Assembly: GCF_023556315.2 (NCBI RefSeq)
Contig: NZ_CP116221.1
Location: 3,672,001-3,736,000, forward strand
DNA: 64,000 nucleotides
Direction: 5' to 3'
DNA from: Psychroserpens ponticola
Lineage (GTDB): Bacteria; Bacteroidota; Bacteroidia; Flavobacteriales; Flavobacteriaceae
Part shown: positions 1-64,000 of the stretch, in pieces
Position numbering within the stretch: position 1 is the first letter of the stretch
How the letters are laid out: the number at the start of each line of letters is the position of its first letter
Program-made: the position numbers and the translations under genes
Notes under the pieces: model-generated
What the model saw: the letters and a program-made list of their open reading frames with translations, nothing else
The model's database searches: none
Told to the model about the DNA's origin: nothing

Positions 1-2021
1 GTGCTGAAAACAGTTTAGAGGTAATTAAAAATGATCCTGAATCTCTTAAATATCTGGAAGCCTATAGCGATGGAGTCAATGCTTATATTAGTCAGCTTAA
101 ACCAAAAGACTATCCTGTTGAATATAAATTATTAGGCTATAAACCAGAAGCTTGGAACATTGATAAAACTATGCATCTATTAATGTATATGACTGACATG
201 CTCTGTGGAAAAGATTATGATTTAGAATATACTAATATGCTCAGAAAGTTTGGTGAAGAGCGTTTCAATTTATTATTCCCTGACTTCTTTGATGTCAATG
301 AACCAGTAATTCCAAAAGAACAAGATTGGAGTTTTATTGATGTTGAACAGACTGAAACTCCATTAAGCGAATTGCCATTAGATTCTATTTCAGAAACAAT
401 GGTAAAACCTCACCCAAATAATGGAAGTAATAATTGGGCTGTAAGTCCACAAAAATCATCTACAGGAAATGCAATTCTAGCAAACGATCCTCATTTAGGA
501 TTAAAACTTCCTGCTATTTGGTTTGTCATGCAATTGAATTCTCCAAATCAAAATGTATTTGGGGCAACACTTCCAGGAGCTTTAGGAGTTATAATTGGGT
601 TTAATAATGATATTTCTTGGGGAGTTACAAATGCGACAAGAGATGTTAAAGATTGGTATAAAATAGAGTTTCAAGATAAAAGCAAGCAAGCTTATAAATA
701 TGATAACGGTTGGAAAAAAACATCAGTTAGACTCGAAGAAATAAAAATTAGAGGTAAAGAAACATATATAGATTCAGTAATTTATACGCATCATGGACCT
801 GTAAGTTACGATCATACATTTAAAAGTGATGATGAGAAAAAGGGGTTTGCGATGAAATGGGCTGGTCATAAAGGACACAACTTTACAGAACTGTTTTTAA
901 AACTCAATAAAGGCAAAAACTATGACGACTATTTAGATGCCATTTCAAATCATGTTGCACCTGCTCAAAATTTTGCTTTTGCATCAACTCAAGGCGATAT
1001 TGCATTATGGGTTCAAGGTGAGTTTGCAAATAAATGGGAAGGTCAAGGAAAGTTTTTGCTAGATGGAAGCGATCCAGAACATGATTGGCAAAGTTTTATT
1101 CCGAAAGAGTTTAATCCTCATATTAAAAATCCAGAACGCGGTTTTGTGAGTTCAGCAAACCAACATCCTGTTGATGAAACTTATCCTTTTTATGTATTTA
1201 ATGATGGCTATGAAACCTATAGAAATCGAGTAATTAATAATTATTTAAGAGTAAGGGAAACCGTTAATATTCAAGATTTTAAAAACCTTCAAAACAATAA
1301 TTATAATTTAAAAGCAAAAGAACTCATTCCATTTATGTTAAGTCATATGGAAACTCCTGCATTAACTAAAGATGAACAATTGTTATTAAATCATGTGAGA
1401 CAATGGAATTTTAATACAAGTCTAGATAATGTTGGCCCAAGTATTTGGTCAACATGGATTAAACATTTATATCGAATGACTTGGGATGAATTTGATGCAA
1501 AAGGTGAAGCGTTAACAGCGCCTTTTATGTATCAAACTATTTACATGTTGAAGACTCATCCTAATGACCCTTTTATGGATATAATAGATACTCCAGAAAA
1601 GGAAACTGCCATAGATTTATTTAGTCTATCATTTAAAGCCGCTGCCAAAGAATTAAACGAATGGAAAACTGAAAATGGCGATTATGAATGGAGGCATTAT
1701 AAAGGCGCATATGTTGGTCACCTTTTGCAATCATTGCCTGCTTTTTCTAGATTTGACATTCCGGTTGGAGGCGATCGTCATACTGTAAATGCATCAGGTG
1801 TTAATCATGGTCCTTCATGGCGAATGATTGTTGAAATGTCTTCACCTCCAAAAGCAGTAGGAATTTATCCAGGTGGACAATCAGGTAATCCAGGAAGTGT
1901 GTACTACGATAATTTTATTAACGATTGGGCAGCTGGAAATTATTATGATTTATTATTTATGCAAGACGAAAATACAACTGAAGGCGTTACTTCTACACAA
2001 ACATTAACACCAAAACAATGA
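1..2021 (+). CDS. Penicillin acylase family protein (5' end outside window)
   Basis: N-terminal nucleophile amidohydrolase of the penicillin/acyl-homoserine-lactone acylase family. These are exported, self-cleaving enzymes that hydrolyse amide bonds. The open frame runs in from the window edge (first full codon at base 3), so the signal peptide and most of the alpha chain are missing. The visible part is 672 residues. The motif GSNNWAV holds the probable catalytic serine (codon 426-428), which would become residue 1 of the beta chain after autoproteolysis. It is followed by the family motif ANDPHL, and near the C-terminus by GVNHGPSWR and PGGQSGNPGS. An internal ATG at 171 is not the start, because coding similarity continues upstream. 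Its stop overlaps the next start by four bases (ATGA), which suggests co-translation. The substrate cannot be told from sequence. Confidence 0.9.
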   Translation, partial: AENSLEVIKNDPESLKYLEAYSDGVNAYISQLKPKDYPVEYKLLGYKPEAWNIDKTMHLLMYMTDMLCGKDYDLEYTNMLRKFGEERFNLLFPDFFDVNEPVIPKEQDWSFIDVEQTETPLSELPLDSISETMVKPHPNNGSNNWAVSPQKSSTGNAILANDPHLGLKLPAIWFVMQLNSPNQNVFGATLPGALGVIIGFNNDISWGVTNATRDVKDWYKIEFQDKSKQAYKYDNGWKKTSVRLEEIKIRGKETYIDSVIYTHHGPVSYDHTFKSDDEKKGFAMKWAGHKGHNFTELFLKLNKGKNYDDYLDAISNHVAPAQNFAFASTQGDIALWVQGEFANKWEGQGKFLLDGSDPEHDWQSFIPKEFNPHIKNPERGFVSSANQHPVDETYPFYVFNDGYETYRNRVINNYLRVRETVNIQDFKNLQNNNYNLKAKELIPFMLSHMETPALTKDEQLLLNHVRQWNFNTSLDNVGPSIWSTWIKHLYRMTWDEFDAKGEALTAPFMYQTIYMLKTHPNDPFMDIIDTPEKETAIDLFSLSFKAAAKELNEWKTENGDYEWRHYKGAYVGHLLQSLPAFSRFDIPVGGDRHTVNASGVNHGPSWRMIVEMSSPPKAVGIYPGGQSGNPGSVYYDNFINDWAAGNYYDLLFMQDENTTEGVTSTQTLTPKQ

Positions 2022-2377
2022 AAAAGAATTTAATCAATTTTATAGCCACAATAATCATTGCCCTAATACTATCTCAATTTTTACCTTGGTGGTCTGTAAT
2101 GCTCGCTAGCTTTTTAACAGCTATTATATTTGCTTTAAAAAAGAGTGCTGTATTTTATATTCCTTTTTTAGCGATTGCAGTGTTTTGGATCGTTTATGCG
2201 TTTTGGTTGAGTAGTAGTAATGACTTTACACTTTCTAAAAAAATAGCTGTTTTATTACCATTTCAGGGGAATCCTTATATCTTGATTTTGGTGACTGGAA
2301 TTATTGGTGGATTAGCTGCTGGAATAGCTGCAATTTTCGGCAAACAATGTGCTACTTTATTAAAAACTAAAGCTTAA
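2018..2377 (+). CDS. Small integral membrane protein, unknown function
   Basis: A 119-residue protein with about four hydrophobic segments (roughly residues 5-23, 25-41, 45-65 and 88-110), joined by short loops. It ends in a positively charged tail (LLKTKA). It overlaps the penicillin acylase stop by four bases and lies four bases before the exonuclease gene, so it is probably translated as the middle gene of a three-gene operon. I do not recognise a named family. The glycine/alanine-rich last helix (GIIGGLAAGIAA) suggests tight helix packing but gives no function. Confidence 0.75.
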   Translation: MKKNLINFIATIIIALILSQFLPWWSVMLASFLTAIIFALKKSAVFYIPFLAIAVFWIVYAFWLSSSNDFTLSKKIAVLLPFQGNPYILILVTGIIGGLAAGIAAIFGKQCATLLKTKA

Positions 2378-2381
2378 TACG

Positions 2382-3095
2382 ATGATTTCTAAACTCAACT
2401 TAGCGAATATTTTGTTTTTAGACATTGAAACAGTTCCTGAGACTGAACATTTTTCAGATTTAGACGATACCAAACAACAGCTTTGGGAAGCTAAATCACA
2501 ATACCAAAGACGTGATGAATTTACTGCTGAAGAGTTTTATGATCGCGCAGGAATTTGGGCTGAGTTTGGAAAAATTGTATGTATTTCAGTTGGCTATTTT
2601 ACGTACCAAGGTGATGTAAGAACGTTTAGAGTAACTTCATTTTATGGCGATGAAATTAAAATATTGAAGGATTTTAAAAACCTTTTAATCTCACATTTCA
2701 GTCAGACCAAACATTTACTTTGCGCTCATAATGGGAAAGAATTTGATTTTCCATATATCGCAAGACGAATGATTATTCACAATATAGAATTGCCTTATAA
2801 ATTGAACCTCTTCGGAAAAAAACCTTGGGAAGTACCTCATCTAGACACCTTAGAATTATGGAAGTTTGGTGATTATAAAACCTATACATCTTTAAAATTA
2901 CTAACGAATGTTTTAGGCATTCCTTCGCCTAAAGATGATATTGATGGTAGCGAAGTATTTGGCGTGTATTATAAAGAAAATAACATCGATAGAATTGTTA
3001 CCTATTGTGAAAAAGATACCATTGCAGTTGCACAAATATTTTTAAGATTACGAGGTGACGAACTACTGCATGATAATGAGATTATTCATATTTAA
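2382..3095 (+). CDS. PolB-like 3'-5' exonuclease
   Basis: Predicted stand-alone DEDDy exonuclease related to the proofreading domain of family B DNA polymerases, 237 aa. All three exonuclease motifs are visible: Exo I FLDIETVPE (Asp14 and Glu16), Exo II HNGKEFDFPYIARR (Asn and Asp near 117-122) and Exo III YCEKDTIAVA (Tyr and Asp near 207-211). These residues bind the two catalytic metals. There is no polymerase domain. It would act on DNA 3' ends in the cytoplasm, but its repair role is unknown. It follows the small membrane protein by four bases. The shared transcript with a secreted acylase is probably arrangement rather than pathway. Confidence 0.85.
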   Translation: MISKLNLANILFLDIETVPETEHFSDLDDTKQQLWEAKSQYQRRDEFTAEEFYDRAGIWAEFGKIVCISVGYFTYQGDVRTFRVTSFYGDEIKILKDFKNLLISHFSQTKHLLCAHNGKEFDFPYIARRMIIHNIELPYKLNLFGKKPWEVPHLDTLELWKFGDYKTYTSLKLLTNVLGIPSPKDDIDGSEVFGVYYKENNIDRIVTYCEKDTIAVAQIFLRLRGDELLHDNEIIHI

Positions 3096-3200
3096 AATGT
3101 ATTAATTACAAGTAATTTACTGTCTCTAAATTACTTACAAATTCTAACAGATTTCCTATTCGGTTTTTATTTGCTAAATTACAAGCTTAATTTAATTACT

Positions 3201-3743
3201 ATGAAACACATACTCGCTTTAATTACCATTATAATATACAGTACGGTTTCTTCACCTCTATTTGCTCAACAAGATAAGTTTATAGAAGACTATTTAGAAC
3301 GATTAGAAAATTCACGAAAATATTTAATTCTTGTAGCAGAAATGATGCCTGAGGATAACTATAACTTTGGAGCCACTCCAGAATCTTTGACCTTTGCTCA
3401 AAACTTGTTACATATCGGTTTTGCGATAGATTGGCATAGTCAGTCATTATTAGGAGGTCGAGAATCTAGAGAGTGGAAAACGGATACCATCTATAAAGTT
3501 GCTGATAAATCAAAAAAAGAAATGATTGCTACAATTGACAAAACATTCGATGAGGCGATCAACTTAATCAAAGACTTTGATACTACTGAATTAAATGACG
3601 AGTTAGATTACTTCGGGTTGACTAGATCAAAGAGACAAATTTTTTCTTTACTAGCCGACCACATTACGCATCACAGAGGACAAATGCTTGTGTATTTAAG
3701 ACTAAACGGATTAGTGCCACCTAGATATGTTCTATTTCAATAA
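3201..3743 (+). CDS. DinB-like protein with signal peptide
   Basis: Four-helix-bundle protein of the DinB/YfiT superfamily, 180 aa. The histidines that bind a metal in this fold are present: NLLHIGFAIDWH in the middle and DHITHHRGQ near the C-terminus. An in-frame ATG lies at 3171, but the start at 3201 is preferred because it begins a clean signal peptide (MKHILALITIIIYSTV, ending FAQQ). The mature protein is therefore exported, probably to the periplasm. Related proteins include thiol-dependent transferases, but the reaction here is unknown. A hairpin plus T-run follows at 3862-3898. Confidence 0.8.
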   Translation: MKHILALITIIIYSTVSSPLFAQQDKFIEDYLERLENSRKYLILVAEMMPEDNYNFGATPESLTFAQNLLHIGFAIDWHSQSLLGGRESREWKTDTIYKVADKSKKEMIATIDKTFDEAINLIKDFDTTELNDELDYFGLTRSKRQIFSLLADHITHHRGQMLVYLRLNGLVPPRYVLFQ

Positions 3744-3861
3744 CTAAAACGAAATGAACTGAATTTTGTAGTAAGTCGAAAATTAGTAATTATTATGCTT
3801 GTAATGCTAAAGACGATGAATTGTTTTATAATAACGAGATTATTCATATGTAGACACGCAA

Positions 3862-3898
3862 AAAGGATTGAACGGTCTGTTTGAAATCCTTTTTTTAT
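3862..3898 (+). terminator. Rho-independent terminator after the dinB-like gene
   Basis: AAGGATT pairs with AATCCTT around a roughly 15-base loop, with a possible GAAC/GTTT extension. A run of seven T follows. It lies about 120 bases downstream of the DinB-like stop. Confidence 0.55.
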
Positions 3899-3957
3899 TT
3901 TCAAAAAAAGATTGAGTAGTGAAAGCCTGGTTTCTAATTTTTCTAGAAATTTGCCCA

Positions 3958-3993
3958 AATAAAAAAAGCCCAGACATGACATCTGGACTTTTC
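3958..3993 (-). terminator. Rho-independent terminator of the M12B metallopeptidase gene
   Basis: Read on the minus strand, AGTCCAGA pairs with TCTGGGCT (one G-T pair) around a 7-base loop. A run of seven T follows. It starts about 20 bases after the stop of the 4014-10133 gene. Confidence 0.8.
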
Positions 3994-4013
3994 AATTAGT
4001 AGTTAGTTAATTG

Positions 4014-7000
4014 TTACTGTTTAATAAAACGTTTAATTAAAGACTCACCTTCTGTCGTAAATTTAATCTGGTAGATTGCGCCATCTAAATTACTTACATC
4101 AATTGTATTGCCTTTAAGCTGTCCTTTTGATACGATTTGACCAATCGCATTGTATATTTCAAAAGTCACATTAGAATAAGTAGTAGCGACATGTAATTGA
4201 TTTCCTTTTACCGGATTAGGATATAATTTGATGTCCTTGATTGTATCAATAGAAGAATCAACGATCACTTCTCCTTTAGCCGTAACTCCAGTAGAAAGGT
4301 TAATGTTATCTATTGCAACATCTGCTTGCCAAGTATTACCCGTTACTCTATTAAAACGTAATTGCACGCTTCCACCAACATAAGCTGATAGATTTACACT
4401 AGCCGATTGCCATGAGTTACCAAGGTTTCCAGAGCTATTCCAAATTGATGACCAACTAGCACCATCATCATTACTAGCTTCTACATCTAAAGTTCCCATA
4501 TTAGCGGCTCCATATTGGTGATAATCGAAACTAAATGTAGCCGACGTTTGTGCGCTTAAATCAAAACAAGGTGAATTTAGAATCGCTTGTTTTGTTGGAT
4601 ATCCAGTATTATTTCCAGATGCTTCAACAAAAGCATAGAAACTACCTTCAGTTGCACTTGAAGGTCCTGTGTTACTCGAAGGCGTTCCGTTTGCATCTCT
4701 TGTCCAATTTAAATCGTCTGCAGTAGATTGCGTCCATGCTCCAAATGAGCTCTCAAAACCTTCAGTATATGGATAAGATGTTATACCACCTGAACAACCT
4801 GAGGCAACTACTTCACCTTCAGTTAAACTCACATCATCAATTGCAATATCAGCTTGCCAAGTATTTCCTGTAACTCTATTAAATCGTAATTGAATACTTC
4901 CACCAACATAAGCATTAAGGTTTACATTAGCTGTTTGCCATGAATTGCCTAGATTTCCTGAACTGTTCCAAATTGTTGACCAACTTGCTCCATCATCATT
5001 ACTAACTTCTAAATCTAGAGTTCCCATATCTGCAGAGCCATACTGATGGTATTTAAATGTAAACATTGCTTCAGATAAAGTAGTTAAATTGAAACAAGGT
5101 GAATTTAAGATCGCTTGTTTTGTTGGATATCCAGCTGTTCCTGATGCTTCAACGAATAGATAATAAGACCCTTCGGAAGCACTTGATGGTCCTGTGTTAC
5201 TTGAAGGTGTTCCATTTGCATCAATTGTCCAATTTATATCATCTGCATTAGATTGCAACCAATCTCCAAGTGTGTTTTCAAAACCTTCACTATAAGGGAA
5301 CGTTGAAATACCACCTGAACATCCTGTTGAAGGTTCAGAAACATTTACTGTTCTTATCACTTCGTTAGCGACATTTCCAGCTGCATCACTTACATTATAC
5401 GTTACATTATAAGATCCAGCACTAGAAGTATTAACTGTTCCAGCAATGACAATACTTGACGTTAAATTTCCATCTAAATTATCAGTAGCAGTTGCGCCTT
5501 GTTCATTATATGCATCTCCAACATTTAAATTCATTGTAGAAGCTCCAATTAAAGTAATTACAGGAGCAGTAGTGTCTGGATTAACAGTAACAGTTCTAGT
5601 AACTTCAACTGCTGCATTTCCAGCTGCATCACTTACATTATAGGTGATTGTATATACTCCAACGACATTAGTATTAACAGTATCTCCTCCAACGATGATA
5701 CTAGATGTTAAATTACCATCAACATTATCAGAAGCCGTTGCGCCTTGATCTGAATAAGAAGCACCTAATTCTAAGCTAATATTAGCAGATCCATTACGTG
5801 TAATTACAGGAGCTGTTGTATCTGGACCAGAACCTTCGATAACTACAGAATAATCTTCCACTTCTCCATATGTAAAACTATCACAAGGTCCAGGAACTTG
5901 GTTATAGCGCATAATAACTCTCATTCGTGTTGACGTTTCATCGGCACCTGAAGGAATTGTAAAGCTTCCACTTACAGGTGTTGTCTGAGTAGCGCTTTGC
6001 GAAAAGACCTCTTCACCTGCATCAGTAAAATCACCATCATGGTTATAATCGATCCAAACGCCATAAGCTTCGTTATAAACTGTGCCTGTCCAAGTTGGTG
6101 TTACAGTAATTGTGTATTGTTCATCCTTAGTTAAAGCTGTAGAGATATTTGTGAAATCTGAATAAAACTGTGGCCCAGAACTATTATCAATTGTATTTAA
6201 TTGCACTCTGCTTATGTACTCATCATTTGTATTTGTACTTGCAGCATCACAATACGTTAACTGAACAGTTGAAACATTTACGGTTCTTACTATTTCTGTA
6301 GCTGCATTACCAGCAGCATCAGACACATTATATGTTACGTTATAAGATCCAACAGAAGCTGTATTAACAGTTCCTGCAATGATAATACTAGACGTTAAGT
6401 TTCCATCTATATTATCTGTTGCAGTTGCACCTTGCTCATTATAAGTATCTCCAACGTTTAAATTAATTGTTGAGGCTCCATTCAAAGTAATTACAGGAGC
6501 TGTTGTGTCAGCACTAACAACCACTGTTCTTATGACTTGATTGGCAGCATTACCTGAGGAATCACTAACGTTATAGTTTACAAAATATGTTCCTGCAGAA
6601 GCAGTGTTAACTGTTCCTGTAATTACTATACTAGACGTTAAATTTCCATCTAAATTATCTGTTGCTGTTGCACCTTGCTCATTATAAGCATCTCCAACAT
6701 TTAAATTAATTGTAGAAGCACCAACTAAAACAATCACTGGAGGTGTGGTATCTGCACTAACAACTACTGTTCTTGTGACTTGATTTGCAGCATTACCTGA
6801 GGAATCACTAACGTTGTAGTTTACAAAATAAGTTCCTGCAGAAGCAGTGTTAACTGCTCCTGTAATTACTATACTAGATGTTAAATTTCCATCTAAATTA
6901 TCTGTTGCTGTCGCACCTTGTTCATTATACACATCACCAATATTTAAGTTAATTGTTGACGCTCCAATTAAAGTGATTACTGGAGCAATTGTGTCAGGAT

Positions 7001-10000
7001 TAACAGTAACAGTTCTAGTGACTTCAACAGCTACATTTCCAGCCGCATCACTTACGTTATATGTAATTGTATATGCACCAACTGAATTCGTATTTACAGT
7101 ATCACCTCCAACGACAATACTAGATGTTAAATCACCATCAATATTATCTAAAGCTGTTGCGCCTTGATCTGAATAAGAATCGCCAAGTTGTAAGCTAATA
7201 TTTGCAGAGCCTATAAGGGAAATTACAGGAGCTGTTGTATCAGGAATCACATTTACAGTTCTAATCACTTCGATAGCGCTATTACCAGCTGCATCAGAAA
7301 CATTATACGTTACTACATACGTTCCACCAGCACTTGTATTAACTGTATCTCCACCAATTATTATGCTTGATGTAAGATTACCATCTACATTATCAGTTGC
7401 GGTTGCTCCTAATTCTGAATACGTTTCACCAACATTTAAGTTTACTGTGGAAGCGCCATTTAGCGTAATCACTGGAGCTTCGATATCTGGACCAGAACCT
7501 TCAATGATTACTGTATAATCTTCAACTTCTCCATACTGAAACGATTCACAAGCCGTAGGAATTCCATTATACTTCATTGATACTCTCATTCGAGTTGAAT
7601 TTTCTACAGCACCTGAAGGAATTGTAAAACTCCCACTTACAGGTGTGTTTTGTGTAGCGGCTTGAGACCAAACTTGCTCTCCTGCATCATCAAAATCTCC
7701 ATCTAAGTTATAATCAATCCAAACAGCATATCCTTCACTATAAACAGTTCCTGTCCATGTTGGTGTTACTGCGATTGTGTATTGTGTATCTTTAGTTAGA
7801 GTTGTCGAAATACTAGTAAAGTCAGAATAAAATTGACCACCTGATGCATTATCAATCGTATATAATTGTACTCTACCTATAAATTCATCATTTATATTGG
7901 TACTCGCTGAATCACAATAATCTAACTGAACATCAGTAGTTGTGAAGTTTATTAAACTGCTGTATGTTGAATTACTTCCTCCAGAACATTTGCTCCTTAC
8001 TTGAGCTTCATACTGAGTTAAAACTGTTAATCCTGAAACATTTGACGAAATTCCACTAATAGCAGTAGTCGTCCAAGTAGACGCTCCAACTTCTCTGTGT
8101 CTTAAATCGTAAGTTGCACCAGGAACTGCATCCCAACTTAATGTTGCTGATGTTGATAATACATTTGAGGCTGCTAATCCAGTTGGAACATCAGCATTAC
8201 AAATAACAGGAACTCCAATAGTAAAATTGGTATTAGAAATATCAAAGAAAATGTTATTAGCACCTCTAACCATGATTCTATTTTGATTTCCTTGGTTATT
8301 AGGAACAACTATATCATGTGAACCGTCATTTGGTACTCCCGAGGCTAATGAAATTGGATAAGTATCTCCTCCATCAGTTGATAAGAAAATATCTACATTG
8401 GCTGCATTAACTCCATTTCCAGTAGTACCTGCAACATCCCAAGTTACAGCTTGAGTTGTTCCAGCATTCCAAGTAACATTTGAATTTGGTGCATTAACTA
8501 CAAAAGGGCCAGCAGTTCCATTTACTGTAACAATCATATCGTCACTGCTGTTTGTTCCACCTCCAGCAACATTATCTCTAACAGTTAATCTGAAGTTAAG
8601 CGATCTTGCTACATTAGGAACAGCTTCCCATTGCCATGATGTAGCTCCTGTCTTAATAGTTGATAATCTTGGGAAATAACGATTTGTATCCGTTGTTGGT
8701 TCATATGCTCTAAAAGCCACACCTGTTGTTGCTGTTGTACTTGGATAAGTTGAAGATGCATTATTTTCATCCATCTGTTCCCAACAATATGTCAAAGCGT
8801 TTGCTGATGTATCTGCGTCTGTAGCAGAGCCATCTAAAACAAAAGCAGTCCCATTAGGAATTGTATAATTAGAACCTGCATTAACGACAGGAACAGCATT
8901 CCCAGTATTTGTATTGGTTTGACAACTTGTACTTTTCACATAATCTGTGACTTGTTCTATAGATACTGCATGGAAATTTGGAGTTACATTTGCTTGTACA
9001 TCTGTAGCTCCAGTAATTCCTGCATAACTCATAATTGTAGTTCCACTTCCTGGTTCAACTTGAACATTTGTGCCTTCATTTCCATTAAACGTCCAAGTAT
9101 GGTTAGCGCCAAATTGATGTCCCATTTCATGAGCTACATAATCTACATCAAAAAACTCACCTTCTGGAACTGTTGATGATGTAAATCCGCTTCCTTTTTG
9201 GTTATTCACACATACACAACCTATACAACCTGCATTACCATTATTAGAATCATTAACAAATAAATGTCCTATATCATAATTTGATTCGCCAATCACACTT
9301 GTTAATGTTGATTGAAGTTGTGAATTATAAGACCCTGTATAAGGGTCGTTACTGGAATTTGTATAAATAACATCATCAGTATTATTAATTAAAACCATAT
9401 TAACACTAAAATCAGTTTCAAATATTCCGTTTACTCTAGTCATAGTCTGAACTACAGCAGCTAATGCTAATGCTTTTGTGCCACCATGATAAGATGTGTA
9501 TTCTCCTGTTGTTGAAACTGCCAATCTATATGTTCTCAAAATGCTATCATCAGCATTTCTCATATACATACCACTATCAGGATTCATAGATCTATTCATG
9601 CTTTCTGTTACAGAGCATTCAAAATCATCATTCATATTAATCTTGTTAGCTCTAGTAAAAACGGAATACATAGTAGCATCATCTGTAACAGCTTCTATAA
9701 AAGAAGCTGGTTTATTAGCTGAAAATCTTATACTCTGAAAGCCTAATGGTGTGACACTAAATCGAATAACAGCTGTAGGATCATCTATACCTTGGCCAGC
9801 ATATGATTTAATTTCTGGATATCTTGCTGATAATTCAGTATCCATTACAGAAGCTTCAAAAACTTTAAAGCGTTCAAATTCACCTTCTGCATTTGGAAAT
9901 GACAATACCAAATTAGAACCTTTTGTAAGTTTACCTCTTTGAGGTGCTTTTGATAAAGTTTGTCTTAAACTTTCGGTATTTAAAGCAAATATTTGAGTTC

Positions 10001-10133
10001 TTGGAAGATCTTGTTTGCTTGGTTTTACGCGTTGATTAATGTTAATTGTTTGTTTTTGCCAAATCTTTTTGCTTTGTGACATTGCAAAGCTTGTACTCAT
10101 CAAAAAGATGAGTAGGAGTAATTTAATTTTCAT
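4014..10133 (-). CDS. Giant T9SS-secreted reprolysin-like (M12B) metallopeptidase
   Basis: Secreted multidomain zinc protease, 2039 aa. A signal peptide (MKIKLLLLIFLMSTSFAMSQ) is followed by a propeptide to about 190 and a catalytic domain of about 195-400. That domain has the zinc motif HEMGHQFGANH near residue 334 and a downstream Met-turn-like MSYAG. Next come a PKD-like region (about 415-520), a beta-sandwich linker, an Fn3 domain (644-731), a GEVED domain (about 734-884), five DUF5011-type Ig-like repeats, a second GEVED domain, two more DUF5011 repeats and two MAM-like domains of about 170 aa. The C-terminal T9SS type A sorting domain has LYPNPVKG and ends IKRFIKQ. It is probably released or attached at the cell surface and degrades protein. 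The repeats are highly alike at the DNA level. Confidence 0.92.
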   Translation of the reverse strand: MKIKLLLLIFLMSTSFAMSQSKKIWQKQTININQRVKPSKQDLPRTQIFALNTESLRQTLSKAPQRGKLTKGSNLVLSFPNAEGEFERFKVFEASVMDTELSARYPEIKSYAGQGIDDPTAVIRFSVTPLGFQSIRFSANKPASFIEAVTDDATMYSVFTRANKINMNDDFECSVTESMNRSMNPDSGMYMRNADDSILRTYRLAVSTTGEYTSYHGGTKALALAAVVQTMTRVNGIFETDFSVNMVLINNTDDVIYTNSSNDPYTGSYNSQLQSTLTSVIGESNYDIGHLFVNDSNNGNAGCIGCVCVNNQKGSGFTSSTVPEGEFFDVDYVAHEMGHQFGANHTWTFNGNEGTNVQVEPGSGTTIMSYAGITGATDVQANVTPNFHAVSIEQVTDYVKSTSCQTNTNTGNAVPVVNAGSNYTIPNGTAFVLDGSATDADTSANALTYCWEQMDENNASSTYPSTTATTGVAFRAYEPTTDTNRYFPRLSTIKTGATSWQWEAVPNVARSLNFRLTVRDNVAGGGTNSSDDMIVTVNGTAGPFVVNAPNSNVTWNAGTTQAVTWDVAGTTGNGVNAANVDIFLSTDGGDTYPISLASGVPNDGSHDIVVPNNQGNQNRIMVRGANNIFFDISNTNFTIGVPVICNADVPTGLAASNVLSTSATLSWDAVPGATYDLRHREVGASTWTTTAISGISSNVSGLTVLTQYEAQVRSKCSGGSNSTYSSLINFTTTDVQLDYCDSASTNINDEFIGRVQLYTIDNASGGQFYSDFTSISTTLTKDTQYTIAVTPTWTGTVYSEGYAVWIDYNLDGDFDDAGEQVWSQAATQNTPVSGSFTIPSGAVENSTRMRVSMKYNGIPTACESFQYGEVEDYTVIIEGSGPDIEAPVITLNGASTVNLNVGETYSELGATATDNVDGNLTSSIIIGGDTVNTSAGGTYVVTYNVSDAAGNSAIEVIRTVNVIPDTTAPVISLIGSANISLQLGDSYSDQGATALDNIDGDLTSSIVVGGDTVNTNSVGAYTITYNVSDAAGNVAVEVTRTVTVNPDTIAPVITLIGASTINLNIGDVYNEQGATATDNLDGNLTSSIVITGAVNTASAGTYFVNYNVSDSSGNAANQVTRTVVVSADTTPPVIVLVGASTINLNVGDAYNEQGATATDNLDGNLTSSIVITGTVNTASAGTYFVNYNVSDSSGNAANQVIRTVVVSADTTAPVITLNGASTINLNVGDTYNEQGATATDNIDGNLTSSIIIAGTVNTASVGSYNVTYNVSDAAGNAATEIVRTVNVSTVQLTYCDAASTNTNDEYISRVQLNTIDNSSGPQFYSDFTNISTALTKDEQYTITVTPTWTGTVYNEAYGVWIDYNHDGDFTDAGEEVFSQSATQTTPVSGSFTIPSGADETSTRMRVIMRYNQVPGPCDSFTYGEVEDYSVVIEGSGPDTTAPVITRNGSANISLELGASYSDQGATASDNVDGNLTSSIIVGGDTVNTNVVGVYTITYNVSDAAGNAAVEVTRTVTVNPDTTAPVITLIGASTMNLNVGDAYNEQGATATDNLDGNLTSSIVIAGTVNTSSAGSYNVTYNVSDAAGNVANEVIRTVNVSEPSTGCSGGISTFPYSEGFENTLGDWLQSNADDINWTIDANGTPSSNTGPSSASEGSYYLFVEASGTAGYPTKQAILNSPCFNLTTLSEAMFTFKYHQYGSADMGTLDLEVSNDDGASWSTIWNSSGNLGNSWQTANVNLNAYVGGSIQLRFNRVTGNTWQADIAIDDVSLTEGEVVASGCSGGITSYPYTEGFESSFGAWTQSTADDLNWTRDANGTPSSNTGPSSATEGSFYAFVEASGNNTGYPTKQAILNSPCFDLSAQTSATFSFDYHQYGAANMGTLDVEASNDDGASWSSIWNSSGNLGNSWQSASVNLSAYVGGSVQLRFNRVTGNTWQADVAIDNINLSTGVTAKGEVIVDSSIDTIKDIKLYPNPVKGNQLHVATTYSNVTFEIYNAIGQIVSKGQLKGNTIDVSNLDGAIYQIKFTTEGESLIKRFIKQ
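4290..5333 (-). repeat. Tandem duplication of a MAM-like domain
   Basis: Two copies of a roughly 520-base coding unit (about 4290-4800 and 4810-5333) encode near-identical domains. Both contain the blocks GCSGGI, SSNTGPSSA, TKQAILNSPCF, SSGNLGNSWQ and RFNRVTGNTWQAD. The similarity at both protein and DNA level points to a fairly recent internal duplication. Confidence 0.8.
5340..7490 (-). repeat. Array of seven ~240-bp DUF5011-type repeats interrupted by a GEVED domain
   Basis: Five head-to-tail units (about 6265-7490) and two more (about 5340-5820) encode Ig-like repeats with the pattern DTTAPVITL, LNVGDxYNEQGATATDN, LDGNLTSSI, YNVSDAAGN and RTVNV. Unit boundaries fall near 7487, 7240, 6995, 6750 and 6512. 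Units three and four are almost identical. A GEVED domain lies between the blocks at about 5820-6265. The coding phase is kept throughout. Confidence 0.85.
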
Positions 10134-10341
10134 TGTTTTGAGGGTTATTTAGATTAATTTAATAGTGGGAAAAATTCCGGATTCAAATTAGCATTTTTCA
10201 TAAAGAAACAAGATAATTGTTAATAAGTTTGCATCATAAATAATAAAATTGCGGTTTTTCCGCATCAATTTTAACGAAAAACACTACAATTAAAAATTAC
10301 ATTAACACAAACCCTTTTATATAAGTTTTATAATTCAATAC

Positions 10342-10375
10342 AAAAAAGCCCAGATTTTTAATCTGGGCTTTTTTT
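10342..10375. terminator. Bidirectional-type terminator between the two giant peptidase genes
   Basis: A perfect 10-bp stem AGCCCAGATT/AATCTGGGCT with a TTT loop, flanked by A-run and T-run on either side. It ends the minus-strand M14 gene about 20 bases after its stop, before the next minus-strand gene. The rest of 10134-10341 is AT-rich leader with no clear promoter match. Confidence 0.8.
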
Positions 10376-10394
10376 ATTTATGTGATTTATAAAT

Positions 10395-13300
10395 TTATTT
10401 AATTATAAGCTTTTTACTTATTGTACCTAATTTATTTGTGAGCTGAACTACATAAACACCATTTGAACAGTTTGAAGCATCTATTGTATTTACTATATTA
10501 GTAGTATCTAGATTGGTTCTTATAATTTCTCTTCCTTGAATATCGTATAATACAAACGATGTATCTTTTGTTAATTGACCATTTACAATAATCTGTTTTA
10601 AATCAGAGTTGTTGTAAATTTGTATATCATTAAGGTCAGAATCAACAACAGATAACGTTTCGGGTTCAAATCTGATATAAAAACGCCCTGTTCCTAATAA
10701 ATCTGTGTTTGCTGTTAAGTTATAATCAGACGTGTTTAAAAGTATTGTTGTGTTTGTAAATATGTCTTCAAAATAAACGTCATAATTCATTTCAGAAGTT
10801 TCCATACTTATCGTCACTTGTTCCCCTTGTAAAAGATTAATCCCTACAGGAATAACAGTACTTCCATTTACATCATTGAATCCAATAGTTTGAATTGCCA
10901 TGTTTAAGTCTTGACCATCTTCAGTGAGTTCAGAGTAAATCGAAAAAGACGAAGGCTCTTCAGTAAATAATTCTGCATCATAACCAATGTTTAAACCTAA
11001 AGTAGTATTGTCCTTAAAGTAAATATCTGTATTATAGGCTCTACCTGGTTTACTCATAGTAATTACAAAATGAGCAAGATTCGTATTTCTTCCTATTATA
11101 AAATCATCTGACGTTCCAATAGTTTGCATTGAGGGGTTAAATATAACATTAGAGCCTCCATCTTTTGAAGACACAAAGAATCCTTGACCTGGTGCAATTA
11201 AACTCCCAGGATTGTTATCTGAATACGCCATATTCCAGATCGTCCATTCGGTTCCATAAGTTAAATCAGCATCATAGCCATATACTGCAACAGTATTAGG
11301 ATCTAGCTCGTTTAGATTAGCTGTTAAAAAATCTGCTAATTTTATATAAGATGTATATGGATTACCTACTAGATTCCACTTTGCAAAATCTGTTCCTGTT
11401 TTTATAATAGGTACATTTAATGATCCTGTGGTCACAACACCCTTAAATGTAAATGTACCATCATCAGTAGATGCAGCGCGATACCCCTTAGCGACATCTA
11501 AAGTTGTTGTTTCAGCACTTGAGAAAAGTCCATAATCATTCAGAGGCTTTTCGAAAGGTCCAAATAAATACAATGTTTGTCCTGAGTTTGCAAATATATT
11601 CGAGTTATTAGAAATAAAGCTTGTAAACGATTCTCCACTGACTGGTGGAGATATTAAATCATTTCCTCCTGCATTTGATGTCACATGACGATTGTACTTT
11701 ACATCTCCTGTAACAGTACCATCTACAATTAAACTTGAAAACTCATTCGAATCTGAATTTAAAATGAATTCGCCGTTATTCATAACATCTATGTTTCCTG
11801 CAATTGTTGCATTAAAGGCTTTATCAATTGTAATGGTTGCACTTGAATTAACTATTAAGTCATTTATACTAATATCTGCGCTATTAACATCATAGATGCC
11901 ATCTAATATGAGTACATTATCTGATGTTGTTGTCCCATCTGGTGCGCTTGGATCCCAAGTACCTCCAGAATACAATAATCCATCATATTTGACATTAACT
12001 GTATAATCTTCAACCTCACCATCAAAATTTTCTAGACAAGATGTTGGATTAGCATCGTACTGAGCAGAAACCCTCATTCTTGTATTACCGAAATTAAAAC
12101 TTTCAGGAATGGTAATCACTAAGGTAGGTAAGGCTCCATCTTCGACATCAGTTATATCTCCTAAATCATATTCTTCTCCTGGGTCATCAAAATCTGAATT
12201 TTGATTCCAATCAATCCATACAAAAGCATGAACCGTATAGTCTCCATCTGTATCTACCTGAACAGTGAGGTCTACATTTGTCCCTTGTGTAACATCTGTA
12301 CTTATATTTGTAAAGTCTTCATAACCTATATCTTTTGGAGAACCATCACTATTATCTATTGTTCCAAAGAGCACGCGTGTCACTCCAGTTTCATACTGTG
12401 TCGTTCCTGAAGAATCACAATAGATGCCTTGAACTATATTGACTGTTCGGGTAACCTCTACAGCTGCATTACTTGCTGCATCACTTACATTGTAGGTTAC
12501 TACATAAACACCTATAACATTTGGGTTAACAGTATCTCCTCCTATTATAATACTTGACGTAAGGTCGCCATCAACATTATCTGTTGCCGTTGCGCCTAAT
12601 TCGACATATGTTGATCCTACATTTAAATCGATTGTAGATGCGCCATTCAATGTGATTACTGGAACTTCTGTATCTGGTATTGGACCGCCTAGTCCAATAT
12701 GGTCAATAGCAATATCACTACTCCAACCATCACCTGTTATACCTGTAAATCTAAATTTCACAACTTGTCCATAGTAACCACTTAAATCGATATTTTCAAA
12801 ATTCCAAACATCACCAAGACTACCTGATTCAGTAAATATATTTACCCAATTGTCTCCATTATCTGATGTAACTTCTAAATTTAATGTTCCTACATTATCA
12901 CCTAACATGTGATAGTAAAAAGAAAAATAACCATCAGGTAAACTTGTAAGATCATAACATGGACTTGTTAAAAGTACAGTGGCATTAGCATCTAAACCAG
13001 AAGTTGATGCTTCAGTATATAAATAATTGCCACTACCAGTAATGTCATCTGAAGGACCTGTCCCTGTTGATTGAGTTCCATTTGCATCTAAAGACCAATC
13101 ACCATCATCACCTGAATTTTGTATCCAATCTCCGAGTCCAGAATCAAACGTTTCTAAATATGGATAAGACGATATCAATGTCCCAGCACATGCAACCACG
13201 CCTGTGGTTGTAAATAACTCAGAACTACTATAAGCAGAATTAAAGCTTCCACAATCGCTCCTTACTTGAAATTCGTATTGCGTTAATGCTGTTAAACCTG

Positions 13301-15047
13301 TTAATTGAAAAGTCGCAACTGCAACTGTAGTTGTTGTCCAAGAAGGCGTTCCAACTTCTCTATATCGTAAACCGTATGTCATTCCAGATATTACATCCCA
13401 ATTTAAAGTTGCTGAAGTTGTACTAACGTTCGTGGTTCCAAGTCCTGTTGGCACAGACGCTAAAGGTGCTAATTGTACGTCTGATAAAACTACTGTATTA
13501 CCATCTGTTATGGTTTGAGCAGTAACCGTTATAGGTTGGTAACATGGTGCTTCAAATAATAAATCATATGTGCCTGCTTTAATTGGTCGATAGTAATCTC
13601 CGCCTGTATCTGTATATACTTCAGAGCCATAAGCATCATGACTAACGATAGTCACTTTTACATCTTCTATTGGATTAGTTGTGTTTACATCTACAACTTC
13701 TCCCCTAAAACCATAAGTTCCTTGTGTTAGAAAGTCTAATAATGCATCTCTATTATAATACCAATAATCGACTAATGAGCTTTCAGGTAAAATTTTTACA
13801 TCAGATAATTCTATAGTGATTTCTCTGCATTGTTGATAAAAATTCATATAATCTTGACGTCCACCATAAACACGATACCATTCAGCACCATGAGTTACAC
13901 CAGGGCTTTGAGCATAATCATTATGCCAAGCTTGATTTCCAGCGTTCTCATCCCAATCATCATCATCTGTCATATATGAAGCTTTATTAGTGTAAGTAGG
14001 CGCAGAACTTCCGCCAGCATTTGCATCAGTTTGGCAATGTGTAGCATATTCTACACCAATATGCTCAAACCAATCATTGTCTGCATGAACGTGTTGAGCT
14101 GAATACGCATTATCAAAGGGGTAATTAACTAATTCTGTACCTCCATGAAAATTTGAAGATAACACAAAATCATGCGCATCTGCAAAATTCATAAATGCTA
14201 TTGTTTCAGTTTGATATGCATTTCCATCGTCATGAGGTCCTGCAACATTATCTGGATAATTTCTATTTAAATCTATATTATTCCCATTTCCTCGTCTTGA
14301 ATTTACTACCGAAGTATTTGTAGCACTATTATGATAAGTACCATCTGGATTCGCGCTTGGATTAATCCAAAGTTCTGTGTTTTCAACTAAATTTTTAACT
14401 CTAGCATGATCAGCATGTCCTGTATTACTATAAACTGTAAGAATATAATCTATTAACGATAACATCATTGGATAGCCTGCAATTTCATCACCATGCATCG
14501 AAGATGTTAGCATGAGTTTAGGTTCTTTCTCATCCATAGACACATTATCAGAAATTTTCACGAATAATAATTCTTTATCTCCTTGTCCAGTAAATCCAAT
14601 ACTACTTTTTTCTACTAAAGCAGGATAATCATCTTCAAAATCTTGCATTTGTTGTGCATATTCAGCATAAGTTGGGTAAGAGTTTACAGGAAATGTAAGT
14701 GTGGCTGCCGCTGATCTATAAGCTAAAGGTCTTACATCATATATAACAGATTCATCAACTTCATTTTCGTTTTTTGGTACATTGTAAGGGATATTACTCG
14801 TTTCAAATCTTCGAAACTGGGTTTCATTTGCCCAAGCTTTAACCATTTTAGTACTAGGATCGTAATTAATAAGAGACATATCTCTAGTTAATCTTTCTAA
14901 ATCATTACCATTTTCTATTTGAAATGTAAAGGTAAGTTCACCTTGTTTAGCTAGATAATTTTCGGCTTTTTCTTTTTCTGAATTTTGTGCGTTCACATTT
15001 AGTAAAAACATCAAAAAAGCGGCTAAAATTAGCGTGATTTTTTTCAT
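10395..15047 (-). CDS. T9SS-secreted M14 zinc carboxypeptidase, multidomain
   Basis: Secreted metallocarboxypeptidase, 1550 aa, that would trim C-terminal residues from extracellular peptides. It has a signal peptide (MKKITLILAAFLMFLLNVNAQ). The M14 catalytic domain is at about 120-435: zinc ligands His and Glu in SSMHGDEIAG (about 185), substrate-binding RRGNGNNIDLNRNYPD, the third zinc histidine in SNFHGGTELVNYPF, and the catalytic glutamate in ITIELSD. Then follow a carboxypeptidase-regulatory-like domain (about 437-526), Fn3 (526-612), MAM-like (616-786), one DUF5011 repeat (about 789-872), GEVED (872-1019), a long beta-rich region, and a T9SS sorting domain (about 1469-1550, ending SKKLIIK). 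It shares four module types with the neighbouring M12B protein, which suggests both came from one domain pool. Confidence 0.92.
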   Translation of the reverse strand: MKKITLILAAFLMFLLNVNAQNSEKEKAENYLAKQGELTFTFQIENGNDLERLTRDMSLINYDPSTKMVKAWANETQFRRFETSNIPYNVPKNENEVDESVIYDVRPLAYRSAAATLTFPVNSYPTYAEYAQQMQDFEDDYPALVEKSSIGFTGQGDKELLFVKISDNVSMDEKEPKLMLTSSMHGDEIAGYPMMLSLIDYILTVYSNTGHADHARVKNLVENTELWINPSANPDGTYHNSATNTSVVNSRRGNGNNIDLNRNYPDNVAGPHDDGNAYQTETIAFMNFADAHDFVLSSNFHGGTELVNYPFDNAYSAQHVHADNDWFEHIGVEYATHCQTDANAGGSSAPTYTNKASYMTDDDDWDENAGNQAWHNDYAQSPGVTHGAEWYRVYGGRQDYMNFYQQCREITIELSDVKILPESSLVDYWYYNRDALLDFLTQGTYGFRGEVVDVNTTNPIEDVKVTIVSHDAYGSEVYTDTGGDYYRPIKAGTYDLLFEAPCYQPITVTAQTITDGNTVVLSDVQLAPLASVPTGLGTTNVSTTSATLNWDVISGMTYGLRYREVGTPSWTTTTVAVATFQLTGLTALTQYEFQVRSDCGSFNSAYSSSELFTTTGVVACAGTLISSYPYLETFDSGLGDWIQNSGDDGDWSLDANGTQSTGTGPSDDITGSGNYLYTEASTSGLDANATVLLTSPCYDLTSLPDGYFSFYYHMLGDNVGTLNLEVTSDNGDNWVNIFTESGSLGDVWNFENIDLSGYYGQVVKFRFTGITGDGWSSDIAIDHIGLGGPIPDTEVPVITLNGASTIDLNVGSTYVELGATATDNVDGDLTSSIIIGGDTVNPNVIGVYVVTYNVSDAASNAAVEVTRTVNIVQGIYCDSSGTTQYETGVTRVLFGTIDNSDGSPKDIGYEDFTNISTDVTQGTNVDLTVQVDTDGDYTVHAFVWIDWNQNSDFDDPGEEYDLGDITDVEDGALPTLVITIPESFNFGNTRMRVSAQYDANPTSCLENFDGEVEDYTVNVKYDGLLYSGGTWDPSAPDGTTTSDNVLILDGIYDVNSADISINDLIVNSSATITIDKAFNATIAGNIDVMNNGEFILNSDSNEFSSLIVDGTVTGDVKYNRHVTSNAGGNDLISPPVSGESFTSFISNNSNIFANSGQTLYLFGPFEKPLNDYGLFSSAETTTLDVAKGYRAASTDDGTFTFKGVVTTGSLNVPIIKTGTDFAKWNLVGNPYTSYIKLADFLTANLNELDPNTVAVYGYDADLTYGTEWTIWNMAYSDNNPGSLIAPGQGFFVSSKDGGSNVIFNPSMQTIGTSDDFIIGRNTNLAHFVITMSKPGRAYNTDIYFKDNTTLGLNIGYDAELFTEEPSSFSIYSELTEDGQDLNMAIQTIGFNDVNGSTVIPVGINLLQGEQVTISMETSEMNYDVYFEDIFTNTTILLNTSDYNLTANTDLLGTGRFYIRFEPETLSVVDSDLNDIQIYNNSDLKQIIVNGQLTKDTSFVLYDIQGREIIRTNLDTTNIVNTIDASNCSNGVYVVQLTNKLGTISKKLIIK

Positions 15048-15270
15048 TTAGTTGGGATTTCGATAAATTTTGTTTAAGCTAATATATAACATCTTGATGA
15101 ATTTTTATCCGTAAAACGCTGATAAAATCGACAAAAGACATATTGCTTGAATTTTAAGCTACTTAATATCTGGTGCTTTTTCAGTTTTGGGTGTGGTAAT
15201 TCAATTTAGAACAATAAAAAAGGAATGTTTTTAATATAATTATGGTATTTAAAATTGTTTATTTTTACAT

Positions 15271-16962
15271 ATGCCAAAAACCATCTTACTGGAAGTAAAT
15301 AATCTTTCAATCTCATTTTTCAATAAAAAAAAAGAGACTGAAATCATTCATGATATTACATATCAATTAAATACCAATGAAATTCTTGGTATTGTAGGCG
15401 AATCCGGTTCTGGTAAATCGGTATCATCATTAGCTGTTTTAGGATTACTTCCAAAGAAAATTTCAAAAATCACAAACGGAACCATTAATTTTAGCGACCA
15501 AGATTTAACGACATTATCTACAAAAGAATTTCAAAAGATTAGAGGAAATGATATTGCAATGATTTTCCAAGAACCAATGAGTTCTTTAAACCCATCAATG
15601 ACATGTGGAAAACAGGTTATTGAGATTCTACTTCAGCATACCAAATTATCGAAACCTGAAGCTAAAACTGAAACCATATTGCTTTTTGAAAAAGTAAAAC
15701 TGCCATTGCCTGATCGTATCTACAAGGCCTATCCTCATGAAATTTCTGGTGGACAAAAACAACGGGTAATGATTGCCATGGCTATAGCATGTAAACCAAA
15801 GCTTTTAATTGCTGATGAACCAACAACAGCATTAGATGTAACTGTTCAAAAAGATATTATTGAACTTTTAAAACAATTACAAACAGAAGAAAACATGAGT
15901 GTTTTATTTATTTCTCATGATTTAGCTTTGGTTTCTGAAATTGCAGATCGTGTTTTAGTCATGTATCAAGGTACGATCGTTGAACAAGGAAACGTATCAG
16001 ATATATTTCATAAACCTCAACACACTTATACAAAAGCGTTACTAAGCTCAAAACCTTCAATAGAAATTCGTTTAAAACGCTTGCCAACTATAAAAGATTT
16101 TATGAATGGTAATTCTGTTTCTGAAGCAATTAGTTTATCACAACGTAAAGCTGCTCATAAAATATTATACAATTCACAACCATTATTAGAGGTCATAAAT
16201 CTTGAAAAAGAATACATCTCAAAATCAGGTTGGTTTGGTAAAACAGAGTCTTTTAAAGCAGTAAACCAAGTGAGTTTCAAGCTTTACAAAGGTGAAACAT
16301 TAGGATTAGTTGGTGAATCTGGATGTGGAAAATCTACCTTAGCAAATGCAATTCTATTACTAGATAAATCAACAGCTGGACAAATACTATATGATGGAAT
16401 TGATATTACGAAACTAAATACAAATCAAGTACGCCATCTTAGAAAAGATATTCAAATTATATTTCAGGATCCTTATGCTTCATTAAACCCTAGAGTTCCA
16501 GTAGGAAAAGCCATTATGGAACCAATGAGAGTTCATGGTATAGGAACATCAGATTCTGATAGAAAAGAAAAAGTATTAGACTTATTATTAAAAGTAGGTT
16601 TAGATGATAGTTATTTTAATCGGTATCCACATGAATTTTCTGGTGGTCAACGCCAAAGAATAGGAATTGCAAGAGCCATTGCAGTAAAACCTAAACTAAT
16701 TATTTGTGATGAGTCGGTTTCTGCTTTAGATATTTCTGTTCAAGCTCAAGTATTAAATTTACTTAATGACCTTAAAGATAATTTCGGATTTACATACATA
16801 TTCATCTCACACGATCTTGCTGTGGTGAAATATATGTCTGATCAACTAATAGTTATGAATAAAGGTCAAATTGAAGAAATGGATGATGCAGACATCATCT
16901 ACGACAGTCCAAAAAAAGAATACACCAAAAAACTTATTCATGCTATTCCAAAAGGATTATAG
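15271..16962 (+). CDS. Peptide/nickel-type ABC transporter, fused double ATP-binding protein
   Basis: Two nucleotide-binding domains in one 563-residue chain, as in YejF- or GsiA-type proteins, equal to DppD plus DppF. Domain 1 (about 1-265) has Walker A GESGSGKS (43-50), Q-loop FQEPMSSLNP, signature ISGGQKQR and Walker B LLIADEP. Domain 2 (about 305-563) has GESGCGKS (348-355), FQDPYASLNP, FSGGQRQR and IICDES. Both keep the switch histidine in FISHDLA. The linker before each domain-2 element fits the oligopeptide family C-terminal extension. No permease or binding-protein gene is adjacent, so its membrane partners must be elsewhere. Opposite orientation to both neighbours indicates its own transcription unit. 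Confidence 0.92.
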   Translation: MPKTILLEVNNLSISFFNKKKETEIIHDITYQLNTNEILGIVGESGSGKSVSSLAVLGLLPKKISKITNGTINFSDQDLTTLSTKEFQKIRGNDIAMIFQEPMSSLNPSMTCGKQVIEILLQHTKLSKPEAKTETILLFEKVKLPLPDRIYKAYPHEISGGQKQRVMIAMAIACKPKLLIADEPTTALDVTVQKDIIELLKQLQTEENMSVLFISHDLALVSEIADRVLVMYQGTIVEQGNVSDIFHKPQHTYTKALLSSKPSIEIRLKRLPTIKDFMNGNSVSEAISLSQRKAAHKILYNSQPLLEVINLEKEYISKSGWFGKTESFKAVNQVSFKLYKGETLGLVGESGCGKSTLANAILLLDKSTAGQILYDGIDITKLNTNQVRHLRKDIQIIFQDPYASLNPRVPVGKAIMEPMRVHGIGTSDSDRKEKVLDLLLKVGLDDSYFNRYPHEFSGGQRQRIGIARAIAVKPKLIICDESVSALDISVQAQVLNLLNDLKDNFGFTYIFISHDLAVVKYMSDQLIVMNKGQIEEMDDADIIYDSPKKEYTKKLIHAIPKGL

Positions 16963-17362
16963 CATGAATATTTTTTTAGTTAAGGTTAAGATATTTTTGA
17001 ATAATCTTAATGTGTTTCTAAAATTAAGTTTTACCTTATTTTCAGAATTTGTAGGTTTAAGTAAATTTGGGGCAAAAAAGTTCATAGGTTAAAGTTCATG
17101 ATAGTTTTGGGGCAAATCATAAAGTTAAGTTTATGGTAAATTTGGTTAATTATTTATTTCGATTTGGTTCTGCAATATGAAGCCTATTTTTATTTTATCA
17201 GTTAAAATACATAATTAATCGATAAAATACATTAAATTTTAACATTATATAAGTGTATTCTTACAAATATAAATGATTTCTCTTTATTGATATTAATTTT
17301 AAAACATAAAAAAACCACTAAAAAAGTGGTTTATATGATTTCTAAACTAATTGGTATCAGAT
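16963..17362. other. 400-bp AT-rich gap with a 40-bp-spaced direct repeat
   Basis: No convincing gene. The sequence TTTGGGGCAAA occurs at 17066-17076 and again at 17106-17116, exactly 40 bases apart. Both copies sit in similar surroundings (AAGTT and TTCAT or TTTAT blocks nearby). Each copy is itself a TTTG/CAAA palindrome around GGG. The role is unknown; it could be a protein-binding site or a decayed repeat. The right end holds the terminator of scoB. Confidence 0.5.
17308..17334 (-). terminator. Rho-independent terminator of the scoAB operon
   Basis: On the minus strand AAACCACT pairs with AGTGGTTT around a TTTTT loop. It is followed by a run of seven T, about 30 bases after the scoB stop. 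Confidence 0.85.
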
Positions 17363-18010
17363 TTACATTTCAGGAATATCGCCTTCAATTATTAAGGTTC
17401 CTTCAGTTGCATTTTTAATATCGTCAACTGAAACTCCTGGAGCTCGTTCTAAAAGTTTAAATCCTTTACCTGTAACTTCCATAACAGCTAAATTAGTAAC
17501 CACTTTTTTCACACATCCTACACCTGTTAAGGGTAAAGAACATGCTTTTAATAATTTAGATTGTCCAGCTCTATTGGTATGCATCATCGCTACAATAATA
17601 TTTTCTGCACTTGCGACTAGATCCATTGCTCCTCCCATGCCTTTAACCATTTTTCCTGGGATTTTCCAATTCGCAATATCTCCATTTTCTGAGACTTCCA
17701 TAGCGCCCAATATTGTTAAGTCAACATGCTTTCCTCGTATCATAGAAAAACTTAAAGCTGAATCAAAAAAACTTGCTCCAGGCATTGTAGTAATGGTTTG
17801 CTTTCCTGCATTAATAATATCTGCATCCTCTTCGCCTTCAAAAGGAAAAGGTCCCATTCCTAATACGCCATTTTCACTTTGAAACTCTACTTCAATATCT
17901 TCTCTCACATAATTAGCCACCAAAGTTGGTATACCTATACCTAAGTTAACATAATAGCCATTTTGGACTTCTTTTGCTATACGCTTTGCGATTCCGTTTT
18001 TATCCAACAT
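17363..18010 (-). CDS. scoB: 3-oxoacid CoA-transferase subunit B
   Basis: Beta subunit of succinyl-CoA:3-ketoacid CoA-transferase, 215 aa. It moves CoA between succinyl-CoA and acetoacetate, linking ketone-body or amino-acid breakdown to acetyl-CoA. The catalytic glutamate lies in SENGVLGMGP (Glu46), the ester-forming residue of the family. The glycine-rich GIGIPTLVANY near the N-terminus is also typical. It starts one base after the scoA stop, so the two subunits are clearly co-translated. Length matches the family. A terminator follows directly. Confidence 0.93.
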   Translation of the reverse strand: MLDKNGIAKRIAKEVQNGYYVNLGIGIPTLVANYVREDIEVEFQSENGVLGMGPFPFEGEEDADIINAGKQTITTMPGASFFDSALSFSMIRGKHVDLTILGAMEVSENGDIANWKIPGKMVKGMGGAMDLVASAENIIVAMMHTNRAGQSKLLKACSLPLTGVGCVKKVVTNLAVMEVTGKGFKLLERAPGVSVDDIKNATEGTLIIEGDIPEM

Positions 18011-18011
18011 A

Positions 18012-18713
18012 TTAATCTCTTTGTCTTACAGTTCTTTGTTCAATTCTTTTCTCATAATGCTCACCTTTAAAAATACGTTGAACAAAAATACCTGGTATAT
18101 GAATTTGATTTGGATCTAATTCTCCAACTGGCACTAATTCTTCAACTTCGGCTACAGTAATCTTTGCAGCACCACACATGTTTGGATTAAAATTACGTGC
18201 AGTTCCTTTAAAAATTAAGTTACCAGCTGCATCACCTTTCCAAGCTTTTATAAAACCGAAATCAGCATCAAACGCATGTTCTAACACATACATTTTTCCG
18301 TTAAACTCTCTAGTTTCTTTTCCTTCAGCAACTTCAGTTCCGTAGCCAGCTGGTGTATAAATTGCTGGAAAACCGGCTTGAGCTGCTCTACAACGTTCAG
18401 CTAAAGTCCCTTGTGGTATCAATTCAACTTCTAATTCACCAGATAGCATTTGTCTTTCAAATTCATCATTCTCACCAACATAGGATGACGTCATTTTATC
18501 TATTTGTTTGCCTTGTAGTAATAGGCCTAAACCAAAGTCATCAACACCAGCATTATTAGAAATACATTTTAGTCCTTTAACTCCGATTTGCACTAGTTTT
18601 GCTATTGCATTCTCGGGTATTCCTGATAAGCCAAATCCACCAAACATAAAGGTCATATTATCCTTGACTCCAACTAAGGCTTCGGAAACATTGGCTACTT
18701 TTTTATTAATCAT
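18012..18713 (-). CDS. scoA: 3-oxoacid CoA-transferase subunit A
   Basis: Alpha subunit partner of ScoB, 233 aa from the chosen start. The CoA-binding region [13 protein letters not shown] follows the N-terminus, and the conserved [25 protein letters not shown] block is intact in two halves. The frame is open to an ATG at 18758. The ATG at 18713 ([13 protein letters not shown]) is preferred because it gives the usual family N-terminus, whereas the extra 15 residues ([15 protein letters not shown]) look non-coding. Upstream lies a repeat-bearing spacer rather than another operon gene, so scoAB is probably a two-gene operon. Confidence 0.9.
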
Positions 18714-18770
18714 TTGTCTATATTTTAGCATTGGAAAATTACAAAATATATTTATCATTTAGAAGGAGTT

Positions 18771-18847
18771 CCGATAGTTATCGGATAACTGAATAATCTC
18801 CATTTATTATATAAAAGTGAAAGATTCTTCGCTTTGCTCTGAATGAC
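18771..18847. repeat. Dispersed intergenic repeat fragments
   Basis: CCGATA/TATCGG forms a short inverted repeat at 18771-18784. A 27-base block at 18821-18847 (starts AAGATTCTTC, ends CTCTGAATGAC) recurs at 55923-55949 with a single base change. Both copies are between genes. Confidence 0.65.
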
Positions 18848-18861
18848 AACACAATTATAAA

Positions 18862-18889
18862 AAAAGCCATTCTAAAATGAATGGCTTTT
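18862..18889 (-). terminator. Rho-independent terminator of the PBP1A operon
   Basis: An 11-bp perfect stem AAAAGCCATTC/GAATGGCTTTT with a six-base loop. Read on the minus strand, a T-run follows. It lies about 30 bases after the PBP1A stop. Confidence 0.85.
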
Positions 18890-18920
18890 GATTTTTTACA
18901 TAATAAAGAGTAGCTAATTA

Positions 18921-21275
18921 TTAAAAATCTAAAACGTCTTTTAAATCATCAGCTGGATCTTTTTCATCAGATGTGACATCTTTTAATTTATCACAATCGA
19001 CTTCTATTGAAAGTTCTTGAGGTTTTTCAAAATTACCTTTAGATATATTTAATTCTGAATCAGCATAGCAATCTTTCATATACAACGCCCAAATTGGCAG
19101 AGCCATAGCTGCTCCTTGACCATAAGTTATACTTTTAAAATGTGCAGCTCTATCTTCTGCACCAACCCAAACACCAGTTACTAGATTTGGAACTATTCCC
19201 ATAAACCAACCATCACTTTGATTTTGTGTCGTTCCAGTTTTACCAGCTATTGGATTTGTAAATCCATAAGGATATCCTGTTATAATTTCTTTATAAACAC
19301 CTTGATCAGCTCCCCAAGTTCGGCGAAGTCGAGCTCCAGAGCCAGACTCTGTAACACCTTGCATTAAATTAATGGTTGTGTAAGCTACTTCATCACTTAA
19401 GACATCACGACTTTCTGGAGTAAATTGATATAAAACGGTTCCGTTTTTATCTTCTATTCGAGTCACCATTACTGGTTTATTATAAACACCTTTATTAGCA
19501 AACGTCGAATAAGCTGCAACCATTTCATAAACGCTTAAATCTGGAGTTCCCAATGAAATTGCAGGAACAGGTGGAATATCTGATTCTACACCTAAACTTC
19601 TTGCCATATCAATTACTGGTTGCGGACCAACCTTATCCATTAATCGAGCAGTAATTGTATTGACTGAATTTGCAAGTGCATCTTTTAATGTTAAAAATCC
19701 ATCGTAACGACCATCAGAATTTTTAGTTGTCCATGGGTCTGGGTTTCCATATTTATCTGCTTCAATAGTTATTTGTTGTCTTGGTAGAGTATCACAAGGA
19801 GATAAGTGTAATTGATCAATAGCAGTTGCATAAACAAATGGCTTAAAGGTTGAACCAACTTGTCGTTTTCCTTGCTTAACATGGTCGTATTGAAAATGTC
19901 TATAATTCATTCCTCCAACCCAGGCCTTAACATGACCTGTTTGTGGATCCATAGACATCATTCCTGGATGCAAAAATGATTTGTAATATCGCATTGAATC
20001 GATGGGCTTCATAATGGTATCAATTTCTGATGCTTTTCCATCTTTCCAAGCAAAAACAGACATTTGCGTAGGGTTTTCAAATGAAGCTTCTATTTCTTTT
20101 TCTGTTTTGCCTTTATTTTTTAGAACCCTCCAACGTTCTGAACGTCTCATCGATGTTTTCATCAAGCTTTTTATTTCACTTTCATCAAGTTCTAAAAAAG
20201 GTGCTGTTTTATTTCTATCAGGTGTGTTTTGGTGGTCAAATTCTGCTTGAAGCCTAGGCATATGTCTTTGAACAGCGTCCTCAGCATGTTTCTGCATTCT
20301 AGAATCTATAGTCGTGTAAATTTTAAGTCCGTCGTTATATAAACTATAATTTCCTCCATCTGGCTTTGGATTATTTTTAATCCAATCCTTCATAAAACGA
20401 TCTAAATAGGCTCTAAAATATGTAGCAATTCCTTCTCGATGAGATTCGGGTGAATAATTTAAATCTAATTCAGTTTTTTGAAGTGAATCCTTTTGAATTT
20501 CTGTAATAAACTCATATTTTTCCATTTGGCTAAACACGACATTTCTTCTGTTTTTTGTACCTTCAGGATTACGATGAGATCTTGGATTATACAAAGACGA
20601 GTTTTTAAACATTCCAACCAACATTGCCGATTCTTTGATATCTAATTCCTTAGGTTCTTTACCAAAATATATTCGAGCTGCGCTTCTAATTCCATCTGCA
20701 TTATTTCCAAAATCATAGATATTGAAATACATCGCAATGATTTCTTCTTTTGTGTATTGACGTTCCAATCGAATAGCAATCACCCATTCTCTAACTTTTT
20801 GGAATACACGTTGTATTTTATTTGAAGAAACTTGCTTAGTAAATAATTGTTTTGCCAGTTGCTGTGAAATTGTACTCGCACCTCCTCCTTCTCCAAATTT
20901 AGCGATTGCTCTTAGTGTTCCTCTGGCATCTATACCTGAATGATCATAATATCTAATATCTTCTGTTGCAACTAAAGCGTCAACTAAATGTTTTGGTAAT
21001 TCACTGTAATCAACAGGAGTACGATTATCATTAAGATAGAACTTTCCTAAGGTTTTATCATCTGAAGAAATAATTTCAGTGGCTAAATGAGTTTTAGGAT
21101 TTTCAAGAATAGTATGATCTGGCATTTCGCCTAAAAAACCCCAAGACGCTAACAAGAACATCAATATGAATAACAAAACTCCACTAGCAAATGTCATCCA
21201 AAACCAACGTACATATTTAGAAAAATCAACAACATTAGTTGATGCTGATTTCTTTTTTACTGTTTTTTTTGCCAT
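18921..21275 (-). CDS. Penicillin-binding protein 1A (bifunctional transglycosylase/transpeptidase)
   Basis: Class A PBP, 784 aa, that polymerises and cross-links peptidoglycan on the outer face of the inner membrane. It has a lysine-rich N-terminus and one membrane helix (about 27-48). The GT51 domain has the catalytic glutamate in TEDIRYYDHSGID (about 105) and the block GGASTISQQLAKQL. The transpeptidase domain has SxxK in GSTFKPF (about 475), SxN in SVNTITARL and KTGTTQNQSDGWFMG (about 682). The frame opens at a TTG at 21281. The ATG at 21275 is chosen because it gives a typical start, MAKKTV. That places it two bases after the gldH TGA. A shared operon with gldH and ricT is likely. Confidence 0.93.
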   Translation of the reverse strand: MAKKTVKKKSASTNVVDFSKYVRWFWMTFASGVLLFILMFLLASWGFLGEMPDHTILENPKTHLATEIISSDDKTLGKFYLNDNRTPVDYSELPKHLVDALVATEDIRYYDHSGIDARGTLRAIAKFGEGGGASTISQQLAKQLFTKQVSSNKIQRVFQKVREWVIAIRLERQYTKEEIIAMYFNIYDFGNNADGIRSAARIYFGKEPKELDIKESAMLVGMFKNSSLYNPRSHRNPEGTKNRRNVVFSQMEKYEFITEIQKDSLQKTELDLNYSPESHREGIATYFRAYLDRFMKDWIKNNPKPDGGNYSLYNDGLKIYTTIDSRMQKHAEDAVQRHMPRLQAEFDHQNTPDRNKTAPFLELDESEIKSLMKTSMRRSERWRVLKNKGKTEKEIEASFENPTQMSVFAWKDGKASEIDTIMKPIDSMRYYKSFLHPGMMSMDPQTGHVKAWVGGMNYRHFQYDHVKQGKRQVGSTFKPFVYATAIDQLHLSPCDTLPRQQITIEADKYGNPDPWTTKNSDGRYDGFLTLKDALANSVNTITARLMDKVGPQPVIDMARSLGVESDIPPVPAISLGTPDLSVYEMVAAYSTFANKGVYNKPVMVTRIEDKNGTVLYQFTPESRDVLSDEVAYTTINLMQGVTESGSGARLRRTWGADQGVYKEIITGYPYGFTNPIAGKTGTTQNQSDGWFMGIVPNLVTGVWVGAEDRAAHFKSITYGQGAAMALPIWALYMKDCYADSELNISKGNFEKPQELSIEVDCDKLKDVTSDEKDPADDLKDVLDF

Positions 21276-21277
21276 AA

Positions 21278-21778
21278 TCAATTTGTTTTATCTCGCTCTA
21301 TTCTAAAACCAACATCTGTAATTCCTTCAAGGTTTAATACACCATATACTTCTCCATTTTTACGCATAGCATGCTGTATTTTAACCTTGTAATCTCCAGA
21401 TTCATTAAAAACAAAAGGTTCGTCGTAACCTTTATACCAAAGTTTGTTTTCTTTTATATCTGTAAAGCCTGTACCTAAAAAAGCTCCATCTGGCGCAGTC
21501 ATTCTATATTCTAAAGTATCTTTTACAATTTTACCATTTGGATAATTTAATTCTACAACCAAATATAAATTACTAAATTTATAATCGTTTGTATTTCTCA
21601 AATTCACAAACAAATTATAGTTGTTAATTGTATCTGGTGGTGTCACCATAAATGAAACAGCTGAATCTTTATTCCATTGATCTGGTATAGACTTATACTC
21701 ATCATAAACCCGATTAGAATCGCATGAGACTGCAATTAAGAATACTAAAAAAACAATGCAATATTTACTTTTTGGCAT
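21278..21778 (-). CDS. gldH: Gliding motility lipoprotein GldH
   Basis: GldH, 166 aa, is a lipoprotein required for gliding in Flavobacterium johnsoniae and is associated with the GldKLMN/T9SS machinery. It has a lipoprotein signal peptide with lipobox AVSC (Cys19). The family blocks RVYDEYKSIPDQWNKDS, LFVNLRNTNDYKF, DTLEYRMTAPDGAFLGTG and LEGITDVGFRIE agree with what I recall of the F. johnsoniae protein. Its start lies inside the 3' end of the ricT-like gene (14-base overlap) and its stop is two bases before PBP1A. Its expression is therefore tied to both neighbours. Confidence 0.9.
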   Translation of the reverse strand: MPKSKYCIVFLVFLIAVSCDSNRVYDEYKSIPDQWNKDSAVSFMVTPPDTINNYNLFVNLRNTNDYKFSNLYLVVELNYPNGKIVKDTLEYRMTAPDGAFLGTGFTDIKENKLWYKGYDEPFVFNESGDYKVKIQHAMRKNGEVYGVLNLEGITDVGFRIERDKTN

Positions 21779-22937
21779 TATTCTGTGGCTTTTGACGACG
21801 TCTTTGTTTCCCTTTATTATTTCTACGTTTGTTTTTACGTTTTGGACTATCGAAACGTGTTAAACTATCTTGACCAACAACGTTTTCAAACTCTGTTTTA
21901 GTATCTTCAATTAGATCTGCAGCATATTCTTCTAAGCTAGCTACTTTTTCTTTCGCTTTGTTTTTAATAATAATTTCTCTGACTTGATCCGTGGTAAGCA
22001 CATGCCAATTCATCCATTCACCTTCATAGGCATACCAAAGATGTCCTTTAAAAATATCTGTTTTCTGACATACAGCTGTTCCTTTTTCGGTATATAATTT
22101 CGTGTCATTTTTTGGAAATGCTTTTAAAGCATCTAAATAAGCGTCAAGCTCATAATTTAAACAACATTTAAGTTTGCCACATTGGCCTGCAAGTTTTAAT
22201 GGGTTTAAAGACAATTGCTGATATCTAGCTGCTGATGTGCTTACAGATCTAAAATCAGTTAACCAAGTGGAGCAACATAATTCTCTTCCGCAAGAACCTA
22301 TTCCACCAAGACGAGCTGCTTCTTGACGAAAACCAACTTGTTTCATCTCAATACGAGTTCTAAACTCTCGAGCAAATAACTTTATGAGCTCTCTAAAATC
22401 TACACGTTCTTCAGCAGTATAATAAAATGTAGCTTTGCTTGCATCTCCCTGATACTCAATATCGGAGATTTTCATTTTTAGTTTCAAATCAATAGCAAAT
22501 TGACGCGCTTTCACCTTCATAGGCTCCTCTTTGTCTCTTGCAGCTGACCATATATCAATATCTTTTTGAGATGCTTTTCTATAGATTTTCATGACGTTAT
22601 CTTCATCATTAATATCTATTTTTTTACGTTTCATTTGTACTCTTACTAATTCCCCTGTAAGAGTTACCATCCCAATATCATGTCCAGATTGTGTCTGCGT
22701 GGCAACAATATCACCAATACTTAAAGAAAGATTTTCGGTGTTTTTAAAATATAGTTTTCTTCCATTTTTAAAACGTACTTCAACACCTATAAAAGGCTCT
22801 TCACCTTGAGGTAACGACATATTTGCTAACCAATCAAAAACAGTTAATTTATTGCAGCTATCTGTGCCACAAGTTCCATTGTTTTTACATCCTTTTGGTT
22901 GTCCATCTTTTCCAGTTGAGCAACTTTTACAACTCAT
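21765..22937 (-). CDS. RicT/PSP1-domain protein
   Basis: PSP1 C-terminal-domain protein of the YaaT/RicT family, 390 aa. In Bacillus the relative forms an Fe-S complex that affects RNA maturation and development; the role in Flavobacteria is not established. The N-terminus has a cysteine cluster (CKSCSTG, CKNNGTCGTDSC). The core has EFRTRIEMKQVGFRQEA, then GIGSCGRELCCSTWL and GQCGKLKCCLNYE, which carry five conserved cysteines or more that fit metal-cluster ligands. The tail from about 365 is very basic (KRKNKRRNNKGKQRRRQK), suggesting nucleic-acid contact. It overlaps gldH by 14 bases. A 9-bp hairpin lies in the leader at 22954-22976. Confidence 0.85.
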   Translation of the reverse strand: MSCKSCSTGKDGQPKGCKNNGTCGTDSCNKLTVFDWLANMSLPQGEEPFIGVEVRFKNGRKLYFKNTENLSLSIGDIVATQTQSGHDIGMVTLTGELVRVQMKRKKIDINDEDNVMKIYRKASQKDIDIWSAARDKEEPMKVKARQFAIDLKLKMKISDIEYQGDASKATFYYTAEERVDFRELIKLFAREFRTRIEMKQVGFRQEAARLGGIGSCGRELCCSTWLTDFRSVSTSAARYQQLSLNPLKLAGQCGKLKCCLNYELDAYLDALKAFPKNDTKLYTEKGTAVCQKTDIFKGHLWYAYEGEWMNWHVLTTDQVREIIIKNKAKEKVASLEEYAADLIEDTKTEFENVVGQDSLTRFDSPKRKNKRRNNKGKQRRRQKPQNNAKK

Positions 22938-22953
22938 AAATTTAATATATAGA

Positions 22954-22976
22954 TTCTGAAAGGGTTTCTTTCAGAA
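22954..22976 (-). promoter_or_regulatory. Hairpin in the leader of the ricT-gldH-PBP1A operon
   Basis: TTCTGAAAG and CTTTCAGAA form a perfect 9-bp stem with a 5-base loop, 17 bases upstream of the ricT-like ATG. No T-run follows, so it is not a standard terminator. It could influence translation or mRNA stability; this is inference. Confidence 0.35.
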
Positions 22977-23170
22977 GGCGATTCATAGTTCTTTTGAAAT
23001 GTAAAGATAAGATTATTTATTGAGTAAAATAGATGAATAAATACAAGTGCTTTTCGTTTTTAAAAGTTATTCAATATGCTGTTTCTCAATTAATTAAAAT
23101 AAAAATATTAACTTATGCTCACAATTCCATTTTTTTTCGATGTTATTATATAAACTTAAAACCATTGATT

Positions 23171-24574
23171 ATGAAGTCAAAAATTACACTTTCCTTATTT
23201 GCAATTCTTTTTGCAGTTATAAGCTATTCTCAATCTCCAAACTCTCAAGTTGGTGGAGGGGAATTTGTATTTAATTCTGCTAAAAAACCATGCATAACTC
23301 CAGCACAACGAAGTGAAATGATTAAAAATGTTCAAACAAACATTGAAAATTTACAAAGAAAAAATCAATTGACATTTTCAGAACAGCGAAGAGGTAATCA
23401 TCCGCTTTTTATCTGGCCAATACAAAAAGCTAACGATGTAAGCTACAATGAAGTTTATAGCGTTTTTAATTATGTAGATCATGATACAGGGTTCCCAAAC
23501 CAAATTGAGGATTATACTTGTGGAGCCAGAACCTATGACACAACTGCTGGATATAATCATGAAGGTACAGATATCGTTACATGGCCATTTATGTGGAAAA
23601 TGATGGACGACGATGGTGTAGAGGTTATAGCAGCTGCTCCAGGTCAAATAATTGTAAAACATGATGGTGAATTTGATCGTAGTTGTGACGCTAGTGCTCC
23701 AATGGGAGACTGGAACTTAATAATAGTGCAGCATGGCGACGGAAGTGTAGCTGCTTATGGACACATGAAAAATGGGTCTCTAACTTCAAAAGAGGTTGGC
23801 GACATGGTTTCTGCTGGCGAATTTCTAGGAATTGTGGGAAGTTCTGGTATTTCTGATTTTCCACATTTACATTTTGAAGTTCTATCAGATGCAACATTTA
23901 CTGAAATAATTGACCCATATGTTGGAGTTTGTAACCCAACGAGTGTTGATTCTTGGTGGCAATCACAAAGGCCTTATAATGATCCTGGTATTAATGCCGT
24001 TTTAACTCATACAGCAGATCCTATTTTTCCCGAGTGTCCAACTGCTGAAATAACTAATGAAAGCAATCAGTTTGATGTTAATGATGAGGTATTCCTAGCA
24101 ATATATCTAAAAGATCAAACTGCAGGTTCTAGTGTTAATTTACGAGTTATTAAACCCGATGACACCGTTTTATTTGATTGGATTCATGATTTAACCGCTA
24201 ATTATTATACCTCTTGGTGGAGATGGAATCTTTTTCCAGATGTTGCTGGAGAATGGAAATGGGAAGCTACTTACGCAGGAGAAACTGTCACACATACTTT
24301 TAATGTCAATGATCCTTTAAGTATTGATGAAAATGATTTTAATCAAACGTCTGTGTATCCAAATCCATTTAATGATGTGATTCATATTTTATCACCAACC
24401 AAAATAGCAAATGCTAATCTTGTAGATGTTTTGGGTAAAACTGTTTTATCTCTCAAAGGGTCTTCGGAAGGCATTACAACAATTGACCTTTCTTCACTTT
24501 CAAACGGAATGTACTTTTTAATGCTAGAAAGTGATGTAAACGAAAAGAAAACAATCAAATTAATAAAGGAATAA
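23171..24574 (+). CDS. Secreted M23 peptidase with T9SS sorting domain
   Basis: Zinc endopeptidase of the LytM/M23 type, 467 aa. It has a signal peptide (MKSKITLSLFAILFAVISYSQ). The catalytic domain at about 100-250 has the ligand motif HEGTD (His130, Asp134), the block VQHGDGSVAAYGHMKNGSL, and PHLHFEV (His232 and His234), so all active-site residues are present. A beta-sandwich region follows, then a T9SS type A sorting domain with VYPNPFND and an end TIKLIKE. The frame is open from 23033, but the ATG at 23171 starts the signal peptide and is preferred. The target may be peptidoglycan of other bacteria or a glycine-rich protein. It is convergent with trhO. Confidence 0.9.
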   Translation: MKSKITLSLFAILFAVISYSQSPNSQVGGGEFVFNSAKKPCITPAQRSEMIKNVQTNIENLQRKNQLTFSEQRRGNHPLFIWPIQKANDVSYNEVYSVFNYVDHDTGFPNQIEDYTCGARTYDTTAGYNHEGTDIVTWPFMWKMMDDDGVEVIAAAPGQIIVKHDGEFDRSCDASAPMGDWNLIIVQHGDGSVAAYGHMKNGSLTSKEVGDMVSAGEFLGIVGSSGISDFPHLHFEVLSDATFTEIIDPYVGVCNPTSVDSWWQSQRPYNDPGINAVLTHTADPIFPECPTAEITNESNQFDVNDEVFLAIYLKDQTAGSSVNLRVIKPDDTVLFDWIHDLTANYYTSWWRWNLFPDVAGEWKWEATYAGETVTHTFNVNDPLSIDENDFNQTSVYPNPFNDVIHILSPTKIANANLVDVLGKTVLSLKGSSEGITTIDLSSLSNGMYFLMLESDVNEKKTIKLIKE

Positions 24575-24583
24575 TACTTTAGA

Positions 24584-24656
24584 TGTCAGTTTGAACGCAG
24601 TCGAAAACCTTAAGTCTTTGATCTTAAATAGCATTTCGACTGCGCTCAAACTGACA
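24584..24656. terminator. Long inverted repeat between convergent genes, probable bidirectional terminator
   Basis: Arms 24584-24606 and 24634-24656 match at 22 of 23 positions (TGTCAGTTTGAAC to GCTCAAACTGACA). They enclose 27 bases. It lies exactly between the M23 and trhO stops. Related CGACTGCGCTC sequences occur at 40179-40192 and, in part, at 34452-34462, so this is also a dispersed family. Confidence 0.65.
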
Positions 24657-24667
24657 TTTATGTATTT

Positions 24668-25732
24668 TTAAGACTTCATCGTTTCAAAAATATTTCTCAA
24701 ATCCTTTTTATAAGGCAAATGATCTGCTCTTCCCTTCTTGAAGATATCATTACTATTTCCTTGGCCTTTTCGCAATGCTTTTTGCTCCTCAAAAGGCAGT
24801 CTATTGATTTCCATACAGTTTGAAGAACAACAATTTTCCATGTGTTCTTTACAATCATCACACTGAATAAATAATAAATGACATGCTTCATTTGCGCAAT
24901 TAGTATGCAAATCTGCAGGCTTACCACATTGATGGCAGTTTGCAATAACATCATCTGAGATGCGTTCAGATCGACGTTCATCAAATACAAAGTTCTTACC
25001 TAAGAATTTATTTTCTAAATCATTAGCTTCTACTTGTCGTACATAGTTAATAATTCCTCCTTCTAACTGAAATACATTTTTAAATCCTTTGTGTTTGTAA
25101 TATGCGCTCGCTTTTTCACATCGAATTCCACCAGTACAATACATCACTAGGTTTTTGCCTTCTTTATGTTCTCTAAGATCTTCTTCAATAAGGTCTAAAG
25201 ATTCTCTAAACGTATCTACATCTGGCGTAACTGCGTTTTTAAAATGCCCTATTTCGCTTTCATAGTGATTACGCATATCGACCAAAACTGTATTTGGATC
25301 TTCAATTAAGTCATTAAATTTTGAAGCATTTACATGAACGCCTTTATTTGTAACATCGAAGGTATCATCATTTAAACCGTCAGCAACTATTTTATGACGC
25401 ACTTTAACTTTCAACTTTAAGAAAGCAAAATTATCATGCTCTACAGCAATGTTTAATCTTACGTTTTCTAAAAAAGAAATCGTGTCTAAATGATTTTTAA
25501 AAGGTTGAAAATTTTCTGCAGGTACAGAAAGCTGAGCATTAATGCCTTCTTTTGCAATATAAATTCTGCCTAAAACGTCAAAATCGTTCCAAGCTAAAAA
25601 CATATGGTTTCTAAAAATTTCTGTATTGCCAATTTTGGCGTACTTGTAGAAAGAGATAGTTAAGCGTTCTTTTCCCGCTTTCTCTATAAGTTCTGCTCTT
25701 TCTTTAGCACTTAAGTTATTGTACAGTTGCAT
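24668..25732 (-). CDS. trhO: tRNA uridine(34) hydroxylase TrhO (rhodanese-domain)
   Basis: TrhO (YceA family), 354 aa, makes 5-hydroxyuridine at wobble position 34 of tRNAs using oxygen. It has an N-terminal acylphosphatase-like domain (about 25-120). The rhodanese domain has catalytic Cys199 in MYCTGGIRCEKA and the block GFKNVFQLEGGI. The C-terminal extension has a cysteine-rich cluster: CHQCGKPADLHTNC, CHLLFIQCDDC and CCSSNC. Such a tail is known in Bacteroidota and other TrhO proteins and may bind zinc. The ATG at 25732 agrees with the family start. The gene has its own promoter-like TACCTTTG upstream. Confidence 0.9.
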   Translation of the reverse strand: MQLYNNLSAKERAELIEKAGKERLTISFYKYAKIGNTEIFRNHMFLAWNDFDVLGRIYIAKEGINAQLSVPAENFQPFKNHLDTISFLENVRLNIAVEHDNFAFLKLKVKVRHKIVADGLNDDTFDVTNKGVHVNASKFNDLIEDPNTVLVDMRNHYESEIGHFKNAVTPDVDTFRESLDLIEEDLREHKEGKNLVMYCTGGIRCEKASAYYKHKGFKNVFQLEGGIINYVRQVEANDLENKFLGKNFVFDERRSERISDDVIANCHQCGKPADLHTNCANEACHLLFIQCDDCKEHMENCCSSNCMEINRLPFEEQKALRKGQGNSNDIFKKGRADHLPYKKDLRNIFETMKS

Positions 25733-25784
25733 GCTATACTAATTTTTAAGATTAAAGATTATAACCATTTCTGGTATTGAGTTA

Positions 25785-25792
25785 CAAAGGTA
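25785..25792 (-). promoter_or_regulatory. Bacteroidota -7 promoter element for trhO
   Basis: Minus-strand TACCTTTG is an exact match to TAnnTTTG. It would start transcription about 45 bases before the trhO ATG. No clear TTG lies at the usual -33 spacing. Confidence 0.45.
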
Positions 25793-25828
25793 TAATTTTT
25801 AATAGAACATCGAATCGTTACAACAAAA

Positions 25829-25860
25829 AAAGCCTTTTAGACGATCTAAAGGGCTTTTTT
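25829..25860. terminator. Strong bidirectional-type hairpin between trhO and the 30-aa ORF
   Basis: A 13-bp stem (25829-25841 with 25845-25857, one G-T pair) around a CGA loop, flanked by A-run and T-run. It could end minus-strand transcription from the small ORF before it enters trhO. Confidence 0.75.
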
Positions 25861-25922
25861 GAGGACTAACTCGTTATTAATATTTTTAATTTGATCTTAA
25901 AAATATATTCCGAGTTAACCTC
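25861..25922. repeat. Long hairpin overlapping the stop of the 30-aa ORF
   Basis: The outer arms are GAGG plus TAACTCG with CGAGTTA plus CCTC. After a short internal loop, ATATTTTTAA (25880-25889) pairs with TTAAAAATAT (25897-25906). The structure includes the stop codon of the small minus-strand ORF. No T-run follows it directly. Structured RNA is possible; this is inference. Confidence 0.5.
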
Positions 25923-26007
25923 CATCGGCTTTACAGTTGCTGTTTATATGTACAGCTGCTGAAACACCTAATGCATTATTAAAAATAATTTTTCTAAAAA
26001 ATTTCAT
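25915..26007 (-). CDS. Possible 30-aa peptide gene
   Basis: An ATG-to-TAA frame of 30 codons on the minus strand. The peptide begins MKFFRKIIFNNALGV, is basic then hydrophobic at the N-terminus, and ends NSNCKADGG with one cysteine and a terminal Gly-Gly. Its stop codon lies inside a long hairpin, and a strong terminator follows. It is the only plausible coding sequence in the 450 bases between trhO and recA. I do not recognise a family with certainty, and no promoter match was found upstream. It could be a secreted or signalling peptide, a leader peptide, or chance. Confidence 0.4.
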   Translation of the reverse strand: MKFFRKIIFNNALGVSAAVHINSNCKADGG

Positions 26008-26123
26008 TCCAATTACAAGAATTAAATTTAAGTGGATACGTCATATAACTGACCTTTTTCATAACAAGATTTCCCAATCTCAATTGGTAGATGCAAAATG
26101 TTGAAAAAGGTTGCGTCAGAAGA

Positions 26124-26154
26124 TTGAAAAAAATTAAAAGTTATTGTAATTTAG
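26124..26154 (+). promoter_or_regulatory. Probable recA promoter
   Basis: TTG at 26124-26126 and TAATTTAG at 26147-26154 (one mismatch to TAnnTTTG) are separated by 20 bases, the spacing expected for Bacteroidota. The start of transcription would fall about 25 bases before the preferred recA ATG. Confidence 0.4.
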
Positions 26155-26183
26155 CAGACCTATCAAATAAAAAACAGATTGAA

Positions 26184-27188
26184 ATGAGTAGTGAAAAAGA
26201 CGCAAAATTAAAAGCCTTAAAACTAACGTTAGATAAGCTTGACAAAGCTTACGGAAAAGGCACAGTGATGAAAATGAGCGACCAAGCAGTCGTAGATGTA
26301 GATGCCATCTCATCTGGTTCTTTAGGATTAGATATTGCATTAGGAGTTGGAGGATATCCTCGTGGTAGAGTCGTTGAAATTTACGGGCCAGAATCTTCTG
26401 GTAAAACAACATTAACACTCCACGCAATTGCTGAAGCTCAAAAAGCTGGTGGTATAGCAGCTTTTATTGATGCAGAGCATGCTTTTGATAGAACATATGC
26501 CGAAAATCTAGGAGTAGACATAGGTAATCTTATTATTTCTCAACCAGATAATGGTGAGCAAGCTCTTGAAATTACAGATAATTTAATTCGCTCAGGAGCT
26601 ATTGATATTGTTGTGATAGATTCTGTAGCAGCTCTTACTCCTAAAAGTGAGATTGAAGGTGAAATGGGAGATTCTAAAATGGGTCTTCATGCACGTTTAA
26701 TGTCTCAAGCTTTAAGAAAATTAACAGGTTCAATTAGTAAAACCAACTGTACTGTAATTTTTATTAACCAGTTAAGAGAAAAAATTGGTGTTATGTTTGG
26801 GAATCCAGAAACTACAACAGGAGGAAACGCTTTAAAATTTTACGCCTCTGTAAGATTAGATATTAGAAGATCGACACAAATTAAAGAGACTGATGGTAAT
26901 GTTGCTGGAAATAAAACAAGGGTTAAAGTTGTAAAAAACAAAGTCGCTCCACCCTTTAAAATGTGTGAATTCGATATCATGTATGGTGAAGGAATTTCGA
27001 AAGTTGGAGAAATATTAGATTTAGCAGTTGAACATGAAATCGTCAAAAAGAGTGGCTCTTGGTTTAGTTATGGTGAAACAAAATTAGGACAAGGTAGAGA
27101 CGCAGTTAAATCGTTAATAAAAGACAATCCTGAATTAATGGATGAGCTTGAAGACAAAGTAAGAGCGCTCATTAAAGGTGACAATTAA
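26184..27188 (+). CDS. recA: RecA recombinase
   Basis: RecA, 334 aa, forms ATP-dependent filaments on single-stranded DNA for homologous recombination and repair. Walker A is GPESSGKT (68-75). The loop block [21 protein letters not shown] and the C-terminal [19 protein letters not shown] are standard. The frame opens at 26091, but the ATG at 26184 ([13 protein letters not shown]) matches the family start. The 31 extra residues would also overlap the predicted promoter. I saw no LexA-type operator. The gene stands alone: terminator hairpin directly downstream, different gene types on both sides. Confidence 0.97.
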
Positions 27189-27202
27189 AATAAATTGACT
27201 TA

Positions 27203-27229
27203 AAAAATCCCTTAATAGGGATTTTTTTA
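27203..27229 (+). terminator. Rho-independent terminator of recA
   Basis: AAAAATCCCT pairs with AGGGATTTTT around TAAT, ending in a T-run. It begins about 15 bases after the recA stop. Confidence 0.88.
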
Positions 27230-27304
27230 TTTTTAGACGCAACCTTTTAGTAATTATTGTATCTATATAGCAATTAAGGTATGTATTGCCTAAATATTAA
27301 TTAT

Positions 27305-27718
27305 ATGAAGAAATTGCTTTTATTAAGTTTTTTAATCTGTACAGTATTGTCTTGTAGTCCTAATGATGATGATAATTCATCAAATTTTTACTATGAAACT
27401 TTACCGATTGAAAGTGTTATTATGCCAACAGAGTTTCAGTTGGGTGTCACTTATGAAATAAAAATGACTTACATAAAACCTTCTGGTTGCCACGTATTTA
27501 ATGATTTTTATTATTTAAGTGAGCTTAACCAAAGAACAATTGCAATTATCACAACCGTTTTTCCAGATCAAAATTGTGAAAACATTGAAGAGGAAGTAGA
27601 AGTAACTTTAAATTTCAATGTAAATGACCTTAATCCATATGTATTTAGATTTTGGCAAGGTGAAGACGATAATGGAAATGACACCTACTATGTTATAGAA
27701 ATTCCTGTAGTAGACTAA
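27305..27718 (+). CDS. Small lipoprotein, unknown function
   Basis: A 137-residue protein with a lipoprotein signal peptide and lipobox VLSC (Cys17), followed by an acidic stretch SPNDDDNSS. In Bacteroidota, acidic residues after the cysteine often mark surface export of the lipoprotein. The rest looks beta-rich, with two cysteines in SGCHVF and DQNCENIEEE that might form a disulfide. The frame starts at 27281 but the ATG at 27305 gives the signal peptide. It lies 33 bases before the sigma-factor gene, so it could be transcribed with it. No named family recognised. Confidence 0.75.
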   Translation: MKKLLLLSFLICTVLSCSPNDDDNSSNFYYETLPIESVIMPTEFQLGVTYEIKMTYIKPSGCHVFNDFYYLSELNQRTIAIITTVFPDQNCENIEEEVEVTLNFNVNDLNPYVFRFWQGEDDNGNDTYYVIEIPVVD

Positions 27719-27751
27719 TTAAATTCATATTAATTAATAAAACAAATACGT

Positions 27752-28294
27752 TTGAGTTTAGAACAACTCATAGCACAATGTAAAAAAAATGATGCTCAGG
27801 CTCAAAGTCAAATATATAAGCTCTTTGCGAGTAAACTGTTTTCGATTTGCTTGAAGTATTCACGTAACTATGCTGAAGCTGAAGATAATTTGCAGGATGC
27901 ATATATTACCATTTTTAAAAAAATAGATCAGTTTAAAAGCAAAGGCTCTTTTGAAGGATGGTTGAAAAGAATAACAATTAATACAGCCTTACAACGCTAT
28001 AGAAGTACTGGTGTTTTTAACATAATTAATGAAGATCAAATTGAAGATGTCTCTGTTGAAATTGATGATGACACTATTAGTTTAGATTTTTTATTGCAAA
28101 TCATTCAAGAGCTACCTGATCGTTACAGATTAGTGTTTAACCTGTATGCTCTAGATGATTTCTCTCATAAAGAAATCGGTAAAATGCTTGACATTTCAAT
28201 AGGTACATCAAAATCAAATCTTGCAAGAGCTCGATTGATTTTGAAAAATAAAGTAGAACAATACAAGGCGAATAGTAATTCGCAAAGTTTATAA
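27752..28294 (+). CDS. ECF-type RNA polymerase sigma factor
   Basis: Sigma-70 family extracytoplasmic-function sigma factor, 180 aa. Region 2 (about 20-88) contains YAEAEDNLQDAYITIFKKIDQF and GSFEGWLKRITINTALQRYR. Region 4 (about 118-172) contains LPDRYRLVFNLYALDDFSHKEIGKMLDISIGTSKSNLARAR. It directs RNA polymerase to a specific promoter set, normally held back by a partner. Here the partner is probably the next gene, whose ATG overlaps this stop by one base. The start appears to be TTG (27752), giving the usual MSLEQLI opening, as no ATG fits. A TACGTTTG at 27747-27754 resembles a -7 element but overlaps the start codon. Confidence 0.92.
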   Translation: MSLEQLIAQCKKNDAQAQSQIYKLFASKLFSICLKYSRNYAEAEDNLQDAYITIFKKIDQFKSKGSFEGWLKRITINTALQRYRSTGVFNIINEDQIEDVSVEIDDDTISLDFLLQIIQELPDRYRLVFNLYALDDFSHKEIGKMLDISIGTSKSNLARARLILKNKVEQYKANSNSQSL

Positions 28295-30015
28295 TGAACG
28301 AAAAAAAGAATATAGATAAACTCTTTAAGGAGCAATTCAAAGATTTTGATGTTGCACCTAAAGATCATGTCTGGGAAAATATAGAAGAAAGACTTCATGA
28401 GGATAAACGTAAACGACGTATTATTCCTATTTGGTGGAAAGTTGCAGGAATTGCTGCTGGCTTAGTTCTTTTATTTGCTGTTGCCAATCAAGTTTTTAAT
28501 ACAACTAACACCAATACTGTTTCAAAAGATATTATTGTTGATGACACTAATTCAGAAAATGACAAATCTCAAGATGAAACAAACGTATTAGAACAACATG
28601 ATGCATCAAAAATAATTTTAGAAAACGATACAGAAGAACAAATTGTTGATACTAATTCTAAATCATCTGCTGAAGAAGAGGAGTCTTCAACAAATAAAAA
28701 CAACGTAATTAAATCAAATGATCAAGTACACTCTGTAATAGTTTCAGACAATTCTGATAACAAAAACCTCAAAGACAAAAATCAAAACAATAGTCCTTCG
28801 ACTACTAATGATTACAAAAAACTACTTGAAGAAAAGAAACGTCCAAATCAGAAACCATCAACTAAGAATGCAATAGTAAGCTCAACAAAAGCACCTACTA
28901 AAACCAATCAAAATAACAAAAATTCGGTTAAAGAGAAATCAGAAATTGATGAGATGCTTAAATCAAACTCAACAGAAACCAGTACTAAAAATGCTGTTGC
29001 AAGTACGACTAAGACATCAACTAAAACAAATCAGATAGATCAAAATAAACTTAAGGATAAATCAGAAATTGATGCCCTAATGGAATCTACTAAAACTGAA
29101 AACAAAACGTCTGTTGCTGATGCAAATACAAAAGACAAAAATGCATTAGAAAAAGAAAATTCAGAAGTTGAAAATAAGTCAATATTAGACACTCAAAATA
29201 AGGAAGAAGAAAAAGAGAAAGAAGCGAATGCCATAGAAAACGCTATTGCTGAAGCCGAAGATACAGATGAAAAAGAAGAAGAGGAAGAGAAACTAAACAG
29301 GTGGAGCGTTTCTCCAAGCGTTGCGCCTGTTTATTTCAGTTCATTGGGTGAAGGCTCACCTCTAGACAGTCAATTTATAGAAAACACTAAAGAACAAGAA
29401 ATTAATATGAGTTATGGTGTTAACGGAAGTTATGCTGTCAACAAAAAACTAAAAATTAGAGCAGGAATTAATAAGGTGCAGTTAGGGTATAAAACAAATG
29501 AAATTTTAATTTTTGAAAATACAAATCCTGTTGCTCATGGAAGACGACAAATTGCAAATGTAAACTTAGTGGATAGTATGAGTAAACATTCCATTTACAG
29601 TGCAAGAAATTTTAAATTTGATAATGCTCCTGCAACTTTATTTACTCAAGAACGTGGCGCTTTAGATCAACAACTTGGCTTTGTTGAAGTTCCAATTGAA
29701 CTCGAATATAATATTATTGAAAATAAAATAGGTCTAAATCTTATTGGTGGTTTTAGTGCGCTATTCTTAAGTGAAAATGATGTGTATGCCGTTTTAAATA
29801 ATGGTGAACGTACACGTTTGGGCGAAGCTACCAACATTAAAGATTTAAGTTATACAGCTAATTTTGGAATTGGTGTAGATTATAATTTTTCAAAACAGCT
29901 TCAATTCAATCTTGACCCTACATTTAAGTATCAAATAAATACATTTAACAATACATCTGGTGATTTTAAACCATTTTTTATCGGTTTATACACTGGACTC
30001 AGTTTTAAATTTTAG
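28294..30015 (+). CDS. Candidate dual-membrane-spanning anti-sigma factor with C-terminal outer-membrane beta-barrel
   Basis: A 573-residue protein whose parts suggest it crosses both membranes. Residues 1-46 are cytoplasmic and charged (FKEQFKDFDVAPKDHVWENI), as in anti-sigma N-termini. Residues 47-67 (IWWKVAGIAAGLVLLFAV) form one membrane helix. Residues 70-334 are low-complexity Asn/Lys/Glu/Ser/Thr with a duplicated 34-residue unit, fit to cross the periplasm. Residues 335-573 look like an outer-membrane beta-barrel with alternating strands, ending in an aromatic residue (GLSFKF). The start overlaps the sigma-factor stop by one base. This is the architecture described for Dma1 and its sigma factor Das1 in Bacteroides thetaiotaomicron. 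The anti-sigma role is inferred from layout and context. A plain porin-type envelope protein is the alternative. Confidence 0.8.
   Translation: MNEKKNIDKLFKEQFKDFDVAPKDHVWENIEERLHEDKRKRRIIPIWWKVAGIAAGLVLLFAVANQVFNTTNTNTVSKDIIVDDTNSENDKSQDETNVLEQHDASKIILENDTEEQIVDTNSKSSAEEEESSTNKNNVIKSNDQVHSVIVSDNSDNKNLKDKNQNNSPSTTNDYKKLLEEKKRPNQKPSTKNAIVSSTKAPTKTNQNNKNSVKEKSEIDEMLKSNSTETSTKNAVASTTKTSTKTNQIDQNKLKDKSEIDALMESTKTENKTSVADANTKDKNALEKENSEVENKSILDTQNKEEEKEKEANAIENAIAEAEDTDEKEEEEEKLNRWSVSPSVAPVYFSSLGEGSPLDSQFIENTKEQEINMSYGVNGSYAVNKKLKIRAGINKVQLGYKTNEILIFENTNPVAHGRRQIANVNLVDSMSKHSIYSARNFKFDNAPATLFTQERGALDQQLGFVEVPIELEYNIIENKIGLNLIGGFSALFLSENDVYAVLNNGERTRLGEATNIKDLSYTANFGIGVDYNFSKQLQFNLDPTFKYQINTFNNTSGDFKPFFIGLYTGLSFKF
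28858..29082 (+). repeat. Duplicated 34-codon unit in the disordered linker
   Basis: Codons 28858-28959 and 28981-29082 encode related units: STKNAIVSSTKAPTKTNQ with KEKSEIDEML, and STKNAVASTTKTSTKTNQ with KDKSEIDALM. They are 123 bases apart. The duplication lengthens the predicted periplasmic linker. Confidence 0.8.
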
Positions 30016-30060
30016 GTTTTTTAGTTGGTTAGATAGTTATTGTTGATTACAATAGCGCTT

Positions 30061-30092
30061 AAAAAGCTACTCTGTGCCAAGAGTGGCTTTTT
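30061..30092. terminator. Hairpin terminator between convergent genes
   Basis: A 13-bp stem (30061-30073 with 30080-30092, one G-T pair) around GTGCCA, with A-run on one arm and T-run on the other. It can serve both the beta-barrel gene and the acyltransferase gene. Confidence 0.75.
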
Positions 30093-30831
30093 AGTTTTTA
30101 TGAAATTCTAATAATTGGTTTAAAATTAAAGAATGTGATTCTTTATTTAGATTTCTAGTATCTTCAACGGCTAATCCTTCAGTAGTGATGAATTTATGAA
30201 CTTTAGCTCTCATTAAACCTGGACTTCCACTGAAAAATGTATATGAAAATCGTTTTTTGTTATCACCAAAAGTGATGGGAACAATAGGAATATGATGATT
30301 TATAGCCATTCTGAAAGCACCATCTTTAAATGCATCTAAAACAATACTTTCATCTGGAACGCCTCCTTCAGGAAAAATACAGATACTCATGCCTTGCTTT
30401 AATCGTCGTTGGGCTCTTAAAAAAACAGCTTGTCTACTTTTAGGATTACTTCTATCTACCAAAATGCTCGTCCGTTTATAGAAAAATCCAAACAATGGTA
30501 TTTTAGCCAGCTCTTTTTTACCGACAAAAACAAATGGGTTTTTTGATGCTACCAACATAAGCATTATGTCTGCCATAGAAGTGTGATTAGCAATAAACAT
30601 GTAGCTTTTTGATGCTTCAGGAATTTGTGCTCTTTCAATTTTAACACGAAATCCCATTCCTATTAAAATAAAACGAGCCCACAAACGAGCAATTCTAAAA
30701 AAGAAAGGATACCATGATTCCTTAAGAATAGAAATAACCAATATTGGAAATAGAATAATTATAGGAAGTGCTACCAAAATGTAGAACCAGATGCGATATA
30801 AAACCCAAAAGATGTACTTAAATAGCTTCAT
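30091..30831 (-). CDS. 1-acyl-sn-glycerol-3-phosphate acyltransferase (PlsC family)
   Basis: Inner-membrane acyltransferase, 246 aa, that makes phosphatidic acid from lysophosphatidic acid. Catalytic motif I NHTSMAD (His and Asp), motif II around ILVDRSNPKSRQ and motif III FPEGGVPDE are visible. The N-terminus has two hydrophobic stretches (about 5-42). The frame opens at a TTG (30840); the ATG three codons later is preferred. Some family members acylate ornithine lipids or other lysolipids instead, so substrate is inferred from the family. A TAAATTTG promoter-like element lies just upstream. Confidence 0.88.
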   Translation of the reverse strand: MKLFKYIFWVLYRIWFYILVALPIIILFPILVISILKESWYPFFFRIARLWARFILIGMGFRVKIERAQIPEASKSYMFIANHTSMADIMLMLVASKNPFVFVGKKELAKIPLFGFFYKRTSILVDRSNPKSRQAVFLRAQRRLKQGMSICIFPEGGVPDESIVLDAFKDGAFRMAINHHIPIVPITFGDNKKRFSYTFFSGSPGLMRAKVHKFITTEGLAVEDTRNLNKESHSLILNQLLEFHKN

Positions 30832-30847
30832 GTGGCTCAAAACTACT

Positions 30848-30855
30848 CAAATTTA
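30848..30855 (-). promoter_or_regulatory. -7-like element upstream of plsC-like gene
   Basis: Minus-strand TAAATTTG matches TAnnTTTG exactly, with a predicted transcript start about 10 bases before the ATG. No good -33 TTG. A plus-strand TACCTTTG lies close by at 30879-30886, in the opposite direction. Confidence 0.35.
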
Positions 30856-30951
30856 TTCAACAATTCTACTAAAAAAAGTACCTTTGCTAACGATATAATA
30901 TATTGAAATCGTAGTGGAAGTTGAGGTTTGGAAATTTAAAACATATCGAAG

Positions 30952-31070
30952 CGTCAGTTCGAGTGATTTTGAGACACGAAAAATCGTATCGAGAACCAAT
31001 TTAAAGCAAAAATTCTATTCTCGATACAAATTTCACTCATTTTCAATCGTAAAATTCACTCGAATTGACG
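30952..31070. repeat. 119-bp imperfect palindromic element upstream of trpS
   Basis: The ends CGTCAGTTCGAGTGA and TCACTCGAATTGACG are inverted copies of each other with one mismatch. Inside, ATCGTATCGAGAA and TTCTCGATACAA are a second inverted pair. The 313-base gap 30832-31144 holds this element plus a hairpin before trpS. A 65-codon frame crossing it looks non-coding. The form suggests a mobile or dispersed palindromic repeat; no transposase is present. Confidence 0.6.
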
Positions 31071-31120
31071 AATTTTATCAAAATGCAAAACAGGTAATAA
31101 TAATAGTTTAATAAAAAAGA

Positions 31121-31138
31121 TTCCCATTTTCATGGGAA
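31121..31138 (+). promoter_or_regulatory. Hairpin just upstream of the trpS start
   Basis: TTCCCAT pairs with ATGGGAA around TTTC, ending six bases before the trpS ATG. There is no T-run, so it is not a terminator. It could affect ribosome access; this is inference. Confidence 0.35.
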
Positions 31139-31144
31139 ATTAAC

Positions 31145-32113
31145 ATGGCAAGAATACTTACAGGAATACAAAGTACAGGAACACCACATTTAGGAAATAT
31201 ATTAGGCGCAATCTTACCTGCAATTAAAATGGCTAACGACACTGAAAATGAGTCGTATCTATTTATCGCTAATATGCACACGCTAACACAAATAAAAAAT
31301 GCCGAAGAATTACGTCATAATACGTATTCGGTTGCTGCCACGTGGTTGGCCTTTGGACTTGACATTAACAAAACTGTATTTTATAGACAAAGTGATATTC
31401 CTCAAGTCACTGAATTGGCTTGGTATTTAGATTGCTTTTTTCCGTATAAACGATTAATGTTAGCTCATGGTTTTAAGGATAAGGCTGATCGTTTGGATGA
31501 TGTAAATTCTGGCTTATTTATGTATCCTATGCTTATGGCTGCAGATATTTTATTGTATGATGCTGAAATTATTCCTGTTGGTAAAGATCAATTGCAACAT
31601 ATTGAAATGACACGTGATGTTGCAACTCGTTTTCATGCTAAAATGGGAGACACTTTTGTGTTACCTGAAGGTAAAGTTCAAGAAAATACGATGCTTATCC
31701 CTGGAACCGATGGTGAGAAAATGAGTAAAAGTCGAAATAACTTTATCAATATTTTCCTTCCAGAAAAGAAGTTGCGCAAGCAAATCATGTCTATCGAAAC
31801 AGATAGCACACCTTTAGAAGATCCAAAAAATTGGAAAACCTGTAATTGTTTTGCCATTTATAAGTTATTAGCTTCTGAAGCTGAGATTAAAACGATGACA
31901 TCTAATTATGAAAATGGTGGTTATGGTTATGGTCATGCCAAACAAGCTTTGTATGAATTAGTCCTTTCTAAATTTACCATACAACGTGAACGTTATGATC
32001 ATTACATGGCGAATCTTGTTGAAATTGACGACGCATTAGCTGTTGGGACTGATAAAGCCAAAACTGTAGCTAATGATGTACTAAAACGTGTAAGAAAAAA
32101 AACAGGGTATTAA
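31145..32113 (+). CDS. trpS: Tryptophan-tRNA ligase
   Basis: Class I aminoacyl-tRNA synthetase, 322 aa, charging tRNA-Trp in the cytoplasm. The HIGH-type motif is TPHLGNILGA (about 13-22), with the family start ILTGIQSTG. The KMSKS motif is in GEKMSKSRNN (about 190). The block MYPMLMAADILLYDAEIIPVGKDQLQH is typical of TrpRS. Length and domains are complete. A small membrane-protein gene follows two bases downstream of its stop. Confidence 0.95.
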   Translation: MARILTGIQSTGTPHLGNILGAILPAIKMANDTENESYLFIANMHTLTQIKNAEELRHNTYSVAATWLAFGLDINKTVFYRQSDIPQVTELAWYLDCFFPYKRLMLAHGFKDKADRLDDVNSGLFMYPMLMAADILLYDAEIIPVGKDQLQHIEMTRDVATRFHAKMGDTFVLPEGKVQENTMLIPGTDGEKMSKSRNNFINIFLPEKKLRKQIMSIETDSTPLEDPKNWKTCNCFAIYKLLASEAEIKTMTSNYENGGYGYGHAKQALYELVLSKFTIQRERYDHYMANLVEIDDALAVGTDKAKTVANDVLKRVRKKTGY

Positions 32114-32114
32114 T

Positions 32115-32294
32115 ATGAAAAAATTAATATGGTTTACCATTTTAAATACTACTTCAATGGTATTATTAATTATTTCAAGGTTTGATTCTAAAATTGAAGG
32201 ATTTGATTGGCTTATTTTTATTCCTGCTGTTCTTATCGTGTTAACCTTAATTCATTTTTTTGTGGAACGCAAGACATTAAACAAGCTCAAATAA
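32115..32294 (+). CDS. 59-aa two-helix membrane protein
   Basis: A short frame starting with ATG directly after the trpS stop (TAATATG). The protein starts MKKLIWFTILNTTSMVLLII, has a short polar loop (SRFDSKIEGFDW), a second hydrophobic helix (LIFIPAVLIVLTLIHFFV) and a charged tail (ERKTLNKLK). The helix-loop-helix layout, a positive start and tight coupling to trpS argue that it is a real gene. Its 3' end overlaps the convergent dprA gene by 18 bases. No family recognised. Confidence 0.65.
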   Translation: MKKLIWFTILNTTSMVLLIISRFDSKIEGFDWLIFIPAVLIVLTLIHFFVERKTLNKLK

Positions 32295-33380
32295 TTTTCC
32301 TGGAAGTGGTCTCGTGACACCTTTCAATTCCATTGTTAATAATATACTTGCCACTTTATAAATTGGCAAATTGCATTCTAAAGCAATCACATCTAAAAGT
32401 TGTTTATCATTGTTTTCTAGATAGTTATAAATGATTTTTTCTTCGGAAGTAAGCTCAACAAATAATTGTTTTTGAATGACTGGTTTTTCTAGTATGTCTA
32501 ATTCCCAATTCAATATATAAGGAACATCTAAAGGATTTGATAATACATGTGCTTGTTGAAATTTAATCAAATTATTACAACCAAGGCTCTGACTGTCAGT
32601 CACACGACCAGGAACAGCAAATACATCTCTATTATAAGAATTTGCAATATCTGCTGTGACTAGGCTTCCACCTTTTTCGGCAGATTCAATGACAATAGTC
32701 GCTTCGCTCATTCCTGCAATTATTCGGTTACGTTTTAAAAAATTATTTCTATCAAAGGTATCTGTACTCCAAAAATCGGTTAGAAATCCACCATGTTTTT
32801 CAACTTCAGCGCTATATTTTTTGTGTGTTTTTGGATACATTTGATTCAATCCATGTGCTAGACAACCAATGGTTTGAAGTTTGTGTTTTACAGCTGCTCT
32901 TTGTGCTGTAATATCAGTTCCATAAGCAAAACCTGATACGATAATGGGATTAAAAGCTGCTAATTCTTCAATCAATTTATTACAGAATGCAATTCCATAG
33001 GTCGTAATTTTACGAGTGCCAACAATACTTATAATGCGTTGTTGCTTCAAGTTAATGTTTCCAGTTTGAAATAGTAGTATTGGAGCATCTATGCAATGTT
33101 TTAATTTTTCAGGATACACATCTTCCGTAAAATAGAGACAAGAGATCTTATTTTCTTTAATAAACTGTAGTTCATGCTCAGCAGCTTTTATATGCTCAGA
33201 ATTAAATAATCCCTTAATAGTTGTTGTGCCAATACCATCAATTTTAAGAAGGAGATGTCGTTTTTCCTTTAACACAGCTTCGGCAGAACCACAATAGTTA
33301 ATTAACTTTTTAGCTGTAACATCTCCAATTTTTGGAACATGCTGCAATGCTAAAGCATAAATTAATTGCTCATCTTTCAT
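32277..33380 (-). CDS. dprA: DNA processing protein DprA
   Basis: DprA/Smf, 367 aa, loads RecA onto incoming single-stranded DNA during natural transformation. The N-terminal SAM/HhH-like region (about 1-75) has KIDGIGTTTIKGLF. The Rossmann-like DprA domain (about 105-300) has SIVGTRKITTYG, IVSGFAYGTDITAQRAA and GLNQMYPKTHKK, then GGSLVTADIANSYNRDVFAVPG. The C-terminal winged-helix segment starts at about 305. All family landmarks are present. It suggests, but does not prove, that the organism can take up DNA. Confidence 0.94.
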   Translation of the reverse strand: MKDEQLIYALALQHVPKIGDVTAKKLINYCGSAEAVLKEKRHLLLKIDGIGTTTIKGLFNSEHIKAAEHELQFIKENKISCLYFTEDVYPEKLKHCIDAPILLFQTGNINLKQQRIISIVGTRKITTYGIAFCNKLIEELAAFNPIIVSGFAYGTDITAQRAAVKHKLQTIGCLAHGLNQMYPKTHKKYSAEVEKHGGFLTDFWSTDTFDRNNFLKRNRIIAGMSEATIVIESAEKGGSLVTADIANSYNRDVFAVPGRVTDSQSLGCNNLIKFQQAHVLSNPLDVPYILNWELDILEKPVIQKQLFVELTSEEKIIYNYLENNDKQLLDVIALECNLPIYKVASILLTMELKGVTRPLPGKLFELV

Positions 33381-33467
33381 AGTTGTAGATTATTTTCTAT
33401 GAAAGTAGTAAAAATTCCCTTGTTAATAAATACTTCTACTGATGTTTTATTCGTGTTCAAAAAATTT

Positions 33468-33475
33468 TAACTTTG
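33468..33475 (+). promoter_or_regulatory. -7 promoter element close to the start of the SPOR-protein gene
   Basis: TAACTTTG matches TAnnTTTG exactly and lies five bases before the ATG at 33481. A T-rich stretch (TTTTA) is about 20 bases upstream. Transcription would begin at or near the start codon, giving a leaderless or nearly leaderless mRNA. Confidence 0.5.
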
Positions 33476-33480
33476 TTTCT

Positions 33481-34422
33481 ATGCAATTAGAGACTTACAT
33501 CAGCGATTTATTATATAGATACGATTGTGTTACTGTACCAGAGTTTGGTGCATTTTTAACACATCGTGTGTCGGCGAAGATTCACGAATCCACTCATGCG
33601 TTTTATCCTCCCAAAAAAGCCTTGTCTTTTAACGAGCAATTACAGAACAATGATGGTCTATTAGCCAATTACATTGCAGATGTTGAGAAGATTCCTTATG
33701 AGGTTGCCGTTGAAAAAGTAACGAAGCATGTGAAATCAATAAAATCGTATTTAGTTGAAGGCGAAACGATTGCATTTCAAAATATTGGTGAGTTATTATT
33801 GAATAAGGAAGGGAAAATTAATTTTGAACCTTCACTTCATATCAATTACTTAACAGATGCTTTTGGTTTATCTCAATTTACATCTTCGGATATTACTCGT
33901 GAAGTGTATAAAGAAGATGTTGAAGCTATTGAAGAGGTCATTCCACTAATTATTACACCTGAAAAACGCAAATCTCGTCCTTACTTAAAATATGCTGCTA
34001 TTGCATTAATTGCATTAACCGTTGGAGGTTTTACGGCTTCTCATTATTATGGAAATCAAATTGAAAGCCATAATCAATTGGCTCAAGAAGAAGCAAATCA
34101 ACGCTTAGATGTTAAAGTTCAAGAAGCTACTTTCATTATAAATAATCCATTACCTGCTGCTACACTTTCTGTAGAAAAAAAACAAACAGGAAATTACCAT
34201 ATTGTTGCTGGTGCTTTTAGAGTTGAAGCAAATTCTGACAAAAAAGTAGATCAGCTTAGAGCAAAAGGTTACAAAGCCAGAAAAATTGGTGCTAATAAAT
34301 ACGGCTTGCATGAAGTTGTGTATGCGAGTTTTTCTGATAGACTTGAAGCTTTAAAAACATTACGCCAAATAAAACGTGAGCACAATAGAGATGCTTGGTT
34401 ACTGGTTAAAGCTTTAGATTAA
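33481..34422 (+). CDS. HU-CCDC81-like and SPOR domain membrane protein
   Basis: A 313-residue protein with two HU-like folds at the N-terminus (about 1-70 and 72-140; TVPEFGAFLTHRVSAK and IAFQNIGELLLNKEGK), a linker, one membrane helix (about 172-192, YAAIALIALTVGGFTASHYYG) and a C-terminal SPOR domain (about 237-313, YHIVAGAFRVEAN to DAWLLVKAL). SPOR domains bind denuded peptidoglycan at division sites. The frame is open from 33442, but the ATG at 33481 gives the known family start MQLETYISDLL. The HU-like part would be cytoplasmic and SPOR periplasmic. A role in cell division is inferred from SPOR. Confidence 0.88.
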   Translation: MQLETYISDLLYRYDCVTVPEFGAFLTHRVSAKIHESTHAFYPPKKALSFNEQLQNNDGLLANYIADVEKIPYEVAVEKVTKHVKSIKSYLVEGETIAFQNIGELLLNKEGKINFEPSLHINYLTDAFGLSQFTSSDITREVYKEDVEAIEEVIPLIITPEKRKSRPYLKYAAIALIALTVGGFTASHYYGNQIESHNQLAQEEANQRLDVKVQEATFIINNPLPAATLSVEKKQTGNYHIVAGAFRVEANSDKKVDQLRAKGYKARKIGANKYGLHEVVYASFSDRLEALKTLRQIKREHNRDAWLLVKALD

Positions 34423-34442
34423 TTCTTTCTATCATTTATAAC

Positions 34443-34521
34443 ATCACACTGAGTGCAGTCGAAGTGAAATGTGAGAAATCTAGATTTATCGTCACTCATA
34501 CTACACTCTGTCGAAATGACA
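34443..34521. repeat. Dispersed intergenic repeat (GCAGTCGAAGTG type)
   Basis: The left part (CACTGAGTGCAGTCGAAGTG) and right part (CTCTGTCGAAATGAC) resemble the inverted repeat at 24584-24656. It fills much of the gap before the thioesterase gene. No coding content seen. Confidence 0.5.
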
Positions 34522-34589
34522 ACTATTATTCTACTTTATTTTTGCACAACTAAAATCATAAATCATTTAGCTTAGATTTAAATTCATCT

Positions 34590-34597
34590 TACCTTTG
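34590..34597 (+). promoter_or_regulatory. -7 promoter element of the thioesterase gene
   Basis: TACCTTTG matches TAnnTTTG exactly, 18 bases before the ATG at 34616. The -33 region is AT-rich without a clear TTG. Confidence 0.5.
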
Positions 34598-34615
34598 CAT
34601 AAACTTAAGTAGTTG

Positions 34616-35125
34616 ATGGAACCAAAAACAGCATTTCAAACTAAAACCATAATGACCGATTTGGTTTTACCTAGTGAAACCAATCCAATAAATAATCTCT
34701 TTGGTGGTGAACTTTTGGCACGAATGGATCGTGCTGCCAGTATAGCTGCAAGACGACATAGTAGACGTATCGTTGTAACGGCTTCAGTAAATCATGTAGC
34801 ATTTAACAGATCTATTCCTTTAGGAAGTGTAGTAACTGTTGAGGCAAAAGTCTCGCGTGCATTTACAAGCTCTATGGAAGTCTATCTTGATGTTTGGATT
34901 GAAGATAGAGAATCTGGAGAAAGTATAAAAGCCAATGAAGCTATTTATACTTTTGTTGCTGTTGATGAAACTGGACGTCCAGTAAAAGTGCCTCAACTTA
35001 TTGCAGAAACCTCACTTGAGAAAGATCGTTATGATGGCGCTTTACGTCGCAAACAATTAAGCTTAGTGTTAGCTGGAAAAATGAAGCCTGGTGATGCCAC
35101 TGAGCTAAAAGCTTTATTTGAGTAA
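34616..35125 (+). CDS. Acyl-CoA thioesterase (hotdog fold)
   Basis: Cytoplasmic hotdog-fold thioesterase of the YciA/BFIT type, 169 aa, that hydrolyses acyl-CoA to free acid and CoA. The signature is NNLFGGELLARMDRAASIAAR, with the active-site Asp in the helix, followed by VTASVNHVAFNRSIPLGSVV and the strand SSMEVYLDVWIED. The frame starts with TTG at 34613; the ATG immediately after is preferred. It is a single-gene unit, convergent with the EnvC-like gene six bases after its stop. Preferred acyl chain length cannot be told. Confidence 0.92.
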   Translation: MEPKTAFQTKTIMTDLVLPSETNPINNLFGGELLARMDRAASIAARRHSRRIVVTASVNHVAFNRSIPLGSVVTVEAKVSRAFTSSMEVYLDVWIEDRESGESIKANEAIYTFVAVDETGRPVKVPQLIAETSLEKDRYDGALRRKQLSLVLAGKMKPGDATELKALFE

Positions 35126-35130
35126 TAAGA

Positions 35131-36360
35131 TTACATCTTAAATAACCAACCTGCAGGATTTTGTGTTTTAGAATCTTTATACACACCAAAACCTAACATG
35201 GTTTCACCATTAGACTTATTAGTAAACACCTCTCCTATTTCTTGTTTTGTAGTAACTTTATCGCCTTTTTTGACGTAAATTTTTGACATGTTTTTATACA
35301 CTGTAATATAATTACCATGACGAATCATCACTACAGGATTGGCATTTGGAATCACTAAAATTTGTGATACCTCTCCATCAAATACAGCTCTTACTTTCGT
35401 GCCTTTTTGAGTAGCTATTTTAACACCTTGACTATTAATTGTAACTGTTCTATCTATTGGTGAAGGTTGTTTTCCATATCTTAATTTTACAACACCTTTT
35501 TCAACAGGCCAAGGTAATTTCCCTTTATTATTTTCAAATCCTTTGGCTAAAACTTTATCTTCTGGAGTTAATATAAACTTATTAGTTGGCGAGGTATTTT
35601 TACCCGCTTTCTTATTTGAAGCTGCAATGGCTTCACGGATTAAGCGGTCAATTTCACGATCTAATTTATTTATTTCTTGCTGTTTTTTCTTAGCTTGAGA
35701 TGCATAAGTAGTCATATTTTTTCTAATAGTAACCATCAACTCTTCTTGCTCCTTGAGTTCAATTTCAAGTTGCTTTTTAACTTCTCTGTTTTCAAGAACC
35801 AATTTATCCTTGTCCTTTTTTTGTCGTAATAAATTGGTATTGAGTTCTTGTAATTTAATAGTTTTCCCTTTTATAAGCTCACCTTGTTCTTGTTGGTAAT
35901 TAGCATATTGCTTGATATATTGCAAACGTTTATAAGCTTGTTTAAAATTATCTGAAGACAATAAAAACATCACTCGACTTTGTTCAGATTTGCTTTTATA
36001 GGATTTTACAACCATAGCTGCATAACTCTCTTTTAACTCTTTAAGTTGATCTCTTAAACTGGTAATTTCGTTTTGATTTGCATTAATTTCACGTGTCAAA
36101 AGATTAGCTTGATCATTAGTTATCTTAATTAAATTTCGTCTTACACTTACTTTGTAATTTAAGTCTTCAACTAAAGATACTAAAGATTTTTCCTTTTTCG
36201 TATCGGAAAATAAAAGCGCATTAATTTGCTTTAATTCATTTTTAAACTTTAGTCGTTTAGCTTCCAATTCCTTTTGCTTATTGCTTTGTGAATTGGCTAA
36301 AGTGATGCTTAAAAAGAAGCATAACAATACAATAATGTAGGTTGGTTTATTGCGCATCAT
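35131..36360 (-). CDS. EnvC-like murein hydrolase activator with degenerate LytM domain
   Basis: Exported protein, 409 aa. It has a signal peptide (LLCFFLSITLANSQS), a long coiled coil (about 27-250) with two helical segments, and a C-terminal LytM/M23-fold domain (about 285-409). The domain lacks zinc ligands: SQGVKIATQ replaces the usual HxGxD block and MLGFGVYKDSK replaces HLHFE, while IRHGNYITVYKNM is kept. That matches EnvC/NlpD-type proteins, which activate amidases rather than cut peptidoglycan. Its first ATG overlaps the stop of the DUF4292 gene by one base. It is the last gene of a tight envelope cluster. Which amidase it would activate is unknown. Confidence 0.9.
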   Translation of the reverse strand: MMRNKPTYIIVLLCFFLSITLANSQSNKQKELEAKRLKFKNELKQINALLFSDTKKEKSLVSLVEDLNYKVSVRRNLIKITNDQANLLTREINANQNEITSLRDQLKELKESYAAMVVKSYKSKSEQSRVMFLLSSDNFKQAYKRLQYIKQYANYQQEQGELIKGKTIKLQELNTNLLRQKKDKDKLVLENREVKKQLEIELKEQEELMVTIRKNMTTYASQAKKKQQEINKLDREIDRLIREAIAASNKKAGKNTSPTNKFILTPEDKVLAKGFENNKGKLPWPVEKGVVKLRYGKQPSPIDRTVTINSQGVKIATQKGTKVRAVFDGEVSQILVIPNANPVVMIRHGNYITVYKNMSKIYVKKGDKVTTKQEIGEVFTNKSNGETMLGFGVYKDSKTQNPAGWLFKM

Positions 36361-37133
36361 TAATCTAATATTATTTCTTTAAATCCTGAAGGAATTTTAA
36401 ATGGAAAACGAACATCTTGATTTAATGATACTGATTTATATTCCATTGCAATAATAACCTCGTCATTGTTTTCGACAGCCATGATTTTAATGTCTTTTGG
36501 TAGAATTTCTTTATCCACATCTTGATATGCTAGATAATCTACTTGAAGAAACCGTTTCTTCAATGGTTGAAGTAATTGCTGTGAATCCATTTTAAAATGT
36601 GATGGATTCAAAAGCAAAAACAATTCTAATAGTGCTGTTTGTTCTTTAGGTTGTAAAATGTAAGATTTATCGTTTGTTGAAGCTATATATTTTTCGCCTT
36701 TCAAATTAAAAAGTGATTCACCTAGCAACAAACTTTGGACCTTTTTAAAATTGAGTTCAACACCTAATAAATTACTTAACAAGGTATAATCTCCTTTAAA
36801 ATATTGGTCGTTTATCTTATCGTAAAAACTCACTTCGTCAGGAGTAATCATGGCTCTAGCTAAGCCTAAAGTAGCGCTAATCCAGATGGCTTTATCTTTT
36901 TCCATTCTAAGATTAACGGTGTAACCATGCTCTTGTAAATCTTGAGTATAATCAATTTTAACTCTAGCTTGTAGTGTTTTAAACTTAGAATCTTGTCGAG
37001 TATTCTCCTTTATCAGTTGCTTTGCAGAAAGACCATTATTAATTTTACCATCACTTGCAATTGCTTTGGCTGACTTACAAGATGTAGCAAGACTTACTAA
37101 AAGAATAATGATACTATATTTAACGATTTTCAT
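36360..37133 (-). CDS. DUF4292 family lipoprotein
   Basis: Lipoprotein, 257 aa, lipobox LATSC (Cys19). The mature part looks like the beta-rich LolA/LolB-type fold expected for DUF4292 (KTLQARVKIDYTQDLQEHGYTVNLRMEKDKAIWIS). It could handle lipid or lipoprotein transfer in the periplasm, but function is not established. It sits seven bases after the TPR gene and overlaps the EnvC-like gene by one base. This trio recurs in Bacteroidota as I recall, suggesting joint work on the envelope. Confidence 0.82.
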   Translation of the reverse strand: MKIVKYSIIILLVSLATSCKSAKAIASDGKINNGLSAKQLIKENTRQDSKFKTLQARVKIDYTQDLQEHGYTVNLRMEKDKAIWISATLGLARAMITPDEVSFYDKINDQYFKGDYTLLSNLLGVELNFKKVQSLLLGESLFNLKGEKYIASTNDKSYILQPKEQTALLELFLLLNPSHFKMDSQQLLQPLKKRFLQVDYLAYQDVDKEILPKDIKIMAVENNDEVIIAMEYKSVSLNQDVRFPFKIPSGFKEIILD

Positions 37134-37140
37134 AACATTA

Positions 37141-38499
37141 TTACTGTTTAGTCAATGCTTCTGCTTTTTTAGCAAACGCTTCAGATTTGGAAATATTATT
37201 GTTTTGTTTGAAAGCAATACTCAATTGACTATAAAAATCTGACAACATTTTGTCATCATCAACTACAAAATCGGTTCCCATTTCTAAGCTTTCAATGGCT
37301 TTTTTAGGTTGATTCAATTTGTTGTTCGCTATTCCATTTACTAAATATAAAATAGGCTGCGCAGGATAGATCTCTAATGCATCTGCACTTAATTTTGCTG
37401 CTTCAGCATCTTTATTTAAATCTAAACGTAATAAAAGCACATCCTTTATCGTATTAAAATCGTTTGGTTCTTCATCTAAAATGTCTTCCAAATAGCCTAA
37501 TGCCTTTTCTTTATCATTTACTTTTAGATGATATTGAGCCAATTCTCTTAAGGTTTTTGGGTTTTTATCATCATCAATTAAAGTAGTAACTTCAACAAGT
37601 TGAGGTTCATATTCAGGATTATTAGAAACAAATTTTACAAAATCGTTTAAGACTTTTGCTTTTGCTTCAGGCTTTATATTTGGACTCGTTAACACGGTCT
37701 TCATAGATTTAATAGCGCTTTCGGTATTGTTATCATCTAAATAAAACTTATACAATGCTAAATGCACTAATCGAGATTCTGGATTGGATTCTAATAACTC
37801 TTTTGCTGTGTCAAATGCTTTTGCTGTGTCACCTGTTTCACTATATCTATAAATAAGTCTCAAATAACTCGCTTCATCTTCAGGATTACTCTTAACACGC
37901 GTTTCAAGATTTTCAATTCGGTCATCATCATTACCTGTCAGGTCATAAATTTGATTACGCAAAAAGTCTCGATCTTGATTGTATCCAAATTCATTATCAA
38001 GTTCATCAAGAATTTCTAGTGCATTTTTATATTTTTTTGCTTCTATATAAAGACTCGCTAAATCCTGTTTGTAATCTGGATGAAATTTCACCAGTTGTTT
38101 GACTGTTTTTAAGGCTTTGTCTAGATCATTTTGCAACATATAGACATCATAAAGCTCATCAAGAAACCATTCATTTTCTGGAGATTTAGAAATGGCTTGT
38201 TTTAATGCATCTTCAGCAGCACCAAAATTTTTAAGCGCTTTATAATTCTTTCCTAGTTCAAAAAACAACGTAGGATCGGTATCATCAATTTTAATACATT
38301 TGAGTAATTCATTAGCTGAACGTTGGTAGTTCTCAATTCCTTTTTGTTTTAAGGCTTCAAAAAAGTGTTCTTGATATGCATCTTCATAATTTCCTAAATC
38401 ATCATCTGGTCGTTTATTAAAATCGACTTGTGCATAAGTATTCTGCGGAAGCATAAAGATTCCGAGAATAGCTATTAAGATTTGAAATTTAATTTTCAT
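37141..38499 (-). CDS. Exported tetratricopeptide-repeat protein
   Basis: 452 residues with a signal peptide (IAILGIFMLPQNTYAQ), then TPR helices through most of the chain. TPR-like pairs include DPTLFFELGKNYKALKNFGA, KALKTVKQLVKFHPDYKQ, ESRLVHLALYKFYLDD and QPKKAIESLEMG. TPRs bind partner proteins. The adjacent DUF4292 and EnvC-like genes suggest an envelope-assembly role; that is inference. A short spacer with repeat-like sequence separates it from the nucleotidyltransferase gene upstream, so it may start its own transcript. Confidence 0.85.
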   Translation of the reverse strand: MKIKFQILIAILGIFMLPQNTYAQVDFNKRPDDDLGNYEDAYQEHFFEALKQKGIENYQRSANELLKCIKIDDTDPTLFFELGKNYKALKNFGAAEDALKQAISKSPENEWFLDELYDVYMLQNDLDKALKTVKQLVKFHPDYKQDLASLYIEAKKYKNALEILDELDNEFGYNQDRDFLRNQIYDLTGNDDDRIENLETRVKSNPEDEASYLRLIYRYSETGDTAKAFDTAKELLESNPESRLVHLALYKFYLDDNNTESAIKSMKTVLTSPNIKPEAKAKVLNDFVKFVSNNPEYEPQLVEVTTLIDDDKNPKTLRELAQYHLKVNDKEKALGYLEDILDEEPNDFNTIKDVLLLRLDLNKDAEAAKLSADALEIYPAQPILYLVNGIANNKLNQPKKAIESLEMGTDFVVDDDKMLSDFYSQLSIAFKQNNNISKSEAFAKKAEALTKQ

Positions 38500-38602
38500 A
38501 AAAAGGACCTTTCGTTAAGCTGCGCTTGCTATCTTCATTCAAAATATATTTTGAATTCGATAATGCTCAAGGTGACATAGTTACTAAATATTTAGTCAAT
38601 TA

Positions 38603-39622
38603 TTATTCCAAAATTGAATAATCACCAATACTAATGCTAGTAAACTTTCCATCATAACTAACATGATTACCAATCATAGCATTGTCTAAATTAGCATTTT
38701 TAATGGTAGTATGCGTTTGTATTAAGCTATTTTTAACGGTTGAATTATCAATCGTACAATTATTCCCAATACTAACGTTAGGACCAACTGTTGCATTGTT
38801 CAAGACCACATTTTCGCCAATACAACAAGGTTCTATAATTGTAGAATTGTTGCTTTTCACTGAATTTGCTATTAATTGCTCTTCACCATCGGCTTTTAAA
38901 AACCCAAGCATTTTGGTATTGGTATCAAGAGTTACGCTTTTATTTCCACAATCCATCCATTCATCAACAGTTCCTGTTTTAAAAATTCTGCCTTCAGCCA
39001 TCATGCGTTTGATGCCATCATTAATTTGGTATTCGCCACCATTCATGATGTTTTCATCAAGAATTTCTTGAAGTTTTCCTTTTAATACTGAAACATCTTT
39101 AAAGTAATAAATCCCAATTACGGCTTGATCGCTGACAAAGCTTTCTGGTTTTTCAACCAACTCAACAATCTCTTGATTATCATTAAGTTTCACCACACCA
39201 TAAGCTTCAGGATTTGCAACACGCTTTGTCCAAATCACACTATCGGCTTCTGGATCTAAATCAAATTTAGCTCGAATTAGAGTATCAGCATAAGCAATTA
39301 CTGCTGGTCCAGATAATGAAGGCTCAGCACACATAATAGCATGACCTGTACCTAAAGGTTGGTCTTGACGATAGATAGAAGGTTTCGCTCCTAAACTAGT
39401 CGCTAGATTTTTTAAACTCTCCACAACATCGTCTCCAAACCAAGCTGGATCTCCTAAAACAAAGGCAATTTCTTCAATAGGTTGCTTTAAAACTTTCACA
39501 ATATCTTTTACTAATCTGTGAACAATGGGTTGTCCAGCAACTGGAATTAATGGTTTTGGTACTGTTAAACTATGTGGTCTAAGACGAGAACCTCGTCCTG
39601 CCATTGGTACTATTATTTTCAT
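38603..39622 (-). CDS. NDP-sugar pyrophosphorylase with left-handed beta-helix tail
   Basis: Sugar-phosphate nucleotidyltransferase, 339 aa. The nucleotide-binding motif MAGRGSRLRPHSLTVPKPLIP (in two halves) is at residues 7-27, followed by catalytic-domain blocks QPLGTGHAIMCAEP and DECGNK-like WMDCGNKSV. The C-terminus (about 255-339) has hexapeptide repeats (ENVVLNNATVGPNVSIGNNC), a beta-helix for trimer formation. It probably makes an activated sugar (dTDP- or UDP-linked) for the envelope. The exact sugar cannot be told. The downstream flank contains no terminator. Confidence 0.88.
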   Translation of the reverse strand: MKIIVPMAGRGSRLRPHSLTVPKPLIPVAGQPIVHRLVKDIVKVLKQPIEEIAFVLGDPAWFGDDVVESLKNLATSLGAKPSIYRQDQPLGTGHAIMCAEPSLSGPAVIAYADTLIRAKFDLDPEADSVIWTKRVANPEAYGVVKLNDNQEIVELVEKPESFVSDQAVIGIYYFKDVSVLKGKLQEILDENIMNGGEYQINDGIKRMMAEGRIFKTGTVDEWMDCGNKSVTLDTNTKMLGFLKADGEEQLIANSVKSNNSTIIEPCCIGENVVLNNATVGPNVSIGNNCTIDNSTVKNSLIQTHTTIKNANLDNAMIGNHVSYDGKFTSISIGDYSILE

Positions 39623-39700
39623 GCTTAAAAAGTTGATTTGTATATTTATTGAGATTTCTCACATTCGTTAGAAATAACATTATTGATTATTTTATTATAC

Positions 39701-39725
39701 CTACAAGGTTTTAAAAACCTTGCAG
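39701..39725. repeat. Short palindrome between dut and nucleotidyltransferase genes
   Basis: CAAGGTTTT and AAAACCTTG pair perfectly around one base (39704-39722), with CTA/CAG extending it imperfectly. It is followed by no T-run on the minus strand. It could stabilise mRNA ends or be a dispersed repeat. Confidence 0.5.
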
Positions 39726-39731
39726 AGTTTA

Positions 39732-40166
39732 CTAGGAAACGCCTGTGCTACCAAAACCGCCTTCACCTCTATCAGTTTCAGATAATTCTTGAACAGAAAT
39801 CCATTCTGCACGTTCGTGTTTTGCAATCACTAGTTGTGCGATACGTTCGCCATTATTGATTACAAAATCTTCACTAGATAAATTTACTAAAATCACTCCT
39901 ATTTCACCTCTATAATCAGCATCGATTGTTCCTGGAGCATTGAGTACAGTGATTCCTTTTTTTGCTGCTAATCCACTACGTGGCCTAACTTGAGCTTCAA
40001 TACCAACTGGCAATTCTATAAAAAGTCCTGTGCCAACGATGCTTCTTTCTAAAGGTTTTAATGTTCTAGACTCTGAAAGACTCGCTCTTAAATCCATTCC
40101 TGCTGAAGCAATGGTTTCGTAGTGCGGTAAATCGTGATTGGATTTGTTAATTATCTTTATATTCAT
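39732..40166 (-). CDS. dut: dUTP diphosphatase
   Basis: Trimeric dUTPase, 144 aa, converting dUTP to dUMP and keeping uracil out of DNA. All five family motifs are visible: [40 protein letters not shown], and the C-terminal GEGGFGSTG. It lies between the flippase and nucleotidyltransferase genes in the same direction. The placement is probably conserved chromosomal order rather than pathway. Confidence 0.97.
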
Positions 40167-40171
40167 AGCTA

Positions 40172-40199
40172 AAGACCTCTCGACTGCGCTCGAGGTGAC
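40172..40199. repeat. Dispersed intergenic repeat (CGACTGCGCTCG type)
   Basis: CTCGACTGCGCTCGAGGTGACA lies between dut and the flippase gene (given in two parts: CGACTGCGCTCG and AGGTGACA). ACCTC/GAGGT form a short stem. The core matches one arm of the 24584-24656 inverted repeat. Confidence 0.5.
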
Positions 40200-40201
40200 A
40201 T

Positions 40202-41644
40202 TTAATTATTGTTTAATTTTTTTCTAGTTAAAAACTTTAATTCTTTTCGTTCTAAAAAAGCAACTAAAGTGACAAAGAGTAACAAAAATACAGTTCCTAA
40301 TAACATATTTCTATCTAAATGATAATAAGTTATGAAACTTAATGCAGTGCTTATCAGAAGGTAAATTGCGATTCTACTTACATCATAAGGTACAGGATAA
40401 TATTTTCGACCTAATACATAAGACATAAACATCATCAAACTATATGCAATAAGTGTTGCATAAGCACAAGCCATAAAACCAATTTTAGGAATAAATATGA
40501 GGTTAAAGCCAATGGTAATTGCGGCACCAATAATTGAAATGTACATTCCGAAACGTGTACGATCTGTTAGTTTATACCAAATAGAAAGATTATGATAAAT
40601 CCCTAAACAGAGATTCGCTAATAATACAATTGGAACAATATCTAGAGCTAATAAGTAACTTTCATTTTTAATAAGAACAGGTTGCAATAAATCGATGTAG
40701 ATCACAACAATCATTAAACCTAAAGCACCAACAATGGTGAAATATTTTAAAATAGTCGCGTAAGTTTGTGTCGCATTTTCTTTATCGGAATGGTTGAAAA
40801 AAAACGGTTCTGCTCCCATTCTGAAAGCTTGAATAAATAAGGTCATAAAAACCGCTAATTTGTAACATGCACTATAGGCGCCATTAACAAACTCACCTTC
40901 AATTTCTGGCAACAACCATTTATCAAAATTTTCATTAATCACAAAAGCTAAACCTGCAACCATGATTGGCCAGCCATAATTTAAGAGTTGTTTTAAAACT
41001 TTAGGTTCAAAATTTAGTTTCGTTTTAAAGAAATATGGCAATACTAATATTAAAACAACAGCACTTGCAATGAGGTTTGCGATAAATATATATTCTACAT
41101 TATTTTCAACAGTAAACAACGATTTTAACCCTTCTGAACCATACGTTGAAGATAGTAGAAGTACATTTAAAAGCACAATAATAAGCACATTAATCAATTT
41201 GATCGATGCAAACTTTATTGGTCTTCCTGTAACTCTTAAATAAGCAAACGGAATTACGATTAGTGTGTCTAGAAGTGTTATTCCTACAAGAATTGAATAG
41301 AAATCGGTATTAATTCTAAGCGCTTCAGAAATTGGAACTCTAAATAAAAACAATAGTATTCCAAAAAGAAAGGTACTTACTACAATAGTTATCATTGCAG
41401 TTGACAACACGCTGTCTTTATCTTTATTCTTACTAAAAAACCTAAAAAATGATGTTTCCATTCCATACGTAAGAATCACATTGAAAAAAGCAGCAACGAC
41501 GTAAAATTCTGTGGTTTCAGAATAACCTTCATTAGGTAATACATCAGTATATAAACGAAGTAAGAGAACATTAATTAGTTTTGGCACTACAATCGCCAAA
41601 CCATAGATAACTGTGTCTTTTAAAAAAGTTTTTAGTACGCTCAA
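40202..41644 (-). CDS. Oligosaccharide flippase family (Wzx-like) membrane protein
   Basis: Polytopic protein of the MATE/MOP superfamily, 480 aa, with about 12-14 hydrophobic helices. The family opening [20 protein letters not shown] and a central block ([21 protein letters not shown]) fit flippases that move lipid-linked sugars across the inner membrane. The best start is a TTG at 41644; no suitable ATG lies nearby. A TATCTTTG promoter-like element lies 48 bases upstream. The C-terminus is lysine-rich (LTRKKLNNN). A peptidoglycan lipid II role is possible but not favoured. Confidence 0.87.
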
Positions 41645-41691
41645 AAGTTAATTTTTGTTCTGCTAAAAATACGCGTTTAGGAAACGTTAAC

Positions 41692-41699
41692 CAAAGATA
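41692..41699 (-). promoter_or_regulatory. -7-like element upstream of the flippase gene
   Basis: Minus-strand TATCTTTG matches TAnnTTTG. It lies in the short gap between the lipoprotein gene and the flippase gene. No clear -33 TTG was found. Confidence 0.35.
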
Positions 41700-41701
41700 T
41701 G

Positions 41702-42211
41702 TTATTGTCCATTTGGTGGAGCACTAGGATAATGAAGTGGTTCCTCCATTTTAATATTTGAAATTTTATAATACATTGTTTTGTTACCTTTACGGTACGA
41801 AATAATACACTCGTCATCATTAAACTTAAACGGCATTTTTTCTTTAAGTTTTGGAAGTCTATTTTTAGACTCTTCTTTCATTTCAGAACTCAATATGATG
41901 TCATTTCGTTTATTGAAATCTGTTGAAAATCGACCAACATATAGCGCTTGATTTCCTTTTTTAAATTCAAGTTTTGCTTTTTGACCTCTAAAAAACACAC
42001 TATCTAAAACAACAGAATCATCTTTCACTGGAATATAAACAGTAATGCCAGATCCTCCTCCTTTAACTCCTGCAACCCATTTTTGAGCATAGGTTTCTCC
42101 AAATTCTATTGGAGCATTCTTTTGTAATTTTTGAGCTGTTGAACATTGAGAAAAGCTAACCATAAGGATGAGCATTACAATTAAAAATGATATACGCTTT
42201 ATTGATTTCAT
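41702..42211 (-). CDS. Putative lipoprotein, unknown function
   Basis: 169 residues with a signal peptide and lipobox-like FSQC (Cys23), then a beta-rich region that contains TYAQKWVAGVKGGGSG, RGQKAKLEF and a repeat of charged strands, ending PLHYPSAPPNGQ. It is a single gene between the ATP-synthase terminator and the flippase. Families of this type are common in Flavobacteria, but I cannot name this one. It is likely in the outer membrane or at the surface. No operon partner evident. Confidence 0.7.
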   Translation of the reverse strand: MKSIKRISFLIVMLILMVSFSQCSTAQKLQKNAPIEFGETYAQKWVAGVKGGGSGITVYIPVKDDSVVLDSVFFRGQKAKLEFKKGNQALYVGRFSTDFNKRNDIILSSEMKEESKNRLPKLKEKMPFKFNDDECIISYRKGNKTMYYKISNIKMEEPLHYPSAPPNGQ

Positions 42212-42261
42212 ATATATTTATTTCTATGATTATAAATATACGTTTTCAAATTTAATGCCAT

Positions 42262-42292
42262 AAAAAAACCCAACTCTTAAAAGTTGGGTTTT
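42262..42292 (-). terminator. Rho-independent terminator of the ATP synthase operon
   Basis: On the minus strand AAAACCCAACT pairs with AGTTGGGTTTT around a six-base loop. A T-run follows. It lies about 50 bases after the atpG stop. Confidence 0.85.
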
Positions 42293-42301
42293 GATTTTTA
42301 T

Positions 42302-42333
42302 ATGAGATGCTGAATCAAGTTCAGCATGACAAT
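42302..42333. repeat. Dispersed repeat hairpin after atpG
   Basis: TGCTGAA pairs with TTCAGCA around TCAAG, followed by TGACAA. It resembles the intergenic TGAATGAC/GTCATG elements at 18821 and 55891. Confidence 0.45.
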
Positions 42334-42341
42334 ACTTATTT

Positions 42342-43202
42342 CTAATTGTTCAATGCTTCAGCTCCACCAACAATTTCTAAAATTTCATTGGTAATAGAAG
42401 CTTGACGTGCTTTGTTGTATGTTAATTTTAACTGATCTCTTAATTCAGTTGCGTTATCTGTAGCCTTGTGCATTGCAGTCATACGTGCTCCATGTTCACT
42501 TGCAAAACTATCTCTTATACTTTTGTATAATTGTGTTTTTAATGATTTTGGAATAAGTTGCTCTACAATTTCAGCTTTTGAAGGCTCAAAAATATAATCT
42601 AAATTTACATCGGAATCACTTTCAAAAGGAACAATTGGTAAAAACTGCTCAGTCATTACAATTTGAGTCGCCGCATTTTTAAACTTATTGTAAACGATTT
42701 CAATTTTATCAAATTCGCCATCAACAAATTTTTCCATCAGCATTTCAGCAATTTCAGCAACATTATCAAAAGTTAAGTCATCATAAACCTCACTTTTATT
42801 ATCGATAACCTTATTGGTTTTCTTAAAAGCATCGTTTGATTTCTTACCAATAACTAAATAAGAAACATCTTTGTTAGCATACTTTTCAGCAGCCAACTTA
42901 GTTACTTCTTTAATAATGTTAGAGTTAAATGCTCCAGCAAGACCTCTGTTTGAAGTAATAGGCACTAAAAGCACTTTTTTAACTTCTCTTTGTGTTGAAT
43001 ACTTACTTCCTGAATCTGCATCTAAAGTTGCACTTAAGCTTTGTAGAAGCTCAGATAACTTATCAGAATAAGGTCGCATTGCAGTAATAGCATCTTGAGC
43101 TTTTTTCAATTTTGCAGCAGATACCATTTTCATGGCACTAGTAATCTGCATCGTTGAAGATACTGATGATATTCTATTACGTATTTCTTTTAAGTTTGCC
43201 AT
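42342..43202 (-). CDS. atpG: F-type ATP synthase gamma subunit
   Basis: Central rotor shaft, 286 aa, linking the c-ring to the catalytic head. The N-terminal helix is MANLKEIRNRISSVSSTMQITSAMKMVSAAK and the C-terminal helix is RMTAMHKATDNATELRDQL with NEILEIVGGAEAL (each given in part only). Both ends are characteristic of the family. It is the last gene of the operon, 52 bases after atpA, and is followed by a strong terminator. Confidence 0.97.
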   Translation of the reverse strand: MANLKEIRNRISSVSSTMQITSAMKMVSAAKLKKAQDAITAMRPYSDKLSELLQSLSATLDADSGSKYSTQREVKKVLLVPITSNRGLAGAFNSNIIKEVTKLAAEKYANKDVSYLVIGKKSNDAFKKTNKVIDNKSEVYDDLTFDNVAEIAEMLMEKFVDGEFDKIEIVYNKFKNAATQIVMTEQFLPIVPFESDSDVNLDYIFEPSKAEIVEQLIPKSLKTQLYKSIRDSFASEHGARMTAMHKATDNATELRDQLKLTYNKARQASITNEILEIVGGAEALNN

Positions 43203-43254
43203 ATTGAAAATATGAAAATATCCTGCTTTCTAAATTAGAGAGCAGGATTATTAA

Positions 43255-44835
43255 TTATGCTCTATACTTACCTGATAAATCTTTAGCGACAGTAGTTAAT
43301 GTGTCGATAACTTCATCAGTTAATTTACCCGCTTTTAAAGTCGTTAACACATTGTTGTGTTTCGCTTTAAGGAACTCAATATAATCTCTTTCAAATTCTT
43401 TTACTTTCTCTACAGGAACGTCTCTTAATAAGTTTTTAGATCCAGCGTAAATAATTGCTACTTGATCTTCAACTGTAAATGGATCGTTTTGACCTTGTTT
43501 TAAGATTTCAACGTTACGTTTTCCTTTTTCAATTACATTTAAAGTCACAGCATCTAAATCTGAACCAAACTTAGCAAACGCTTCTAATTCACGATATTGA
43601 GCTTGATCTAATTTTAATGTACCTGCAACTTTCTTCATTGATTTAATCTGAGCGTTACCACCAACACGAGATACAGAAATACCTACGTTAATTGCTGGAC
43701 GAACACCAGAGTTAAACAAATCACCATCTAAGAAAATTTGTCCATCAGTAATTGAAATTACGTTTGTTGGAATATATGCAGAAACGTCACCTGCTTGTGT
43801 TTCGATAATTGGTAAAGCTGTTAAAGAACCTCCACCTTTTACCAACGGCTTTAAGCTTTCTGGTAAATCGTTCATTTCTTTAGCAATGTTATCATCGTTA
43901 ATCACTTTCGCAGAACGCTCTAATAATCTAGAGTGTAAATAGAATACATCACCTGGATACGCTTCACGTCCTGGTGGACGACGTAATAATAAAGATACCT
44001 CACGATATGCAACCGCTTGCTTTGATAAATCATCAAATACAATTAAAGCTGGACGACCAGTATCTCTAAAATATTCTCCAATAGATGCTCCTGTAAAAGG
44101 TGCGTAAACTTGCATTGCAGCAGGATCTGATGCATTTGCAGCTACTATTGTTGTGTATGCTAATGCTCCTTTTTCTTCTAGAGTTTTAGCAATTAAAGCT
44201 ACTGTAGAAGCTTTTTGACCAACAGCAACATATATACAATATACAGGTTCACCTGCATCGTAAAATTCTTTTTGATTTAAAATAGCGTCGATACAAACAG
44301 CTGTTTTACCCGTTTGTCTATCTCCAATAACCAACTCACGTTGACCTCTACCTACTGGAATCATCGCATCAATTGCTTTAATTCCTGTTTGTAATGGTTC
44401 AGTTACTGGCTCACGATAGATAACACCAGGAGCTTTACGCTCTAATGGCATTTCATAAGTATCACCAGAAATAGGTCCTTTACCATCAATTGGAGTACCT
44501 AGTGTATCAACTACACGACCAACAATTCCTTCACCTACGTTAATAGATGCAATTCTGTTGGTTCTTTTTACTGTTGATCCTTCTCTAACTACAGTTGAAG
44601 GGCCCAACAATACGATACCAACATTATCTTCTTCAAGGTTAAGTACGATTCCTTCTAAACCACCATCGAATTCTACTAATTCTCCGTATTGTGCATTTGA
44701 AAGTCCGTAAGCACGTACTATACCATCACCAACAGTTAATACTGTTCCCACTTCGTCTAATGAAGCACCTGCTTCAAAACCTGAAAGTTGTTGTTTTAAA
44801 ATTGCTGAAATTTCAGCTGGTTTTACTTCTGCCAT
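43255..44835 (-). CDS. atpA: F-type ATP synthase alpha subunit
   Basis: Non-catalytic nucleotide-binding subunit of the F1 head, 526 aa. Walker A is [11 protein letters not shown] (near residue 172), with [16 protein letters not shown] and [20 protein letters not shown], both standard. The catalytic-interface arginine region ([11 protein letters not shown]) is present. Its gene lies between atpH and atpG as usual. Confidence 0.98.
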
Positions 44836-44894
44836 TTTATTTAGTCTTTAGCTTTTAGCTGTTAGCCTTCAAAAAAGCCAACAATAAAACTCAA

Positions 44895-45431
44895 TTAATT
44901 TAATGTAAATTCTCTTTTTAACTTATTTAGCTTATTAGCTATACTTGCATTGTATTGAATATCTCCAACACGTAAAATGAAACCACCAATGATGCTTTCA
45001 TCAACAATATTTTCTAACTCTACAGATTTGCTAGTTAACTCTTTGATTTTAGCCATCACTTTAATTTCTAAATCTTGAGTTATTGCAACTGCAGTTGTTA
45101 CTGTTGCTTTTTCTTTGCCAATATGAGCTTCATACAACTCGTTATATTTACGAGCTACGTCTGCAACAGCATCAATTCTATTGTTTTCAACTAATACATC
45201 AAATGATTTTGATGTTAAGGCATTTAAATCTGGAAATACTTGATTTAAAATCTCTCTTTTAGTCTCTTGTTTTGCAATCGCATTTTTTAGAGCTAGATCT
45301 AAGTCTGTATTTTCAGATACAGTATTAGCAATTAGCTTCATATCAATATTTATAGCCTCTTCAGACTTCTGGTCTATAGCTAAGCTTAAAACTGCTTTTG
45401 CGTAACGTATTGCTGCTCTTGTTCCTGACAT
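44895..45431 (-). CDS. atpH: F-type ATP synthase delta subunit
   Basis: OSCP/delta subunit, 178 aa, joining the b stator to the F1 head. The start SGTRAAIRYAKAVLSLA and the C-terminal block DESIIGGFILRVGDIQYNASI are typical. The gene starts six bases after the atpF stop. Confidence 0.95.
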   Translation of the reverse strand: MSGTRAAIRYAKAVLSLAIDQKSEEAINIDMKLIANTVSENTDLDLALKNAIAKQETKREILNQVFPDLNALTSKSFDVLVENNRIDAVADVARKYNELYEAHIGKEKATVTTAVAITQDLEIKVMAKIKELTSKSVELENIVDESIIGGFILRVGDIQYNASIANKLNKLKREFTLN

Positions 45432-45437
45432 AGTTGC

Positions 45438-45935
45438 TTAGTTTAATGTCGCTTCACCTAACATAGACTCCACCAATTTGATTTGTTTGTCTTTGTTAGA
45501 AAGTTCTTCACGTACTACTTTTTCTGCAATGTCTATTGAAAGATTAGCTACTTGCGTTTTTAATTCTGCAATGGCTGCTTTCTTTTCTGTTTGGATAGAT
45601 GCTTGAGCTTGAGCTACTAATTTACCTGCTTCTTCTTTAGCTTGGTCTTTAGCATCTTCAATCATTTTATTTTTGATTTCACGAGCTTCTTTAAGCATTG
45701 CTTCACGTTCAGCTCTAGCTTCTTTCAATAATTTTTGATTATCTGCTTGAAGGTTTTCCATCTCAAGTTTTGCTTTTTCAGCAGAATCAAGTGCATTTTT
45801 AATACCTTCTTCTCTATCGTTTACAGCATTTAGCATTGGTTTCCATGCGTATTTCTTCAAAAGAAGTAATAACAACACAAATAATAATGTTTGCCAGAAA
45901 AATAGACCTATCGAAAAATCTTCTAATAAATTCAT
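45438..45935 (-). CDS. atpF: F-type ATP synthase b subunit
   Basis: Peripheral-stalk subunit, 165 aa. A single N-terminal membrane helix (about 10-30, FFWQTLLFVLLLLLLKKY) precedes a long charged coiled coil rich in Ala/Lys/Glu up to about 150. It connects the a subunit to delta. Confidence 0.95.
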   Translation of the reverse strand: MNLLEDFSIGLFFWQTLLFVLLLLLLKKYAWKPMLNAVNDREEGIKNALDSAEKAKLEMENLQADNQKLLKEARAEREAMLKEAREIKNKMIEDAKDQAKEEAGKLVAQAQASIQTEKKAAIAELKTQVANLSIDIAEKVVREELSNKDKQIKLVESMLGEATLN

Positions 45936-46017
45936 AATATATAACTGTTATATCAATTTAATTTTTAATTAAAGCAACCTTGCAACCAACCGTTACAAGG
46001 TTACTTTTGGGTTTTGA

Positions 46018-46209
46018 TTATACTGCAAATAAAGCAGCAAATCCAATACCTTCAATTAAAGCTGCTGCAATAAGCATAGCTGTTTGGATTTTACCGTAAG
46101 ATTCTGGTTGACGAGCGATCGCTTCCATAGCAGAACCACCAATTTTACCAATACCAATACCAACTCCGATTACAACTAAACCTGCACCTACCATTACTGG
46201 GATTTCCAT
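46018..46209 (-). CDS. atpE: F-type ATP synthase c subunit
   Basis: Rotor-ring subunit, 63 aa, two membrane helices with the polar loop ARQPES. The ion-binding carboxylate is Glu53 in ALIEGIGF. There is no Ser/Thr directly after the glutamate as in known sodium-binding rings, so proton use is more likely. It is shorter than many c subunits but complete. Confidence 0.95.
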   Translation of the reverse strand: MEIPVMVGAGLVVIGVGIGIGKIGGSAMEAIARQPESYGKIQTAMLIAAALIEGIGFAALFAV

Positions 46210-46249
46210 AATAAATATATTTAAAAATTAAACATTCAAATTAATACGA

Positions 46250-47371
46250 TTACAAATGTTGTATCTCACCATCATGCTCTTCTGCATGGTCATGAGTTTC
46301 TGCTGCAAAACCAAAGTAAAGCGCAGATAACATTGTAAAAATATATGCTTGTAGCAATGCTACTAATATTTCAATAAGTGAGATTGCGAAAGCCAAACCA
46401 AATGATAAAGGACTTCCCAACCAACTTTTGAAAATAAACATTAAACCTATTAAACTCATTAATACAATATGTCCTGCTTGCATATTTGCATATAGACGTA
46501 TTAATAATGAAAATGGTTTGATAAAAATTCCTAAAACTTCAATAGGAATCAATATGATATATAAAGGCACTTTAGCGTACCAAGGCATAGAATCTCCTAA
46601 TGGATCAAAAATATGCTTCCAGTAATCTGAAGTTCCTGTTAAGTTTGTCAATAAAAAAGTTAATATGGCTAGCGATGCAGTTACAGCAATATTACCAGTA
46701 ACATTAACTCCCAATGGCGTTAAACCGAAGATGTTTAAAAACCAAATGAAGAAAAACACGGTTAATAAAAATGGCATGTACTTCATGTACTTTTTCTCAC
46801 CAATATTAGGAATCGCAATGTCATCTCTAATGTAAAGTACGATTGGCTCAAAGAAACGTCCAAACCCTTTTGCAATGCCACCATTAGTAGCATACGATTT
46901 TGCTAGTCCTTTAAATAAAAAGAACATTAGCAAACCTGTAATGATAATCATTACGACACTTTTAGTGATTGAAAAATCCAGAGGCTTTACGTTTGTTGGA
47001 TGATGCTCTTCATCATAATTGATGGTTCCCTGAGCATCAGTTTTATATATTTTACTGTGGTATAATTTGTAGTATTCACCATCAACTTCAGCAAGAGTTT
47101 CACCATGGTGAAATTTTGAAGATGAAAACACTTTTAAACCGTTATCCCAAAGAATAACAGGAAGTGGTGCTCCAATATATTTGTGCTCTCCAGCATCGTT
47201 TGTGAATGAGAATAAGCTAAAATCGTAAGAATCTTTCAAGTGATGTTGAATATATTCCTTTATTTCAGATTTTTTATCTCCTTTAGCGGCATCGTCGTTT
47301 TTACCAAACGAAGCGAATGAAACTAAACACAGTAATAAGGTAATTGTCTTAATAGTTATTTTTCTTTGCAT
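46250..47371 (-). CDS. atpB: F-type ATP synthase a subunit with an exported N-terminal domain
   Basis: Ion-channel subunit of Fo, 373 aa, about 120 longer than the E. coli protein. It begins with a signal-peptide-like segment (ITLLLCLVSFASFGKND) and about 110 soluble residues (25-135) before the first conserved helix (VVMIIITGLLMFFLFKG). The essential arginine is in LIRLYANMQAGH (near 289), and the last helices are normal. Bacteroidota often carry this N-terminal extension, which probably faces the periplasm. A good promoter match lies 35 bases upstream, so it is likely the first gene of the core atp operon. Confidence 0.95.
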   Translation of the reverse strand: MQRKITIKTITLLLCLVSFASFGKNDDAAKGDKKSEIKEYIQHHLKDSYDFSLFSFTNDAGEHKYIGAPLPVILWDNGLKVFSSSKFHHGETLAEVDGEYYKLYHSKIYKTDAQGTINYDEEHHPTNVKPLDFSITKSVVMIIITGLLMFFLFKGLAKSYATNGGIAKGFGRFFEPIVLYIRDDIAIPNIGEKKYMKYMPFLLTVFFFIWFLNIFGLTPLGVNVTGNIAVTASLAILTFLLTNLTGTSDYWKHIFDPLGDSMPWYAKVPLYIILIPIEVLGIFIKPFSLLIRLYANMQAGHIVLMSLIGLMFIFKSWLGSPLSFGLAFAISLIEILVALLQAYIFTMLSALYFGFAAETHDHAEEHDGEIQHL

Positions 47372-47405
47372 ATCACTTAAAATAATAGTGGCCTAAAAAT
47401 CGCTG

Positions 47406-47436
47406 CAAAGGTAGGTTTTTATCTCAAAAACAAAAA
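47406..47436 (-). promoter_or_regulatory. Promoter of the atpB-E-F-H-A-G operon
   Basis: Minus-strand TACCTTTG (47406-47413) matches TAnnTTTG exactly. A TTTTTG lies upstream with TTG at 47431-47433, 17 bases from the -7 element. Transcription would begin about 30 bases before the atpB ATG. Confidence 0.6.
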
Positions 47437-47488
47437 CAATTTCAAACTTTATTTTTGGGTGTTAATTTCAGTAGAAGAGTGAAAGTAA

Positions 47489-47875
47489 TTATTCCATTTT
47501 ATTAAGCCATTTTGCAAGGCTAAATGTTTCAAGAAATAGGCTTAACATATAAGGCACAAAAAAAGCAGCAAACTCTAATTTAGAAATATCTCCATCTGCT
47601 TTATAAAATGGGTAAAACACAATAAAAAAGACAACAAATTTAAGTGCGCTTCCTCCTAGAAACAAAAAACCTAATTGCTCTTTATACTTCTCTTTCATTT
47701 TAAAAAGAAAACCAAAAATTGTAATTGCTAAAACAGCATTAACAACATAAGCTAACACAATTTTATTATCATATAGAGGAAGTGATTTTGAACTTAGAAT
47801 AAAAAGATGAATTGCAAAAGCAACAGATAATAAAATACTAAGTTTTATAGAAAATAGAGTGAAAGTGTGTTTCAT
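47489..47875 (-). CDS. DUF6168-type four-helix membrane protein (AtpI-like position)
   Basis: 128 residues with four hydrophobic helices (about 8-28, 40-58, 68-88 and 104-122) and a charged middle loop (KMKEKYKEQ). I recognise the flavobacterial DUF6168 type. It is placed between the AtpZ-like gene and atpB, where many bacteria have AtpI, a helper of c-ring assembly. Its ATG lies directly beside the AtpZ-like stop (TAAATG). An AtpI-like role is inferred from position only. Confidence 0.75.
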   Translation of the reverse strand: MKHTFTLFSIKLSILLSVAFAIHLFILSSKSLPLYDNKIVLAYVVNAVLAITIFGFLFKMKEKYKEQLGFLFLGGSALKFVVFFIVFYPFYKADGDISKLEFAAFFVPYMLSLFLETFSLAKWLNKME

Positions 47876-48148
47876 TTAATATTTAATTCGGTTGAGTTGT
47901 TTTACGACTACGAATAATGAGATTCCAACACCCAAAAGTGTGCAGATAACGACGTAAAGTTTACCACTATCATTATATGAAGAATCTAACCACTTTCCCA
48001 GCTTGACAAATACGTAGATAATCACACCCATTTCGATGCCAATTCCAGAAAGAATGGCAACATTTTTAAGCGGACTGACCTTTTTCAGATTGCCCTCCTG
48101 TTTGTGCTGGTCTTTGTGTTGTGGTATGTTGTCCTGTTCTTGAGCCAT
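47876..48148 (-). CDS. AtpZ/AtpI-like small membrane protein
   Basis: About 90 residues: a hydrophilic, Gln/Lys-rich N-terminus (QEQDNIPQHKDQHKQEG), then two membrane helices (about 33-52, 63-83) with the family-like block GIEMGVIIYVFVKLGKWLD. Related proteins help ATP synthase assembly or magnesium/calcium transport. Two starts are open: ATG at 48160 and ATG at 48148; the latter (MAQEQDN) is favoured. Either way its first 28 or so codons overlap the 3' end of the bactofilin gene in another frame. Confidence 0.82.
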   Translation of the reverse strand: MAQEQDNIPQHKDQHKQEGNLKKVSPLKNVAILSGIGIEMGVIIYVFVKLGKWLDSSYNDSGKLYVVICTLLGVGISLFVVVKQLNRIKY

Positions 48149-48527
48149 TATTAAGTTCATTTAAAGCGCCTTTCATTGAACACGTAGCATTAAATGTTGC
48201 TCCTGGTTCGACAGCTAATTTCCCAACAATCACTTCTCCTTCAACATGAGCAGAAGATCTTAAAGACAACGTATCTGATAGCAATAATTTACCAGAGAAC
48301 TTACCTTCAATATCTGCATTAGCGCTTTTAAGTGTTCCGTTTATGATTCCTGTTTTACCAACAACAACTTTTCCAGGTGTTTTTATATTACCTTGAACAG
48401 TCCCTTCAATTCTAAAATCGCCATCACTAATAATATCACCAGTAATGGTTGTTCCTTTAGCAATAGTGTTTTGCTGCGAAGTTGTTTCTGTAGCCATTTT
48501 TCCTGTTTTTTTATCTGAAGAAAACAT
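48066..48527 (-). CDS. Bactofilin (polymer-forming cytoskeletal protein)
   Basis: Bactofilin, 153 aa, self-assembles into filaments used for cell shape or polar scaffolds. The central domain (about 18-120) is a beta-helix with short repeats such as TTITGDIISDGDFRIEG, NIKTPGKVVVGKTG and SSAHVEGEVIVGKLAVEPGA. The N- and C-terminal tails are disordered (TETTSQQNT and the Gln/Gly-rich end). The start is ATG 48527, twelve bases after the sprE stop. The 3' end overlaps the AtpZ-like gene by 83 bases. It is probably transcribed with sprE. Confidence 0.92.
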   Translation of the reverse strand: MFSSDKKTGKMATETTSQQNTIAKGTTITGDIISDGDFRIEGTVQGNIKTPGKVVVGKTGIINGTLKSANADIEGKFSGKLLLSDTLSLRSSAHVEGEVIVGKLAVEPGATFNATCSMKGALNELNNGSRTGQHTTTQRPAQTGGQSEKGQSA

Positions 48528-48538
48528 AGTTTTTTGTT

Positions 48539-51088
48539 TTATTGAGATGCTAAATATTCATTTAAATTTTTATGTCTTTGTATAATTTCATAGTTAGGAG
48601 ATGAAATTGAATAGAAGTCACGTACAATTTTATGTTTGTTCTCCTCTAAGATTTCAGCAAAACCCGAAGCACCTTGAGCGCTTTTTAAGCCATGAACAAC
48701 AACAAATGTAGTGTTGCTGTCATATACATCAATAGATGTGGTTAAATCAAAGTAAGCCACCTTAGAAACTGCATCATTTAGTTTTGCTACAAATGCATTG
48801 ATTTCATCTTTTTGATTCGCTTCAAAAGGATATAATACATTAAAATGTGTTGCGTCATTATTATCACTAAATTCTTTTCTAGCCAAAAGTGGTATTACTT
48901 CTCTCAAGATGACTTCTGCACGCTTTCCTTCCTCTGAATTTGGATATGTTAAAGCAATATAATTAACGCCTTCTTTATAATCTTCAAAACCAAACAAACG
49001 CCCTTTTGCTGAGGCTTTTAATATTTCAAATTTTGGAACTGTGACATCGCCTTCAAACTTTATAATATTAGCTTCTGCACTAGAAATGACTTCGGCATAT
49101 TCTTGGTTATTGAATTTTGCGTAAAGCGCTTCATAAATCCGTTCAGGACTATTTTCATCTTTAGCAAATTCTGAAGAAGGGTTTAACAAAATCTGAGCAT
49201 ATCTTGAATCAGGATGATCAGAAATAATCTCATTCTTTATAGTATCTGCTTTGCCATCTAAACCAAGCTCAACATATATTTTATATAAATTGTACTTTGA
49301 AGGCAATACTAAACGCTCCTCAGGATTGTTAAGTAATAGCTTTTCTAATTTATCTTGAGCAAGCTCATACTCTTTAAATTTTTCTTTATAAATAGAGCCT
49401 AATTGGTAATAGGCAAAATTTCTATCTTTACTGATACTATCTATTACTTTTTGATCTGAAGGAATTTTAGAGATATAAAACTCTGGATCAAATAATTCTT
49501 CATTTGTTGCTAAACTATCAACAGCACCTGATTGTTGATTTTTAGCTTTGTTTATTGCACTGCTCGAAAGTCGCCAGTTATCTTTAAGTTCTCGATCTCC
49601 CCAAATTTTTACAAACTCATTTTTACCAAAAGATAAGGTGGTTTGGTTATAGAAATAGAAATTTTGTTTTCCGTTTTTAGCGTTTGGATCTGCTCTTTGA
49701 GATTTACCAACTTTATTATTATCAGTAGTCGCCATTCCTGTACTTACTCGCTCAGCAGCTTCTGCTTTTTCTTGTGCTTCTTTAGCTTTCGCTTTTAAAT
49801 CATTAGTATACGCTGTGAAAATCTCTAATCTATCTGCATCTGATAGACTTACTAAATTTAAAATACTATCGTTATCCTGAGCGATATCTTCATAGTAGAT
49901 TACATCTTCTAAATTTTCTCGCTTCTTTTTTATAACTCTATATGGTTTTGAATTTAATTTTTGATTGGTCATTGTGCTATCATAATAAGCACCTGCTGCT
50001 CTATAATTAGCTTCATCAAAATTCATATCACCAAGCGTAGAATAATCATAAGATTTTAATAATTTATCACCTGTATTCGTTCTTAATGACTTGTTGTAAT
50101 AAACTACTGCCATAGAATCTGAAGCATTAGCTCTGTGATATTCTGCAATGTGATAGTAAATTTTATCAAGGAATGGACGATTTTCACGATTCTCCTCTAT
50201 GTCTGTAAGATATTCTTCAAATTCTAATTTATCTCCAGTTTCCATATCAAAGTTTGTCACTTTGGCTAGATGCGCATTAATGTAATATGGTCTTGGGATT
50301 TTTCGATGCATGTCTATAATTTTATCGAAAACTAAGTTGGCACTATCTTTTTGTCCAAACTCATTATATAACTGACCAATTATAAAATTATATCTTGCTT
50401 TTTCTCTATTCTTCTTAGTGTATTCCGCAGCAACTTTTAGTTGAGTTAACGCACTATCTTTTGATTTAATGTTAATATATGCCTGAGCCATGATTGCCGT
50501 AGCATCAGCTAAATCCTGGTCTTCTAATTCTTCTTGATCTAAAAGGCGTTTAAGATTTTTAAGTGCTAATTCGTTGTTCTCTAAACGAATATTCGTTTTT
50601 TCTCTCCACACTTTAGCGGTATTGATTTTATCACTAGCAGGATACTTGTATAAAATATAATTGAAAGCTTCTATTGCAGGTATAAATCGTTGGTCAAAAT
50701 AACGCGCTTCTCCTAAAAGTAAATACGCTTCATCAATTTGAGGGTTATACTCTTTCCCCTTAATATTCATCCCATGCTTTTGAACAGCTTTGATTGCTTT
50801 TTCTTCAGCACGTTCAAAATCTTGGTTTTTAGATTGTCCTGGTAAGAAGATATCTTCTGCTTCCTGCATACGTTCAATGGTCAGTAATTCCCAGAAGTTA
50901 TCAGTAGCAGCATTATCTACAGTTTCTCTCCCTTGTTCAAGAGCAATATGACCATTATATAGAATGTTGTATTTGGTGCCTAATGCATGAAAATTTCTAT
51001 TTATAAATGAGTCTTTTTTGCGTGAACAACTTGTAACTACAAGGGCTACACAAAAAATAGAAATTATGATTTTAAACGATGTATTCAA
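48539..51088 (-). CDS. sprE: T9SS/gliding lipoprotein SprE (PorW)
   Basis: TPR lipoprotein, 849 aa, required for the type IX secretion system and for gliding in Flavobacterium (PorW in Porphyromonas). The lipoprotein signal has lipobox VTSC (Cys21). The conserved start SRKKDSFINRNFHALGTKYN, then NILYNGHIALEQGRE, agrees with recalled SprE sequences. TPR helices follow (EAYLLLGEARYFDQRFIPAIEAFN, VYYNKSLRTN). The start codon appears to be TTG (51088); an in-frame stop lies six codons upstream. It is the first gene of a likely sprE-bactofilin-atpZ-DUF6168 string. Confidence 0.88.
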   Translation of the reverse strand: MNTSFKIIISIFCVALVVTSCSRKKDSFINRNFHALGTKYNILYNGHIALEQGRETVDNAATDNFWELLTIERMQEAEDIFLPGQSKNQDFERAEEKAIKAVQKHGMNIKGKEYNPQIDEAYLLLGEARYFDQRFIPAIEAFNYILYKYPASDKINTAKVWREKTNIRLENNELALKNLKRLLDQEELEDQDLADATAIMAQAYINIKSKDSALTQLKVAAEYTKKNREKARYNFIIGQLYNEFGQKDSANLVFDKIIDMHRKIPRPYYINAHLAKVTNFDMETGDKLEFEEYLTDIEENRENRPFLDKIYYHIAEYHRANASDSMAVVYYNKSLRTNTGDKLLKSYDYSTLGDMNFDEANYRAAGAYYDSTMTNQKLNSKPYRVIKKKRENLEDVIYYEDIAQDNDSILNLVSLSDADRLEIFTAYTNDLKAKAKEAQEKAEAAERVSTGMATTDNNKVGKSQRADPNAKNGKQNFYFYNQTTLSFGKNEFVKIWGDRELKDNWRLSSSAINKAKNQQSGAVDSLATNEELFDPEFYISKIPSDQKVIDSISKDRNFAYYQLGSIYKEKFKEYELAQDKLEKLLLNNPEERLVLPSKYNLYKIYVELGLDGKADTIKNEIISDHPDSRYAQILLNPSSEFAKDENSPERIYEALYAKFNNQEYAEVISSAEANIIKFEGDVTVPKFEILKASAKGRLFGFEDYKEGVNYIALTYPNSEEGKRAEVILREVIPLLARKEFSDNNDATHFNVLYPFEANQKDEINAFVAKLNDAVSKVAYFDLTTSIDVYDSNTTFVVVHGLKSAQGASGFAEILEENKHKIVRDFYSISSPNYEIIQRHKNLNEYLASQ

Positions 51089-51212
51089 CGTGGTTGTGTT
51101 TGGTTAAGGTATTAACTAAAAACGACTACAAATATTATGTAATGCTGTAAAAATAAGCATCTTTTTGAATTATCGTCTAAAAATGCATGCTTTTTAGATG
51201 TCTTGCCTGGGC

Positions 51213-51920
51213 TTAAGCTAGCTCAGGGCCTGCAAAATGAGCCTCCAACTCCTTCAATGTTTCAGTGCTAGTCGCTAAATCTTTAATGATTTCACCTTTT
51301 TCTAACACTACAATACGCTCACAAACATCTGTAACATGAAGTAAGTCATGGCTTGAAATTAATACAGTTATGCCTTGTTTTTCGGCTAAATTTTTAATAA
51401 TCTGTTTTAATCTAATTTGAGTCGTTGGATCTAAATTAGCAAAAGGTTCGTCTAAAATAATAACTTCAGGATTACCTATAAGTGCTGCAACGATACCAAC
51501 CTTTTTCTGATTACCTTTACTTAAATCACGTAGGTATTTTTTCTGATTTAAAATTTCATCATGGAAAAAATCTGAAAACTGAGCAATTAAAGCATCTACA
51601 TCAGCTTTATTTTGCCCACGAAGTTCACCAATAAAATAGAAGTATTCTTCAGGTGTTAAATAACCAATCAGAAACGTTTCATCAATAAATGCAGATGTAA
51701 AAGGTTTCCAGTCTTCACTTTCATGAACCAAAACACCATTATTTTCAATGTGTCCAGTTGTCGGTTGAATTAAGTCTAGTAACAAACTAAAATAGGTTGT
51801 TTTTCCTGCGCCATTATTTCCTACTAATCCAAAACTTTGACCTTTTGGAATGTCAAGGTTTGCAATATTAAGAACTTTCTTGTCTTTATATGTTTTTGAA
51901 AGGTTTGATGTTGTTATCAT
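51213..51920 (-). CDS. ABC transporter ATP-binding protein (ABC-2 type)
   Basis: ATPase subunit, 235 aa. Walker A GNNGAGKTT (about 34-42), signature LSKGNQKKVG, Walker B VIILDEPFANLDP and the switch histidine in SSHDL are all present. It starts two bases after the stop of the DUF5687 membrane gene, so the two make an exporter. The substrate is unknown. The C-terminus (AHFAGPELA) is short and ordinary. Confidence 0.92.
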   Translation of the reverse strand: MITTSNLSKTYKDKKVLNIANLDIPKGQSFGLVGNNGAGKTTYFSLLLDLIQPTTGHIENNGVLVHESEDWKPFTSAFIDETFLIGYLTPEEYFYFIGELRGQNKADVDALIAQFSDFFHDEILNQKKYLRDLSKGNQKKVGIVAALIGNPEVIILDEPFANLDPTTQIRLKQIIKNLAEKQGITVLISSHDLLHVTDVCERIVVLEKGEIIKDLATSTETLKELEAHFAGPELA

Positions 51921-51922
51921 AA

Positions 51923-53395
51923 TTAATTTGTCTGTTTATAAGCATTTAAGGTTTTATACTTTTCAGATTTATATATTTTTTCAATAATATCAAAAACCTT
52001 GTTTCTAAATAATAATCCTGCTAATCCTGCTATTGCAACTAAAGCAAATCCGAATAATTCTCCAACTGCAAAATGGCCAATGGCATATAATATCATAGGT
52101 AAAACCAATTTTGGTAAGGTTAGCAATAATGTTTTTATATTAAACGATTTCTTGTCGCCAAACGCTTTTTTATTAGATGTTAAATCAATAGGCGTTTTAA
52201 TATAAGCTCCGCCCCAAAGTACAATATGTGCATTAACTCCAACATTGTAAATTCCTCCAACAAGCACAGCAGCATAAGCTTGCCAGCCAAAATAGAGATA
52301 GAATGAAGCGATAATCGTTGATGCAATTGTAGCAATAACAATCAAATACCATTTAGATGAAATATACTCTTTATACTTAATGTTTTGACTCATCATTAAT
52401 GGATAATATGCGCTGTCCCAACTTGGAACAAATTGACCAAAACTAAATAAGAAGCCACCTGTAACAAAAATTCCAGCAAAAACTCTCCAAAATGGACCAT
52501 CATAAGCTTCAACAGCACCTGTGAAAAATAATAATCCATAGAAAAGGAAAAGAACACTCAACATTAAAGTAGTTTTCGATCTCTTATTTCTTTTAATAAG
52601 CTTTATGTCATTTTTTAAAAATGTTGACACGCTTCCAAATCTATTTAACCAAGTTAAATCTTCGGTTTGAGCGGTTACACTTTTCTTTGCTAATCCTGCA
52701 TCTAAATAAAAGTGCTTTCTGAAATAATTAAATGCAATTTTATATAAAACTATAGCCAAAACAATGGTAATTATTGCCAAATATGGATGGTTATAAAATG
52801 CTTGAAAAATTGGTGCTGTATATGTTGTAATATCAAATATTTCATAATATGTTAAGCCAAAAAGTACGATAACTGATCCAAGAATTCCGTAGAAAACAAC
52901 GTCTTTATTATTTACAAAAACATTAATAAAATTATTACAAAAGATGAGTCCTAAAATTGCCAAATGCCAACCCAAAACATTAATTAACGGATAACCTTCA
53001 ATAATTAAAACAATAGAAAATGGAATAAAAAAGAAGGCATGAACACTATTAAAAAAAGAAATAACTGTTTTATTTAAAGCAAAATTGATCACCTTACTCT
53101 TTTTTAAAGGCAAATACAATAATGGTTTAATGTTAATGATTGGCATATTTTGTAAAAAATACCGAATCAAAAGGTCAACAATAATGTAAAAAATTAAAAA
53201 CCTATTAACGACTTCTAAAGGGTCTGTTTCAAGATATTTTTCAATGATATAGAATGCTCCAACTCCTAATCCTAGAAAATACATAATCATCATAAACGCA
53301 CCTAATAGCATTACTATTTTTAATGCTAAATTCATTTTAAATGATGCCGATCTAAAAAAAGATTTCCACTCTAAGCTAATAAAACGTTTGATCAT
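51923..53395 (-). CDS. DUF5687 family ABC-2 type membrane protein
   Basis: Permease partner of the preceding ATPase, 490 aa, with about 11-12 hydrophobic helices. The block LIKRNKRSKTTLMLSVLFLFYG and the WDSAYYPLMMSQNIKYKEYI segment fit DUF5687. The frame runs from 53464 but the ATG at 53395 (MIKRFISLEWKSFFR) gives the usual family start with a cytoplasmic amphipathic segment. A near-match -7 element (AACCTTTG) lies 20 bases upstream of it. Confidence 0.85.
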   Translation of the reverse strand: MIKRFISLEWKSFFRSASFKMNLALKIVMLLGAFMMIMYFLGLGVGAFYIIEKYLETDPLEVVNRFLIFYIIVDLLIRYFLQNMPIINIKPLLYLPLKKSKVINFALNKTVISFFNSVHAFFFIPFSIVLIIEGYPLINVLGWHLAILGLIFCNNFINVFVNNKDVVFYGILGSVIVLFGLTYYEIFDITTYTAPIFQAFYNHPYLAIITIVLAIVLYKIAFNYFRKHFYLDAGLAKKSVTAQTEDLTWLNRFGSVSTFLKNDIKLIKRNKRSKTTLMLSVLFLFYGLLFFTGAVEAYDGPFWRVFAGIFVTGGFLFSFGQFVPSWDSAYYPLMMSQNIKYKEYISSKWYLIVIATIASTIIASFYLYFGWQAYAAVLVGGIYNVGVNAHIVLWGGAYIKTPIDLTSNKKAFGDKKSFNIKTLLLTLPKLVLPMILYAIGHFAVGELFGFALVAIAGLAGLLFRNKVFDIIEKIYKSEKYKTLNAYKQTN

Positions 53396-53590
53396 AGTTT
53401 TTGGTTGTATTACAAAGGTTAGTAATATTAACACACTTTTTGTTACAAACAAAACTAAAATCAATGTTCGATTTCTTATTTTTGAAAGCCATAAATGGGC
53501 ATTTATTAATAATACTGTTTAGCAAATTGCAATAATCTATTTTTTTTATTGACAGCTTGTTAGTTTTAAATCAGCATAAAAAACAATACC

Positions 53591-54646
53591 ATGTCAAAAT
53601 TTCATTCACTCAAAATAAAAAATTTAGAACGTATCACTGAAGAATCTATAGCTATAAGTTTTGATATTCCTGAACATTTAAAAACTGATTTCGCTTTTAA
53701 ATCCGGACAATATATTACGTTAAAAACTATAATAAATGGCAACGAAATTAGACGCGATTACTCGTTATGCTCTTCACCAAAAAGTGGAGAAATAAAAGTT
53801 GCTGTAAAAGAGGTTGAAGATGGAACATTTTCAGCGTATGCAAATAAACAACTTAAGATAGGTGATGTTTTAGATGTTGCAACACCAAAAGGGCATTTTG
53901 TTTTTGAACCCAATGATTCTAAAACAAAACACATTGCTGCATTTGCAGCAGGAAGCGGAATTACTCCTGTATTAAGTATTATTAAATGTGCTTTAGAAGA
54001 AGAAGTGAAAAGCAATGTTGTTCTTGTTTATGGAAATAAAAAAACGAAAGACACTATGTTTTTAGACGAATTGTTGCAATTACAACATCAATATAGTGAT
54101 CGATTTGCCATTCAATTTGTGTTTAGTCAAACCCAAGAAGACGATGCAATTTTTGGTAGAATTGAGAAAAGCACAGTTAATTTAGTTGTAAAAAACAAAT
54201 ACAAGCATCTTGATATTGATGCATTTTACCTTTGTGGTCCTGAAGGAATGATTAATACTGTTAAAGGTGTTTTAGAAGAACATAACGTCAATAAAGACAC
54301 CATACATTATGAACTTTTTAAAGCCTCAAAACCTACAGTTATTAGTACTGAAGGCGTTGCTAGTGGTAACACAAAAGTTACAATAATTCTAGATGATGAG
54401 ACAACAGACTTCGAGATGCCTCAAAAACAAACCATTCTTGAAGCCGCTTTAGATAAAGATATTGATGCTCCTTACTCATGTCAAGGTGGAATTTGTAGTA
54501 GTTGTATTGCAAGAATCACAGAAGGTGAAGCAAAAATGAGGCAAAATAATATTCTAACTGATGGCGAATTGGCTGAAGGTTTAATTTTAACATGTCAAGC
54601 ACAACCAACTACAGAAAAAATCACAGTTGATTATGATGATGTTTAA
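53591..54646 (+). CDS. PaaE-like ferredoxin:NAD(P)H reductase
   Basis: Flavoprotein reductase with a C-terminal plant-type ferredoxin, 351 aa. The FAD motif RRDYSLCS is at about 54-61, the NAD(P)-binding blocks are AAGSGITPVLSII and YLCGPEGMI. The 2Fe-2S domain has CQGGICSSC (Cys297, 302, 305) and a fourth cysteine in ILTCQAQ. PaaE passes electrons to the phenylacetyl-CoA epoxidase, but no paaABCD gene is in the window, so here it may serve other oxygenases or be a general electron carrier. Confidence 0.87.
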   Translation: MSKFHSLKIKNLERITEESIAISFDIPEHLKTDFAFKSGQYITLKTIINGNEIRRDYSLCSSPKSGEIKVAVKEVEDGTFSAYANKQLKIGDVLDVATPKGHFVFEPNDSKTKHIAAFAAGSGITPVLSIIKCALEEEVKSNVVLVYGNKKTKDTMFLDELLQLQHQYSDRFAIQFVFSQTQEDDAIFGRIEKSTVNLVVKNKYKHLDIDAFYLCGPEGMINTVKGVLEEHNVNKDTIHYELFKASKPTVISTEGVASGNTKVTIILDDETTDFEMPQKQTILEAALDKDIDAPYSCQGGICSSCIARITEGEAKMRQNNILTDGELAEGLILTCQAQPTTEKITVDYDDV

Positions 54647-54823
54647 TTTATTAAAAACGAACTTAGTCTGATAAAACTACCTTTAAACTGAAATAAAAGA
54701 CATTTTATCGAATATTTGGAAGTTATTCTTACAAACGTTTGATGCTAAAATTTAAACAAAATACCTTTAGCAAAAGATTAGAACGCTATTTTCATTTGGG
54801 ATTATCTAAGAGTTCTTAATCAG

Positions 54824-54855
54824 AGCCTTATTCTTAAGAATAAGGCTTTTTTTTT
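54824..54855 (+). terminator. Rho-independent terminator after the PaaE-like gene
   Basis: A perfect 12-bp stem AGCCTTATTCTT/AAGAATAAGGCT with no true loop, followed by nine T. It lies about 180 bases after the stop, overlapping the convergent GT9 gene end. The intervening 54647-54823 holds no ORF of note. Confidence 0.8.
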
Positions 54856-55876
54856 ATTTAATAATCATTTTGATTTTATCTAGAATATCCTCGGGTGAAA
54901 TAGTACTAAAAATACTATCATAACCTATTGGAAATGAATTACCATATACCGAAGTTGGAATTTTTGGGTATTGTACTCGATTAGCTAATACAGCATTATT
55001 TAAATCTTGATTAAATGGAGAAAAACCAGCAAACGGATGCGTAACTCCCCAAACTGTTAAAACTTTCACACCTTGCATTGCTGCTAAATGTGCATTTCCA
55101 GAATCCATAGAGATCATCAACTTTAGGTTTGAAATGATATCCAATTCATCATTAAAATTTAGTTTTCCAGCAAGATTGATAACATTGTCATTTTTATCTG
55201 CAATAATTTGAAGTTGATTTGCTTCAGCACCATTAGCTCCAAAAAGTAAAATTTTATATTTTTCTGAAAGTGCTTCAATAACTATTTGCATTTGAGGCAA
55301 AGGATAGGCTTTTCCTTTAAATGCTGCAAAAGGCGCTATACCAATACATGATTTTGAATCATTACCAATTAAATCAATACTCTTGGAGGTTAATTTTGAA
55401 GGTTCAGGGAATTTTGGATTTGATAAATCAATTAAATAGCCTAAATGTTCAAAAACATCAGCATAACGTTGATGTGTTGTTTTCAACTGTTCAAATATTT
55501 TTCCAGAAATCAATGCTTTTTTTTCAGCTCTACCTTTATCAATTTGAACAACTTTTTTTCCGAAAAAAAAGAATTTCAAAATGTTACTACGTAAAACATT
55601 ATGCAAATCTGCAACACTATCTAAACCCGTTTTCTTAAGAGTTTTTGAAAGTTTATACAAGCCTAAAACTCCTTTATGCTCACCTTTTATATCAGCTTCA
55701 ACAACAGATACATTTGCCAAATCTCTAAACATAGGTTTAAAAAATGCTTTGGTTAACACTGTTATTTTTAAGGCTGGATATTGATTTGTTAATGCCCTTA
55801 ACACAGGAACAGTCATCGCTACGTCACCCATTGCTGAGAGACGAATGACTAAGAGGTGTTCAGGTTTTTTAGACAT
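54854..55876 (-). CDS. Glycosyltransferase family 9 (heptosyltransferase-type)
   Basis: Cytoplasmic-face GT9 enzyme, 340 aa, that adds heptose or a similar sugar to the LPS core. The family opening HLLVIRLSAMGDVAMTVPVLRAL is at residues 7-29. The donor-binding block (ISMDSGNAHLAAMQGVKVLTVWG) includes the conserved Asp and His. The DUF4254 gene is immediately upstream in the same direction, as in other Bacteroidota, so both likely serve LPS assembly. The actual sugar is unknown. Confidence 0.9.
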   Translation of the reverse strand: MSKKPEHLLVIRLSAMGDVAMTVPVLRALTNQYPALKITVLTKAFFKPMFRDLANVSVVEADIKGEHKGVLGLYKLSKTLKKTGLDSVADLHNVLRSNILKFFFFGKKVVQIDKGRAEKKALISGKIFEQLKTTHQRYADVFEHLGYLIDLSNPKFPEPSKLTSKSIDLIGNDSKSCIGIAPFAAFKGKAYPLPQMQIVIEALSEKYKILLFGANGAEANQLQIIADKNDNVINLAGKLNFNDELDIISNLKLMISMDSGNAHLAAMQGVKVLTVWGVTHPFAGFSPFNQDLNNAVLANRVQYPKIPTSVYGNSFPIGYDSIFSTISPEDILDKIKMIIK

Positions 55877-55890
55877 AAATGAATAATTAT

Positions 55891-55949
55891 GTCATGTTGA
55901 GCTTTTAGGAATCTCATTCATAAAGATTCTTCACTTTGCTCTGAATGAC
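55891..55949. repeat. Dispersed intergenic repeat between GT9 and DUF4254 genes
   Basis: The block at 55923-55949 matches that at 18821-18847 at 26 of 27 bases. GTCATGTTGAGC at the left end resembles the inverse of the right-hand CTGAATGAC. Seemingly a member of a dispersed palindromic family. Confidence 0.6.
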
Positions 55950-55955
55950 TGCTAT

Positions 55956-56564
55956 TTATTTTTGCGAACGCAAGACTGGATTTAACTCATCGTCGTTGTA
56001 CATTTTCATCTGTTTGTATACTTTCATATACTTGTCACCTTTACTAATATCATTTAAAAGTGTATCTATTGCAGTCGATAAATCAACTCGTTGCTCTAGT
56101 AAAATATTAAGTTTTGTCTGACAAGCTGCTCTATGAGCATCTGAAGCATTCTCGCGAGTTGCTTCTTCATTCATATGATATACTTTTAATGCCAAAATTG
56201 ATAATCTGTCAACTCCCCAAGCAGGACTTTCGGTATTAATAGTTGCGTCCGTTTTAACCGTAACATCTTTGTATTTTTCAAGAAAGTAGCTGTCAATAAA
56301 TTCTACCATATCTGTTCTGTCTTGATTTGAAGCGTCTATTTGACGTTTTAGTGTTAAGGCAGCAACAGGATCTATTTGAGGATCACGAATAATATCTTCG
56401 TAATGCCATTGAACAGTATCTATCCAGCACTTTCTATATAATAAATGTTCTAATAAATTAGAGTCTTTATCATATACATTTGTAAAGGGTTGATCAACAG
56501 TATTAATGATGTGGTATTTTTCAATAACCTCTTGAAATATCTTATTTGCGCTTTCTGAAAACAT
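55956..56564 (-). CDS. DUF4254 family protein
   Basis: A 202-residue, mainly helical cytoplasmic protein with no signal peptide. The blocks CWIDTVQWHYEDIIRDPQID and WGVDRLSILALKVYHM fit DUF4254. The function is not known. The frame is open from 56618, but a -7 element at 56584-56591 would start transcription downstream of that ATG, so the ATG at 56564 (MFSESANKIFQEV) is chosen. It is linked to GT9 in the same direction. Confidence 0.8.
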   Translation of the reverse strand: MFSESANKIFQEVIEKYHIINTVDQPFTNVYDKDSNLLEHLLYRKCWIDTVQWHYEDIIRDPQIDPVAALTLKRQIDASNQDRTDMVEFIDSYFLEKYKDVTVKTDATINTESPAWGVDRLSILALKVYHMNEEATRENASDAHRAACQTKLNILLEQRVDLSTAIDTLLNDISKGDKYMKVYKQMKMYNDDELNPVLRSQK

Positions 56565-56583
56565 AATCTTTAAATTTAAAGTG

Positions 56584-56591
56584 CAAATATA
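56584..56591 (-). promoter_or_regulatory. -7 promoter element of the DUF4254-GT9 pair
   Basis: Minus-strand TATATTTG matches TAnnTTTG. It lies 20 bases before the preferred ATG at 56564 and, if used, rules out the longer start at 56618. No clear -33 TTG. Confidence 0.45.
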
Positions 56592-56629
56592 GAAGTAATT
56601 ATTAACTTTATCTCCCATAAAAACACACT

Positions 56630-57289
56630 ATGAACATTCATAATCTTTCTGAGTCCAATTCTATTTTAAATTCTTTTATCGCTGAAATTAGAGACGTTTC
56701 TATTCAGCAAGACCGTATGCGTTTCAGAAGAAACATTGAGCGCATAGGTGAAGTTTTAGGATATGAAATGAGTAAGACTTTAGAATTTAAGACAAAAAAT
56801 ATCAAAACACCTTTAGGAGAAAAGCCTACTGATATTTATCAAAACGACATTGTATTATGTTCAATTTTAAGAGCAGGTGTCCCATTACATAATGGGCTAT
56901 TAAATTATTTTGATGATGCAGAAAACGCATTTATTTCGGCATATAGACACCATAAACATGATCCTGAAACCTTTGAGATTGTTGTAGAATACCTTGCTTG
57001 CCCTGATTTAAGCGGAAAAACTTTAATACTAGCAGATCCTATGTTGGCTACTGGTCAATCTATGGTAGCTACTTTTGAAGCTTTAAAACCTTTTGGAACT
57101 CCTAAAGAAATTCATCTGGTAAGTGTTATTGGTGCACAAGCAGGTGTCGATTTTGTTAACTCACATTTTGATGATGATTCTCATTTATGGATTGCTACAA
57201 TTGATGAGCAGCTAAATGACAAAGGGTATATAATTCCAGGTCTTGGAGATGCAGGCGATTTGGCTTTTGGAAAAAAATTACAACAATAA
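56630..57289 (+). CDS. upp: Uracil phosphoribosyltransferase
   Basis: Pyrimidine salvage enzyme, 219 aa, turning uracil and PRPP into UMP. The PRPP loop is LILADPMLATGQSMV (about 135-149), the uracil-binding end is IPGLGDAGDLAFG, and LRAGVPLHNGLL is also typical. It may use a weak promoter at 56603-56610 (TAACTTTA). Its 3' end overlaps the convergent DUF6427 gene by 12 bases. Confidence 0.95.
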   Translation: MNIHNLSESNSILNSFIAEIRDVSIQQDRMRFRRNIERIGEVLGYEMSKTLEFKTKNIKTPLGEKPTDIYQNDIVLCSILRAGVPLHNGLLNYFDDAENAFISAYRHHKHDPETFEIVVEYLACPDLSGKTLILADPMLATGQSMVATFEALKPFGTPKEIHLVSVIGAQAGVDFVNSHFDDDSHLWIATIDEQLNDKGYIIPGLGDAGDLAFGKKLQQ

Positions 57290-58201
57290 TGTAATGATTG
57301 GAACCAATAACAAAATCCATAATAAGCTTTCTTTAAACCATTTTTCTGAAATCACTTCTAAGTAATTAGTCATAATTATAGCTAAAGGAGCAAAAAGAAA
57401 AACAAACTCGCTTCCACTTTTTATAGGAGAAACAATAATAATAACTAAACCAATTATTGCTGCAATAACAATTAATGAAAACGATGGTCTTGAACTTTTT
57501 GTTTTAGACTTTAGATTCTTGATATAATAAAAAAGCGACCATACTCCAAAAGATAATAAAATTGTCGTTCCAATGATAATTCGCTTAGAGTTTAAGGTGC
57601 TAAAATCGAAACTCACATCTATAAGGTTATTAAAAAAACTATAGATATCAATACTCATCAAAATCATGTATGATGCTGCTATAGCAGCTACGGTTGAAAT
57701 TCCTATTAATGGAATCAACCAATTTTTTAATTCTGTAATCACAAACAAAACTAAAGCAACGAGAATCAAAATAAAAAATAATGCTGACCAAAAGTAAAAT
57801 AGCGAGGCAATAGTTATCCAGAATGATGCATCAAAAAGTTTCTTTTTAATTTCTTTTTTAGATCTTAAGCTTATAATACGTCTTAGCGCAAAGAGTATAA
57901 AAAGATTAGCTATTACTGTTTTAGAATTCATCAGTGTTTCTGGCAATACAGCTATAAATAAAACAAACAATAAAATAGTATAACTGTTTTTTTTTGTGAG
58001 GTTGTTTTTATTAACTAAAAAATCTAACACAAAAACCGCAAACAAACACACTCCAAAAAGAAGGATTTGCTTAGTGATTAAAAGTGTATTTAACTCCATA
58101 TCAAACGTCATATACTTTGTAACCACAAAAATCACAAGAAGTATAGCGCTAACGACTACAAAGTTTATGGGTTTCGACTGACTAAAAAATTTTGATATCA
58201 T
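57278..58201 (-). CDS. DUF6427-type membrane protein
   Basis: Membrane protein, 307 aa, with about 9-10 hydrophobic helices and few soluble residues. The start MISKFFSQSKPINFVVV and the middle LLFVLFIAVLPETLMNSKT fit the flavobacterial DUF6427 family as I recall it. Its neighbours upp and purD are conserved partners of this family in Flavobacteriia. Function is unknown. Confidence 0.75.
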   Translation of the reverse strand: MISKFFSQSKPINFVVVSAILLVIFVVTKYMTFDMELNTLLITKQILLFGVCLFAVFVLDFLVNKNNLTKKNSYTILLFVLFIAVLPETLMNSKTVIANLFILFALRRIISLRSKKEIKKKLFDASFWITIASLFYFWSALFFILILVALVLFVITELKNWLIPLIGISTVAAIAASYMILMSIDIYSFFNNLIDVSFDFSTLNSKRIIIGTTILLSFGVWSLFYYIKNLKSKTKSSRPSFSLIVIAAIIGLVIIIVSPIKSGSEFVFLFAPLAIIMTNYLEVISEKWFKESLLWILLLVPIITLLL

Positions 58202-58271
58202 TAATTAAGTGAAAAAGTAAAAAGACAACACTAATATTTATAGATTTTTTCAGTTTTAAATTGAAAAAACG

Positions 58272-58279
58272 TAATTTTG
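58272..58279 (+). promoter_or_regulatory. -7 promoter element of the 75-aa gene
   Basis: TAATTTTG matches TAnnTTTG, with T-rich sequence (TTTTAAATTG) about 15-25 bases upstream. Predicted transcript start is about 45 bases before the ATG at 58329. Confidence 0.45.
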
Positions 58280-58328
58280 TATTGTAAAGATATAATTTAA
58301 ACCTACAACTGTATTAATTTTTAGACTA

Positions 58329-58556
58329 ATGAAAGACTTTTTTTACGCAATAGAAGACTTATTTGTAAACGTTTTATTCTTACCATTCGATGCTTTAAGA
58401 GCACTTGAATTAGAAAATTGGTGGTCAGCAAATTTCATGTCTTGGACATTTATTGTTATTGGTATTGTTGCCTTTACTTACTGGATGCTTGAATTAAAAA
58501 AACAAAGTAAAACCGGAGAAGAAGATAAAAGCATTACATCGCATTCTTATTTATAA
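58329..58556 (+). CDS. DUF6341-type small membrane protein
   Basis: 75 residues: an amphipathic start (MKDFFYAIEDLFVNVLFLPF), one strong membrane helix (about 37-55, SWTFIVIGIVAFTYWML) and an acidic, polar tail. It looks like the flavobacterial DUF6341 family. It overlaps the end of purD by six bases, in the opposite direction. Function unknown. Confidence 0.75.
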   Translation: MKDFFYAIEDLFVNVLFLPFDALRALELENWWSANFMSWTFIVIGIVAFTYWMLELKKQSKTGEEDKSITSHSYL

Positions 58557-59822
58557 ATCGAAACCAATATCCTTACGATAATACATCTTATCAAAATGTA
58601 ATTGATTTATATTTTGATAGGATTTTTTTATGGCCTCTTCATATGTGTTACCATAAGACGTGATTGTCATAACACGTCCTCCAGAAGTAACTACTTTTTC
58701 GTTTTTTGTAATAGCTCCAGCGTGAAATACTAAAGAATCTTTAACCTTTTCTAGACCTGTTATTGCTTTACCTTTCTCATACGCTTCAGGATAACCTCCA
58801 GAAACCAACATTACTGTTGTTGCAGCTCTTTCATCTATTTCTAGATTAATTTCATTGAGACGTTCTTCGGAAATGGCTTTGAAAATTTCGACTAAATCTG
58901 TTTTTAATCTAGGCAATACAACTTCTGTTTCGGGATCACCCATTCTAACATTATATTCTATTACTTTTGGATCATCTCCCACTTTTATCAATCCTATAAA
59001 CACAAAGCCTTTATAGGGTAAATTATCTTTTTGAAGTCCGTTAATTGTAGGCTTAACAACCCGTTCTTCAATTTTATTTAGAAATTCTTCTGTAGCAAAT
59101 GGTACTGGAGAAACAGCTCCCATTCCACCTGTATTTAAACCAGTATCTCCTTCTCCAATTCGTTTATAATCTTTAGCAGTAGGTAGAATTTTATAATTCT
59201 TACCATCAGTTAAAACAAAGCAACTAAGCTCAATTCCGTCTAAAAACTCTTCAATCACAACTTTTGAGCTTGCCACTCCAAATTTAGCATTAACTAACAT
59301 GTTCTTAAGTTCTGTTTTTGCTTCATTTAAATCATTAAGAATTAATACACCTTTTCCTGCTGCCAATCCATCGGCTTTTAAAACATATGGAGGATTCAAC
59401 GTGTCTAGAAAAGTGTAACCTTCTTCAACATTTGAAGCATCGAAACTTTGGTAAGCAGCTGTAGGTATATTGTGTCTGTACAAAAATTCTTTAGCAAATT
59501 CTTTACTTCCTTCAAGCTCTGCTGCTGCTTTTTGAGGGCCAATTACAGCAACATGTTTAAGTTGTGTGTCGTTTAAAAAGAAGTCATGAATTCCTTGTAC
59601 CAATGGGTCTTCTGGACCAACAACGACCATATCAATTTGATGAGCTAAAACTGTTGTTTTAATCGCTTGAAAATCTGTAACCTTAATATCTAAATTTTGA
59701 GCTATACTATTAGTACCTGAATTACCTGGAGCCACATAAAGCGAGTTACATAAAGAGCTTTGAGCTATTTTCCAAGCGAAAGTATGCTCTCTTCCGCCAG
59801 AGCCAAGAATTAAAATGTTCAT
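58551..59822 (-). CDS. purD: Phosphoribosylamine-glycine ligase
   Basis: ATP-grasp enzyme of purine synthesis, 423 aa, joining glycine to phosphoribosylamine. The opening is ILILGSGGREHTFAWK, with VVGPEDPLVQGI and the ATP-grasp blocks KADGLAAGKGVLIL and EYNVRMGDPETEVVLPRL. The frame opens with a GTG at 59840. The ATG at 59822 (MNILIL) is preferred because the promoter predicted upstream overlaps the GTG. It is not next to other pur genes. Confidence 0.95.
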   Translation of the reverse strand: MNILILGSGGREHTFAWKIAQSSLCNSLYVAPGNSGTNSIAQNLDIKVTDFQAIKTTVLAHQIDMVVVGPEDPLVQGIHDFFLNDTQLKHVAVIGPQKAAAELEGSKEFAKEFLYRHNIPTAAYQSFDASNVEEGYTFLDTLNPPYVLKADGLAAGKGVLILNDLNEAKTELKNMLVNAKFGVASSKVVIEEFLDGIELSCFVLTDGKNYKILPTAKDYKRIGEGDTGLNTGGMGAVSPVPFATEEFLNKIEERVVKPTINGLQKDNLPYKGFVFIGLIKVGDDPKVIEYNVRMGDPETEVVLPRLKTDLVEIFKAISEERLNEINLEIDERAATTVMLVSGGYPEAYEKGKAITGLEKVKDSLVFHAGAITKNEKVVTSGGRVMTITSYGNTYEEAIKKSYQNINQLHFDKMYYRKDIGFDL

Positions 59823-59839
59823 GTAATTTGTTCTTTGCA

Positions 59840-59871
59840 CAAAAATAATTGGTTTTAACTTGAAAAAACAA
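59840..59871 (-). promoter_or_regulatory. Promoter of purD
   Basis: Minus-strand TATTTTTG (59840-59847) matches TAnnTTTG, with TTG at 59869-59871, 21 bases upstream. This predicts a start of transcription about ten bases before the purD ATG at 59822. Confidence 0.6.
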
Positions 59872-59933
59872 TTAATTTACACAAACCTTAATTGTATTCT
59901 AAAATCTTGCGTTTATTCGATTTTTCTTTAAAA

Positions 59934-61226
59934 ATGAATGGCTTTCCAATTGATAAAGCAAAGCTTGCTTTGTCAAAAATTCAAAATATAGATCGTGCTG
60001 AATTTGATCACTACATAAAAAAGCAAAGAGATGCAATTATTTCACATCATTTAGAGCATACCGCTTTTTATAAATCACTTGGAACATCTATTCAGTTAGA
60101 TAATTGGGACACTGTTCCAATCATGACGAAATCTGATTTACAGCATTCTCTTGAACAGCGTTTATCTGAAGGATATACAAAATCTAATGTATATATAAAC
60201 AAAACCTCTGGTTCATCTGGAGACCCATTTGTTTTTGCAAAAGATAAATTCTGTCATGCATTAACTTGGGCAGTTATACAAGATCGATTCCGTTGGTTTG
60301 CATTAGATTTCAACAGTTCAAAGCAAGCGCGTTTTTATGGTATTCCACTCGATAAAAAAGGGTATTATAAAGAGCGATTTAAAGATGTTTTAAGCAATCG
60401 TTTGCGGTTTTCAGTTTTTGATTTAAGTGATGATGCATTTGAAAAACTTCTAAAAAAATTTGAAACAATTCCTTTTGAGTATATTAATGGTTATACAAGT
60501 GCTATTGTTCAGTTTGCAAAATTTTTAAAACGAAAAAATATTATTTTAAAAGATATATGTCCTAGTTTAAATGCTTGTGTTGTCACCTCTGAAATGCTTT
60601 TTTACAACGACAAAAAATTACTTAAAAATCAGCTAGGCATCGCAATCATAAACGAATATGGAGCCTCAGAACTTGATTTAATTGCATTTCAAAATAAAGA
60701 CGATCAGTGGCAAGTGAACAGTGAAACTTTATTTGTAGAAATCTTAGATCAAAACAACAAACCTTTGCCTTATGGAGAGGAAGGTCGTATTGTTATTACC
60801 TCTTTATATAATAAGGCACATCCATTTATTCGCTACGATATTGGTGATGTTGGAATCTTATCAAAATCAAGTACGTTACAAAAACCAATACTTGAAAAAT
60901 TAGTAGGTAGAACTAATGATATTGCTATATTACCAAGCGGAAAAAGAGCCGCTGGATTAACCTTTTACTATATCACCAAAACACTTATTGAAGATGATGG
61001 TAATGTAAAAGAATTTATCATAGAACAACTAAAAACAGATACTTTTAAGATTTTGTATTCTAGTGATAAAGAATTGTCTAGTGAAAAGATGAACATTATA
61101 AAAAAAGAAATGGAGCGTTATTTAGAGCCAGGAATTAAGATTATTTTTAAACAAGAACAAAAACTAGCGCGATCTAAAAGTGGAAAATTAAGACAATTCA
61201 CCTCACATATAAAACACGGTTTATAA
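59934..61226 (+). CDS. CapK-like AMP-ligase family protein (polysaccharide locus)
   Basis: Adenylate-forming enzyme related to phenylacetate-CoA ligase and to CapK of capsule loci, 430 aa. The ATP-binding loop is TSGSSGDP, and NEYGASELD and HPFIRYDIGDVG mark the rest of the AMP-binding fold. Such proteins occur in surface polysaccharide gene clusters; the acyl substrate is unknown. The frame starts at a TTG (59892); ATG 59934 is favoured, although the 14 upstream codons keep hydrophobic character. The stop overlaps the next gene's ATG (TAATG). Confidence 0.82.
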   Translation: MNGFPIDKAKLALSKIQNIDRAEFDHYIKKQRDAIISHHLEHTAFYKSLGTSIQLDNWDTVPIMTKSDLQHSLEQRLSEGYTKSNVYINKTSGSSGDPFVFAKDKFCHALTWAVIQDRFRWFALDFNSSKQARFYGIPLDKKGYYKERFKDVLSNRLRFSVFDLSDDAFEKLLKKFETIPFEYINGYTSAIVQFAKFLKRKNIILKDICPSLNACVVTSEMLFYNDKKLLKNQLGIAIINEYGASELDLIAFQNKDDQWQVNSETLFVEILDQNNKPLPYGEEGRIVITSLYNKAHPFIRYDIGDVGILSKSSTLQKPILEKLVGRTNDIAILPSGKRAAGLTFYYITKTLIEDDGNVKEFIIEQLKTDTFKILYSSDKELSSEKMNIIKKEMERYLEPGIKIIFKQEQKLARSKSGKLRQFTSHIKHGL

Positions 61227-62386
61227 TGAAGAAAGTGCTTATTATTACAAGCTATTTCCCTCCGGAAACTGGAGCAGCTTCAAACCGAATTTTTCATTTA
61301 GCTGAGGGCTTAAAAAGTCACGACTTTAATGTTTCGGTATTGACTCCTTTACCAAACTATCCAACAGGTCAAATCTTTAAAGCATATAAAGGACGATTTA
61401 AACATACCTCATCTGAAAATGGAATCATAATTAACAGGCTATGGATTTATGCTAGCAATTCAAAAAACAAATTATTACGATTAATCGCAATGTTATCTTA
61501 TAGTTTAAGTTTGGTTTGGTTTTTTATGTGGAATAAAATGCCAAAAACCGTAATTGTTCAGTCTCCTCCACTTTTAGTTGCTTTTACATGCATGTTGTTT
61601 CTTAAATCTAAAAAACGACAACTCATTTTAAATGTAAGCGATCTATGGCCAATAGCAGGTTTAGAATTAGGAGCCTTTAAAAAGAATTTTAGCTATAACG
61701 TTCTTGAACGAATTGAACATTTTAATTACAAAAGGGCAGATTTAGTTTTGGGTCAAAGTGAAGAAATATTATCTCATATCACTTCTATTTATTCAGAGAA
61801 GAAAACTTTTTTGTATCGCAACTTTCCCGATTTTAAAAGTCCAAATTTATATGAAAATCCTCCTCATGAAAAATTGAAAATTGTTTATGCAGGTTTACTT
61901 GGTATAGCACAAGGCATTTATAAGTTATGTCAAGAATTAGATTACAGTACTATTGAATTTCATATTTACGGTTCTGGAGCTGAACAAGCGAAAATTGAAA
62001 CTTATATTTTGAATCATCCCGAATTACCAATTGTATATCATGGGCAAGTTTCAAGAAGCGAATTACACGAAGTTCTATTACAATATGATATTACAATTAT
62101 ACCGCTCTTAAAACGGATTTATGGATCTGTACCTTCTAAGATTTTTGAATATGCAAAGTTAGGATTGCCAATGCTATATTTTGGAGGTGGGGAAGGTGAA
62201 AGTATAATAAAAAAACATGAATTAGGTTGGGTAGCAGAAGCTGGAAATTATCATAATTTAAATGCGATTATTAATTCTATTGAACTAAACATGATTTCGG
62301 AAGATCTGCGTAAAAAAATTGTAGAAAATGGCAAAAAAGAATTTGATTTCAAAAATCAATTAGAACGATTAAAGGCTATCATTTAA
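61226..62386 (+). CDS. Glycosyltransferase family 4 (WbuB-like)
   Basis: GT4 transferase, 386 aa, adding sugars to lipid-linked glycans. It has an N-terminal acceptor domain (ITSYFPPETGAASNRIFHLAEGL), the hydrophobic patch VIVQSPPLLVAFTCMLFL, LNVSDLWPIAGLELGA, and the donor domain with VYHGQVSRSELHEVL and PSKIFEYAKLGLP, a variant of the EX7E motif. WbuB-like enzymes have this order. It overlaps the CapK-like stop by one base and the next convergent gene by four. Confidence 0.9.
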   Translation: MKKVLIITSYFPPETGAASNRIFHLAEGLKSHDFNVSVLTPLPNYPTGQIFKAYKGRFKHTSSENGIIINRLWIYASNSKNKLLRLIAMLSYSLSLVWFFMWNKMPKTVIVQSPPLLVAFTCMLFLKSKKRQLILNVSDLWPIAGLELGAFKKNFSYNVLERIEHFNYKRADLVLGQSEEILSHITSIYSEKKTFLYRNFPDFKSPNLYENPPHEKLKIVYAGLLGIAQGIYKLCQELDYSTIEFHIYGSGAEQAKIETYILNHPELPIVYHGQVSRSELHEVLLQYDITIIPLLKRIYGSVPSKIFEYAKLGLPMLYFGGGEGESIIKKHELGWVAEAGNYHNLNAIINSIELNMISEDLRKKIVENGKKEFDFKNQLERLKAII

Positions 62387-63741
62387 TAGGCTTTTTCTTC
62401 ACCATTTACAGCATTTACAAAGGTTTTGGTGATGATTTTAAGATCTAAAAGAAGCGACCAATTTTCTATATAAAATATATCGTATTTAACACGACCAATA
62501 ATATCTTTATCGGTTTCCACTTCACCTCTAAATCCGCTAATTTGTGCTAAACCGGTTATGCCTGGTTTTACAAAGTGTCTTACCATAAATTTATCAATTT
62601 TTTTGGCATACATGTTAGTATGGCTAACCATATGAGGTCTTGGCCCAACTACAGACATATCTCCAAAAAGCACATTAAAAAATTGTGGTAATTCGTCTAT
62701 ACTTGTCTTTCTAATAAATCTTCCAATTTTGGTGATTCTTTGATCTCCTCGTGTGGCTTGATAAAGGTGAGCATTTTTATTAGGTGTCATAGATCTAAAT
62801 TTATAACAATCAAATTCCTTATAATTAAACCCATTTCTTGATTGTTTAAAAAACACTGGTCCTTTTGATTCCATTTTAATTAAAATAGCAATCAAAGGAG
62901 TTAACCATGATAATAAAAAAATGATAACCAAGCTTGAAAACACAATATCAAACATGCGTTTTATGACGGTATTAAATGGCTCTTCTAAAGGAATATCTCT
63001 TAAGGTTAAAATAGGAATATAGTCATAGTATTCATATTTCAGTTTTTTAGAATGAATCTCTTTATTATCTGGTAAGAATTTTAATATCTTAAGATTGTTA
63101 TCTGCAAAATCTGTTACTTCGCTAATTTGACTATTTGTAAGTTCAGATATTGAACAGTAAATTTCATCAATAGCCTCTTCTTTAATGTACTGAAAACAAC
63201 TCTCTAAGTTAACAGATTTTTTGTCTTTAAAACTGAATGTCTTTTTATGGACATATCCATATTCAGGGTTTTTATTAAAGAAGTTTTCAAGAGCTAAGGT
63301 TTTTTTATTCAACCCAAATATTACCGTTTTTCTATAATTTCCTCCAAAAGACACTCTATACTTTTGAAGCAAATAATATAATGCAAACTTAAAGGAGGTT
63401 ATGCAGAGAAAGCTAATTAGAATATAATTAAAAACTGTTCTTGTATTGATATTAAGATTGTGGTAAAATCCTGAAAACGCAAAAACAATTAATGTAAAAA
63501 GCACCATTTGCCTTAAAGCTAGTGAGAAAATTGTAACCTCTCTGGTGTATCTATATACTTCGTAAAAGTTTGAATATATTGAAAGAATGATCCATGACAC
63601 TGAAGCAAAAAGAATAAACATTTGTGGATCGATGTCCTTGAAAAAATAAAGAATAGCCAATGCGTTAATGATACTTAAATCAATTAAGTATGAAATTGGT
63701 CTTAAATACCCTGAATATCTTCCTTGTTTAAATAAGCTCAA
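62383..63741 (-). CDS. Initiating sugar-1-phosphate transferase (WcaJ/undecaprenyl-phosphate type)
   Basis: Polyprenyl-glycosylphosphotransferase, 452 aa, that loads the first sugar on undecaprenyl phosphate at the start of capsule or O-antigen synthesis. It has about four N-terminal helices (to about 125), a soluble CoA-binding-like middle (about 130-245), a helix at about 258-285 and the catalytic domain with KRMFDIVFSS, CYKFRSM, KTSIDELPQFFNV, MSVVGPRPH and KPGITGLAQ. The start seems to be TTG at 63741 (MSLFKQGRYSGYLRPI), one base after the UDP-glucuronate decarboxylase stop. Confidence 0.92.
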   Translation of the reverse strand: MSLFKQGRYSGYLRPISYLIDLSIINALAILYFFKDIDPQMFILFASVSWIILSIYSNFYEVYRYTREVTIFSLALRQMVLFTLIVFAFSGFYHNLNINTRTVFNYILISFLCITSFKFALYYLLQKYRVSFGGNYRKTVIFGLNKKTLALENFFNKNPEYGYVHKKTFSFKDKKSVNLESCFQYIKEEAIDEIYCSISELTNSQISEVTDFADNNLKILKFLPDNKEIHSKKLKYEYYDYIPILTLRDIPLEEPFNTVIKRMFDIVFSSLVIIFLLSWLTPLIAILIKMESKGPVFFKQSRNGFNYKEFDCYKFRSMTPNKNAHLYQATRGDQRITKIGRFIRKTSIDELPQFFNVLFGDMSVVGPRPHMVSHTNMYAKKIDKFMVRHFVKPGITGLAQISGFRGEVETDKDIIGRVKYDIFYIENWSLLLDLKIITKTFVNAVNGEEKAY

Positions 63742-63742
63742 T

Positions 63743-64000
63743 TTATATCTTTATATGTTTAGAAAAATCTCTATGTTCTCTTTTAAATAAATCTTCTTGA
63801 GAAAGGCTCTTAAAATATTCAAACGTTTTAAGCATTCCTTCTTCTCGTTGTGTTTTAGGTTCCCAATCCAATAGTTTTTTTGCCAAACTTATATCTGGTT
63901 TTCTTTGCATTGGATCATTCACAGGAAGGTCTTTATAAATTACCTTCTGATCTGTATTGGTTAATTTAATAATTTCTTCAGCAAAATCACTTATTGAAAT
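63743..64000 (-). CDS. UDP-glucuronate decarboxylase-like protein (C-terminal end only)
   Basis: Eighty-five C-terminal residues of a nucleotide-sugar short-chain dehydrogenase family protein, cut by the window end. The blocks DFAEEIIKLTNTDQKV, DPMQRKPDISLAKKLLDWEPK and REEGMLKTFEYFKSL fit UDP-glucuronic acid decarboxylases (UXS), which make UDP-xylose. It would supply a sugar donor for the polysaccharide locus. Stop codon at 63743-63745, directly before the TTG of the transferase gene. Catalytic residues lie outside the window. Confidence 0.8.
   Translation of the reverse strand: MSISDFAEEIIKLTNTDQKVIYKDLPVNDPMQRKPDISLAKKLLDWEPKTQREEGMLKTFEYFKSLSQEDLFKREHRDFSKHIKI

Follow-up and report, generated by a model that had tools for sequence, protein, structure and literature searches.

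A lipoprotein, ECF sigma factor and probable dual-membrane anti-sigma factor operon in Psychroserpens ponticola, with a predicted promoter and target set

The stretch of DNA analysed here, called the window, comprises 64,000 nucleotides of Psychroserpens ponticola contig NZ_CP116221.1. Downstream of recA it carries genes for a small lipoprotein, an ECF-type sigma factor and a protein with the layout of the dual-membrane anti-sigma (Dma) factors. The features of this locus, in window coordinates, are as follows:

27202–27227, plus strand: terminator-like hairpin after recA, parting recA from the operon (terminator scan)
27237–27265, plus strand: predicted ECF-type promoter ACGCAACC-N14-GYATCTA of the lipoprotein–sigma–Dma operon, in the recA–lipoprotein gap
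27305–27718, plus strand: lipoprotein of 137 residues with Cys 17, the conserved operon partner (start codon picked by alignment)
27752–28294, plus strand: ECF sigma factor gene, 180 amino acids, TTG start
28294–30015, plus strand: dual-membrane anti-sigma (Dma-type) gene, 573 amino acids, ATG start
28294–28428, plus strand: cytoplasmic stub, presumed anti-sigma domain, residues 1–45 (predicted model, linkage, conservation)
28429–28509, plus strand: membrane helix, residues 46–72, preceded by DKRKRR (positive inside)
28510–29289, plus strand: disordered periplasmic linker, residues 73–332 (predicted model, low conservation)
29290–30012, plus strand: predicted 8-strand OmpA-like outer-membrane barrel, residues 333–573, last residue F (model, structure match)
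30059–30094, plus strand: terminator-like hairpin after the operon (terminator scan)

The gene order is thus recA, hairpin, promoter motif, lipoprotein, sigma, Dma and hairpin, and the lipoprotein, sigma and Dma genes form one operon behind an ECF-type promoter. Between 25600 and 30150, five terminator-like sites are seen, against 1.8 expected from shuffles. In the open reading frames of the window, the sigma stop and the Dma start share one base within TAATG, as the sequence-only reading had claimed (27752–28294 against 28294–30015). Relatives keep this exact one-base overlap in 25 of 29 cases, as do 35 of 79 named loci; at the remaining 44 named loci, stop and start are 0–3 bases apart in 43 and overlap by four bases in one. 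The sigma protein, of ECF type, matches Pfam Sigma70_r4_2 (3e-15) and Sigma70_r2 (9e-15); no ECF21 model is among its matches in the profile libraries used. Its start codon is TTG in 15 and GTG in 15 of 30 loci, and TTG in 42 and GTG in 37 of 79 loci, two sets that overlap and in which ATG does not occur. This conserved weak start may keep the level of sigma below that of the anti-sigma.

Dma homologs are present in 37 of 57 relatives (E ≤ 0.001), and such conservation speaks against a chance arrangement; the earlier observation is confirmed. By rank, they occur in 23/23 genomes of the genus (its own genome included), 10/11 of the family's other genera and 4/23 of the order's other families. 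Among the best 80 of 481 named-genome matches, from which the window's own record is possibly absent, the nearest relatives are Psychroserpens and two MAGs, followed by other Flavobacteriaceae such as Winogradskyella; the host group of this Dma-kind protein is probably Psychroserpens or close to it. The neighbourhood is kept as well: in the 79 named loci with both sigma and Dma, the lipoprotein is found in 78, recA in 76, TrhO in 69 and plsC in 77, counts to which some contigs contribute less by ending early. The operon lipoprotein is predicted to be a β-sandwich (mean pLDDT 90.9); its model has no PDB match at E ≤ 0.001 and its sequence no Pfam family. A NigD identity was considered and rejected, there being no Pfam NigD match at E ≤ 5; the one weak, sub-threshold match in NCBIfam is to a non-NigD family.

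The sequence-only reading had described the 573-residue protein as a cytoplasmic stub, one helix at 47–67, a disordered linker of 265 residues and a C-terminal barrel at 335–573, and had proposed a full-chain structure prediction. That prediction, made with AlphaFold2 on 30 sequences, has a mean pLDDT of 57.9 over the whole chain and a pTM of 0.44, and bears out this layout with small shifts. The stub contains helices at 6–14 and 24–35, with pLDDT of 50–70. The membrane helix is single and placed at 46–72, with its N-terminus inside and DKRKRR just before it. The linker, of 260 residues, is mostly at pLDDT 30–45 (residues 71–256 and 262–311 are below 50) and so is disordered for the most part, with short predicted helices at 254–264 and 313–322. 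The barrel region, 333–573, has block means of pLDDT of 58–94 and eight strands, and the top Foldseek matches of the model are to the OmpA transmembrane domain (E 1.8e-6, probability 1.00). The only Pfam match of the protein is likewise to a barrel, PF13568 (E 4e-5), at 24.3 of 27 bits and hence under the curated cut-off. On this modelling, the barrel is predicted to be an outer-membrane domain.

Conservation follows the same division: over 29 relatives, mean identity to the window protein is highest in the stub (0.71), followed by the barrel (0.62) and the helix (0.54), and drops to 0.20 in the linker. The linker is free in sequence and long throughout, with 164–278 residues (median 204) in the 79 named loci; in the 30-row alignment its length is 96–266, the value of 96 being that of relative L038. 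A C-terminal phenylalanine is the mark of a barrel-assembly signal, and the last residue is F in 79/79 named relatives.

The stub defines a wider family. In a search with a 21-row stub alignment, 135 of 395 genomes from the phylum give a match (E ≤ 0.001), and 62 distinct stub sequences are present at 68 stub loci, which comprise the best matches and 20 picked by hand rather than at random. At all 68, the gene directly before the stub is an ECF sigma gene, and this linkage, with the published cases, leads us to presume that the stub is an anti-sigma domain that binds sigma. Natural sigma–stub fusions were sought as a route to a model of the interface; there are none among the 68 loci. The linkage bears also on the idea that the protein is simply a tethered outer-membrane protein whose sigma neighbour is incidental. 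A barrel and a tether could indeed be structural, but the constancy of the upstream sigma gene, the overlapping or nearly touching sigma stop and Dma start, and the retention of the sigma gene where the stub carries other heads make this explanation extremely improbable.

These heads are of several kinds: the one-piece barrel, a two-gene build, a short helical tail, and long proteins with Plug and VWA domains. In the two-gene build, the stub belongs to a protein of about 250 residues, and the next gene encodes a separate exported protein. Six such partners were tested against PF13568: two reach its cut-off, two match below it and two, including that of the window's own genome, have no barrel match. 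The own-genome example is a paralog at L308 (G000:C1:355000–361000) with an ECF sigma factor, a 262-residue stub protein and a 365-residue exported-looking protein, and the same gene order is found in six other genomes of the family, chosen for it. That this own-genome build has a separate barrel is a guess from gene order. The long stub anti-sigmas are found at L309–L315, and the two that were tested (L311 and L314) carry TonB-receptor Plug and VWA domains; that of L314 also has a type IX sorting tail, which is odd for an inner-membrane protein. At L066:1327–2301, one protein following an ECF sigma gene has two tandem stub matches.

The promoter motif accompanies the operon in the relatives. 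Within 900 bases upstream of sigma, the loose form occurs in 75 of the 79 named loci and the strict form in 58, with none for a reversed control; in 20 loci from less close genomes of the family and order, the corresponding numbers are 10, 3 and 0. Perfect motifs amount to 111 sites in 30 of the 57 relatives, and the reversed pattern is found at none in all 57. Each of these 30 genomes also has a Dma match, seven of the 37 genomes with such a match lack the perfect motif, and none of the 20 genomes without a match carries a site; the Fisher value of 7e-10 for this association ignores kinship, which inflates it, since 23 of the 30 genomes belong to one genus and all 30 to one family. The window's own genome holds four perfect, six one-mismatch and ten two-mismatch sites, against eight at up to two mismatches for the reversed control. 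The two-mismatch sites were set aside, as several are inside genes and the control is high (8 vs 20).

Could another ECF sigma factor of the genome read ACGCAACC-N14-GYATCTA? The genome has 29 listed Sigma70_r2 matches, and related ECF sigmas may share −35 boxes; by eye, the two-gene paralog operons show GGCAACC at −35 and CGTCTW at −10. Against this, the sequence read before sigma lacks ACGCAACC in 7/7 two-gene operons, and the motif stands before the present sigma not only in the 75 named loci but also in L220, where no match to the lipoprotein was found. When compared by eye, none of the other sigma matches of the genome falls within 30 kb of its ten sites with at most one mismatch. We thus consider it improbable that a different sigma is the reader.

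A comparable proposal exists for Flavobacterium psychrophilum, in which THC0290_1774/1773, an ECF/anti-sigma pair, is assigned motif SM6 as its own; the SM6 list includes a YceA rhodanese, a regulatory RNA and type IX secretion genes (PMC9723704). Like the present pair, it is a flavobacterial ECF pair behind its own proposed motif. SM6 was at first favoured as the motif of the present pair, given the YceA rhodanese and the ECF pair, but this reading was withdrawn because the two-gene paralog operons show, by eye, a CGTCTW −10 box, to which the CGT −10 box reported for SM6 is closer than it is to GYATCTA.

A second perfect copy of the motif lies on the other side of recA, where the features are as follows:

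26088–26116, minus strand: second perfect promoter motif, reading toward TrhO (24668–25732)
25915–26007, minus strand: 30-codon open reading frame ending CKADGG, 80 nt downstream of this motif
25826–25860, minus strand: terminator-like hairpin before TrhO (z −3.70)

The hairpin at 25826–25860 is absent from the terminator scan, which permits no mismatch. Because it intervenes, the site is a doubtful promoter for TrhO, and it is likelier that it drives a short transcript with the 30-codon frame. The pattern C[KR][AV]DGG of this frame occurs in 23 of 68 loci, and its third-position changes are in excess (2650 vs 1670 and 1484). Rfam gives 15 weak matches on the TrhO side in E-value mode and none at the gathering score.

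To predict targets, 54 of the 111 perfect sites were assigned to the recA/sigma locus by position and the other 57 (55 in relatives, two in the own genome) were examined together with three one-mismatch sites of the own genome, for a set of 60 loci. At 56 of these, an open reading frame of at least 60 codons lies within 500 bases, and four loci are without one. By a crude rule all 56 products look exported and 26 are lipoprotein-like; the same rule applied to the window's open reading frames gives 15/48 and 3/48, respectively. Orthologs recur among the targets, so the 56 are not independent. They group as TonB-receptor family proteins (17), a small NTQCD lipoprotein (15), lipocalin-like lipoproteins (6), a 661-residue exported protein (3) and others (15). 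Sites with one or two mismatches in the own genome also lie ahead of type IX sorting-tail proteins and a TonB receptor. The sequence-only reading had left the regulon open; it is now narrowed to a predicted promoter and target set.

The presence of a TonB receptor among the predicted targets brings to mind FecR-type cell-surface signalling, in which an outer-membrane event likewise reaches an ECF sigma factor. There, however, the TonB receptor and the anti-sigma are separate, whereas here there is one protein. The anti-sigma has its own 8-strand barrel and no FecR-like Pfam match at E ≤ 1, so signalling of this type is a very remote prospect.

Three of the four sites without an open reading frame share a conserved stretch of about 80 nt whose terminal hairpin is variable in sequence (L173:1868–2029, minus strand; L131:201–365, plus strand; L135:1865–2029, minus strand). 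This stretch is a candidate small RNA under this sigma. A Flavo-1 RNA (RF01705) lies above the gathering score at L173:1816–1890, minus strand, where it overlaps or just follows the hairpin; none was found in L131 or L135.

The kind of system is already known from gut bacteria. A Dma protein consists of an N-terminal anti-sigma domain, a membrane helix, a long disordered tether and a C-terminal barrel, its gene adjoins an ECF21 sigma gene, and Dma2 of Bacteroides thetaiotaomicron sits in a three-gene operon (PMC13088901). The likeness to Dma1/Das1 proposed earlier is supported at the level of architecture, and extends to Dma2/Das2: stub, helix, disordered tether and barrel stand beside an ECF sigma factor (PMC13088901). 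The present protein differs in its flavobacterial host and in the third gene of its operon, a small lipoprotein without a Pfam family, and it is likened to these by architecture, not by direct sequence comparison. A pair of similar layout from Phocaeicola vulgatus, reported in 2022, is named EcfO–Reo in a 2026 paper; its inducers are the antibacterial toxins BcpT and bacteroidetocin A, induction also upregulates the pair itself, and its regulon includes lipoproteins (PMC9308784, PMC13114119). Bacteroidetocin A inhibits BamA (PMC9308784). As in EcfO–Reo (P. vulgatus/Bacteroides fragilis), the anti-sigma is a single protein whose predicted course runs through the periplasm to a barrel in the outer membrane; the present operon has a promoter motif of its own, and lipoproteins are among the predicted targets. 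In contrast to the NigD lipoproteins reported in the EcfO–Reo regulon, a sample of nine predicted targets has no NigD Pfam match at E ≤ 0.01. We found no flavobacterial Dma member described in the open-licence literature searched, and the founding PNAS 2024 paper may cover flavobacteria. What appears to be new is the predicted ECF-type promoter on the lipoprotein–sigma–Dma operon together with the predicted target set, by which a known kind of system may be made testable in a new group.

Computation supports the gene order, the coupling, the architecture, the conservation, the promoter motif and the exported targets. We propose, with a probability of about 0.75, that the protein is a flavobacterial dual-membrane anti-sigma of the Dma and Reo kind, which senses outer-membrane damage or failed barrel insertion and then frees sigma. 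The stub would keep the ECF sigma tied to the inner membrane, the linker would cross the periplasm, and the barrel, a client of the barrel-assembly machine, would be seated in the outer membrane. As long as the barrel is inserted, sigma would stay bound; upon outer-membrane damage, or with a barrel left uninserted, the anti-sigma would be inactivated and sigma freed. The freed sigma would transcribe its own lipoprotein–sigma–Dma operon from ACGCAACC-N14-GYATCTA, the position of the motif suggesting self-amplification, and also genes for surface lipoproteins, a TonB receptor and secreted proteins.

Alternatively, the same protein might respond to a mechanical signal, with linker tension reporting membrane spacing or a movement of the outer membrane such as blebbing. 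The linker is long, is disordered and varies little in order of length, and B. thetaiotaomicron releases more vesicles when Dma1 or Dma2 is lost (PMC13088901). By the usual dimensions, though, a stretched chain of at least 164 residues, as in the 79 named loci, would exceed the width of the periplasm and so be slack at ordinary spacing, an argument that the 96-residue linker of L038 weakens; moreover, the covalent link is missing in the two-gene builds. Tension therefore seems to us an unlikely signal. A sensor of barrel assembly is favoured on three grounds: a BamA inhibitor induces the published relative, the barrel ends in the same residue in all 79 loci, and most relatives have a linker that exceeds what ordinary membrane spacing requires. 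None of these amounts to proof: the link to BamA is by analogy with the published relative, and L038, with its short linker, speaks against the third. To judge from the sequences of the two-gene builds, a covalent tether may not always be needed.

It is tempting, as a more tentative extension, to regard the stub as a general anti-sigma plug that Bacteroidota have joined to different envelope sensors, with one-piece and two-gene builds, each behind its own ECF promoter, in one cell; we hold this to be possible rather than probable. If it were true, the tether would be optional, the arrival of the barrel at the outer membrane would be what is sensed, and the barrel would serve the barrel-assembly machine as a sacrificial test client. 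With a one-piece build and a possible two-piece build both present in the genome, the role of the tether could be tested. For the dual-membrane anti-sigma itself, the genus-wide operon, the compact promoter of fixed spacing and the predicted regulon would allow its signal to be tested with a simple reporter, and thus bear on how Bacteroidota relay an outer-membrane event to a sigma factor.
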